DNA of 37,046 nt, taken from assembly GCA_025929315.1 (NCBI GenBank), contig JAICMI010000010.1, forward strand, positions 1-37,046, in the 5' to 3' direction. The DNA is from Frankiaceae bacterium (GTDB lineage: Bacteria; Actinomycetota; Actinomycetes; JAFAQI01). Below the pieces are notes generated by a model that did not search any database, was not told the DNA's origin, and saw nothing but the letters and a program-made list of their open reading frames with translations. Below are positions 1 through 37,046 of this stretch, piece after piece. How positions within the stretch are numbered: position 1 is the first letter of the stretch; each line of letters opens with the position of its first letter. Both the position numbers and the translations under genes were made by a program.

Positions 1-120
1 ACACAGGTCAGCGGCTTCGACGGCCGCTTCGTACAATCCGTTCGCGGCTCGGACCATGCGCCCCTGCAGCGCGCGGGCGAGGACGAGCGCGCGCACCTCG
101 AGGTCTTCGGTGGTCGTCAA
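1..120 (-). CDS. N-terminal fragment of an unidentified protein, cut by the left edge
   Basis: A leftward frame of 40 codons runs open to the window edge from a TTG at 120. A strong ribosome binding site, GGAGGAG, lies about 5-7 bases upstream (127-131 and neighbours) and decides this start. The visible residues begin MTTTEDLEVRALVLARALQ and continue as an alanine- and leucine-rich amphipathic stretch that should be helical. No family can be recognised from so little. It follows the MFS gene on the same strand after a gap of about 100 bases, so it could be the last gene of that operon or a separate unit. Confidence 0.5.
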   Translation of the reverse strand, partial: MTTTEDLEVRALVLARALQGRMVRAANGLYEAAVEAADLC

Positions 121-226
121 GCCTCTCCTCCAGCCACACTGCTCGGGCCGTGCAGTCACCGTCGCACGCGCAACGCCCGTTGTCACCGGCTGATCGGGTT
201 AGCCACCGCCAACCGTCGGCTGATAG

Positions 227-1387
227 TCAGCGAACGCGTGCCAGCGTCCATAGAACGGTGACGCCGCTGACCAGCACTGCCAGTGCGCCCGCGGCCGCCA
301 TCGCGTGTCCGGCCGCGAGCCAGGCGACCAATGGCGCGCCGCTGACAGTGCCGACCCCGACACCCGTTTGGATCAACGCGGCGACGGACGCGAACGCCCG
401 GCCACGCTGCTGCTCGACAACGCGGCTCGTGACGAGCGCGGTGAGGGCGACGTTGGCGATGCCGTTGCCGACGCCGCCGAACGTTGAGGCAGCAAGAGCG
501 AGGCCGAGATTGGGGGCGAGTCCGATGCCGAGGACACCCAGTCCGGAGACCGCGTTGCCGATCGCGAGCGCCGCCGGCATCCGCACGGCCGGGATGCGCC
601 GGGGGAGCTGAGAGCCACCGAGCGCGCCAAGTCCCCACAGCGACAGGTAGAAGCCGTAGCCGCTGGAGGACGTGTGCAGCTGGTCGAGGAAGCGGAACGG
701 TGCGGCAACGTTGTCGACCACCGCACACGCGACAGCGACGGCGGTGACGACCACGCTCCACCACAGCAGGCGGTCCCGGAGCAGGATCGACATCCCTCCC
801 TGCGGCCGCTCCTGATCGTGGGCATCCGCGGGGCGACCTCGCGTGCCACTCAGCAAGCTGCATGCGAACGCAAGGACGACGAACGTGACGGCGTCGACAA
901 GTAAGGCAGTGGTGACGCCGAACGCAGACGTGAGCAAACCGCCCGCGGCTGACCCTGCGATCCAGCCGACGCCGTTGCCGGTGGCCAGCGATGCATAAGC
1001 CGACTGCGCGCGGTCCTCGCCCGCCAAGACCGGCACCATGGCGTTCGTCGCCGGTCGCACGACCGTCGAGAAGCTGGCGACCGCAAGGACGAGCGCGACT
1101 ACGAGCCACGCGCTGCGAACGAATGCGAGCGGTACGACGAGCGCGCCTTGCGCGACGAGGGAGATGACAAGCAGCCGACGGTTGTCGACGCGGTCGACAA
1201 GTCGCCCGCTGTAGGACGCGAGCAGGACAAATGGCACGAGGTCGGCGGCCAGCGCGGCTGACACCCAGCCGACACCATGGCCGCGCAGCTCGAGCAGGAT
1301 CGCGACGAGCGCTGCCGAGTCGCCCGCCGTCGACACGGTGAGCCCGGTCGCGAGCAGCGCAATGTCACGTCGCTGTCGCCCGGCCAC
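227..1387 (-). CDS. MFS transporter, probable drug/metabolite exporter
   Basis: This 386-aa protein has the alternating hydrophobic pattern of a major facilitator with about 10-12 membrane helices. The loop SGRLVDRVDNRRLL (about residues 60-73) matches the conserved MFS cytoplasmic motif between helices 2 and 3, and a charged central loop (about 183-198, RGRPADAHDQERPQ) separates the two halves. The general look is that of the MFS_3/EntS-like exporter group, which is a recollection of the family and not a computed match. The GTG start is supported by a TAACGT box six bases upstream, so the mRNA is probably leaderless. That box overlaps the stop codon of the upstream MaoC gene. The gene can therefore be read either from the CoA-catabolic operon or from its own promoter. 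The substrate is unknown. Confidence 0.85.
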   Translation of the reverse strand: MAGRQRRDIALLATGLTVSTAGDSAALVAILLELRGHGVGWVSAALAADLVPFVLLASYSGRLVDRVDNRRLLVISLVAQGALVVPLAFVRSAWLVVALVLAVASFSTVVRPATNAMVPVLAGEDRAQSAYASLATGNGVGWIAGSAAGGLLTSAFGVTTALLVDAVTFVVLAFACSLLSGTRGRPADAHDQERPQGGMSILLRDRLLWWSVVVTAVAVACAVVDNVAAPFRFLDQLHTSSSGYGFYLSLWGLGALGGSQLPRRIPAVRMPAALAIGNAVSGLGVLGIGLAPNLGLALAASTFGGVGNGIANVALTALVTSRVVEQQRGRAFASVAALIQTGVGVGTVSGAPLVAWLAAGHAMAAAGALAVLVSGVTVLWTLARVR

Positions 1388-1393
1388 GTGAAG

Positions 1394-1399
1394 ACGTTA
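1394..1399 (-). promoter_or_regulatory. Leaderless -10 box of the MFS gene
   Basis: TAACGT on the minus strand fits the TANNNT -10 pattern and stands exactly six bases before the GTG at 1387. It overlaps the TAA stop of the upstream MaoC gene (1397-1399). Confidence 0.5.
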
Positions 1400-1813
1400 T
1401 GCGGTCGTCGCTATCCGGATGGTTGTCTGAGCCGTCGCGATGACGGCGCCGCTGCGACTCGCCAAGGCGAGGTCGAGTTCGACCAGGCGACCGTTCTCTT
1501 CGCTCTTGCCGGTGACTGTGCCCGACACCGTCACGGTCTCGCCGGCGTACATCGATGACACGAGCCGCACGTTGCGTCGTACGACAAAGGTGTCCGGTCC
1601 GGCCCAGTCGGTCACGGCGCGGTCGAGCAGCCCGAACACGTGCAGCGAGTTTGCGTAGATCGTGGGCTGCCCTTGCCGTCGTGCGTAGTCGGGATCCCAG
1701 TGCCCCGGGAAGTAGTCGCCGGTCGCGCCCGGGTTCTGGACGACGCGACGCGCGGTGATCTCGTCGACAACGGGCGGGATGGACGCGCCCTCAGTGATCT
1801 CGTCCCACCTCAT
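1397..1813 (-). CDS. MaoC-type enoyl-CoA hydratase, catalytic subunit (ChsH1-like)
   Basis: A 138-aa single hotdog domain of the MaoC hydratase family. The stretch GDYFPGHWDPDYAR (residues 32-45) carries the family's catalytic pair, Asp33 and His38 in the D-x4-H arrangement. The start overlaps the stop of the FAS1-like gene upstream by four bases (ATGA), so the two are translationally coupled and probably form one heteromeric enzyme. In mycobacterial cholesterol catabolism the equivalent pair, ChsH1 with the N-terminal part of ChsH2, hydrates a 2-enoyl-CoA made from a steroid side chain. That parallel rests on gene order and size. The substrate here is not known. Confidence 0.85.
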   Translation of the reverse strand: MRWDEITEGASIPPVVDEITARRVVQNPGATGDYFPGHWDPDYARRQGQPTIYANSLHVFGLLDRAVTDWAGPDTFVVRRNVRLVSSMYAGETVTVSGTVTGKSEENGRLVELDLALASRSGAVIATAQTTIRIATTA

Positions 1814-2322
1814 GAGGGCTGGCCCGGTTCGAAGCGGAACAAGGTGTTGCGGACCTCGGCGACGATGTCGCCGTCCTGGTTGCGGAACACCGACAGCGTC
1901 TCGACGAAGTGACCCTCACCGAGTCGGGTGCGCTTGAGGTCGGAGACGCTGAGCAGCTCTTCCTCGACCGACAAACGGTCACCGATCTCCACCGGTCGGT
2001 GAAAGGTGGTGTCGTTGCCACCGTTGATCATGCTGCGACCGGGCAGGGGGATGCGGGCCGGCAACCGCGGCTCCGGCGTCGACGACCACGGCGACCACTC
2101 GAGCGGCATCAGCCACGCCTCGAGCATCGCCGGCGGAGCGACGCCGCCCTCCCAGTAGGACGTGTTGCCGTCCTGCGTCATCGCACAGAACTGCTGGATG
2201 CGGCCCAGACTCACCGGCGCAGGCGCCCAGCGCAGCGGCGTGCGCTTGCCGATCAGTGCGCGCGCGTCTTCGAGAGTGCCGATCGGCAGCGCGTAGCCGG
2301 TCTCGTCCTCCGACTCGGTCAC
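1810..2322 (-). CDS. FAS1-like/MaoC N-type hydratase partner subunit (ChsH2 N-domain-like)
   Basis: A 170-aa hotdog protein of the FAS1-like (MaoC_dehydrat_N) type. The segment MTQDGNTSYWEGGVAPP (about 48-64) is the usual D-G-N-x-x-Y-W substrate-tunnel region, and FETLS-like strands near the C terminus close the fold. It lacks the D-x4-H catalytic dyad present in the neighbouring 138-aa protein, as expected for the substrate-binding half of a heteromeric hydratase. The start is GTG, 13 bases after the thiolase stop. Unlike mycobacterial ChsH2 it carries no C-terminal DUF35 domain; in this operon the DUF35 domain is fused to the KAS III-like protein instead. Confidence 0.8.
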   Translation of the reverse strand: MTESEDETGYALPIGTLEDARALIGKRTPLRWAPAPVSLGRIQQFCAMTQDGNTSYWEGGVAPPAMLEAWLMPLEWSPWSSTPEPRLPARIPLPGRSMINGGNDTTFHRPVEIGDRLSVEEELLSVSDLKRTRLGEGHFVETLSVFRNQDGDIVAEVRNTLFRFEPGQPS

Positions 2323-2335
2323 GACGAGAGGGTGA

Positions 2336-3532
2336 CTAGGAGAGCTCGGTGCCGACGATGCTGACGAAGCTGACGCAGTCGCCGGGCGAGCCGCCGAGGT
2401 TGTGCGTCAGGCCGAGCTTGCGGCCGCGGTCGATTGACCCGATCTGCCGGTCGCCGGCTTCGCGGCGCAGCTGGAGCCAGCACTCGAAGAGCATCCGCAG
2501 ACCGGTCGCACCGATCGGGTGACCGAACGCCTTGAGACCGCCGTCCGGGTTGACCGGGAGCGTTCCCTCGAGGTCGAACGTGCCGGCGAGGACTTCCTTC
2601 CACGCCATGCCGCGCTCGGCGAATCCGAGGTCCTCCATCAGCACCAGCTCGGTCGGCGTGAAGCAGTCGTGCACCTCGGCCATCGCGATCTCAGCGGCAG
2701 GATCCGTGACGCCGGCCTGCTGGTAGGCATCCTGCGCCGACCGCGTGACCTCTTCGAACGTCGTGTAGTCGTAGTCCTGGTTCATCGGCCCGGTGCCCGG
2801 ACCCGCGGCGAGCGCCAGCGCCTTCACATAGAGCGGCTTGTCCGTGTACCGATGTGCATCTTCGGCGCGCACGATGACCGCCGCCGCCGAGCCGTCACTG
2901 ACGCCGGAGCAGTCCATGACGCCGAGCGGACCGGCGATGTTGGGCGAGCAGGCGATCGCCTCTTTGGGCACCTCGCGGCGGAACTGCGCGCGGGGGTTGA
3001 GCGCACCGTTGTGGTGGTTCTTCCACGCGATGCGTGTCAGCACTTCCTTCATCTGGTCCGGGTCGACGCCGTAACGCTTCGAGTAGGCAGGAACGAGCAG
3101 GCTGAACAGCGCAGGTGCCGACAGCGTCGTGTTGGTGCCGTCCGAAGCAGGCAGCGCGACGGTCAGACCGGAGAACCCGGTGTCCTTGAGCTTCTCGACA
3201 CCGGCAGCGAGTACGACGTCGTAAGCACCCGAGGCGACGGCATAGCAAGCGTTGCGGAAGGAGTCGGAGCCGGTGGCGCAGTAGTTCTCGACGCGTGTCA
3301 CCGGCTTGTACTGCAGCTGCAACGGCCGTGACAGCGTGAGACCGCTCGCGCCGGAGCCGAGCGTGCCGATCCAGGCCGCGTCGATGTCGTCCTTGGCGAC
3401 GCCGGCGCTGTCGAGCGCGTCGTAGGACGCATTGGCGACCATGTCGTCGACGCCGCGGTCCCAGTGCTCGCCGAACTCCGTGCAGCCCATGCCGATGATC
3501 GCGACCCGGTCGCGGATGCCATGTGAGGCCAT
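2336..3532 (-). CDS. SCP-x/Ltp-type thiolase with intact catalytic residues
   Basis: A 398-aa thiolase-superfamily protein. It keeps the motifs expected for C-C cleavage: Cys85 in NYCATGSDSF, the HDCFT motif at 289-293, His338 in the GHPIGATG motif (337-344) and a second cysteine in GGSPGDC (Cys386). It lacks the sterol-carrier domain of animal SCP-x, as do bacterial Ltp proteins. The ATG directly follows the TAA of the KAS-like/DUF35 gene (TAAATG), so coupling is tight. Likely role: thiolytic release of acetyl- or propionyl-CoA from a 3-oxoacyl-CoA. An alternative is a condensing role with the KAS-like partner, as in the archaeal thiolase/HMG-CoA synthase/DUF35 complex. Substrate unassigned. 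Confidence 0.85.
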   Translation of the reverse strand: MASHGIRDRVAIIGMGCTEFGEHWDRGVDDMVANASYDALDSAGVAKDDIDAAWIGTLGSGASGLTLSRPLQLQYKPVTRVENYCATGSDSFRNACYAVASGAYDVVLAAGVEKLKDTGFSGLTVALPASDGTNTTLSAPALFSLLVPAYSKRYGVDPDQMKEVLTRIAWKNHHNGALNPRAQFRREVPKEAIACSPNIAGPLGVMDCSGVSDGSAAAVIVRAEDAHRYTDKPLYVKALALAAGPGTGPMNQDYDYTTFEEVTRSAQDAYQQAGVTDPAAEIAMAEVHDCFTPTELVLMEDLGFAERGMAWKEVLAGTFDLEGTLPVNPDGGLKAFGHPIGATGLRMLFECWLQLRREAGDRQIGSIDRGRKLGLTHNLGGSPGDCVSFVSIVGTELS

Positions 3533-4936
3533 TTAGCCGCTCACCTCTTCCGTCGTCACGGGTCGAGCCTTCCAGAAGTAGTTGGCGATGCCGTTGCTCG
3601 CCTGGAAGAACCGGCGGAACGTCATCTCCACCCGATCGCCGATGGCGACGTCGTCCGGGCCCGCATCGGTCAGCTCGGTCTGGAACCGGCCGCCGCCGTC
3701 GAAGTCGACGACGACCGCGATGACCGGCGGGCTGAGCGAGTAGGTCAGCCGGTCGACCGTGTAGGTGACGACCGAGCCGGGAGTGTCGGCAAGGGGGACC
3801 GGCTCCATGTCCCCGGGATGCCCGCAGGACATGCAGGTCTGCAGCGCGGGCAGGTGGCGGGTGCCACACGACGTGCACGCACCGGCGACGAACGCGAACT
3901 TCCACGCCGAATGGCGGGCCGACACCGGAGGCGACGGTGGCTCCGGGTCGGGGCGCCGGGGCGGCTCTCGGTTGAGCATGCCGCGCCATGTCAGGAAGGT
4001 CGGATAGGGAACGGAACGCGTGCCTTGCGTCACGGTCTCGGCGAGGGCCGGCCAGCTGCGGGCCGACTCGAGTGCAGGAGTCGCGCGCAGGAGCAGTGCG
4101 TCGGCGCCCTCGGCGAGGGTGACGACCAGGATGAGGTCGCCGGCCTTGGCGCTGTCGAGAGCCTCGGCGAGCAACAGCCCCGGTTGTGCGGTGCCGGGGT
4201 TGCCGACCTGTTCCGAGACAGCACTTGCGGTGGCACCCAGCGACTTGGCGATCGCGCCGCGAGCGCGCTCGTGCAAACCGGCGACGACGACCGTCGCGAT
4301 CTCTTCGCGCGCGACACCGGCTGACTTCAGCGCCTGTTCGATCGCCTGCTGGGCGGGGGGCAGATAGGACGCCTGACCGAACCGCTCCTCCCACTGGCGG
4401 GAGTGCGTTTGGCCGGGCACCCGCCAGCGGTCGAGGAACTCGGCCGTGACGGCGGCGTGACTGACGACCTCGGCGAGACCTTCGCCGGGACCGATGAGAA
4501 ACGCGACCGCGGCGTCGCCGCCGGAGATCTCGTCGGCGCTGCCGGGCAGGCCGGTGCGGATGTCGGCCGCAACGACGAGTGCGGTGCCGTCGCCACTCAG
4601 CGCTGTCGTGAGTGCGCCGACGCTCGAGCGTGGCGCGCCGCCGAAGTCGTAGGCGGCGGTCGCAGGATCGAGGTCGAGGGCCGCGTGGATCACTGCGGCG
4701 TTGGTGCGGTCGAGATAGGTCGGCGTCGCGGTGGAGAACACGACCCGGTCGGGACGGACGTCGCGGCGGCGCAGCGCGACGCGCGCGGCCTCGACCGCGA
4801 GCGTGGTGCTGTCCTCGTCGTGAGAGGCGACCGAGCGGGTGCCTCGGCCGGCCGGTTGGCCAAGCGTCGTACCGATGTCCGCGCGGTCGAGCCGGCCCGG
4901 AGGGATGTATGCGCCGTAGCTGAGGATGGCGGCCAC
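3533..4936 (-). CDS. HMG-CoA synthase/KAS III-like domain fused to DUF35 zinc-ribbon OB-fold, catalytic Cys replaced
   Basis: A 467-aa fusion. Residues 1 to about 320 have the thiolase fold of the KAS III/HMG-CoA synthase group. Residues about 340-460 are a DUF35 domain with a Cys4 zinc ribbon (C354, C357, C368, C371) followed by an OB-fold. At the active-site turn the sequence reads YDFGGAPRSSVGAL, and Pro102 stands where the family's nucleophilic cysteine belongs. The later histidine (about 222, in AGLHERARG) and asparagine (about 246, in GNPGTAQP) remain. By itself it should not form the acyl-enzyme. It is probably a scaffold or CoA-handling partner of the thiolase encoded next, to which it is joined without a gap. 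The start is GTG with GGGAG about seven bases upstream. Confidence 0.8.
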   Translation of the reverse strand: MAAILSYGAYIPPGRLDRADIGTTLGQPAGRGTRSVASHDEDSTTLAVEAARVALRRRDVRPDRVVFSTATPTYLDRTNAAVIHAALDLDPATAAYDFGGAPRSSVGALTTALSGDGTALVVAADIRTGLPGSADEISGGDAAVAFLIGPGEGLAEVVSHAAVTAEFLDRWRVPGQTHSRQWEERFGQASYLPPAQQAIEQALKSAGVAREEIATVVVAGLHERARGAIAKSLGATASAVSEQVGNPGTAQPGLLLAEALDSAKAGDLILVVTLAEGADALLLRATPALESARSWPALAETVTQGTRSVPYPTFLTWRGMLNREPPRRPDPEPPSPPVSARHSAWKFAFVAGACTSCGTRHLPALQTCMSCGHPGDMEPVPLADTPGSVVTYTVDRLTYSLSPPVIAVVVDFDGGGRFQTELTDAGPDDVAIGDRVEMTFRRFFQASNGIANYFWKARPVTTEEVSG

Positions 4937-4988
4937 GCAGGACTCCCTCTCGATGACTTCTCAATCATTGTACAAATAGACTTCAGCC
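4937..4988. promoter_or_regulatory. Divergent promoter region with TTGTACAA palindrome
   Basis: The 52 bases between the KAS-like/DUF35 gene and the acyl-CoA dehydrogenase gene are AT-rich against their surroundings. A perfect palindrome, TTGTACAA, lies at 4968-4975. On the minus strand it provides TACAAT, a good -10 hexamer for the leftward operon. On the plus strand it adjoins the TAGACT box of the rightward operon. A regulator bound here could control both directions, but no regulator gene is seen in the window. Confidence 0.5.
4977..4982 (+). promoter_or_regulatory. Leaderless -10 box of the first acyl-CoA dehydrogenase operon
   Basis: TAGACT fits TANNNT and stands six bases before the ATG at 4989. 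No ribosome binding site is seen upstream of that ATG, which agrees with a leaderless start. Confidence 0.5.
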
Positions 4989-5993
4989 ATGGACGTGGGG
5001 TTCAGTGAGGGCCAGCTGGAGCTGCGCGCGGCCGTGCGCGACGTGCTCGCCAAGGAGTGCCCGCCGGCACTCGTGCGCAGCTGCCTGGACGACAGCGAGG
5101 CCTGGCGCCCCCTCTGGCAGCGCGCCGTGGATCTCGGCTGGACCGGCCTCGCGCTGCTCGACGATGACAACGGCATGGGCGTCATCGAGCTCATCGCCGT
5201 GCTCGAGGAGCTCGGTGCGGCGGCTGCACCGGTGCCGCTGCTGTCGAGCGCCGGCCTCGCCGCGGGCGCGCTGCGCGCCGCCGGCCCGGCGGCGGCCGAG
5301 TGGCAGCAGGAGCTCGCCGACGGCGCGGTCGGAGCGCTTTGCGTTGACACGAGTCCGGGGTCGCTGGATGCGAGCCGGGCGGACCTTCTCGTCGTGATCG
5401 CCGGTGGGGAGCTCTCGGTGGTGCGGCCGGGTGCGGGCGTCGTGCTCGCACCGCTGGATGCTGTCGATCCGTCCCGACCGATGGCACGTGTGACGGTCGA
5501 GACCGACGCATCGACCGAAGTCGTCCTCCCCGTGTCGGTGCCGGCGGCGTTGGCGATCCCGCTGACCGCGACAGCCGCCGAGCTGGTCGGTCTTGCGACG
5601 CGGGTGCTCGACATCGCGGTAGCTCACGCGGGCACGCGTGAGCAGTTCGACCGGGTCATCGGCTCGTTCCAGGGGATCAAGCATCGGCTCGCTGATGGTT
5701 ACGTCGCGATCGAACGCGCGCGGGGCCTCACCTACGCAGCCGCGATGCTGGCTGCCGACCCTGATGCAGATCGTGTCGACGCATGGCGTGCCGCCGCTCT
5801 GGCGAAGGCGGCCGCAGGTGACGCAGCGACCGAAACCACGCGTGCCGGCGTACAAGTGCTCGGCGCGCTCGGCATGACGTGGGAGCACGACATGCACCTC
5901 TATCTGCGCCGCGCGTGGCAGTTGTCACCGTTGCTCGGTGACAGTGCCGCGCTGTATCGCGACGCGGCGTCGTCGCTAGTGGGAGCTCGCTGA
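4989..5993 (+). CDS. Acyl-CoA dehydrogenase, small non-catalytic-type subunit
   Basis: A 334-aa acyl-CoA dehydrogenase-like protein, shorter than the usual 380-400 aa. The N-terminal helical domain (EGQLELRAAVRDVL, about 7-20) and C-terminal helices are present (TREQFDRVIGSFQGIKHR from about residue 217, then QVLGALGMTWEHDMHLYLRR near the end). The middle beta domain is reduced and the usual SEPxAGSD FAD/substrate loop is missing. This is the pattern of the partner subunit in the alpha2beta2 dehydrogenases of actinobacterial steroid catabolism, where FAD binds at the subunit interface. Its stop overlaps the start of the full-length dehydrogenase by one base (TGATG), so the two are very probably one enzyme. 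Confidence 0.85.
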   Translation: MDVGFSEGQLELRAAVRDVLAKECPPALVRSCLDDSEAWRPLWQRAVDLGWTGLALLDDDNGMGVIELIAVLEELGAAAAPVPLLSSAGLAAGALRAAGPAAAEWQQELADGAVGALCVDTSPGSLDASRADLLVVIAGGELSVVRPGAGVVLAPLDAVDPSRPMARVTVETDASTEVVLPVSVPAALAIPLTATAAELVGLATRVLDIAVAHAGTREQFDRVIGSFQGIKHRLADGYVAIERARGLTYAAAMLAADPDADRVDAWRAAALAKAAAGDAATETTRAGVQVLGALGMTWEHDMHLYLRRAWQLSPLLGDSAALYRDAASSLVGAR

Positions 5994-7120
5994 TGGACCT
6001 GCGGGAGACGGAGGAGCAGCGCGCAGTGCGCGCTGACTACGCGCAGTGGCTGAGCGACTTTCTACCTGCCGACTACTACGACAAGTACGCCGACTACCGC
6101 TGGGACTACGAGCTGCGGAAGGCCTACCAGCTGGCGTCCTTCGAAGCCGGCTGGTTGCAACCGGCATGGCCGCGCGAGCACGGTGGCCGTGCGCTCGGGC
6201 CGTTGGAAGCGCTGACGGTCCGGCTCGAGTCAGCGATGCGTGCGGCGCCGAAGCTGCCCAACATCCAAGGTGTCGGTGTCGTCGCGCCGGGCCTGCGTTC
6301 TTTTGGTACGTCGGAACAGCAGGAACGGCACCTCGTGCCGGTGCTTCGCGGCGACGAGTGGTGGGCCCTTGGCATGTCCGAGCCCGGCGCCGGCTCCGAC
6401 TTCGCCGGGCTTCGTACACGTGCGGTTCGTGACGGCGACCGCTACGTCGTCAACGGGCAGAAGATCTGGACGACGCAAGCGCACGAGTCGCGGTTCGCGA
6501 CCCTCTATGTGCGCACCGATCCGGATGCGCCGAAGCATCGCGGCATCTCCTGCTTGATCCTCGACATGGAGTCCCCCGGTGTGACGACGCGACCCATCCG
6601 CATGGCGACCATCACGGACGAGACGTTCTGCGAGGTGTTCCTCGACGACGTCGAGATTCCCGTGACGTCGGTGCTCGGCGCCGAGAACGAAGGCTGGAAG
6701 GTCGCCATGTCGTCGCTCGACCACGAGCGGGACATGATCTGGGTGATGAACTGGGTCGAGATCTCACGTGGTGTCCGCGAGGTACAGAAGCGAGGGGACT
6801 CGCTCGACGACCACCAGCTGGTCGAGCTGGGCCGGCGCATGGCGGACGCCGAGGCGTTGCGCATGACCGGCTATCGCAGCCTCACCAGCAGCTTGCGCGG
6901 TGACCGCAGCAAAGAGTTCTTCATCCTCAAGCTGCTCGGCTCGGAGTCGTTGCAGCGCACCTGGGAGCTGGCGGCTACCGTCGCCGGCGCTGACGGCCTG
7001 GCCGATGGCGCGCTGGCGTTCGAGCGCCACGACGCACTGGCCGCGACCCTCTACGGCGGCACGTCCGAGGTGCAGCGCAACATCATCGGTGAGCGGGTCC
7101 TGGGGCTTCCGAAGGGCTGA
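5993..7120 (+). CDS. Acyl-CoA dehydrogenase, catalytic subunit
   Basis: A 375-aa full-length acyl-CoA dehydrogenase that desaturates an acyl-CoA at C2-C3 using FAD. MSEPGAGSDFAGLRTRA (128-144) and NGQKIWTT (154-161) are the FAD/substrate motifs, and YGGTSEVQRNIIGERVLG is the C-terminal signature. At the position used by MCAD-type enzymes as base (YEGT) there is glycine (YGGT). The likely base is Glu245 in SLDHERDMIW, the location used in isovaleryl-CoA and ChsE-type enzymes. It overlaps the upstream small subunit by one base, supporting a heteromeric enzyme. Its substrate is probably bulky or branched, inferred from the subunit type. Confidence 0.88.
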   Translation: MDLRETEEQRAVRADYAQWLSDFLPADYYDKYADYRWDYELRKAYQLASFEAGWLQPAWPREHGGRALGPLEALTVRLESAMRAAPKLPNIQGVGVVAPGLRSFGTSEQQERHLVPVLRGDEWWALGMSEPGAGSDFAGLRTRAVRDGDRYVVNGQKIWTTQAHESRFATLYVRTDPDAPKHRGISCLILDMESPGVTTRPIRMATITDETFCEVFLDDVEIPVTSVLGAENEGWKVAMSSLDHERDMIWVMNWVEISRGVREVQKRGDSLDDHQLVELGRRMADAEALRMTGYRSLTSSLRGDRSKEFFILKLLGSESLQRTWELAATVAGADGLADGALAFERHDALAATLYGGTSEVQRNIIGERVLGLPKG

Positions 7121-7181
7121 CCGCAACCATTCGGGGTGCGGCGGGGTTTCCGCCCACCCGGCGTCGGGGACGCGCACTCTT

Positions 7182-8078
7182 ATGCCGGCGACGCGCAACC
7201 CCCTCGTTCACCTCGCCCGTCGCTTGCCTGCGCCGGTCGACGGCTTCGTACAGATGGCGGCCGCCGTGCTCGGCGACACGGCGGGCCTCGCGACCGGTGA
7301 CGACAACTTCGAGGCCTGGGACCCCGACCACATCGCGAGGACACTGCCCGTCCTCAACCCGCTGCTGTCGTCGTACTTCCGCTCCGAGGTCCGCCTGGAG
7401 AACGTGCCCGCGACCGGGCCCGCTCTCCTGGTCGGCAACCATTCGGGCGGAACGATGATCGTCGACACGTTCCTGTTCACCTTTGCGTTCTACGAGCGAT
7501 TCGGGCCGGAGCGCCGTTTCCACCAGCTGGCTCATGACATCGCCGCGCGCATCCCAGGTCTGCGTCGCTACGGCACGTTGGTCGCGTCGCACGAAAACGC
7601 CCAGCGCGCGTTCAGCGCGGGTGCACCGGTCCTCGTCTACCCAGGTGGCGACTACGAGACGTTTCGACCGTCGTGGCACTCGGATCAGGTCGAGTTCGGT
7701 GGGCGCAAGGGTTTCGTCCGACTGGCTGTCGAGCAGGGCGTGCCGATCGTGCCGGTCGTCTCGATCGGCGGGCAGGAGACCGCGCTGTTCCTCACCCGTG
7801 CCCAGCACCTCGCGCGCGCCCTCAGACTGGACCGGCTGGCCCGGATCAAGGTGCTGCCGATCTCGATCGGACCACCGTTCGGCGTCAACGTGCTCGACCT
7901 GCCCGGACGCCTGCCGCTGCCCGCGAAGATCACGATCGAGGTCCTGCCGCCCATCGACCTGCGGCAGCGCTTCGGCCCGGATCCGGATCCGGACGAGGTC
8001 TACGACCACGTGACGTCCGTCATGCAGGCCGCTCTCGACCGGCTTGCCGACGAGCGGACGCTGCCGATCCTCGGCTGA
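7182..8078 (+). CDS. PlsC-like lysophospholipid acyltransferase family protein
   Basis: A 298-aa protein of the glycerolipid acyltransferase superfamily. VGNHSGGTMIVD (about 85-96) is the block I region, with N-H followed by a longer-than-usual spacing to Asp in place of the classical H-x4-D. VYPGGDYETFRP (about 151-162) corresponds to the block III proline/glycine motif, and VPIVPVVSIGGQE (about 186-198) to block IV. It probably moves an acyl group from acyl-CoA to a lipid or alcohol at the membrane. I chose the ATG at 7182, since the frame stays open upstream only within the preceding dehydrogenase. Its place between dehydrogenase and hydratase genes is unexpected for phospholipid synthesis. 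It could esterify a pathway substrate. Confidence 0.75.
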   Translation: MPATRNPLVHLARRLPAPVDGFVQMAAAVLGDTAGLATGDDNFEAWDPDHIARTLPVLNPLLSSYFRSEVRLENVPATGPALLVGNHSGGTMIVDTFLFTFAFYERFGPERRFHQLAHDIAARIPGLRRYGTLVASHENAQRAFSAGAPVLVYPGGDYETFRPSWHSDQVEFGGRKGFVRLAVEQGVPIVPVVSIGGQETALFLTRAQHLARALRLDRLARIKVLPISIGPPFGVNVLDLPGRLPLPAKITIEVLPPIDLRQRFGPDPDPDEVYDHVTSVMQAALDRLADERTLPILG

Positions 8079-8110
8079 GCTCGTAGACCCGGAACGACCC
8101 TCCTCGCCCT

Positions 8111-8140
8111 GCCGTATCTATGCTTTCATATAGAAGATAG
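8111..8140. promoter_or_regulatory. AT-rich imperfect inverted repeat upstream of the double-hotdog hydratase
   Basis: The 93-base gap before the hydratase gene holds an AT-rich island in very GC-rich DNA. It contains TCTAT (8117-8121) and ATAGA (8130-8134) as inverted arms, with TATCT and AGATA as an overlapping second pair. It is probably a promoter with an operator for the 8172-13089 genes. No matching site was seen elsewhere in the window. Confidence 0.35.
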
Positions 8141-8171
8141 AAAAACAGGGGTCACGGGAAGCGGGACGCGG

Positions 8172-9347
8172 ATGACCGACGTGCAGGACGACAAGGCCTT
8201 CACCCTCGACACGAGCGACGTCGATCGCTACGTCGGCAAGCCGTTGCCGACGGTGCAGCTGTCGGATCCAGTGACGGTCGGCGACATCCGCCGAGGGGCG
8301 CACGGCATGCAATATCCCAACCCGCTGCACTACGACGCCGACGCGGCGGCAGCCGGTCCGTTCGGTGCGATCATCGCGCCGCAGTCGTTTTCGGGCGCCT
8401 GCGACATCGGCCATGGTGCGAGCCCGTCGATCGTCGGCAACGTCCCCGGCTCGCACATGATCTTCGGCGGCGACGAGTGGTGGTTCTACGGTCCGCGCAT
8501 CCTGCCCGGCGACCACCTGCACAGCGAGCGCCGCTTCCTCGACTACGTCGTCAAGGACACCAAGTTCGCCGGCCCGACGATGTTCGCGCGTGGCGAGACG
8601 ACACACGTCAACCAGCGCGGTGAGAACGTCTCCCGCCAGGTCTCGACCTCTGTCCGCTACAACGCTGAGCGTGCTCGCGAGCTTGCGTTCTTCCAGCAGC
8701 AGGCACCGCGCCCGACGTGGACCGAGGACAAGCTTGCCGACATCGACAAGCAGCGCATCACCTGGATCACCACCGGTTCCGGTGGCACCGGGCGTCGCGC
8801 CGCCGACGTCACGGTCGGCGAGAAGCTCGTCAACCGTCCGGTCGGACCGCACACGATCGCGACCTTCACGAGCGAGTGGCGCGCATTCCCGTTCACCGTC
8901 TGGGGCTCACGCCCCAACGAGGTCTCCCAGAACATCAAGGAAGCCGGCTGGCTCGACGAGATGGCACAGGGCGAGATCGACGAGGTCGGCATCGACCCGA
9001 GCCAGAACGACGGCCTCTACCGGGGTCCGTCGCGCGGTCACGCCGACGCCGAGCATGCCAACCTGATCGGCATGCCCCGTGGTTATGGCTACGGCGCATC
9101 GATGGGTGCCTGGGCGCTGGACTATCTCGCCTACTGGGGTGGCGCCAAGTCGTTCGTGCGGCACTCCCGCATCCAGTACCGGTTCCCGCCGTTCGAAGGT
9201 GACGTGACGTTCATCGACGGGGAGGTCACCGACATCCGCGACGACAAGCTCCTCGCCGTGCCGGTCGCCACGATCAAGGTCACGATGACCAACCAGGACG
9301 GCAATGTGCTCGCCGCGGGTGACGCGGAGATCGAGCTGCTGCGGTAG
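8172..9347 (+). CDS. Double-hotdog MaoC/FAS1-like dehydratase (enoyl-CoA hydratase family)
   Basis: A 391-aa protein with two hotdog domains. The N-terminal half (about 15-180) has YPNPLHYDADAAAAGPFG (48-65), the usual N-P-x-H region before the central helix. The C-terminal half (about 205-390) has SRGHADAEHANLIGMPRG (287-304), followed by the YGYGASM segment. It should hydrate a 2-enoyl-CoA or dehydrate the 3-hydroxy form in the cytoplasm. It starts a tight series: the next gene, an acyl-CoA synthetase, begins six bases after its stop. This is the second hydratase system in the window besides the two-subunit one at 1397-2322, so two enoyl intermediates or two substrates are likely. Confidence 0.8.
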   Translation: MTDVQDDKAFTLDTSDVDRYVGKPLPTVQLSDPVTVGDIRRGAHGMQYPNPLHYDADAAAAGPFGAIIAPQSFSGACDIGHGASPSIVGNVPGSHMIFGGDEWWFYGPRILPGDHLHSERRFLDYVVKDTKFAGPTMFARGETTHVNQRGENVSRQVSTSVRYNAERARELAFFQQQAPRPTWTEDKLADIDKQRITWITTGSGGTGRRAADVTVGEKLVNRPVGPHTIATFTSEWRAFPFTVWGSRPNEVSQNIKEAGWLDEMAQGEIDEVGIDPSQNDGLYRGPSRGHADAEHANLIGMPRGYGYGASMGAWALDYLAYWGGAKSFVRHSRIQYRFPPFEGDVTFIDGEVTDIRDDKLLAVPVATIKVTMTNQDGNVLAAGDAEIELLR

Positions 9348-9353
9348 TCGGAC

Positions 9354-11012
9354 GTGACTACTTTCACGGGGCCGCCGGCCGAGTCCGAGGCGGGCATCGG
9401 CGCGCTCACGATCGGCGGCCTGCTCGCTGAGGCCTGTTCGGCCCACCGTGAGCTCGAAGCCGTCGCCGCCCGGGCCGCTGACGGCACGGTGACCCGGTGG
9501 ACCTACGACGACCTGTGGCGTGAGTCGCGCCGTTATGCCAAGGGCTTTCTCGCCACGGGCGTCGGTCGCGGCACTCGCGTCGGCATCCTCGTGTCCAATC
9601 GTGCCGAGTGGCTCGCCGCTGCGTTCGGTGTCGCGTTGTCCGGCGGCGTCATCGTGCCCTTCAGCACGTTCGCGACGGCAGCGGAGCTCGAGCAGCTGCT
9701 CGCTCATTCCGGTGTCAGCGTCCTGATCGCTCAGGCCGACTTTGCCCGCGCGCCACTCGAGGATCTCGCAGCTGGCGTGCCCGGACTTCTCGGTGGCACA
9801 GCGATCTACAGCCCGCGCTTCCCGCAGCTACGTCGCGTCCATGACCTCGCCGGCTCGGTCGGCGACCTGCTCGCGGCCGGTGACGTCGTACCCGACGAGG
9901 TGCTCGACGCTGCTGCTGCTGCGGTCACGCCTGCGGACGACGCGATCATCATCTACACCTCGGGTTCGACCGAGCTTCCCAAGGGCGTGCTGCACGCCAA
10001 CCGCTCGCCGGCACTGCAGTCGTGGCGGTTCGCCTCTCGCCAGCGGTTGCTGCCGGGCGACCGGGTCTACAGCGCGTTTCCGTTTTTCTGGACGGCCGGA
10101 TTCGCGATGGTGCTCGGCTCGACTCTCGCGGCCGGCGGCTGTTTGTGCATCGCCGAGACGTTCTCCGCCGAAGAGGCACTGCGCACGATGCAGGACGAGA
10201 AGGTCACGATCGTCCACGTGTGGCCGCATCACTCGGCGGCCATCCGCGACTGCCCGAACAACGCCGACTTCGACATTTCGACCGTCCGCAACGACCCGAG
10301 CCGGTTCCGTCCGAGTACAGGCGACGGCGAGCAGGTCGGTCTCGGCTCCTCGCGCGCCGGCTACGGCATGAGCGAGACGTTCACCATCGTCACGTCGGCC
10401 CCGGTCGACGCCGACCGCGACATCCTTGACGAGTCCAACGGTTTCCTGCTGCCCGGCAACGGGATGCGTATCCGCGACCCGCAGACCGGCGAGCTTCTCG
10501 GTGCCGGACAAGAGGGCGAGATCCTCGTCAAGGGCACGACGATGATGCGCGGCTACGTAGGTCTGCCGACCGAGGCCTGCTTCGATGCGGACGGGTTCTT
10601 CCACTCCGGCGACACGGGTTACATCGACGACCGCGGCCTGCTGCACTGGACCGGCCGGGTCACCGAGCTGATCAAGACCGGTGGTGCCAACGTCTCGCCG
10701 GTCGAGCTCGAGACCTTGCTTGCGAAGCATCCGGGGCTGCTCGGTGCTGCAGTCGTCGGCGTGCCGGACGACCTGCTCGGCGAAGTCGTCGTCGCTTGCG
10801 TTGTCGCCCGACCGGATGCTCAGGTCGACGAGGCCGTCGTACGTGCCTATGTCAGGGAGCACGTGTCCAGCTTCAAGGTGCCCAAGCGCGTGCTGTTCTT
10901 CGCCGACGGCGATCTGCCGAGCACCGGCAGCGACAAGGTGCAGCACGCCGAGCTTCGCCGGATTGCAGTCGAGCGCCTTGCGCACGAGTCTGCTCAGACA
11001 GCGGCGGTGTAG
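9354..11012 (+). CDS. Acyl-CoA synthetase (AMP-forming, FadD family)
   Basis: A 552-aa member of the ANL superfamily. It has the ATP P-loop YTSGSTELPKG (201-211), the A5-type motif GYGMSETF in the middle, the hinge/A8 region HWTGRVTELIKTGG, and the C-terminal lysine in PSTGSDK (Lys528). It activates a carboxylic acid to its acyl-AMP and then to the CoA thioester. The GTG start lies six bases after the hydratase stop. The following dehydrogenase begins two bases after its own stop, so the activating enzyme and the desaturase are co-transcribed. The acid is not predictable from the sequence, though the neighbours favour a cyclic or branched substrate. Confidence 0.88.
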   Translation: MTTFTGPPAESEAGIGALTIGGLLAEACSAHRELEAVAARAADGTVTRWTYDDLWRESRRYAKGFLATGVGRGTRVGILVSNRAEWLAAAFGVALSGGVIVPFSTFATAAELEQLLAHSGVSVLIAQADFARAPLEDLAAGVPGLLGGTAIYSPRFPQLRRVHDLAGSVGDLLAAGDVVPDEVLDAAAAAVTPADDAIIIYTSGSTELPKGVLHANRSPALQSWRFASRQRLLPGDRVYSAFPFFWTAGFAMVLGSTLAAGGCLCIAETFSAEEALRTMQDEKVTIVHVWPHHSAAIRDCPNNADFDISTVRNDPSRFRPSTGDGEQVGLGSSRAGYGMSETFTIVTSAPVDADRDILDESNGFLLPGNGMRIRDPQTGELLGAGQEGEILVKGTTMMRGYVGLPTEACFDADGFFHSGDTGYIDDRGLLHWTGRVTELIKTGGANVSPVELETLLAKHPGLLGAAVVGVPDDLLGEVVVACVVARPDAQVDEAVVRAYVREHVSSFKVPKRVLFFADGDLPSTGSDKVQHAELRRIAVERLAHESAQTAAV

Positions 11013-11014
11013 CC

Positions 11015-12163
11015 GTGGACTACGACCTCGGGCCGGACGCAGAGGCGCTTCGTACGAAGCTGCGCGCGTTGATCGCGGCACACATCCCCGATGACTTCCT
11101 CGGCGCGTGCACGGACGATCCCGAGGACCTGGCGCTCACGGAGCGCTTCTGCAAGACGCTTGCCGCGGACAACCTCCTCGCACTTGCCTGGCCGGAAGAG
11201 TTCGGTGGCGGCGGTGGCGACGTCTGGCAGCAGACGGTCGTCCGCGAGGAGATGTGGGCGCACCACGAGCCGCGCGGGCCGCAGTACATGGGCATCAACT
11301 GGGTCGGGCCGGCGATCATGCGGCACGGCTCTGATGTGCAAAGGGGCAAGCACCTGCCGCCGATCGCCGACGGCGAGGTGATCTGGTGCCAGGGCTTCAG
11401 CGAGCCCGAGGCCGGTTCCGACCTGGCCTCGATGCGCACCCAGGCGACGGTCGATGGCGACGGGTGGGTCATCAACGGGCAGAAGGTCTGGACGTCCTAC
11501 GCCTTGATGGCGCAGTGGTGCGTGCTCGCCGCCTGCACCGACCCGACGGCATCCGCCTCACGCCGCATCACCTTGTTCCTCCTCCCGATGGATCGGGCGG
11601 GTGTCACGACGCGCGGCATTCCGTCCATGCTCGGCCCGCACCACCTCAACGAGCTGTTCCTGGACAACGTGCGGGTCGGTCCGGACGACGTCCTGGGGCA
11701 AGTCGGTGGTGGGTGGCGAGTCATCAAGGACGCGCTTGCCTATGAACGCGTGGGCATCGCGCGCTATGCGCGCTGCGACTCGCTGCTCGCCCGGCTGCGC
11801 GAATCCCTCGGCGATGAGTGGGACCGGCTGCCCGGTGGACTTCGGAGCCGCTGGGTTCGCGCGATGATCGACGTCCGCGTTGCCCGGTTGCTCGCCTACA
11901 CCGCGGTCGCGCAGCAGGAGAGCGGGCAGCCGGACGACGCGACCGCGAGCATCGCTCGCATCGCGACGACGCGCACCGACCAGTCGGTCGCCGAGCTGCT
12001 GATGGAAGCGGTGGGGCCGGACGGCCTCGAGGGCGATCGGCACGCCGTCCTGCACGGGGCGGTCGACGACCACTGGCGCTATGCGCAGGCCGCGACCGTT
12101 GCGTCCGGCACGATCGAGGTGCAGCGGATGCTCGTCGCACGTTCGGTGCTGGGCGGCCGCTGA
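11015..12163 (+). CDS. Acyl-CoA dehydrogenase, catalytic subunit of a second heteromeric pair
   Basis: A 382-aa acyl-CoA dehydrogenase. FSEPEAGSDLASMRT (128-142) and NGQKVWTSYA (154-163) are the FAD/substrate motifs, and ASGTIEVQRMLVARSVLG is the C-terminal signature. The likely catalytic base is Glu244 in LAYERVGIAR. The GTG start at 11015 is chosen because it follows the synthetase stop by two bases and aligns with the normal family N terminus; the longer upstream frame lies inside the synthetase gene. Its stop overlaps the start of the next, short dehydrogenase by one base, repeating in reverse order the small/large arrangement at 4989-7120. Confidence 0.88.
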   Translation: MDYDLGPDAEALRTKLRALIAAHIPDDFLGACTDDPEDLALTERFCKTLAADNLLALAWPEEFGGGGGDVWQQTVVREEMWAHHEPRGPQYMGINWVGPAIMRHGSDVQRGKHLPPIADGEVIWCQGFSEPEAGSDLASMRTQATVDGDGWVINGQKVWTSYALMAQWCVLAACTDPTASASRRITLFLLPMDRAGVTTRGIPSMLGPHHLNELFLDNVRVGPDDVLGQVGGGWRVIKDALAYERVGIARYARCDSLLARLRESLGDEWDRLPGGLRSRWVRAMIDVRVARLLAYTAVAQQESGQPDDATASIARIATTRTDQSVAELLMEAVGPDGLEGDRHAVLHGAVDDHWRYAQAATVASGTIEVQRMLVARSVLGGR

Positions 12164-13089
12164 TGCTCACCCGACTGCCCAGTGACGTGGTCGCGTTCGG
12201 CGCGAGTGCGCGGGACCGGTTTGCCGCGCTGGGTGGTGTGGGGCTGGCGTTGCGCGCTGAGACCGACCCGGCTGCACGAGCCGCCGCAGGCGAAGCATTG
12301 GCCGAGCTCGGCGCCTGGGACATCGACGTGCGGGCCGATGCCGACGAGCTTCTGGCGGCCGCCGAGCTGTGCCGGGTCGCCGGCACGGTGGTGTTGCCCT
12401 ATCCACTGATCGAGCAGCTGCTCGCCGTGGAGGGGAACCGACTCGCGCTCGTCGACCCGCGACGCCCGCGGATCGACCACGGCGACCTTGATGGCGGCTG
12501 GCTTGCGGCCGATCTCGACGGCAACACGAGGTCCGCCGTGACCGCGACACGGCGGCCGGCAAAGCTCGGTCCGTTCGTCACCCGCGCCGAGCTGGACGCG
12601 GAAAGCGCGCCGGTGCCGCTCGGCGATGTCGACCGTCATCTCGTGCTCGGGTCGTGGCGGCTGCTCGGCGGGGTGGACGCAGCTCTCGCCCTGGTGACGG
12701 AGCACATCAAGGTGCGCAAACAGTTCGGGCAGGCACTCGCGGAGTTTCAGACGGTCCGGTTTGCCCTTGCGGACGCGGTCGTGGCGCAGCGGGGTCTCGA
12801 AGAGCTCGTCAAATACACGACCTGGCGGCTCGGCGTCGCGACGCCGGTGGCGCGTCACGCCGACGCCATCGCGCTGCGGTTGCATGCCGACGAGGTGGCC
12901 ACGCAGGTGCTGCGCTGCTGTCATCAGCTGCTCGGTGCCATCGGGTTCTGTGACGAGCACGATGTGTCCGTGCTGGATCGGCACATGCAAGCGCTGCTCC
13001 GGCTGCCGCATTCGGCGGAAGCCCTCGCCGAGCGCCTCGTGCCGGCGGTGTCGGCTGGCGAGCTCGAGAGCCTGTTCGTCACCGCCTGA
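12163..13089 (+). CDS. Acyl-CoA dehydrogenase, short partner subunit
   Basis: A 308-aa degenerate acyl-CoA dehydrogenase. The C-terminal helical domain is recognisable (TEHIKVRKQFGQALAEFQTV and HQLLGAIGFCDEHDVSVLDR), while the middle domain is short and the SEPxAGSD motif is missing. It overlaps the full-length subunit upstream by one base (TGATG). By analogy with the alpha2beta2 enzymes of steroid degradation it probably supplies part of the FAD site. Its 3' end overlaps the convergent amidase gene by 11 bases. Confidence 0.83.
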   Translation: MLTRLPSDVVAFGASARDRFAALGGVGLALRAETDPAARAAAGEALAELGAWDIDVRADADELLAAAELCRVAGTVVLPYPLIEQLLAVEGNRLALVDPRRPRIDHGDLDGGWLAADLDGNTRSAVTATRRPAKLGPFVTRAELDAESAPVPLGDVDRHLVLGSWRLLGGVDAALALVTEHIKVRKQFGQALAEFQTVRFALADAVVAQRGLEELVKYTTWRLGVATPVARHADAIALRLHADEVATQVLRCCHQLLGAIGFCDEHDVSVLDRHMQALLRLPHSAEALAERLVPAVSAGELESLFVTA

Positions 13090-14200
13090 CGGCGTCCTCC
13101 ACCAGTCTTGCTGTCGCGACGAGAAGCTCCTCGCCGCCGGCCGGACCGACCAGCTGCAGGCTGGCCGGCAGTGCCGACCCCGCCGCCGGGATCGGTTGCG
13201 CAGTCGCCGGCGTACCCGCTGCATTGAACGGCGAGGTGTGACTCGAGATCGCGATGAGGAGCTCCATGGAGTCCGGCTGGATGGCGTCGATCCGCGGCGG
13301 GAAGATCGGCAGCGTCGGCAGGGCCAGAAGCTCGACGTCGGCGAACGCTGACGTGATGGCCGCGATCCATTGCTCGCGCTGGTGACGGCCCTCGTCGAGC
13401 CCGGGACGGAACAAGTCGGCCATCGCCAGCATGGACTTGACGTCGTCGCCGATGCCGTCGGGATCGCTCTCCGCCAACGCGTGGTCGGCTGCCCAGAACT
13501 CGGCGAAATAGATCGCAGTGAACGCGGCCGCGCCGAGGTCGAAGTCGAGGTCCACCGGTACGACGTCGAAGCCGGCGGCAGCGAGTGCCACGTCGACCGC
13601 TGCCTCGATCGTCGGATCGCCTGACGTGCGCAAGCGGCCCACGCGCTGGGCAGGCGCCGACGCAGCGGTGAAGCCGGGCTCGAGCAGCTGCATGCCGAGC
13701 TCGACGCCGGCGATGTCGCGGGCCAGCGGACCGATCGTGTCGAACGACGGCGCGAGGGGCCAGACCCCGTCGCAGGAGATGCGGCCGTGGGTGGTCTTGA
13801 GACCCGCTACGCCGCAGCAGGCGGCAGGGATGCGCACCGAGCCGCCGGTGTCGGAGCCGTAGGCCACGTCGGCGTCGCCTGCCGCCACCGCGACCGCCGA
13901 ACCGCTCGACGACCCGCCCGGGATGAGGGCGGGGTCGAGCGGGTTGGTCGGAGTCCCGAACCACGGGTTGGTCCCGAGCGGCAGCACCGCGAGCTCGTGC
14001 AGGTTGACCTTGCCGACGATGCGCGCCCCGGCGGCACGTGCACCCGCCAGGCAGGCGGCGTCACGCTCGGCCGGCTTCGCTACGCGCTCGAGAGCACGAG
14101 AACCACCCGTGGTCGGAACGCCCGCAATGTCGATGATGTCCTTCACTGCGAGGCGAGGGCCGGTGCCGGTCGCGTCAAGCCGTGTGATGAACGTGCTCAT
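13079..14200 (-). CDS. Amidase-signature family hydrolase
   Basis: A 373-aa protein of the amidase signature family, which hydrolyses carboxamides with a Ser-cisSer-Lys triad. The visible elements are Lys20 in LAVKDIIDIAG, the glycine/serine loop GGSSSGSA (95-102) and Ser121 in GSDTGGSVRIPA. It is shorter than the usual 430-500 aa, with a reduced C-terminal region. The ATG at 14200 is preferred over an upstream ATG at 14260: a TACGGT box stands six bases before it, and the upstream choice would overlap the divergent gene's start. A role in the catabolic block, such as freeing an acid from its amide, is possible but unproven. Confidence 0.82.
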   Translation of the reverse strand: MSTFITRLDATGTGPRLAVKDIIDIAGVPTTGGSRALERVAKPAERDAACLAGARAAGARIVGKVNLHELAVLPLGTNPWFGTPTNPLDPALIPGGSSSGSAVAVAAGDADVAYGSDTGGSVRIPAACCGVAGLKTTHGRISCDGVWPLAPSFDTIGPLARDIAGVELGMQLLEPGFTAASAPAQRVGRLRTSGDPTIEAAVDVALAAAGFDVVPVDLDFDLGAAAFTAIYFAEFWAADHALAESDPDGIGDDVKSMLAMADLFRPGLDEGRHQREQWIAAITSAFADVELLALPTLPIFPPRIDAIQPDSMELLIAISSHTSPFNAAGTPATAQPIPAAGSALPASLQLVGPAGGEELLVATARLVEDAVRR

Positions 14201-14206
14201 GTTCCG

Positions 14207-14212
14207 ACCGTA
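14207..14212 (-). promoter_or_regulatory. Leaderless -10 box of the amidase gene
   Basis: TACGGT on the minus strand fits TANNNT and lies six bases before the ATG at 14200, supporting that start over the one at 14260. Confidence 0.45.
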
Positions 14213-14258
14213 GCCGTCGCCCCACGACCGGTGTGACACTCCACTCAGGAGGTCGCGC

Positions 14259-14873
14259 ATGGTCGACCGGCACGACGACGGTCACGGGCCTGAACAGCTC
14301 GCCGGTGGCGACGGGCCGCGGCTGAACTGGACGGCCGTGGCGGTCGTCGTCGTTCTCATTGCGGCAGCCGTGGTGCTCGCGCGGTCCGCACATCACGAAA
14401 AAACGGCAGCCGCCGATCGGCACCAACACGCGGTCCCGCCCGCGCCGGCACCGACGAGTCCTGTCATCAAAGTCGGCACGATCTTCCTGGCGCACATGTT
14501 GCAGTGCACGCGGACTGATCACCGGCACCAGCTGTCGGTCGCGGTCGGAGTGACGAACCTCGGATCGCACTCGCTCACGCTGCTCAACGCTACGGGCATC
14601 ACCAGCGACGCCGTGCTCGTGCAGCCACTCGGTGTGCGGATCGGAACCGACGGATGCGCCTCGTCGACGTTGGAGCATCCGGTCCGTATCGGACCCGGCC
14701 GAGATGCCGTCCTGACTCTCGCCTTCCGAGTCGGTGCTTCATGCCCGAGGCATGCGCTGGTGTCGGCGCGAGTGTCGTTCGACGGCGGAAGCGCCGGCGT
14801 CGTACACGCGGACTCGTCTCAGCTCGAGAACCTCGACCGCCTCGACTTCGTCCAGTGCGCAGCTAGGGCGTGA
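14259..14873 (+). CDS. Membrane-anchored protein of unknown function
   Basis: A 204-aa protein with a short charged N terminus and one membrane helix at about 23-41 (LNWTAVAVVVVLIAAAVVLA). A proline-rich linker (about 58-67) leads to an extracytoplasmic domain of about 135 residues with four to five cysteines (LQCTRT, DGCAS, ASCPRH, VQCAAR) that could form disulfides. The domain has a beta-rich pattern, but I do not recognise a family. AGGAGG about six bases upstream supports the ATG. It is divergent from the amidase and convergent with the alcohol dehydrogenase, overlapping the latter by 11 bases. Confidence 0.7.
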   Translation: MVDRHDDGHGPEQLAGGDGPRLNWTAVAVVVVLIAAAVVLARSAHHEKTAAADRHQHAVPPAPAPTSPVIKVGTIFLAHMLQCTRTDHRHQLSVAVGVTNLGSHSLTLLNATGITSDAVLVQPLGVRIGTDGCASSTLEHPVRIGPGRDAVLTLAFRVGASCPRHALVSARVSFDGGSAGVVHADSSQLENLDRLDFVQCAARA

Positions 14874-15894
14874 CGACTGCTCGGCCGTTGAGAGTGCCGG
14901 CTTGCAGTCGTTGGTACGCATCGGCAACGTCGTCGAAGGCGAACTGCTCGACTTCGATCTTCACCTTGCCGGCGCGCGCGAAGTCGATGACCTCGTGCAG
15001 CTCCGCGATGCGAGCGCCTTGCGGGTTGAACACGTCGCAGTCGTGCGCGGGCTGGCCGTAGCGCACTTGCGCTGTCCCCATTCCCGCGCCAACGAGGGCG
15101 ATTGCGCCCATCTTGGCCGCATTACGGAGCGCAGCGTTCAAGGTCTTGTCAGTGCCGACGAAGTCGAGCACCGCGTCGGCGCCGTCGCCGCCGACGACCT
15201 CACTCAGTCGTCGCGACAACCCCTCACCCGCAGCGATGACATCATCCGCGCCGAGGCCGCGCGCGATGTCGAAGCGTTCCTCACGCGCGTCCACGGCGAT
15301 GACTCGTGCTTGTGTCTGCAGCTTGAGCCACTGCACGGCATAAGAACCGAGACCGCCCACGCCGATCACGACCGCGGTCGGTCGGGTCACGGCGGCAGCT
15401 GCGTCGAGCTTGGGCCGGACGCGTTGCACGGCGTGGTACGACGTTGCCCCCGCGTCGGTCAGCGGCGCGGCCAGACGCGGATCGAGATCACCGAGGGGCA
15501 CGATCTCGCGCCGGTCCACGGCGATGTGGGATGCCAACCCGCCGTCCGCGCCGAAGCCGCGGCCCTTCCACGTGTTCACGCAGTAGTTGTCCGCACCCTG
15601 TCGACACCAGCGGCACTCCCAGCACGGCGACATGCACGCCACGGCTACCGCATCGCCGATCGCGACGTCGTTGACGCCGGCGCCGACGTCGTCCACCCAG
15701 CCGGCGATCTCGTGCCCGAGCGTGAACGGCAGGTCGTAGGGCAGCACCCCGCCCGGGGACTCGAGGAACAGCACGTCGCTGTGACACAAGCCGACGCCGG
15801 CGACCCGGACGAGGACGTGTCCCGGACCGGGTTCCGGCACCGGCACGTCGGCGAAACCTGGCTGTTGCCAATCGAGAAGCCGATAAGCCCGCAC
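14863..15894 (-). CDS. Zinc-dependent alcohol dehydrogenase (MDR family)
   Basis: A 343-aa medium-chain dehydrogenase. Cys37 and the GHE motif (His61, Glu62) belong to the catalytic zinc site, with Asp147 as a possible third ligand. The structural zinc lobe is complete: Cys91, Cys94, Cys97 and Cys105. GVGGLG (178-183) opens the NAD(P)-binding Rossmann fold, and an acidic residue after the second strand (VIAVDAREER) favours NAD. It oxidises an alcohol or reduces an aldehyde or ketone. The GTG start at 15894 lies six bases after a TAGGCT box. It is divergent from the flavoprotein at 15925, with only 30 bases between the start codons. Confidence 0.87.
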   Translation of the reverse strand: MRAYRLLDWQQPGFADVPVPEPGPGHVLVRVAGVGLCHSDVLFLESPGGVLPYDLPFTLGHEIAGWVDDVGAGVNDVAIGDAVAVACMSPCWECRWCRQGADNYCVNTWKGRGFGADGGLASHIAVDRREIVPLGDLDPRLAAPLTDAGATSYHAVQRVRPKLDAAAAVTRPTAVVIGVGGLGSYAVQWLKLQTQARVIAVDAREERFDIARGLGADDVIAAGEGLSRRLSEVVGGDGADAVLDFVGTDKTLNAALRNAAKMGAIALVGAGMGTAQVRYGQPAHDCDVFNPQGARIAELHEVIDFARAGKVKIEVEQFAFDDVADAYQRLQAGTLNGRAVVTP

Positions 15895-15900
15895 GGCGGG

Positions 15901-15906
15901 AGCCTA
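15901..15906 (-). promoter_or_regulatory. Leaderless -10 box of the alcohol dehydrogenase gene
   Basis: TAGGCT on the minus strand lies six bases before the GTG at 15894. It stands six bases from the TAGCGT box serving the opposite direction, so the two transcripts start almost back to back. Confidence 0.5.
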
Positions 15907-15912
15907 TGGCGT

Positions 15913-15918
15913 TAGCGT
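15913..15918 (+). promoter_or_regulatory. Leaderless -10 box of the flavoprotein gene
   Basis: TAGCGT on the plus strand fits TANNNT and lies six bases before the GTG at 15925. The two divergent -10 boxes share the same small spacer. Confidence 0.5.
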
Positions 15919-15924
15919 TTCGCC

Positions 15925-17055
15925 GTGCGCGTCGTTGTGCTTGGTGCCGGCTTCGGCGGACTCGAGCTCGCGACTCGGCTGTCCGAGGAGTTCGGCGAGG
16001 ACCTCGACCTCGTCCTGGTCGACCGCTCCGCCGCATTTGTCTTCGGGTTCGCAAAGCTCGATGTGATGTTCGGTCGCGAGACGCAGGACGCGGTCACCCA
16101 TCGCTATGCCGACATCGCCAAGCCGGGTGTCCGGTTCCTGCAGTCCACCATTCGCGCCATCGACCCGGCGACGAAGCGCGTCACCACCGACGACGAGGTG
16201 CTCGAGGCGGATGTCCTCGTCGTCGCGCTCGGCGCGGACCTCGACCCCGCCGCCATCCCCGGCCTCGTGGACTACGGGCACGAGTTCTACACCGTCGCCG
16301 GTGCTTTCGCGGTGCGCGAGGTGCTGGCGAACTTCGGTGGAGGCCGAGTCGTCGTGGGGGTCACCTCGACACCGTTCAAATGCCCCCCGGCACCGAGCGA
16401 GACCGCGCTCCTGATGCACGACTTCCTGCGCGACCGCGGACTTCTGCACTCCTCGCAGGTCTCGTTGGTCATGCCCCTCGGCGTACCCATCCCGCCGTCA
16501 CCGGAGGCGTCGACGGTGCTGCTCGAGGAGTTCGCTCGCCGTGGCATCGACTGGTATCCGGACCGGCTTGTCCGCGAGGTCGACGGCGGGCGCAAGGTGC
16601 TGACTCTGGCCGACGGCGACGAGCTGCCATGCGATCTGTTCCTGGCAGTGCCGCCGCACCGCGCGCCGCAGGTCCTCGTCGACGCCGGGCTGACCGACAA
16701 CGGATGGATTCCGGTCGACCCGCTGACGATGCAGACGTCGTACCCCGGCGTCTTTGCGGTCGGTGACGCCACCAGCGTCGGTACGCCGAAGGCCGGCGTG
16801 TTCGCCGAGGGTCAAGCAGCGGTCGCGGCGGATCGGATTGCGGCTCTGCTGCGCGGCGAGGAGCCGACGTCGACCTACGACGGACGCGGCCTCTGCTGGC
16901 TGCAGTTCGGCTGGGACTCGGTGGCCAAGGTGGATGTCACCTTCTCCGCAGGCGACCGGCCCTTTGGCACGATGCAGGGCCCGTCCGTCGAGCTGACCCG
17001 CGACAAGCAGGAGTTCGGCTCGTCGCGGGTCAGTCGCTGGTTCGGTCAGCCGTAG
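15925..17055 (+). CDS. FAD/NAD(P)-type disulfide oxidoreductase, SQR/NDH-2-like
   Basis: A 376-aa flavoprotein. VVLGAGFGGLELATRL with the GxGxxG pattern (7-12) binds FAD, and GVFAVGDAT (275-283) is the second FAD motif. FKCPPAPSE (151-159) places Cys153 in the CPPAP context seen in sulfide:quinone reductases and flavocytochrome c sulfide dehydrogenases. Cys324, in RGLCWLQFG, lies near the second redox cysteine of those families. A sulfide- or thiol-oxidising role with electrons passed to quinone is therefore possible; an NDH-2-like role is the alternative. No amphipathic C-terminal membrane anchor is obvious. It overlaps the convergent secreted-protein gene by 10 bases. Confidence 0.75.
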   Translation: MRVVVLGAGFGGLELATRLSEEFGEDLDLVLVDRSAAFVFGFAKLDVMFGRETQDAVTHRYADIAKPGVRFLQSTIRAIDPATKRVTTDDEVLEADVLVVALGADLDPAAIPGLVDYGHEFYTVAGAFAVREVLANFGGGRVVVGVTSTPFKCPPAPSETALLMHDFLRDRGLLHSSQVSLVMPLGVPIPPSPEASTVLLEEFARRGIDWYPDRLVREVDGGRKVLTLADGDELPCDLFLAVPPHRAPQVLVDAGLTDNGWIPVDPLTMQTSYPGVFAVGDATSVGTPKAGVFAEGQAAVAADRIAALLRGEEPTSTYDGRGLCWLQFGWDSVAKVDVTFSAGDRPFGTMQGPSVELTRDKQEFGSSRVSRWFGQP

Positions 17056-17471
17056 GTGGCGGTCGGCATCTGGAAGACGTGGTGCGCGTGCCGGGTGTCG
17101 ACTTCGACGCGGGTGAACAGCTCGCCGTGGTTCTTGGTGTCGCGGACGCGGTAGGCCGTGAACTCGGCGGCCTGCTCGTGGACCGTCCCACCCGCGCAGC
17201 TCGGCTTGCAGTCGTTGAAGTAGTAGGTGCCGCTGCCGTGCGCAGTCTTGACGGTCCACCAAGCGTAGGTGGCCTGCTTCAGCCCCGCGCCGCCGTCTGC
17301 GCAGAAGAAGATGTAGCTCTTCGGCTGGTATGTCGCCTTGGTGCAGGATGAGATGACCTTGACGCGCTGACTGCTCGGTGCGGCAGTGGCGCCCGCGGCG
17401 GGGACCACAGCGAGGGCGAGCGGGGCGATGGCGACCGGGACGATGGCGAGCAGGGCGATGTGCCGGAACAT
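17046..17471 (-). CDS. Small secreted protein with four conserved-type cysteines
   Basis: A 141-aa precursor. Residues 1 to about 34 form a signal peptide (MFRHIALLAIVPVAIAPLAL, then a cleavage-like AGATAA). The mature part has cysteines in ISSCTKATYQPKSYIFFCAD and NDCKPSCAGG, plus aromatic W-W and G-S-G-T-Y-Y segments. This C-x-x-A-x-Y-x-P/C-A-D-G layout resembles a small secreted family common in streptomycetes and relatives, function unknown to me. The ATG at 17471 has AGAGG about five bases upstream and is chosen because the signal peptide begins there; the frame extends upstream without any coding look. Confidence 0.72.
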   Translation of the reverse strand: MFRHIALLAIVPVAIAPLALAVVPAAGATAAPSSQRVKVISSCTKATYQPKSYIFFCADGGAGLKQATYAWWTVKTAHGSGTYYFNDCKPSCAGGTVHEQAAEFTAYRVRDTKNHGELFTRVEVDTRHAHHVFQMPTATYG

Positions 17472-17561
17472 GTGACCTCTTTCGTTGTAGACGTTCCGTG
17501 GCGTTCGACTCCTGACTGTGCACCTTGGTTGCTGCGCGAGGTGACTATTTTTCGATGACCC

Positions 17562-17567
17562 TAGAGT
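17562..17567 (+). promoter_or_regulatory. Leaderless -10 box of the SDR gene
   Basis: TAGAGT fits TANNNT and lies six bases before the GTG at 17574. No ribosome binding site is visible. Confidence 0.5.
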
Positions 17568-17573
17568 CGCCAC

Positions 17574-18407
17574 GTGACTAGTCGGCCCGTCGCGCTCGTC
17601 ACCGGGGCGAGCAGAGGCATCGGCCGGGCATGTGCGCACGCCCTGGCCGATGCGGGCTTCGACCTGGGGCTGACAGCGCGCACGCTGACCGAGGGGTCAG
17701 GCGTCGACGACTCCGATGCCGGCGGCGGAGCGTCGGTCGAAGGCAGCCTCGAACGCACGGCCGCAGAGGTGGCCGAGCGCGGCGGACGCGCGGTGGTGCA
17801 CACCGCCGACCTTCTCGATCTCGACTCCTTACGACGAGCCGTCGCAGCAACCGTTGACGAGCTGGGTCGGCTCGACGCGCTCGTCCTCAACGCGGTGCAC
17901 ACCGGCGCGGGCAGCATGCTTCGTCTCGCCGACATCTCGCCGGAGCTGCTCACGACGAAGCTGACGGCCAACGTCGTCGCTCAGCTCGCTGTCGTGCAGG
18001 CCGCGTTGCCCGTGATGCTCGACCAGGGCGGTGGTCGCATCATCGCGATCACCTCCTACTCGGCCACGCACGATCCGCCGGCCCCGGTCGGTGAGGGTGG
18101 CTGGGGCTACGCGTACGCCGCGTCCAAGGCGGGGTTCCATCGGCTGGCCGGCTTCCTCGCCGTCGAACACGGCCCGCAGGGAATCGTTGCGGTCAACGTC
18201 GATCCCGGTCATGTGACGACCGAGCGGATGGCGGCCAACGCTGCGCGGCTCGGGCTCGAAGGTCACTATGCCGGGGCGCCGCCATCGGCACCCGCGGCCG
18301 CGGTTGCCTGGTTGGCCACTGCCGAGGAAGCGCGCGAGCTCAACGGTCAGACGGTCGAGGGACTGCGGTTGGTGCTGCAGCGCGGCCTGCACCCCGACTG
18401 GCGCTGA
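17574..18407 (+). CDS. Short-chain dehydrogenase/reductase
   Basis: A 277-aa classical SDR. TGASRGIG (10-17) is the cofactor glycine motif. The catalytic set is Ser161 or Ser163 (ITSYS) with Tyr181 and Lys185 in YAASK. The usual NAG appears as NAVHTG (106-111). An insertion rich in Asp, Gly and Ser (about 40-58) after the second strand is unusual for this family and enlarges the cofactor-side loop. An arginine after the second strand (LTAR) favours NADPH, by family rules. It would interconvert a hydroxyl and a keto group, possibly on a CoA ester of the pathway. It converges on the SnoaL-like gene with three bases between stops. Confidence 0.85.
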   Translation: MTSRPVALVTGASRGIGRACAHALADAGFDLGLTARTLTEGSGVDDSDAGGGASVEGSLERTAAEVAERGGRAVVHTADLLDLDSLRRAVAATVDELGRLDALVLNAVHTGAGSMLRLADISPELLTTKLTANVVAQLAVVQAALPVMLDQGGGRIIAITSYSATHDPPAPVGEGGWGYAYAASKAGFHRLAGFLAVEHGPQGIVAVNVDPGHVTTERMAANAARLGLEGHYAGAPPSAPAAAVAWLATAEEARELNGQTVEGLRLVLQRGLHPDWR

Positions 18408-18410
18408 CCT

Positions 18411-18845
18411 TCAGTCGACGGGAAGTGTCGACGCCCACTGGACGTGAACCTCACGGCGCATGAACAGCCAAGGACCCGACGTCCGGGCAAACGTGTCGAG
18501 ATAGCGGATGTAGAGCACTCGGTCGCTCTTGCGTCCGTCCTTGTCCGTCACATGATGCGCCGTGCACAGGGTCTCGCCCGTGGCGTGCGCGCCATCGACC
18601 GTCGAGGAGTGGCTCGAGATCGTGTGATGCGTCGCGGCGTAGCGGCTCAGGCCGCTGACCGCTTTTGCGACGGCGGCTCGACCCTCGTTCTCGCCCGTCG
18701 GTTTGCCCGTGGTCGGGTCCATCCACGTGGCGAGCACGCCGTCCTCGGTGAAGAGGTCTGCCACCGCGTTGCCGTCCGCACGGTCAACCGCCTGCGCATA
18801 ACGCTCGACGAGCTCGTGCAGCTCGCGCCTTTCACCTGCAGTCAT
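18411..18845 (-). CDS. SnoaL-like (NTF2-fold) protein
   Basis: A 144-aa protein of the SnoaL/NTF2-like alpha+beta-barrel superfamily. It has an N-terminal helix (RRELHELVERYAQAVDRADG), the acid-rich DLFTEDGVL strand and a curved sheet with TTHHTIS-type His residues. Members are small isomerases, cyclases, hydratases or ligand-binding proteins. SnoaL-like proteins often sit in steroid and polyketide clusters. It overlaps the LLM oxidoreductase stop by four bases (ATGA) and is its operon partner, so it probably acts on the same substrate. The fold is clear, the activity is not. Confidence 0.78.
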   Translation of the reverse strand: MTAGERRELHELVERYAQAVDRADGNAVADLFTEDGVLATWMDPTTGKPTGENEGRAAVAKAVSGLSRYAATHHTISSHSSTVDGAHATGETLCTAHHVTDKDGRKSDRVLYIRYLDTFARTSGPWLFMRREVHVQWASTLPVD

Positions 18846-19702
18846 GCCGTCACCGCCCGGAACTCGTCGACCACGTCGGCTAGCCGAGCCATCACGTCGG
18901 CGGGTTTCACATCGATGGACATCGCGTTGATGTAGACGTTGGTGACGCCGGCGTCGACCAGCTCGGCAACGTTATCCATCGAGCGCACCGGGGCCTGTAT
19001 CTCGATGGGTCGATCGCTCCCGGCGCGCAGCTCTGCTGCCCCCGCCCGGATGTCCTCGACTGTCGCACCCATGATCGGGATCCAACCGTCGCCGAGCTCG
19101 AGCACCCGACGGCGGGTGCGCGCGTTGAAGGTCCCGGAGAACCAGACCGGCAGCCTCGGCTGCACGGGCTGCGGGGAGCAGAAGACGTCGTCGAACGTCA
19201 CGGTCGACGACGAGTACGACGCGGGCAGCTGCGACCACAGCGTCCGGCAAGCCGCGACAGTGTCGTCGAGCAGCTTGCCGCGCTGATCGAAGTCGAGTCC
19301 GGATGCGTCGTACTCCTCGCGTTGCCAGCCAACCCCGACGCCGAGGTCGACGCGTCCCCCGGACAGCACGTCCAGGGTCGCGACCGTCTTGGCGAGCACC
19401 GGCGCCGGCCGAAGGGGCGCGATGATGATGCCCGTCGCCAACCGCACCCGTTGGGTCGCGCCCGCGATCGCTGACAAGCAGGTCAGCGGCTCCAGCCACG
19501 GGCCGTCCGGCGGCGTCGGGAACCGCCCCCAGACATAGGCATCGGTGTTGCGACCCATGAGCACGTGGTCGGTGACCACGAGCCGGTCGACGCCGGCGTC
19601 GTCTGCGGCGCGGGCCAGGTCGAGCAGCAGCGACCAGTCCCGGTCGAACCACTCGCCGAAGTTGGGCAGACCGAGGCTGAGCGTCGGTGACCGACCGTCC
19701 AT
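18842..19702 (-). CDS. LLM-class F420-dependent oxidoreductase
   Basis: A 286-aa TIM-barrel protein of the luciferase-like monooxygenase class, the group that in actinomycetes mostly uses coenzyme F420. Typical features are GLPNFGEWFDR near the N terminus, VVTDHVLMG (42-50), and the long family signature from TGIIIAPLRP (90-99) through SGGRVDLGVGVGWQREEY (114-131). It probably moves hydride between F420 and a hydroxyl, keto or enoyl group of the pathway substrate. The ATG at 19702 lies at the edge of a perfect inverted repeat (19701-19723), which suggests tight repression. It is coupled downstream to a SnoaL-like gene. FMN use cannot be excluded. Confidence 0.83.
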   Translation of the reverse strand: MDGRSPTLSLGLPNFGEWFDRDWSLLLDLARAADDAGVDRLVVTDHVLMGRNTDAYVWGRFPTPPDGPWLEPLTCLSAIAGATQRVRLATGIIIAPLRPAPVLAKTVATLDVLSGGRVDLGVGVGWQREEYDASGLDFDQRGKLLDDTVAACRTLWSQLPASYSSSTVTFDDVFCSPQPVQPRLPVWFSGTFNARTRRRVLELGDGWIPIMGATVEDIRAGAAELRAGSDRPIEIQAPVRSMDNVAELVDAGVTNVYINAMSIDVKPADVMARLADVVDEFRAVTA

Positions 19703-19723
19703 ATCTGACACCCTTTCAGATAT
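19701..19723. promoter_or_regulatory. Operator A: perfect inverted repeat in the LLM/FadD divergent promoter
   Basis: ATATCTGA and TCAGATAT form perfect 8-base arms around a 7-base spacer. The site covers the 5' end of the LLM gene and overlaps the -10 box of the FadD gene, so a bound repressor would block both. Read on the minus strand, its 19-base core matches the site at 34451-34469 in 17 of 19 positions. Confidence 0.7.
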
Positions 19724-19726
19724 CGT
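19721..19726 (+). promoter_or_regulatory. Leaderless -10 box of the FadD gene at 19734
   Basis: TATCGT fits TANNNT, lies seven bases before the ATG and overlaps the right arm of operator A. Confidence 0.5.
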
Positions 19727-19733
19727 CGCGAGC

Positions 19734-21305
19734 ATGTCTTCGGCTGATCTGCACCGCCCGGCATTCATGCCCGACCTGCTCGTCGCGGCCCTCACCCGGC
19801 ACGCCGACAAGCCCGCGGTCTACCTCGGTGACGAGGTCCTGACCGGCTCGCAGGTGGCCGCCGAGATGAGCCGATACGTGCAGGCCTACACCTCACTCGG
19901 GATCGGTGAGCACCACCCGATCGCGATGCTGTCGAAGAACCGGCCCGAGGTGCTGTTCACCATGGGCGCCAACATGCTGCCGCCCTGCCGGAGCACGTCG
20001 TTGCACCCGATGGGGTCGGTCGACGACCAGGCCTACGTGCTCGAGGACGCCGGCGTCGAGACGCTCGTGTTCGACCCGACCGGCTTCGAGGAGCGGGCCG
20101 CCGAGCTGCGCGACCGCGTGCCGGGACTGAAGACCTTGCTGGCGCTCGGTCCGAGTGAGGTCGGCACCGATCTGATCGCGCTCGCCAAGACGTTCGAAGC
20201 GAAGCCGTTGCAGGCTCCGGTCGTCGATCCGGAAGAGGTGACCGGTCTCACCTACACGGGCGGTACGACGGGCAAGAGCAAAGGCGTCATGCAGACCTAC
20301 CGGTCCGGGGCGACGTTGTGCCAGATCCAGATGTCGGAGTGGGAGTGGCCGGAAGATGTCCGCTTCCTCATCTCGACGCCGCTGTCACACGCCGGCGCAG
20401 CGTTCTTCATCCCGACGCTGCTGCGTGGCGGGTCGATCGTCGTGCTCCCCGGCTTCGAGCCCACCTCTGTCTTCGAGGCGATCCAGAAGTACAAGATCAC
20501 CGCGACGATGCTCGTGCCGACGATGCTCTACATCCTCATGGACCACCCCGACCGGGAGAACTACGACCTGTCGAGCCTCGAGACCGTCTACTACGGCGCA
20601 TCGGCGATGTCGCCGACCCGGCTCAAGGAGGCCATCGGCAAGTTCGGCTCGATCTTCTTCCAGTTCTTCGGCCAGTCCGAGTGCGGCATGACGATCGCCG
20701 TGCTGAAGAAGGGCGAGCACGACACCAACGACCTGGCGCGGCTCGGCACGTGTGGTCGCGCGGTGCCATGGCTGAAGGTCGCGTTGCTCGATGACGAGCT
20801 CAACGAGGTGCCGGACGGTGAGCCGGGCGAGATCTGCGTGCGCGGTCCGCTCGTCATGAAGGGCTACTGGAACAAGCCCGAGCAGACCGAGGAGGCACTC
20901 AAGGGCGGCTGGTTGCACACCGGCGACATCGCCCGCAAGGACGCGCAGGGTTTTCTGACGATCGTCGACCGCAAGAAGGACATGATCGTGTCCGGCGGGT
21001 TCAACGTCTTCCCGCGGGAGATCGAGGACGTCATCTCGACGCATCCCGGCGTCGCGCAGGTTGCCGTGATCGGTGTCCCGGACGAGAAGTGGGGCGAGGC
21101 CGTCAAGGCTGTTGTCATCCGTCGTCCCGACGCGACCGTCGAGGCGGACGAGCTGATCGCTCTCGTCAAGGACCGCAAGGGAGCGGTGCACCAGCCCAAG
21201 TCTGTCGACTTCGTCGACGCGATCCCGCTGTCTGCCCTCGGCAAGCCGGACAAGAAGACGCTGCGCGCGCAGTACTGGTCGGGCTCCGACCGCCAGGTCA
21301 ACTAG
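19734..21305 (+). CDS. Acyl-CoA synthetase (AMP-forming, FadD family)
   Basis: A 523-aa ANL-superfamily ligase. The P-loop is YTGGTTGKSKG (174-184). FFGQSECGM is the adenine-side motif, HTGDIARKD the ribose-binding Asp motif, and DRKKDMIVSGGFNVFPREIE the hinge region. The C-terminal lysine is Lys504 in LGKPDK. It makes an acyl-CoA from a free acid. The ATG at 19734 is chosen over upstream in-frame starts because these would run through operator A into the divergent gene, and a TATCGT box lies seven bases upstream. Control by operator A suggests that its substrate, or the derived CoA ester, is the inducer. Confidence 0.88.
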   Translation: MSSADLHRPAFMPDLLVAALTRHADKPAVYLGDEVLTGSQVAAEMSRYVQAYTSLGIGEHHPIAMLSKNRPEVLFTMGANMLPPCRSTSLHPMGSVDDQAYVLEDAGVETLVFDPTGFEERAAELRDRVPGLKTLLALGPSEVGTDLIALAKTFEAKPLQAPVVDPEEVTGLTYTGGTTGKSKGVMQTYRSGATLCQIQMSEWEWPEDVRFLISTPLSHAGAAFFIPTLLRGGSIVVLPGFEPTSVFEAIQKYKITATMLVPTMLYILMDHPDRENYDLSSLETVYYGASAMSPTRLKEAIGKFGSIFFQFFGQSECGMTIAVLKKGEHDTNDLARLGTCGRAVPWLKVALLDDELNEVPDGEPGEICVRGPLVMKGYWNKPEQTEEALKGGWLHTGDIARKDAQGFLTIVDRKKDMIVSGGFNVFPREIEDVISTHPGVAQVAVIGVPDEKWGEAVKAVVIRRPDATVEADELIALVKDRKGAVHQPKSVDFVDAIPLSALGKPDKKTLRAQYWSGSDRQVN

Positions 21306-21757
21306 CTCGTTCGAAGATGCTGGGACAGGTCGCCGACATGGTCGATCGCGTAGCGCCGCTGCGCGAAGTGCCACTGTCCGCCGTCGTCGCAGCTGAACCT
21401 GTCGGCATAGCGGCCCGTCACGATCGGCTGCAACTGCAGCGCCTCCGTGCCTTGGAAGACGACGTACGACGAGGTGCACGTCGCACTGTCGCCATCGACG
21501 GTGATCACCGGGTTGGCCGTCACGTGGCGCGTGCGTGGCTTGCCGTCGTGCCCGGCACGCCCATCGACGTCGTACAGGATCGTTTGCCGCTCCCACATGG
21601 CGCGCATCTCCGCGGCGCCGGTGGCGAAGACGTTGCCATGTTCGTCCGCGAGGGACGCGCGCGCGAACAGCTCCGCGAGTCCTGCGAAGTCACCAGCGTC
21701 CATCAGCTCGCAGTAGCGGCCGAGCAGGTTGCGGATCGCCTCGTGCGCGTCACTCAT
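21302..21757 (-). CDS. SnoaL-like (NTF2-fold) protein
   Basis: A 151-aa NTF2-fold protein. The N-terminal helix EAIRNLLGRYCELMDAGDF leads to AGLAELFARASL, and the sheet includes HVTANPVITVDGDSATCTSSYVVF, the common core of this superfamily. It could be an isomerase, dehydratase or binding protein. The start is uncertain: ATG at 21757 gives MSDAHEAI, and a second ATG at 21769 would add four residues. It converges on the FadD gene at 19734 with four overlapping bases and is divergent from the next FadD gene, 32 bases away. Confidence 0.75.
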   Translation of the reverse strand: MSDAHEAIRNLLGRYCELMDAGDFAGLAELFARASLADEHGNVFATGAAEMRAMWERQTILYDVDGRAGHDGKPRTRHVTANPVITVDGDSATCTSSYVVFQGTEALQLQPIVTGRYADRFSCDDGGQWHFAQRRYAIDHVGDLSQHLRTS

Positions 21758-21789
21758 GGCCGTGACCATTGCACAAGGGGGCAGGCCGC

Positions 21790-23298
21790 ATGAGTCCACT
21801 GTCCTACGAGCTGACGCAGGAAGAAGTGTTCGGTGTGCCGATGACGGTGTTCGCCGAACGGCACCGGTCACTGCGGGAGCTGCTCGACGCCTCGCTGGAG
21901 TTCGGCGACCAGGACTACGTCGTCGACGGCGGGCGACGCATCACTTACGGCGAGCATCACGCGGCGGTCGGTCGCGTCGCGGCATGGCTGGCTTCGAGGG
22001 GCGTGGGCAAGGGTGACCGAGTCGCCATCCTCGGCTGGAACTCGATCGAATGGGTGACCACGTTCTGGGCGTCGGTGTCGCTCGGCGCGATTGCTGTCGG
22101 CCTGAACGCCTGGTGGTCGCCCGCGGAGCTTGCTCTGGCGATGGCCGACTGCGAGCCCACCCTGGTGATCGATGACATGGTGGAGATCGCGGCCGCCGTC
22201 GCGGACACAAAGACCGTGCCGTTGCCGGACGTGCCGATCGATGAGGACGACCCGGCGGTCATCCTCTACACGAGCGGGACGACGGGGCGAGCCAAGGGCG
22301 CGACCCACTCGCACCGCAACGTCATCGCACTCGTGCAGGCGCAGCAGCACCTGATCAGCCAGCGACTGCCACCCGGCATGACGCTGCCGCCGGCGCGCAT
22401 CCTCAACAGCACACCGCTCTTCCACGTGGCCGGACTGCACAACGGCGTGATCGCCGGCATGGGAGTCGGATCGGCCACGATCTGGCAGCCCGGGCGGTTC
22501 GATGCAGAAAAGACGCTGCGGTTGCTCGAGAGCGAGCGATGCACATCGTGGGCGACGATGCCGACGACGTTGTGGCGCGGACTGCACCAACCGTTGGCGC
22601 CGCAGATCGACACAAGCAGCTTGCAGCACATCGGTGGTGGTGGCGCTGCCTGGTCGCCGGCGCTGCAACGCAAGATCCGGGAAGTCTTCGGGCCGCAGGT
22701 GACCTGGGGCATCGGCTACGGCCAGACCGAGTGCACCGCACTAGCGACGTCGGCGTCGTACGCCGAGCTGCAGGAGAGCCCGACATCGGTCGGCAAGCCG
22801 GTCGCAACCGTTGAGGTCAAGACCGACGAGAGCGGCGAGATCCTCGTCCGCGGTCCGATGGTCATGCTGGGCTACTGGCGCAACGACGAGGCGACGCGAG
22901 CGATCATCGATGACCAGCGGTGGCTGCGTACCGGTGACCTGGGCGAGATCCGCGACGGCTCGCTCTATCTGTCCACCCGGCGCACGGACTTGATCCTGCG
23001 CGGCGCCGAGAACGTCTATCCCGCGGAGATCGAGAACTGTCTCGAGGAACACCCGGCGGTCGACGAGGTCGCTGTCGTCGGAGTTCCTGACGACGAGTTC
23101 GGGCAACAGGTGGCTGCTGTGATCGTGCCGCCCGCCGGCCTGCGGGTCGACGAGGGCGAGCTCGCCGCCTTCGTCAAGGAGCGACTGGCTTACTACAAGG
23201 TGCCGTCGCGCTGGTTCATCCAGGACGCACCACTGCCGCGGACGGTGACAGGAAAGGTCATCCGCGCAGACGTCATCACTCAGCTCGGGGAGATCTAA
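21790..23298 (+). CDS. Acyl-CoA synthetase (AMP-forming, FadD family)
   Basis: A 502-aa ANL-superfamily ligase, the third in the window. The P-loop YTSGTTGRAKG is at 160-170, GYGQTECTA is the A5 motif, LRTGDLGEI the Asp motif, and STRRTDLILRGAENVYPAEI the hinge. The C-terminal lysine is Lys489 in VTGK. ATG at 21790 is preferred to a TTG seven codons upstream because GGGGGCAGG precedes it. Its stop directly abuts the ATG of the 276-aa unknown protein, which must be co-translated and probably acts on the same compound. Its sequence differs clearly from the ligases at 9354 and 19734, so it is not a recent duplicate. Confidence 0.87.
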   Translation: MSPLSYELTQEEVFGVPMTVFAERHRSLRELLDASLEFGDQDYVVDGGRRITYGEHHAAVGRVAAWLASRGVGKGDRVAILGWNSIEWVTTFWASVSLGAIAVGLNAWWSPAELALAMADCEPTLVIDDMVEIAAAVADTKTVPLPDVPIDEDDPAVILYTSGTTGRAKGATHSHRNVIALVQAQQHLISQRLPPGMTLPPARILNSTPLFHVAGLHNGVIAGMGVGSATIWQPGRFDAEKTLRLLESERCTSWATMPTTLWRGLHQPLAPQIDTSSLQHIGGGGAAWSPALQRKIREVFGPQVTWGIGYGQTECTALATSASYAELQESPTSVGKPVATVEVKTDESGEILVRGPMVMLGYWRNDEATRAIIDDQRWLRTGDLGEIRDGSLYLSTRRTDLILRGAENVYPAEIENCLEEHPAVDEVAVVGVPDDEFGQQVAAVIVPPAGLRVDEGELAAFVKERLAYYKVPSRWFIQDAPLPRTVTGKVIRADVITQLGEI

Positions 23299-24129
23299 AT
23301 GAGCCTGCCGACCAACTATCCGCTCGAGGCCTTCGGCGTCGAGGACTATCCGATCAAGGTCGGTTCGATGTTGCTGACGCTCGTTGATCCCCACCAGGGC
23401 TTCGAAGCGGCTTACAACCGCTGGTACGAGCGCGACCACTACATCGCGGGTTGCCTGGTCGGCCCCTACAACTTCGCCGGGTCGCGCTGGGTGGCGACAC
23501 GGGAGATGAAGGACCTGCGCTGGGGAACCACCGCGGTCGCTGATCCGATCGACGCCGGGTCCTATGTGGCGATCTACTGGCTCGAGAAGGGCCATCACGA
23601 GGACTGGGATGCGTGGGCACTCCCACAGGTGCACTCGCTCTATGCCAGCGGACGTGGCTTCAACGAGCGGTCGCACGTGCACACGGTGACGTTCGACTAC
23701 GTCGGAACGACCTATCGCGACCCTGACCCGGTCCCGGTCGAGCTCGCCCTCGACCACCACTACGCGGCGATCGTCGGGGTGTGGCTCGATGGCCGCGCCG
23801 GTGACGCAGCGGACCTGCACGGGCGGCTGGCCGGACCGCTGAAGGAGCTGCTCGACGGTTCGCAGATCGAGATCGCGTCCGACTGGACGCCACGGCCTGA
23901 GTTCCGCAACTCGCGTGACAGCGCGCCGATGTCACTCGGTTCACCCGGTGGTCAGGAGAACCGGGTCTGCCAGCTGTTCTTCGTCGACGGCGACGTGCGG
24001 AACTCATTGCCGCGCTTCCGCGACTACACCGACCGGCTCGCAGCCGACGGCGTCGCCGACACCTTGCTGGTCGCGCCCTTCCTACGTACCAACGTCGGCA
24101 CGGACGACTACGTCGACCAGCTCTGGTGA
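23299..24129 (+). CDS. Unrecognised 276-aa protein, possibly two dimeric alpha/beta-barrel domains
   Basis: I do not recognise this protein firmly. The segment FEAAYNRWYERDHYIAGCLV (about 35-54) resembles the W-Y-x-x-x-H motif of EthD/Dabb-type dimeric alpha/beta barrels, in which a His lines the pocket. A second alpha+beta unit may occupy about 155-270, ending in LLVAPFLRTNVGTDDYVDQLW. It has many acidic and aromatic residues and no signal peptide or membrane segment, so it should be cytoplasmic. It follows the FadD stop with no gap (TAAATG). Proteins of this fold often bind or rearrange aromatic, steroid or polyketide molecules, so a substrate-specific role after CoA activation is reasonable, but this is inference. 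Confidence 0.65.
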   Translation: MSLPTNYPLEAFGVEDYPIKVGSMLLTLVDPHQGFEAAYNRWYERDHYIAGCLVGPYNFAGSRWVATREMKDLRWGTTAVADPIDAGSYVAIYWLEKGHHEDWDAWALPQVHSLYASGRGFNERSHVHTVTFDYVGTTYRDPDPVPVELALDHHYAAIVGVWLDGRAGDAADLHGRLAGPLKELLDGSQIEIASDWTPRPEFRNSRDSAPMSLGSPGGQENRVCQLFFVDGDVRNSLPRFRDYTDRLAADGVADTLLVAPFLRTNVGTDDYVDQLW

Positions 24130-24137
24130 CCGCAGCC

Positions 24138-24503
24138 TCAGGACTTGTTGTCGACCAGGTTGTAGAAACCGGCCCTGTTGTCCGTGTTGCCCGAGGTCCA
24201 GCCGTCCGGCAACTTGAAGCACAAGGCTCCGTCGTTGTTGCGATCGACGGACCGGAAGATGGCGAAAAGTGTGTCCCCGCCGAGGAGTGGGATCAGCTGC
24301 GCATTCCGCTGATCGACGGCTCCGCCAACGAGAAGGTTGCCATTGTCGTCGTAGATCGCCAGCGCATAGGGATTCGAGCACCCGCCGGACGCTTTGCCCT
24401 TGTCCCCTGCAAACGCCAGATTGGCCGGCGACAGCGACATGCTGGCCGCGACCAGGCAGATCGTCGTGGTGGTGGCACTAGCTGTTCTCATTTTCCACCC
24501 CAT
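24138..24503 (-). CDS. Small secreted protein with a D-x-N-x-D-G calcium-loop-like motif
   Basis: A 121-aa precursor with a signal peptide (about 1-32, ending in PANLAFAG). The mature part begins with a lysine/glycine-rich segment, has two cysteines (GGCSNP and ALCFK), and contains VDRNNDGALCFK, which resembles an EF-hand-like D-x-N-x-D-G loop. NTDNRAGFYNLVDN follows. Similar short secreted proteins occur in actinomycetes, function unknown. Two starts are possible: ATG at 24503, or ATG at 24491 with GGGGTGG upstream. Either gives a functional signal peptide. It converges with the 276-aa gene and is divergent from the SDR gene. Confidence 0.7.
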   Translation of the reverse strand: MGWKMRTASATTTTICLVAASMSLSPANLAFAGDKGKASGGCSNPYALAIYDDNGNLLVGGAVDQRNAQLIPLLGGDTLFAIFRSVDRNNDGALCFKLPDGWTSGNTDNRAGFYNLVDNKS

Positions 24504-24570
24504 TTCCCGCGGTGCTTTGCCGCGACGAGGTCATAGTGCGCCCGTTTACCCCGTTCGGGAGCGGAAATCG

Positions 24571-25392
24571 ATGAACAAGTCAGTTGTCATCACCGGCGCG
24601 GCGGGCGGGCTCGGGTCCGCCACGGTTCGGCGTCTCGCGCGCAACGGGTGGCGCGTCTTTGCGGCCGATCTCGATATGTCGGCGTTGCATGCACTTGCTA
24701 CCGAAAAGGTCATGCCGGTTGCTCTCGACGTGACCGACGAGGCCAGCGTGGCTGCACTGACGGAGAGAGTTTCCGCGGAAACATCCTCGCTCGACGCGGT
24801 CGTCAACTTTGCCGGAGTGCTCGGCATCGGCCCACTGGTCGAGCTCGCGCCAGCTGACTTCCGGCGGGTGATCGACGTCAACCTCGTCGGCGGCTTTCAG
24901 GTCAACCGCGCGTTGTTCCCGCTGCTGCACGCGGCGAAGGGCCGCATCGTCTTGCTGTCCTCGGAGACGGGTTGGCAGAGCGCGATGCCGTTCAACGGTC
25001 CCTACGCCATCTCCAAGCACGCCGTCGAGGCGTACGGCGATGCCCTGCGTCGCGAGCTCGCGATGCTCGATGTCGACGTCGTGAAGATCCAGCCAGGCGC
25101 GTTCAAGACCGGCATGGTCGAGTCGATCACGCAACGCTTCGACGGTCTGGCCGAGCGGTCGACGCACTACGGCAAGGTGCTGCGGCTCGCGCAGAAGCGC
25201 ATCCCGCAGGAAGAGCGCCGGGCCGGCGATCCTGACGACCTCGCCGCGCTGATCGAGAAGGTGCTGACCGTACGACGCCCGCGCCCGGCCTACCGCATTC
25301 ACACCAACCCGCAGGCGGCAGCGCTCAACGCGCTACCGACCCGCGTGGTTGATCGACTCTTGCTGACCGCCTTTCGGCGGGCTAACCGTTAA
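24571..25392 (+). CDS. Short-chain dehydrogenase/reductase
   Basis: A 273-aa SDR. TGAAGGLG (8-15) is the cofactor motif, and Asp33 in AADLD after the second strand favours NAD. NFAG (79-82) is the NNAG-type motif. The catalytic residues are Ser131 (LLSSETG), Tyr145 and Lys149 (YAISK). The C-terminal part (about 205-273) is basic and longer than in minimal SDRs, as in membrane-associated retinol- or steroid-type dehydrogenases; that comparison is inference. ATG at 24571 has GGGAGCGGA upstream. Its end overlaps the convergent SnoaL-like gene by four bases. Confidence 0.85.
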   Translation: MNKSVVITGAAGGLGSATVRRLARNGWRVFAADLDMSALHALATEKVMPVALDVTDEASVAALTERVSAETSSLDAVVNFAGVLGIGPLVELAPADFRRVIDVNLVGGFQVNRALFPLLHAAKGRIVLLSSETGWQSAMPFNGPYAISKHAVEAYGDALRRELAMLDVDVVKIQPGAFKTGMVESITQRFDGLAERSTHYGKVLRLAQKRIPQEERRAGDPDDLAALIEKVLTVRRPRPAYRIHTNPQAAALNALPTRVVDRLLLTAFRRANR

Positions 25393-25781
25393 GACCAGAA
25401 CTCGTCGGCTTCGTACTGGTCGAGTGGCGAGTCCCAGAACTCGACGACCTTGCCGTCGCGCAGGTGGAATGTGTGCACGTCCGACCCGCTGTACGACTTG
25501 TCGCCACGCGTCGCGCTTCCTTTGACGAGTGCGATGCCGTGCTCGTCGTTGGCCAGGAGGTCGTGCACCTCGAGCTTCGAGGTGCCGTTGCTCAGCTCCA
25601 TCAGCTTGCCGAAGAAGCCGAAAACCTGGTCTCGCCCTTTGTAGTCGCCGGAGAGCTGGCTGCGGCCGGCGACGTGCCACAGGATGTCGTCGGCGAACAG
25701 CTCGGTGATGGTGTCCATGTCGCCACTGCTGTAGGCGGCATAACCCTTGCGAAGACGCTCGACGTTCGGATGCTCAGCCAT
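25389..25781 (-). CDS. SnoaL-like (NTF2-fold) protein
   Basis: A 130-aa protein with a textbook NTF2-like pattern. NVERLRKGYAAYSSGDMDTI is the first helix, ELFADDILWHVAG the first strand with Trp-His, then YKGRDQVFGFFGKL, and VHTFHLRDGKVVEFWDSPLD near the C terminus. This subtype, with W-H-V and F-x-F, is the common SnoaL/ketosteroid-isomerase-like type. GAGGAGG six bases upstream fixes the ATG. It is the third NTF2-fold gene in this 8-kb region. The activity cannot be told. Confidence 0.8.
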   Translation of the reverse strand: MAEHPNVERLRKGYAAYSSGDMDTITELFADDILWHVAGRSQLSGDYKGRDQVFGFFGKLMELSNGTSKLEVHDLLANDEHGIALVKGSATRGDKSYSGSDVHTFHLRDGKVVEFWDSPLDQYEADEFWS

Positions 25782-25852
25782 AGAGTCCTCCTCGAGAGAC
25801 TGATGCAGAAGCCGACCGTACTTCTGTTGTTCGTCGCCGGGAGGGGAAACGG

Positions 25853-26494
25853 ATGATCCGTGTTGTCGGCGCCGGGCTGGGTCGGACCGGCACGGCGTCT
25901 CTCAAACAGGCTCTCCAGCGGCTGCTCGACGCGCCCTGCTACCACATGCAGGAGGTGATCGAGCATCTCGATCATGTGCCGTTGTGGCATGCGGCCATCC
26001 GAGGTGAGACCGTCGACTGGTCGCGCATCCTGGACGGCTACGCCGCGATCGTCGACTGGCCCGGAGCGGCGTGCTGGCGGTCAATCGCGGCTGCCAATCC
26101 GGACGCGGTAGTGCTGCTGTCGACGCGCACCGACGCGGAGACCTGGTATCGCAGCGCCAAGGCGACGATCCTGAGCGACGTACCGGACGACGTGAAGCAG
26201 GCACAGCCGCAGATGGCCGAGTTCGGCGACATGGTGGGGGACATGTTCGATGCGTTCGACCCCAACTGGCGTGACCGCGATGCTGCTCTTGCGGCGTACG
26301 ACCGGCACAACGCGGCCGTTCGCGCAGAGGTGTCACCAGACAAGCTGGTCGAGTGGCAACCGGGCGACGGCTGGGAACCGCTCTGCGCGGCGCTCGGGGT
26401 GCCGGTGCCTGACGAGCTGTTCCCGCACACCAATACGACCGAGGAGTTCCAGGCGCGTAGCGCCGAGCGACACGAGGAGATCCTCGGGACGTGA
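25853..26494 (+). CDS. Sulfotransferase-family protein
   Basis: A 213-aa protein of the sulfotransferase superfamily. The N terminus VVGAGLGRTGTASLKQAL (4-21) has the 5'-phosphosulfate-binding loop (R-T-G-T-x-S-L). LSTRTDAETWYRSA (about 89-102) matches the 3'-phosphate-binding region with Arg, and the end has the LVEWQPGDGWEPLCAALGVPVP segment typical of the Sulfotransfer_4 group. It would transfer a sulfuryl group from PAPS to a hydroxyl. GGGAGGGGAAA upstream supports the ATG. The acceptor is unknown; sterol-like or aromatic hydroxyls are plausible given the context. Confidence 0.8.
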   Translation: MIRVVGAGLGRTGTASLKQALQRLLDAPCYHMQEVIEHLDHVPLWHAAIRGETVDWSRILDGYAAIVDWPGAACWRSIAAANPDAVVLLSTRTDAETWYRSAKATILSDVPDDVKQAQPQMAEFGDMVGDMFDAFDPNWRDRDAALAAYDRHNAAVRAEVSPDKLVEWQPGDGWEPLCAALGVPVPDELFPHTNTTEEFQARSAERHEEILGT

Positions 26495-26541
26495 AGGCGT
26501 CACTCGCTGAACCGCGTCGCCCCAGCAGTCCGAATTGACAC

Positions 26542-26547
26542 TATCGT
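26542..26547 (+). promoter_or_regulatory. Leaderless -10 box of the LON-domain gene
   Basis: TATCGT fits TANNNT and lies six bases before the GTG at 26554. The TTGACA just upstream (26535-26540) is too close to be a -35 element. Confidence 0.5.
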
Positions 26548-26553
26548 CGCTGG

Positions 26554-27210
26554 GTGGCCGAGCTCTTGCCGTTGTTTCCGCTCGGAACTGTCCTGTTCCC
26601 CGGAATTCCCTTACCTCTGCACGTTTTCGAGCCGCGTTACCGAGAGATGGTCGCTGACCTGCTGGCGACACCGGAGCCACGGCTGTTCGGCGTCGTCGCG
26701 ATTCGCGAGGGACACGAGGTCGGCACCGACGCGGTGCGATCGTTGTATGACGTCGGCTGCGTTGCTGTGGTCAGACGTGCGGAGGCGCTCCCGGACGGAC
26801 GGTTTGCGCTCATGACGACCGGTAGCCGCCGGTTTCGCTTCGATGAGCTGGACGCGTCCCGGCCTTATCTGCAGGTCGATGCACACCTGCTCGACGAACC
26901 AACGGGAGACAACGGAGATCTCGTCGAGGTCGCCGACGTGGTCAGGCGGACGTATGCGGACTACCGCGACACACTTGGCGATGCCGATCCGTCGATCGAG
27001 CTGCCTGACGACCCCCGCCTCCTGTCCTATCTCGTTGCCGCAACCGTGGCGGTTTCGCTACCAGAACGCCAACAGCTGCTCGAGGCCGCCGACACACGTG
27101 CGCGGCTAGCCCGTGAGCTCGACCTGCTCAACCGTGAGCTCGGCCTGATGCGCAGCCTGCGAACGATGCCGATGCCGCCGCAGCAGCTGCCCCGACACAG
27201 CCAGAACTAA
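26554..27210 (+). CDS. LON substrate-binding (N-terminal) domain protein
   Basis: A 218-aa stand-alone LON_substr_bdg protein. LPLFPLGTVLFPGIPLPLHVFEPRY (from residue 4) is the diagnostic start of the domain, GVVAIREG and FALMTTGSRRFR are later strands, and the C-terminal half is helical (about 120-205). It has no AAA+ or protease domain. Such solo proteins are widespread in actinomycetes and are thought to bind misfolded or specific protein substrates; their role is not settled. It is transcribed alone and converges on the membrane hydroxylase gene with eight bases between. Confidence 0.85.
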   Translation: MAELLPLFPLGTVLFPGIPLPLHVFEPRYREMVADLLATPEPRLFGVVAIREGHEVGTDAVRSLYDVGCVAVVRRAEALPDGRFALMTTGSRRFRFDELDASRPYLQVDAHLLDEPTGDNGDLVEVADVVRRTYADYRDTLGDADPSIELPDDPRLLSYLVAATVAVSLPERQQLLEAADTRARLARELDLLNRELGLMRSLRTMPMPPQQLPRHSQN

Positions 27211-27218
27211 GACTGCAC

Positions 27219-27893
27219 TCAGGCGGCCGGCTCTACGCCGAGCGTTCGAGCAGTCGGGGAGGCTGCGACCTCGTCTCGCTGCGGGAAGGTACGAAGAACG
27301 TGGTCGGCTGCGTTGATGGTCACGCCGAACCAGTACTTCTCATTGCGGTAGTGGTGCAGACGGTGCGCCCGCCAGATCGAGCGGTAGTAGGCGGACCGGG
27401 GTGAGTAGCTGGAGTGGATGAGGAAGTGCGTCCACTCGTAGACGAAAAGCATCGCGTAGGCAGTCAGCAGCGCCGTCGCGCCATTGCGGAGAGTTCGAGT
27501 CACCAGCCAATAGAGCGGCACCGAGAAGATCAGCAGCCGGATGACGACCGGCCGCGGAATCAGCACGTGCCTGATGACCTTCGGGTCCTGATGGTGGTCG
27601 CGGTGTCGTTTAGCGATGTAAAGGTCGAAGCTCCGTCCAGCCACGGTGAAGGGTCCTAAGTGCAGCACCGTTACGTGGATCACCCACTCCGTGAACGGCT
27701 GCAGCCCGAGGATGATGCCGGCCACGATGAGGTCGCTCGTGTGCCAGCCGCCCAGGGCGATCCGCAGGACCGCTGCGGCGACGAGCACGCCCGCGATCAC
27801 CTGTGCGTTGGCGTATCGCATGAAGATGCCGAATGCGTTGCGCAGTGACAGACCGGACGTGGTGTAGGCGGCGGGCTGCTCGTCGCTCGTCAT
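27219..27893 (-). CDS. Fatty acid hydroxylase/sterol desaturase-superfamily membrane protein
   Basis: A 224-aa integral membrane protein with about four hydrophobic segments (about 30-48, 55-75, 115-133, 138-158). The histidine clusters of the di-iron superfamily are present: EWVIHVTVLH (His73, His78), HRDHH (His97, His100, His101), EWTHFLIH (His156, His160), RAHRLHH (His177, His180, His181) and DHV (His198). It should hydroxylate or desaturate a lipid in the membrane using O2. The reading frame and ATG are clear. A TAGGCT box lies nine bases upstream, overlapping the stop of the anti-sigma gene. Carotenoid or fatty-acid hydroxylation are possible; the substrate cannot be read. Confidence 0.83.
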   Translation of the reverse strand: MTSDEQPAAYTTSGLSLRNAFGIFMRYANAQVIAGVLVAAAVLRIALGGWHTSDLIVAGIILGLQPFTEWVIHVTVLHLGPFTVAGRSFDLYIAKRHRDHHQDPKVIRHVLIPRPVVIRLLIFSVPLYWLVTRTLRNGATALLTAYAMLFVYEWTHFLIHSSYSPRSAYYRSIWRAHRLHHYRNEKYWFGVTINAADHVLRTFPQRDEVAASPTARTLGVEPAA

Positions 27894-27905
27894 GGTGCTG
27901 TGAGC

Positions 27906-28865
27906 CTAGAACGTGAAGTGCTCGTCCTCCGCGAGGCTGACCAGCTGGTCGAGAGACAGCGGCTGCTCGCCGTGCGCCTGCGTACCGGCTTCCGGGCCGA
28001 AGGGGTAGTTGCTCATCTGCGCCTGTACGACGGTCCCATCCGGACGGTGGACTTCGGCGGTGACGACGGTGTCGCCGGGGCCGGCCTTGACCTGACCCGT
28101 GCGCAGCACGCTGCCGTCCGCCAGTGTCGTCTCGGCGCAGTTCTCGTCAGCGGTGCAGTCGCCCGTGAACGCCACCTGTTCGGTTGTCTCGTGCATCACC
28201 TGGACGCCGATGTCGCCGTAGCCCTGTGTTTCGTGCACATCGACGTTTCCGTCGTAGTAGGTCGGATGACCCTTGTCGAGGCTTGCGGACTCCTGCGCAA
28301 ACGGCCGGCTGTAGGAGATGTCGAGGCTCCAGTGCGTCACGCGGTTGTGCAGGTGCGCAGCGAGACGTGACGCGATCGCGTCGGGCTGTTCCGTGTAGTG
28401 GTACGGCGGGCCCGCCGGTGGCGCCGAGGTGTCGTCGTTCGGCTGTTGCGCCGACGCGCCCTCTGCGCACACCTCGAGAATGGTGCGACCGTTCTTCTGC
28501 GCGCGAAGCTGATTGATCGTGGCGTGCTCGCCGACCTTGCCGGACCGAATGAAGCGTTGGAGGGTGAGCTTCGCTGCTTTGGGCGGCGCGGAGATCAGGT
28601 AACACTTCCCCGCGCTTGCACTTGTGCTCGGGGTGGGCGACGGCTGCGTACCGAGGCTGATCGACGGCTCGCCGCCGCCGCTCGCAAGGACTGGAACGAC
28701 GACGGCTGCCGTCAGTCCTGCCGCGCCCGCGGTTCCTGCTACGGCAAGCGCAGCAGTACGACGCCGGCGCGCCCGGCGGCCGGCCACGACGATCCGCTCG
28801 AGGTCGTTGGGCGCGTCCGGCTCGTCTGCGAGCAGTCTGGCGAACTGGTCCTTGATGTCGGTCAC
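27906..28865 (-). CDS. Membrane-anchored anti-sigma-like protein
   Basis: A 319-aa protein encoded two bases after the sigma-factor stop. The N-terminal 35 residues are cytoplasmic and end in a cluster of arginines (GRRARRRR, 29-36). One membrane helix follows (about 38-61), then a Ser/Thr/Pro-rich linker and a large outside domain with cysteines (GKCYLI, EVCAEG, GDCTADENC). The cytoplasmic part is short and lacks a clear zinc H-x3-C-x2-C anti-sigma motif, so sigma binding is inferred from gene order. Such pairs with SigE-family factors are common in actinomycetes. The GTG at 28865 has AAAGGAG five bases upstream, within the end of the sigma gene. Confidence 0.75.
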   Translation of the reverse strand: MTDIKDQFARLLADEPDAPNDLERIVVAGRRARRRRTAALAVAGTAGAAGLTAAVVVPVLASGGGEPSISLGTQPSPTPSTSASAGKCYLISAPPKAAKLTLQRFIRSGKVGEHATINQLRAQKNGRTILEVCAEGASAQQPNDDTSAPPAGPPYHYTEQPDAIASRLAAHLHNRVTHWSLDISYSRPFAQESASLDKGHPTYYDGNVDVHETQGYGDIGVQVMHETTEQVAFTGDCTADENCAETTLADGSVLRTGQVKAGPGDTVVTAEVHRPDGTVVQAQMSNYPFGPEAGTQAHGEQPLSLDQLVSLAEDEHFTF

Positions 28866-28867
28866 GA

Positions 28868-29368
28868 CTACTCCTTTGTCACAAGTGCTTGATCGCCGAG
28901 CAGCGCGCGGAGCGTGGTCATCGCGCGAGCCGTCTGGCTCTTGACCGTTCCTTCTGAGCACCCGAGTGCGTCCGCGGTCTGCGCCACGGACGCGTCGAGC
29001 CAAAAGCGCATGAGCAGCGTCGCTCGCTGGCGGCGCGGCAGCTGCGCGAGCGCCTCACGCAGGTCGAGCAGGTCCTCGGTCGGGCGGACGGCGGTCCCGA
29101 AGTCGTCGACCGCCTCGACCGGCGACTCTCGTCGCCACGGCCGGCGTCGTTCGTCCAGGAAACACCGAACGAGGGTGCGGTGCGCGTAGCCATCCGGCGC
29201 CTCGCTCGAGTGAATCCTCGGCCAGGCGACATAGAGCTTGACCAGCGCGGTCTGGACGAGATCGTCGGCTTGGTGCCAGTCGCCGCAGAGCAGGAACGCG
29301 GTACGGCGCAGAGACGGTCGGCGGGTCACCGCGAAGCCGCGGAACGCGCTCTCGTCCGCCGCAGACAT
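28868..29368 (-). CDS. SigE-family RNA polymerase sigma factor (ECF type)
   Basis: A 166-aa sigma-70 factor with regions 2 and 4 only. LRRTAFLLCGDWHQADDLVQTALVKLYVAW (about 20-49) is region 2 with the DDLVQ core-binding motif. LPRRQRATLLMRFWLDASVAQTADALGCSEGTVKSQTARA is region 4 with the helix-turn-helix. It directs RNA polymerase to a small set of promoters and is probably held by the adjacent membrane protein until an outside signal. The start could be the ATG at 29368 or a GTG two codons upstream. It is divergent from a secreted hydrolase 98 bases away, a possible target. Confidence 0.87.
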   Translation of the reverse strand: MSAADESAFRGFAVTRRPSLRRTAFLLCGDWHQADDLVQTALVKLYVAWPRIHSSEAPDGYAHRTLVRCFLDERRRPWRRESPVEAVDDFGTAVRPTEDLLDLREALAQLPRRQRATLLMRFWLDASVAQTADALGCSEGTVKSQTARAMTTLRALLGDQALVTKE

Positions 29369-29466
29369 CCCCACGCTGTCTATACGTAGCGGGGGAGGCC
29401 ATGGGTTGTCATCGTCCGAGCGCAATTTTGGGCAGGATCTCGGCCCGGCGCGGCGAAGGGAAAACC
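29369..29466. promoter_or_regulatory. Divergent region between sigma factor and secreted hydrolase
   Basis: The 98 bases hold the start signals for both directions. AAGGGA before 29467 is a clear ribosome binding site for the hydrolase. TTGTCA (29406-29411) could be a -35 for it, without a convincing -10. On the minus strand, CGTATAGA lies just before the sigma gene. Confidence 0.3.
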
Positions 29467-31299
29467 ATGCTGTCGCGTAGGTCTCTGGCCCTTTCCCTCG
29501 CCGGCTCGCTCATCGCTGCCACCCCGGTGATCGCGTCCACGCACGCCCGCGCGGCGGAGTGGAAGCCGCGTCCGGCGACGTACGGCATCAGCAAGACGAC
29601 CAACGTCCCGATCAAGATGGACGACGGCGTCGTGCTCAAGGCCGACGTGCTTCGTCCCGCCGGCAAGGACGGAGCGGCGGCGCCGGGCAGGTTCCCGGTC
29701 ATCCTGACGCAGACGCCGTACAACAAGAACTCGCCGCAGCTCAACTTCGAGAACGACTACCTCGTGCAGCGCGGCTACATCCAGGTGATCGTCGACGTGC
29801 GTGGCACCGGCTCGAGCGGTGGGCAGTGGGCCTCGTTCAGCCCGCGCGAGCAGAAGGACTACTACGCCTGCGCGGTGTGGGCGCACCGGCTCAAGGGCGG
29901 CAACGGAGATGTCGGTCTGTTCGGTGTCTCCTACGGGGCGATTGACCAGCTGCTCACTGCCGCTCAGCACCCGCCCGGTCTGAAGGTGGAGTTCCCGATC
30001 GTGCCGATGGGCGACGCCTACCGCGACGTGGCCGTCAGTGGTGGTCAGTCGGACACCGCGTTCATCCCGTCCTGGCTCGGCCTCGTCAGCGGCGCGGGAG
30101 TGTTGCCGTCAACTGACACCGCGAGCGACCCGGTCGGCTCCGCGAGCGCGCTCGCCGACCATGTTCAAGGTGCGGCCAACTTCCAAGTGCCGGTGGTGGC
30201 GTCGGCTGTCAGCGGAGAAAAGGTGAGCGGCTACGACAGCGCTTACGACGGCAAGTTCTATCGCGACCGGTCACCACTCAACGTCATCGACAAGATCGAC
30301 GTACCGACGTTCGTCGTCGGTGGCGAGTACGACCTGTTCCAGCGCAGCGAGCCGATGATCTACAACGCGCTGCATGCGCGCGGGGTTCCGTCGCGGTTGC
30401 TGATCGGGCCGTGGACGCACTTGCAGGCGAGTGCCGCCGCTGACCTGCCGGCCGACGGTGTGCCGGCGCTGACGTCGCTCGAGCTGCGGTGGTTCGACCA
30501 CTACCTGCGAGGTGTTCCGGACCCGTCGCTGGACAAGGAGGTGCCTCAGGTCGCTGCGTACCGCATCGGCACGGGGCACTTCGAGACGTCGACCGCGTAT
30601 CCGCCCGCCGACACGCGTTATCGCGCCTTGTCGCTCAGCGGCTCGGCGACACCCGGCTCGCCTGGTGAGCTGACAGCAGCCAAGCCAACCTCCGGCAGCG
30701 GGATGGTGCCTTGGGTGCCCGCGTCCGGCGTCTGCTCGGAGTCGACCGAGCAATGGACGGCAGGCGGCGCGCCAGCTGCGCCCGTTTGCACCGGCAACCA
30801 CAACGTCAACGACGACACCGGCGTCGCCTACGACCTGCCGGTGACCCAGCACGAGCTGCGCATCGCGGGTACCTCGATGGCACATCTTTATGTGTCGACG
30901 ACGCGCAACGACGCGATGATCACCGCGCGCCTCGAGGATGTGTCACCGGACGGTTCGGTGGCGCCGTTGTCGAATGGTTGGCAGGTGTTGTCGCTGCGCG
31001 CGCTGGACAAGTCGAAGTCGGCCTTTGCCGACGGCAGGATGGTGCAACCGTGGCACCCGGACACGCGCTCGTCCGTGCTGCCGGTGAAGTCCGACACGAT
31101 CTACAAGCTCGACGTAGAGATCTTCCCGACCCTGGCGACGCTCGCGCGCGGTCACACGCTGCGACTGGCATTGCAAACGGTCGACGAGCCGCACAGCAAC
31201 GGCTCGGTGGGTCAGACGACGGATGCAGCGGGTGGGACCGTCACGGTCTACTCCGGCGGCAAGCACCGCAGCACCCTGGTGCTCGGCATCGAACGCTGA
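29467..31299 (+). CDS. Secreted CocE/NonD-type alpha/beta hydrolase
   Basis: A 610-aa precursor with a signal peptide (about 1-30, RSLALSLAGSLIAATPVIAS then ARAA). It belongs to the X-Pro dipeptidyl-peptidase/CocE class: an alpha/beta-hydrolase domain with nucleophile Ser155 in GVSYGA, Asp289 in GGEYDLF and His318 in GPWTHL, an all-helical insert, and a C-terminal jelly-roll (about 400-610). The oxyanion-side motif is DVRGTGSSGG (110-119). It hydrolyses an ester or peptide bond outside the cell. ATG at 29467 with AAGGGA is chosen because the signal peptide begins there. It converges on the methyltransferase gene with one base between stops. Confidence 0.87.
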   Translation: MLSRRSLALSLAGSLIAATPVIASTHARAAEWKPRPATYGISKTTNVPIKMDDGVVLKADVLRPAGKDGAAAPGRFPVILTQTPYNKNSPQLNFENDYLVQRGYIQVIVDVRGTGSSGGQWASFSPREQKDYYACAVWAHRLKGGNGDVGLFGVSYGAIDQLLTAAQHPPGLKVEFPIVPMGDAYRDVAVSGGQSDTAFIPSWLGLVSGAGVLPSTDTASDPVGSASALADHVQGAANFQVPVVASAVSGEKVSGYDSAYDGKFYRDRSPLNVIDKIDVPTFVVGGEYDLFQRSEPMIYNALHARGVPSRLLIGPWTHLQASAAADLPADGVPALTSLELRWFDHYLRGVPDPSLDKEVPQVAAYRIGTGHFETSTAYPPADTRYRALSLSGSATPGSPGELTAAKPTSGSGMVPWVPASGVCSESTEQWTAGGAPAAPVCTGNHNVNDDTGVAYDLPVTQHELRIAGTSMAHLYVSTTRNDAMITARLEDVSPDGSVAPLSNGWQVLSLRALDKSKSAFADGRMVQPWHPDTRSSVLPVKSDTIYKLDVEIFPTLATLARGHTLRLALQTVDEPHSNGSVGQTTDAAGGTVTVYSGGKHRSTLVLGIER

Positions 31300-31300
31300 C

Positions 31301-32116
31301 TCAGCGTCGGGCGATCACGAAGCCCGACGAGGACTCGATAGCAGTGCCGCGCCCGTACGTCTCAGCGAGCGCGCCGAGGTCGTGCTTCTCGGTGGTCCAG
31401 CCGTGCCGGTCCAGCCAGCCGCTCACGTCCTCGATGCCCCCCTGCCAGAGGGCCACTGCCTCGGAGGCACCGGCGGCGGACCGTGCAGCGGCCATCTGCT
31501 GGAGCTGCTGAACACCGCGACCTTGTTCGCACGACAACCGGCTGCCGGGTGCGGACAGCTCAGCGACAGCGCCGAGCAGGCGCGCGGCGTCGTCATGGCT
31601 CAAGTAGACGAGCAGGCCCTCGATGAGCCACGCAGTCGGCTGCGATACATCGAAGTCGGCAGCGGTCAAAGTGGTGGGCCAGTCCGCAGTGAGGTCGGCG
31701 ACGACTACCTGACGTGTTGTCGTCGGCTGTGGGCTGAGCCCCGCCAGGACGTTGTTCTTGAACGAGGTCGTCTCCGGCAGGTCGACCTCGAACACCGTCG
31801 TACCGTCCGGCCACGGCAACCGGAACGCGCGGGTGTCGAGTCCAGCTGCGAGCAGAACGATCTGCCTGATGCCGTCGGCCGCCGCGGCGAGTAGGTAGTC
31901 GTCATAGAACTTGGTGCGTACGACGACTTGCAGCGCGATGCGTGTCCGGATGAGCTCGGCTGCATCACTGCGCTCGGTCTGGGGCGAGTAGGCGTCGGGC
32001 ATCGCGGCGACGAAGGCAGCGGCGAAGGGATCGTCGAACAACCGGTCCGGCCGTCTCGACTCACCCGCACGAATTCGCGCGACCCCAAGAGCTGTCTTGG
32101 GGACGCCGGTCAACAC
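31301..32116 (-). CDS. SAM-dependent methyltransferase, LCM/PPM1 family
   Basis: A 271-aa class I methyltransferase of the leucine carboxyl methyltransferase-like family that is much expanded in mycobacteria and relatives. IVLLAAGLDTRAFRLPWP (86-103) is the SAM-binding motif I in the form typical of this family, VFEVDLPE (108-115) the acidic strand, and WLIEGLLVYLSHDDAARLL the motif after strand 4. Substrates in this group are mostly unknown; some act on small carboxylic or polyketide molecules. The GTG at 32116 stands six bases after a TAGCCT box. Confidence 0.85.
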   Translation of the reverse strand: MLTGVPKTALGVARIRAGESRRPDRLFDDPFAAAFVAAMPDAYSPQTERSDAAELIRTRIALQVVVRTKFYDDYLLAAAADGIRQIVLLAAGLDTRAFRLPWPDGTTVFEVDLPETTSFKNNVLAGLSPQPTTTRQVVVADLTADWPTTLTAADFDVSQPTAWLIEGLLVYLSHDDAARLLGAVAELSAPGSRLSCEQGRGVQQLQQMAAARSAAGASEAVALWQGGIEDVSGWLDRHGWTTEKHDLGALAETYGRGTAIESSSGFVIARR

Positions 32117-32122
32117 AGCATC

Positions 32123-32128
32123 AGGCTA
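32123..32128 (-). promoter_or_regulatory. Leaderless -10 box of the methyltransferase gene
   Basis: TAGCCT on the minus strand fits TANNNT and lies six bases before the GTG at 32116. Confidence 0.45.
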
Positions 32129-32151
32129 CGGTCCGGCCCACCCTGGTGCTC

Positions 32152-32242
32152 ACTCACGAACGTGATCATCTTCCTGAGTTGCGGGCTCGGCTCACGCGGA
32201 ACGAGAGCCACAAGAGCTCGAGGTTGATCACGTTCGTGAGTT
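32152..32242. repeat. Intergenic palindromic element with three copies of an 18-bp motif
   Basis: ACTCACGAACGTGATCA (32152-32168) and its exact complement (32225-32241) form 17-base inverted arms around a 56-base interior. A third copy, TGATCATCTTCCTGAGTT (32163-32180), shares the TGATCA core with the left arm and makes a second, imperfect palindrome. The interior also has GGCTC and GAGCC arms. It fills the gap between the methyltransferase and VOC genes. Its shape suggests a REP- or MITE-like element, or a multi-site regulator target. Confidence 0.65.
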
Positions 32243-32295
32243 GTGAAGTTGCATACTTGGGGGCAACCGGACCGCGAAAAGGGGGGCGGTGAAGC

Positions 32296-32715
32296 GTGAC
32301 AGACGCAGGCATGTCAGGCATCCACCACGTGGCGATCAACGTGCGAGACCTGGAGCGCTCAGTGCGCTGGTACAGCGAGGTTCTTGGGTTTGCCTCATTG
32401 TTCCCGTACGACACCGACGAGTTCGAGCGCCGCATCATGCGTCACCCGAGCGGTGTCGTCCTAGGCCTCACTCGGCACGACCACGCAGACGCGGCGGCCG
32501 AGTTCAGCGAGCGACGGACCGGACTCGATCATCTGGCCTTCGCCGTCGAGAGCCAAGATCAGCTGGAGGCTTGGGCGACACATCTGGATGCTGCTGGTGT
32601 AGATCACTCAGGAGTCAAAGTGACTCCCGCGACCGGATCCGCGCTGATCGCATTTCGCGACCCGGACAACATTCAACTCGAGTTCTACGTCGCACAGGGC
32701 GCGACTGCGCGGTAG
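32296..32715 (+). CDS. VOC (glyoxalase/dioxygenase-fold) protein
   Basis: A 139-aa single-unit VOC protein. It has HHVAINVRDLERSVRWYSEV (10-29) with a metal-ligand His, GLDHLAFAVE (76-85) with His79, and DNIQLEFYV (124-132) with Glu129. This set is the usual divalent metal site. Members include lactoylglutathione lyases, methylmalonyl-CoA epimerases, extradiol dioxygenases and resistance proteins. The size fits a dimer-forming glyoxalase-like or epimerase-like protein. GTG at 32296 is preceded by a G-rich ribosome binding site (GGGGGGCGG). Confidence 0.82.
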   Translation: MTDAGMSGIHHVAINVRDLERSVRWYSEVLGFASLFPYDTDEFERRIMRHPSGVVLGLTRHDHADAAAEFSERRTGLDHLAFAVESQDQLEAWATHLDAAGVDHSGVKVTPATGSALIAFRDPDNIQLEFYVAQGATAR

Positions 32716-32789
32716 GTGCGGTCAAGCACCGGCGCTTGCCCGGCTGGCTCAGCCCCCTGCGGTGGTCTTCCAGAAGGGACGTCCGGGTT

Positions 32790-33158
32790 GTGAGCGCCGA
32801 CATCGAGGGCCGAGTGCGCGCCATCTGCGTCGGTTTTCCTGAGGTGACCGAGAAGCTGACGCACGGCGCGCCCGGCTTCTTCGTGCGCAAGCAGTTCGCC
32901 ATGCTGTGGCCGAACGGACATCACGACCATGAGTTTCCGCACCTGTGGTGCGCGGCGGGGCCGGGCGTTCAAGAGGCTCTTGTCGCCACGTCCGGTCGGT
33001 TCTTCCGGCCGCCTTACGTCGGTCACCGCGGCTGGATCGGTGCTTGCCTGGACGGTCGGGTGGATTGGGATGAGCTTGGCGAGCTTCTGGAGGACGCGTA
33101 CAGGTCGGTAGCGCCGGCCCGTCTTGTTGCGCTGCTCGACAGCACGAGCAGCTTGTAG
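32790..33158 (+). CDS. YjbR/MmcQ-family (DUF419-type) protein
   Basis: A 122-aa protein. It begins IEGRVRAICVGFPEVTEKLTHG and has FFVRKQFAMLWPNGHHDH, then FRPPYVGHRGWIGACLDG and DWDELGELLEDAYRSVAP. The F-P-x-x-x-E, H-G-x-P-x-F and G-W-I/V-x-x-x-L positions match the YjbR/MmcQ family, a CyaY-like DNA-binding-type fold of unclear role. The GTG at 32790 is used because the frame upstream is not coding; AGAAGGGA lies about 10 bases before it. It follows the VOC gene by 74 bases. Confidence 0.75.
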   Translation: MSADIEGRVRAICVGFPEVTEKLTHGAPGFFVRKQFAMLWPNGHHDHEFPHLWCAAGPGVQEALVATSGRFFRPPYVGHRGWIGACLDGRVDWDELGELLEDAYRSVAPARLVALLDSTSSL

Positions 33159-33184
33159 TTGCCGCAGGCTGTGTTACCCGGCAT

Positions 33185-33427
33185 TCAGCCGACGGGCACT
33201 TGCTGGTCGGCGAAGGTCACGCCCGGGAGCAGGTGGCGATCAAAGGCGCTGCCGAGAGGTGGGCAGTGGAGTGCGAGCGTCGGACCGGACGGCTTCGGCG
33301 TGACGGGCTCCGTGCTGCCGCCGCCACCGCCATCGCGACGACGTCGGCTGCCCAGGTAGGCACCGATCGCGGAGCCGACGCCGAGCAGCAGCAGGTAGCC
33401 CATTGCCACATTGAGCCAGAACGTCAC
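33185..33427 (-). CDS. Small single-pass membrane protein
   Basis: An 80-aa protein starting at GTG 33427 with GAGAGG six bases upstream. One membrane helix spans about 3-24 (WLNVAMGYLLLLGVGSAIGAYL). SRRRRDGGGGGS (about 26-37) follows, with positive charges predicting a cytoplasmic C-terminal tail, which is rich in Pro, Gly and Thr and ends in QQVPVG. I know no function. A dyad of GGACT half-sites lies in its promoter region. The frame continues upstream as a long artefact antisense to nothing real, so the GTG start is preferred. Confidence 0.6.
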   Translation of the reverse strand: MTFWLNVAMGYLLLLGVGSAIGAYLGSRRRRDGGGGGSTEPVTPKPSGPTLALHCPPLGSAFDRHLLPGVTFADQQVPVG

Positions 33428-33482
33428 GATTGGCCTCTCGCCGGATGGAGCGTCGTACGAGCAAGATCGGTCGAGAGAGTTG

Positions 33483-33502
33483 TAGTCCTTAGGGACTAGT
33501 CC
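33483..33502. promoter_or_regulatory. Clustered GGACT/AGTCC half-sites, DosR-box-like
   Basis: TAGTCC-TTAG-GGACTA (33483-33498) is a perfect inverted repeat, and GGACTAGTCC (33493-33502) is a second one sharing the middle arm. Its flanks (TTAGGG on one side, GAAA on the other) recall the mycobacterial DosR/DevR box, but the usual two-base centre between half-sites is missing. It lies just after the LLM stop and before the small membrane protein gene, so it may be an operator or a weak terminator stem. Confidence 0.35.
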
Positions 33503-33510
33503 GAAACATT

Positions 33511-34419
33511 TCAGCGACCCAGCAGCGGGCCGACCTGCTCCCCGAACGCCGTGACCTGGTCGACCAGCTCGCCCACACTCCGCGACGGGAAGCGCACCTG
33601 GATGTGGTTGACGCCGACAGCCGCCCACTTGTTGAGCTCGGCGGCGAGCTGCTCGGGTGAGCCGCTGACGCACTCCCGGTTGAGGTCCCACGACGGCTCG
33701 CCGACATAGAGCCACGGGGAGATCGCGCCGATGTCGCCGGTCTCGTCCCCTCGCTCCTCGCGATAGAGGTCGACCATCGCCGGCATCTCCTGCAGCGGCG
33801 TGCCCTGCGGCAGCCATCCATCGGCCAGCCGCGCCGCACGTCGCACCGCTGCCCGCGCCGAGCCGCCCACCCAGATCGGTGGCCGCGGCTGCTGCACCGG
33901 CCTGGGTTGGATCTCCATGCCGTCGACGATGCCGGTACGAAGCGCTTCGTCGAAAACCTCCAGCGACTCGTCGAGCAACCGACCGCGGCCGGCGAAGTCG
34001 ACGCCGAGCGCCTCGAACTCCTTCTCGACGTGACCCGCTCCGACACCGATGAGCGCACGCCCCTGCGAGATGTAGTCGAGCGTCGCGAACGACTTCGCTG
34101 AGACGAGCGGGTGCCGGTAGGTCAGGTTGAACACGCTCGACAGCAGCCGGGTTCGCGTCGTGAGACCGGCCAGCCAGCCGAGCGAGGCGATGGTGTCCCA
34201 CCACACCGCGCTCATCCGCGGCGACAGGTCGTCGGGAATCGCCACGTGGTCGCAGACGGCGACGTAGAAGAAGCCGGCACGGTCAGCGGCCTGTGCGACT
34301 GTCGCGACCTCCGCCGGCCCGGCGCCCAGCTCCCACGGCTCGACGAAGTACTTGCTCTGCGCCTGAACCGGCAGCTGGATCCCGAACACGACGCTGCCCG
34401 CGGGCACGATCGGTGGCAT
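33511..34419 (-). CDS. LLM-class F420-dependent oxidoreductase
   Basis: A 302-aa LLM-class TIM-barrel protein. VAVCDHVAIPD is the second-strand motif, followed by LLSSVFNLTYRHPLVSAKSF and YISQGRALIGVGAGHVEKEF, the flavin/F420 phosphate-binding signature. PRPPIWVGGSARAAVRRAAR and ADGWLP complete the barrel. It probably uses F420 to reduce or oxidise a catabolic intermediate. The ATG at 34419 stands seven bases after TAGAGT, and operator B lies about 40 bases upstream. It is only distantly like the LLM gene at 18842, yet both sit opposite a CoA-pathway gene under the same operator type. Confidence 0.84.
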   Translation of the reverse strand: MPPIVPAGSVVFGIQLPVQAQSKYFVEPWELGAGPAEVATVAQAADRAGFFYVAVCDHVAIPDDLSPRMSAVWWDTIASLGWLAGLTTRTRLLSSVFNLTYRHPLVSAKSFATLDYISQGRALIGVGAGHVEKEFEALGVDFAGRGRLLDESLEVFDEALRTGIVDGMEIQPRPVQQPRPPIWVGGSARAAVRRAARLADGWLPQGTPLQEMPAMVDLYREERGDETGDIGAISPWLYVGEPSWDLNRECVSGSPEQLAAELNKWAAVGVNHIQVRFPSRSVGELVDQVTAFGEQVGPLLGR

Positions 34420-34426
34420 GCCGCTC

Positions 34427-34432
34427 ACTCTA
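34427..34432 (-). promoter_or_regulatory. Leaderless -10 box of the second LLM gene
   Basis: TAGAGT on the minus strand fits TANNNT and lies seven bases before the ATG at 34419. Operator B is centred about 41 bases upstream of the predicted start point. Confidence 0.45.
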
Positions 34433-34450
34433 GAAAGGCCCGAGCGGCTA

Positions 34451-34469
34451 ATCTGACGGGGTGTCAGAT
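34451..34469. promoter_or_regulatory. Operator B: inverted repeat in the LLM/DUF35 divergent promoter
   Basis: ATCTGACGGGGTGTCAGAT has perfect 7-base arms around GGGGT. The plus-strand TAATCT (34449-34454), a possible -10 for the DUF35-Ltp genes, overlaps its left arm. Eleven consecutive bases (GGGTGTCAGAT) are identical to operator A read on the minus strand, including the asymmetric spacer, which makes chance unlikely. Confidence 0.7.
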
Positions 34470-34519
34470 CATCCCCACGACGTTGCTCCGCTGCGCTCCA
34501 GATCGCCGCGGGGGCCCCG

Positions 34520-34969
34520 ATGAGCGCCATCCTGAAGCGGGCGCCGGCCATCGAGGGCTGGTTCACCATCGACGACGAACCGGCCCTGTTGGGCAACAGG
34601 TGCACGACGTGCGGCACTGTCTGGTTTCCGAAGTCGTCGTTCTTCTGCGGCAACCCGGCATGTGATGGGAGCGAGTTCGAAGAGGCGCGTCTGTCCCGTC
34701 GCGGCAAGGTGTGGTCATTCACCGACGCGCAATATCAACCGCCGCCGCCCTACATCCCGCGCAGCGAGACCTATGAACCGTTCGCGCTCGCCGCGGTGGA
34801 GCTCGCCGACGAGCAGATGGTGGTGCTCGGCCAGGTCGCCGAAGGCGTGACGGTCAACGACCTCGAAGTCGGCCAGCCGGTCGAGCTCATTGTCGAGCCT
34901 CTCTACACCACCGACGACACCGAATACCTCGTTTACAAGTGGAAGCCAATCGATGGAGCGCCGGCGTGA
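34520..34969 (+). CDS. DUF35 OB-fold protein with zinc ribbon, partner of Ltp
   Basis: A 149-aa DUF35-type protein. The rubredoxin-like zinc ribbon uses Cys28, Cys31, Cys43 and Cys48, followed by an OB-fold (about 55-145) with VWSFTDAQYQPPPPY and PFALAAVELADEQMVVLGQV. DUF35 proteins bind acyl-CoA and dock on thiolase-fold partners; in steroid side-chain breakdown the DUF35 domain of ChsH2 is required for Ltp2 aldolase. The Ltp gene begins 41 bases downstream and is very probably its partner. The start is the ATG at 34520 after GGGGGCC. Control by operator B is likely. Confidence 0.85.
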   Translation: MSAILKRAPAIEGWFTIDDEPALLGNRCTTCGTVWFPKSSFFCGNPACDGSEFEEARLSRRGKVWSFTDAQYQPPPPYIPRSETYEPFALAAVELADEQMVVLGQVAEGVTVNDLEVGQPVELIVEPLYTTDDTEYLVYKWKPIDGAPA

Positions 34970-35009
34970 GCCGGCTACGCCAATGGGTGGCGGGTGGGGA
35001 GGTGGACGT

Positions 35010-36197
35010 GTGAGCGACGTCGTCATTGCTGGTGTCGGCATGCACCCGTGGGGCAAGTGGGGTCGCAACTTCGTCGAGTACGGCGTCGTCGCTGCCCGCG
35101 CCGCACTGGAGGACGCGGGCATCGACTATCGCGACGTGCAGTTCGTGTCCGGCGCGGACACGGTGCGCAACGGCTACCCCGGCTACGTCGCGGGCGCGAC
35201 CTTCGCGCAGGCGCTGGGCTGGACGGGAGCGCGCGTTGCCTCGTCGTACGCCGCGTGTGCGTCGGGTGCGACCGCGCTCGAAGTCGCGCGAGCCGAGATC
35301 CTCGCCGGTCGTTGCGACGTCGCGCTCGTCGTCGGCGCGGACACGACGCCCAAGGGCTTCCTCGCGCCCAACGCAGGCGAGCGGCCGGACGACCCGGACT
35401 GGCTGCGGTTTCGCTTGCTCGGCGCGACCAACCCGACCTACTTCGCGCTCTACGCACGTCGCCGGATGGCCTTGTACGGCGCAACCGAGCGCGACTTCGC
35501 CGAGGTGCGGGCCAAGAACGCGCGGCACGGGCTGGAGAACCCCAACGCTCGCTATCGCAAGGACTTCAGCGTCGACGACATCCTCGCCTCGCCGATGGTC
35601 GCCGACCCGTTGCGGCTCGTGGAGATCTGCGCGACGAGTGACGGCGGCGCGGCGCTGGTCGTCGTGTCTGCCGACTACGCCAAGCGCAAGGGACTCGACG
35701 CGCCAGTCACCATCAAGGCGGTGTCGACGGTGACGCCCGCGTTCCCGCAGACCGTGATCGAGATGCCCAACTTCGCCACCGACTCCGGCGTTGCCGTCAG
35801 CGACTCCGTGACGCCGTTCAAGGACTCGATCACTGCCGCCGCCTACGAGGAAGCCGGCCTGGGTCCGGAGGACCTCTCACTCGCCGAGGTCTATGACCTC
35901 TCGAGCGCGCTCGAGCTCGACTGGTACGAGCACATCGGCTTGTGCAAGGCCGGCGAGGCCGAACGTCTCCTGCACGACGGTGACACGACGATCGGTGGTC
36001 GGATCCCGGTCAACCCGAGTGGCGGCCTTGCCTGCTTCGGTGAAGCAGTGCCGGCGCAAGCGCTGGCCCAGGTGTGCGAGCTGACCTGGCAGCTGCGCGG
36101 TCAGGCTGGTGCGCGGCAGGTGGACGGTGCGCGGGTGGGGATCACCGCGAACCAAGGCCTGTTCGGCCACGGCTCGTCGGTGATCCTCACCCGCTGA
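35010..36197 (+). CDS. Ltp-type thiolase-fold protein with aldolase-like active site
   Basis: A 395-aa thiolase-superfamily protein. Cys83 remains in YAACASGATAL, but the other thiolase motifs are changed. HDCFT is replaced by VYDLSS (Tyr295), GHP by FGEAVP (343-348), and the second cysteine region reads NQGLFGHGSS. This is the pattern I recall from Ltp2-type retro-aldolases of actinobacterial steroid catabolism, where an active-site tyrosine near this position acts instead of the thiolase His/Cys. It would cleave a 3-hydroxyacyl-CoA to a ketone or aldehyde plus acetyl- or propionyl-CoA. GTG at 35010 has GGGGAGGT six bases upstream. Exact symbol withheld because Ltp2, Ltp3 and Ltp4 cannot be separated by eye. 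Confidence 0.83.
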   Translation: MSDVVIAGVGMHPWGKWGRNFVEYGVVAARAALEDAGIDYRDVQFVSGADTVRNGYPGYVAGATFAQALGWTGARVASSYAACASGATALEVARAEILAGRCDVALVVGADTTPKGFLAPNAGERPDDPDWLRFRLLGATNPTYFALYARRRMALYGATERDFAEVRAKNARHGLENPNARYRKDFSVDDILASPMVADPLRLVEICATSDGGAALVVVSADYAKRKGLDAPVTIKAVSTVTPAFPQTVIEMPNFATDSGVAVSDSVTPFKDSITAAAYEEAGLGPEDLSLAEVYDLSSALELDWYEHIGLCKAGEAERLLHDGDTTIGGRIPVNPSGGLACFGEAVPAQALAQVCELTWQLRGQAGARQVDGARVGITANQGLFGHGSSVILTR

Positions 36198-36210
36198 GTC
36201 GTCCGTCTAC

Positions 36211-37046
36211 TTACTTGAGGTGGACGATCTTGACCATGCCCATGAAGGCGTGCGGCATCCCGGTCTTCGGGTCCGGGAAGAAGCACATCAGCGCGTACTC
36301 GCCCGCAGGCAAGTTGACGCTCACGTCCATCGCCTGACCCTCGCCGACGACGTCGGTCCCGGCGTCGCCCTTGAGGGCCCAGTCCGGCCTGCTGTTGGAC
36401 TGCAGGCCGTCGATCACCTGCTTGCGGGTTGTGCCTTCCTTGACGTGCTGCATGAACATGAAGTGCGGCGACTCGGTTGAGACGTTCTTGAACCGGATGA
36501 CGCCGTTGGCCGGCAGCACGTCAGCTCCGCCGAACCGCCGGGTCGTCTTGGCCTTCACCGTCGCGTCGGCGGCCGGAAGCGTCTGCGGACCGGCCGCGGA
36601 TCCCACGTTCAGCACCGTCTTCTGCTTGGGCAGCTGGCCGCTGTCGTTGAAGACGACCGTCTGGCCATCCAGCTGCGGGACCAGGAGGGTCGCGTGACCG
36701 GTCTTGCCCTTGGCGACGTCGAGACCACCAAGAAGAGTCGTGTGGTTGATGAGGTGGTTGAGCGCCTTCAGACCCTTCTTGCTCGGGTTGCCGTTCTTGT
36801 CCATGCTCGAGCCGAAGGTCATGAGGTCATTCCGTGCGTCCTTGAGCGTGAAGCCCGGGTGCAGGTTGACGACCTCGACCTCGCTCTCCTTGTCAACGGC
36901 CTTGAGGCTCAGGGCCAGCCGACCGGCCGGGAACGTGGTGTCGCCGCTGAGGGTCAGCTTGCCGCCCTCGATCGTCGCCTTGAGCACCGCGCCGGAAGCG
37001 GCGGCCGGTCGGTGTGGCGCTGCCTGTGCGCCGGACATGCCGGCGG
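36211..37046 (-). CDS. Cupredoxin-like secreted protein, start beyond the right edge
   Basis: The leftward frame is open to the edge, and 275 residues are visible from an internal Met at 37038. The true start, probably with a signal peptide, lies outside. The alanine/proline-rich beginning (GAQAAPHRPAAASGA) looks like the end of a secretion signal. The last 100 residues resemble a cupredoxin: SPHFMFMQ supplies a His, and YALMCFFPDPKTGMPHAFMGM supplies Cys, His and Met in the order of a type 1 copper site. The first half (about 20-170) is beta-rich with no family I recognise. A copper redox or copper-binding role outside the membrane is inferred. Confidence 0.68.
   Translation of the reverse strand, partial: AGMSGAQAAPHRPAAASGAVLKATIEGGKLTLSGDTTFPAGRLALSLKAVDKESEVEVVNLHPGFTLKDARNDLMTFGSSMDKNGNPSKKGLKALNHLINHTTLLGGLDVAKGKTGHATLLVPQLDGQTVVFNDSGQLPKQKTVLNVGSAAGPQTLPAADATVKAKTTRRFGGADVLPANGVIRFKNVSTESPHFMFMQHVKEGTTRKQVIDGLQSNSRPDWALKGDAGTDVVGEGQAMDVSVNLPAGEYALMCFFPDPKTGMPHAFMGMVKIVHLK

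Follow-up and report, generated by a model that had tools for sequence, protein, structure and literature searches.

A fused HMG-CoA synthase-like/DUF35 protein with replaced catalytic residues as a probable partner subunit of the adjoining thiolase

We analysed a stretch of 37,046 nucleotides (the window) from a 68%-complete actinobacterial assembly. The gene at 3533-4936 probably encodes a dead-synthase scaffold that, judged from residue patterns and gene arrangement, would form one enzyme with the thiolase encoded beside it and serve C-C cleavage of bulky 3-ketoacyl-CoA substrates. An earlier note had suggested that the protein serves the thiolase in a structural or docking capacity without being catalytic itself, and this is supported here: catalytic residues are lost throughout the family, selection is purifying, the 2 genes are almost always adjacent, and 3 solved complexes have a related composition, 2 of them with an HMG-CoA synthase (HMGCS)-like subunit without Cys. 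The features of the locus are collected in Table 1.

Table 1. Features of the fusion locus, in window coordinates
Feature	Position	Strand	Description or basis
Fusion ORF	3533..4936	-	467 aa; HMGCS/KAS III-like domain + DUF35 (zinc ribbon + OB fold)
HMGCS/KAS III-like domain, ~residues 1-322	3971..4936	-	PRK04262, 6ESQ/PhlA alignments, AlphaFold2 + Foldseek
DUF35 domain, residues 341-463	3548..3916	-	Pfam OB_ChsH2_C + zf-ChsH2; 6ESQ chain E match
Cys4 zinc ribbon C354/C357/C368/C371	3824..3877	-	Fusion protein sequence, family comparison
Pro102 codon, place of nucleophilic Cys	4631..4633	-	Alignment with 6ESQ HMGCS, PhlA (Gly), MucABC subunit (Glu)
Ala219 codon, place of catalytic His	4280..4282	-	Alignment
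Asn246 codon, FabH-type Asn position	4199..4201	-	Alignment; not conserved in family
Thiolase, 398 aa (NCBIfam PRK06157 equivalog)	2336..3532	-	Cys85, HDCF288-291, GHP337-339; obligate gene neighbour
MaoC-type hydratase subunit, 170 aa	1810..2322	-	Nearest solved relatives ChsH1/ChsH2; same operon, facultative companion
MaoC-type hydratase subunit, 138 aa	1397..1813	-	Nearest solved relatives ChsH1/ChsH2; same operon, facultative companion
Acyl-CoA dehydrogenase pair, divergent	4989..7120	+	4989-5993 IpdE2-like, 5993-7120 pimC-like

Domains and catalytic residues of the fusion protein

The reading frame, whose coordinates and strand had been given correctly before, specifies a KAS-like domain joined to DUF35 by a Pro-rich linker. 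The N-terminal domain matched the archaeal HMGCS model PRK04262 of NCBIfam (2.5e-42, below the cutoff of the model), and the C-terminal domain matched OB_ChsH2_C (5.4e-12) together with zf-ChsH2 in Pfam. An HMGCS/KAS III fold was confirmed by Foldseek comparison of an AlphaFold2 model (mean pLDDT 84) with 6ESQ (E=7e-19, probability 1.00). In this monomer model, a conserved loop around W171-R172 was predicted poorly. The best PDB matches of the family profile were PhlA (top), archaeal HMGCS and a subunit of MucABC, each from a complex with a thiolase-like partner, and Foldseek recovered the same 3 relatives. A PADLOC search gave no match.

The fold is retained, but none of the 3 residues that an active HMG-CoA synthase or KAS III would carry (Cys, His and Glu) is in place. 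In the alignment with the HMGCS of 6ESQ, the nucleophilic Cys is replaced by Pro102, as had been proposed, the HMGCS Glu by Ala70, and the catalytic His by Ala219. The accompanying claim that the His and Asn positions remain stands only for Asn246, which occupies the FabH-type position; the His is gone, and His222 aligns with the Asn of the HQPN motif. A different Cys serving as nucleophile, hidden by misalignment, was considered and rejected, as 3 independent profile or pairwise alignments all give Pro102 and the loop in the window has no Cys. About 75 relatives from Actinomycetota, Proteobacteria, Chloroflexota, Myxococcota and haloarchaea have L, A, I, P, V or T at this position, occasionally G or Q, and never Cys, which makes its absence a fixed trait of the family and not a lesion of the window gene. 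The remaining catalytic positions also vary across the family: T/A/S/P/Y/V for His, T/A/S/Q/P/V/L for Glu, and, in many relatives, N, Q, D, Y, A, F or another residue for Asn246. With Cys, His and Glu all replaced, the sequence speaks against a classical synthase reaction. The Mycobacterium avium relative has Gly at the nucleophile site and one Cys 2 positions upstream.

The fusion gene is under purifying selection, and its dead KAS domain is kept as strictly as DUF35: dN/dS between the window and its nearest orthologue was 0.105 (KAS domain), 0.109 (DUF35) and 0.078 (thiolase). The value of 0.105 rules out a decaying pseudogene. Seven residues of the KAS-like domain (D97, D125, R127, E136, D141, R172 and W182) are nearly invariant, and the 6 polar ones among them could, from their conservation, serve another activity. 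Whether the domain is still an enzyme of different chemistry, for example a decarboxylase or lyase acting through residues other than Cys, His and Asn, was considered in this light. Gln stands at the Cys position in 3 proteobacterial relatives, and such a Gln is known from Gln-type decarboxylating ketosynthases. We nevertheless regard this as quite improbable, because the Cys, His and Asn positions vary freely with no consistent replacement catalyst there, and PhlA provides a precedent for a non-catalytic subunit. The 3 Gln-bearing relatives (L091, L093 and L097) are on plasmids of Proteobacteria, and the catalytic His is absent from them.

A fused homologue that still has the Cys, as an ancestor might, was looked for and none was found. 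Fused homologues adjoining thiolases occur in haloarchaea (L096 7992-9407 of Haladaptatus, L095 and L099), where Thr takes the place of Cys. By their residues, these proteins possibly stand midway from active archaeal HMGCS to the dead family; L096, which alone keeps HQPN, looks like an intermediate in residue loss.

The DUF35 half of the window protein was found to keep its Cys4 zinc ribbon, as had been noted before. Among 54 relatives in which the ribbon segment was tallied, at least 4 Cys were present in 23 and no Cys in 29, and the ribbon was deleted in 2, including a paralogue in the genome of the window (G000:C173) in which hardly any sequence separates the KAS domain from the OB fold. 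Copies lacking the ribbon seem to predominate in the window's own family. The Cys-free ribbons come mostly from one clade rich in Acidimicrobiia. Homologues L008-L022, L024 and L026, from Acidimicrobiia and related bacteria, have all ribbon Cys ligands replaced at unchanged ribbon length and, on this pattern, are a natural series of DUF35 domains predicted to be zinc-free. Since the ribbon is lost or deleted in more than half of the 54 relatives while the OB part is constant, zinc appears to be dispensable in the family, and the role of the ribbon, whatever its nature, is apparently not universal.

Pairing with an intact thiolase

All 3 modules (thiolase, HMGCS-like and DUF35) are encoded together in the window, on the minus strand, with the TAA stop of the fusion gene followed directly by the thiolase ATG. 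The thiolase is intact, in agreement with the earlier note, with Cys85, HDCF (288-291), GHP (337-339) and also NLGG (378-381). The nucleophilic Cys, HDCF and GHP were present in all partner thiolases whose sequence could be followed throughout, and these motifs mark the subunit as an active-type thiolase in its predicted sequence. The combination of Cys and HDCF is the SCP2-thiolase pattern expected for thiolytic cleavage, unlike that of the YDxF/Y aldolases.

We surveyed the pairing in 397 Actinomycetota genomes, of which 64 matched the family profile and 56 had a close thiolase. The fusion gene lay immediately upstream on the same strand at 66 of the 69 thiolase places, with a median of 26 bp between matches. 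Two of the other places are at contig ends, and the third (G136), initially a candidate for a thiolase without a fusion, proved on inspection to adjoin a more divergent fusion gene, bringing the total to 67 of 69. The nearest orthologue (L007, from a MAG labelled Frankiaceae; 85%) has the same 4 genes in the same order. The pair was also found in relatives on plasmids of Rhodococcus, M. avium, Variovorax, Azoarcus, Sphingobium, Novosphingobium and haloarchaea, the last with the reverse arrangement, the thiolase being upstream of the fusion. One actinobacterial family (f22) encodes the Cys-less KAS, the thiolase and DUF35 in separate genes that lie side by side; the components of the fusion thus also occur together unfused, which is a classical pointer to physical association.

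A second copy in the genome of the window, about 50% identical, is represented by G000:C173 (L059) and G000:C108 (L060) beside its own thiolase; the gene appears to be split across 2 contig ends. A 1121-aa frame upstream in L079, and similar long open frames elsewhere, were taken as artefacts of high GC content.

We propose that the 3533-4936 product is a pseudo-synthase subunit, with a dead HMGCS/KAS III-like half that carries DUF35 in cis. In known complexes, DUF35 links the thiolase to the HMGCS subunit and takes part in binding CoA. The fusion protein and the neighbouring thiolase would likewise assemble into a heteromer resembling PhlACB or the archaeal complex, in which the dead KAS domain and DUF35 may shape a shared tunnel for CoA and substrate and stabilise the thiolase. 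The chemistry would be carried out by Cys85 and the Cys of HDCF, presumably in the direction of thiolytic C-C cleavage, on a bulky and probably cyclic or branched 3-ketoacyl-CoA from a pathway resembling beta-oxidation.

Degradative context of the gene pair

The thiolase gene is followed after 13 bp by the MaoC-type hydratase pair, whose genes overlap by 4 bp, and then by an MFS gene on the same strand. The divergent acyl-CoA dehydrogenase pair is likely to act in the same pathway as the fusion and the thiolase, and acyl-CoA dehydrogenases are found near the gene pair in many relatives, along with MaoC hydratases related to ChsH1/ChsH2, CoA ligases and CoA transferases. The idea that the complex might reach to the hydratases fared less well: the MaoC pair is present with the module in the window, in L007 and at the majority of loci from one Acidimicrobiia clade, but many other loci have none near it. 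As neither the MaoC nor the acyl-CoA dehydrogenase partners are constant, the pathway differs between hosts. A second catabolic block of the window (8172-13089) encodes a 391-aa FAS1_DH-type hydratase-domain protein, an acyl-CoA ligase and another large/small acyl-CoA dehydrogenase pair (11087-12163 and 12160-13089).

These neighbours bear on the view that the pair is a reversible acyltransferase or condensing complex like PhlACB or MucABC, transferring an acyl group onto a carbon acceptor instead of acting as a degradative thiolase. Thiolase chemistry is reversible, the closest PDB subunits come from PhlACB, MucABC and the archaeal biosynthetic complex, and the fusion shares with PhlACB a Cys-less HMGCS-like component. 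However, the genes nearby (acyl-CoA dehydrogenases, hydratases, CoA ligases or transferases; at other loci, ring dioxygenases or an estrogen-degradation set) fit the catabolism of CoA thioesters, and we consider an acyltransferase or condensing role unlikely.

At 2 plasmid loci, L089 (Rhodococcus opacus PD630 pRoPD630_1) and L090 (M. avium pP7a), the pair lies right behind genes for a CoA ligase and for the alpha and beta subunits of a ring-hydroxylating dioxygenase. This layout is like that of the ibuprofen ipf cluster, with a true thiolase and a dead KAS-DUF35 protein where ipf has IpfDE, and the loci perhaps serve an uncharacterised aryl-acyl-CoA pathway. The likeness could suggest a retro-aldolase pair (Ltp2-ChsH2, Sal-Shy or IpfDE type) with a 3-hydroxyacyl-CoA as its substrate, as could the pairing of DUF35 with a thiolase fold, the adjoining ChsH1/ChsH2-like hydratases, and the lack of an immediately adjacent dehydrogenase in the window. 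The aldolases Ltp2 and Sal have a YDxF/Y motif (PMC12329534). IpfD and 2 Ltp-type proteins, 23-27% identical to the window thiolase, are without the nucleophilic Cys and the rest of the Cys/HDCF/GHP set and have YDAF or YDHF, whereas the window thiolase possesses the full set and thus neither aldolase hallmark. IpfE, moreover, is a stand-alone DUF35 protein of 132 aa, and IpfD is without the thiolase residues, so that IpfDE was also rejected as a characterised member of the family. A retro-aldolase is accordingly highly improbable.

The most revealing context is a cluster on plasmid p3 of Novosphingobium ES2-1 with genes for an acyl-CoA dehydrogenase, an SDR, the fusion, the thiolase, hydratases, a lipid-transfer protein, DUF35 and a P450; an indolepyruvate ferredoxin oxidoreductase is encoded on the other strand. 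The fused homologue of this cluster is Cys-less and next to the thiolase. The order of these genes matches the edc operon of N. tardaugens (PMC7793797). The estradiol edc cluster includes an 'HMG-CoA synthase', EGO55_13555, that was placed in a separate HMGCS group and assigned no step by its authors, who suggested a possible thiolase activity of its own and not a scaffold (PMC7793797). From gene order alone, we infer that EGO55_13555 is the fused dead-synthase protein and serves the adjacent thiolase EGO55_13550. If so, this would suggest an explanation for the presence of an 'anabolic' HMG-CoA synthase in an operon for estrogen degradation.

The pair is common in environmental Actinomycetota and is carried by large plasmids in strains of Rhodococcus, Sphingobium, Novosphingobium, Variovorax and Azoarcus, but its role is hidden by the annotation of the fusion as OB-fold domain-containing protein, HMG-CoA synthase or KAS III. 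A broader reading, for which we see an even chance, is that Bacteria and haloarchaea share an undescribed family of degradative thiolases, each an obligate heteromer with the fused dead HMGCS/DUF35 protein, that cleave C-C bonds of steroids, estrogens and other cyclic acids, and that the 'HMG-CoA synthase' genes of such clusters are misassigned. If the scaffold reading is right, the family would represent a class of dead-enzyme scaffolds with many natural variants, the ribbon being kept, stripped of its ligands or deleted.

Comparison with known thiolase complexes

The archaeal thiolase/HMGCS/DUF35 complex (6ESQ) consists of the same 3 modules and is the best PDB match of both the fusion and the thiolase, with Cys85 of the window thiolase conserved. 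The archaeal HMGCS is active (Cys114, Glu82), produces HMG-CoA for the mevalonate pathway, and belongs to a complex of unfused subunits (PMC6392133); in the window, Cys, Glu and His are lost and the modules are fused. In an unrooted tree, the fused family was separate from HMGCS, PhlA and Muc, and PhlA grouped with archaeal HMGCS; several branches are long and the deep order is unsure.

The possibility raised in the earlier note, that such a complex is not yet described, is not supported, because PhlACB already combines a thiolase-like protein, a Cys-less HMGCS-like protein and DUF35 (PpATase of Pseudomonas protegens; 5M3K, 5MG5; relative 9SKH). PhlA has neither the Cys nor the Glu, catalysis is by PhlC only, and all 3 proteins are needed (PMC6392133). 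The nucleophile of PhlC is Cys88, compared with Cys85 in the window. PhlACB differs in being encoded by 3 separate genes and in catalysing CoA-independent C-acyl transfer in antibiotic biosynthesis (a Friedel-Crafts acyltransferase), whereas the window pair has a fused HMGCS-like and DUF35 protein, a PRK06157-type thiolase and beta-oxidation gene neighbours. MucABC of Streptococcus (9VBO, 9VBT), the top Foldseek match, also has an HMGCS-like subunit without Cys, with Glu in its place; it is a natural-product acetyltransferase, with 20% identity and a long branch in the tree.

In catabolic C-C cleavage, BbsAB, Ltp2-ChsH2, Sal-Shy and IpfDE combine a thiolase-fold enzyme with a DUF35 protein (PMC12329534, PMC9195938). 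These systems, which include the benzoylsuccinyl-CoA thiolase BbsAB, have no HMGCS-like part, and their DUF35 either stands alone or is joined to a MaoC hydratase. The SSO2064 paper described an inactive thiolase-superfamily member in the SSO2064 operon and DUF35 fused to thiolase-superfamily proteins (PMC2954200). In the literature searched, we found no description of the fused HMGCS-DUF35 protein, its breadth or its catabolic setting, and the fused degradative version thus appears to be undescribed. The type of complex is already known from the archaeal thiolase/HMGCS/DUF35 assembly, PhlACB and MucABC, and what appears to be new is a fused, catabolic and widespread branch.
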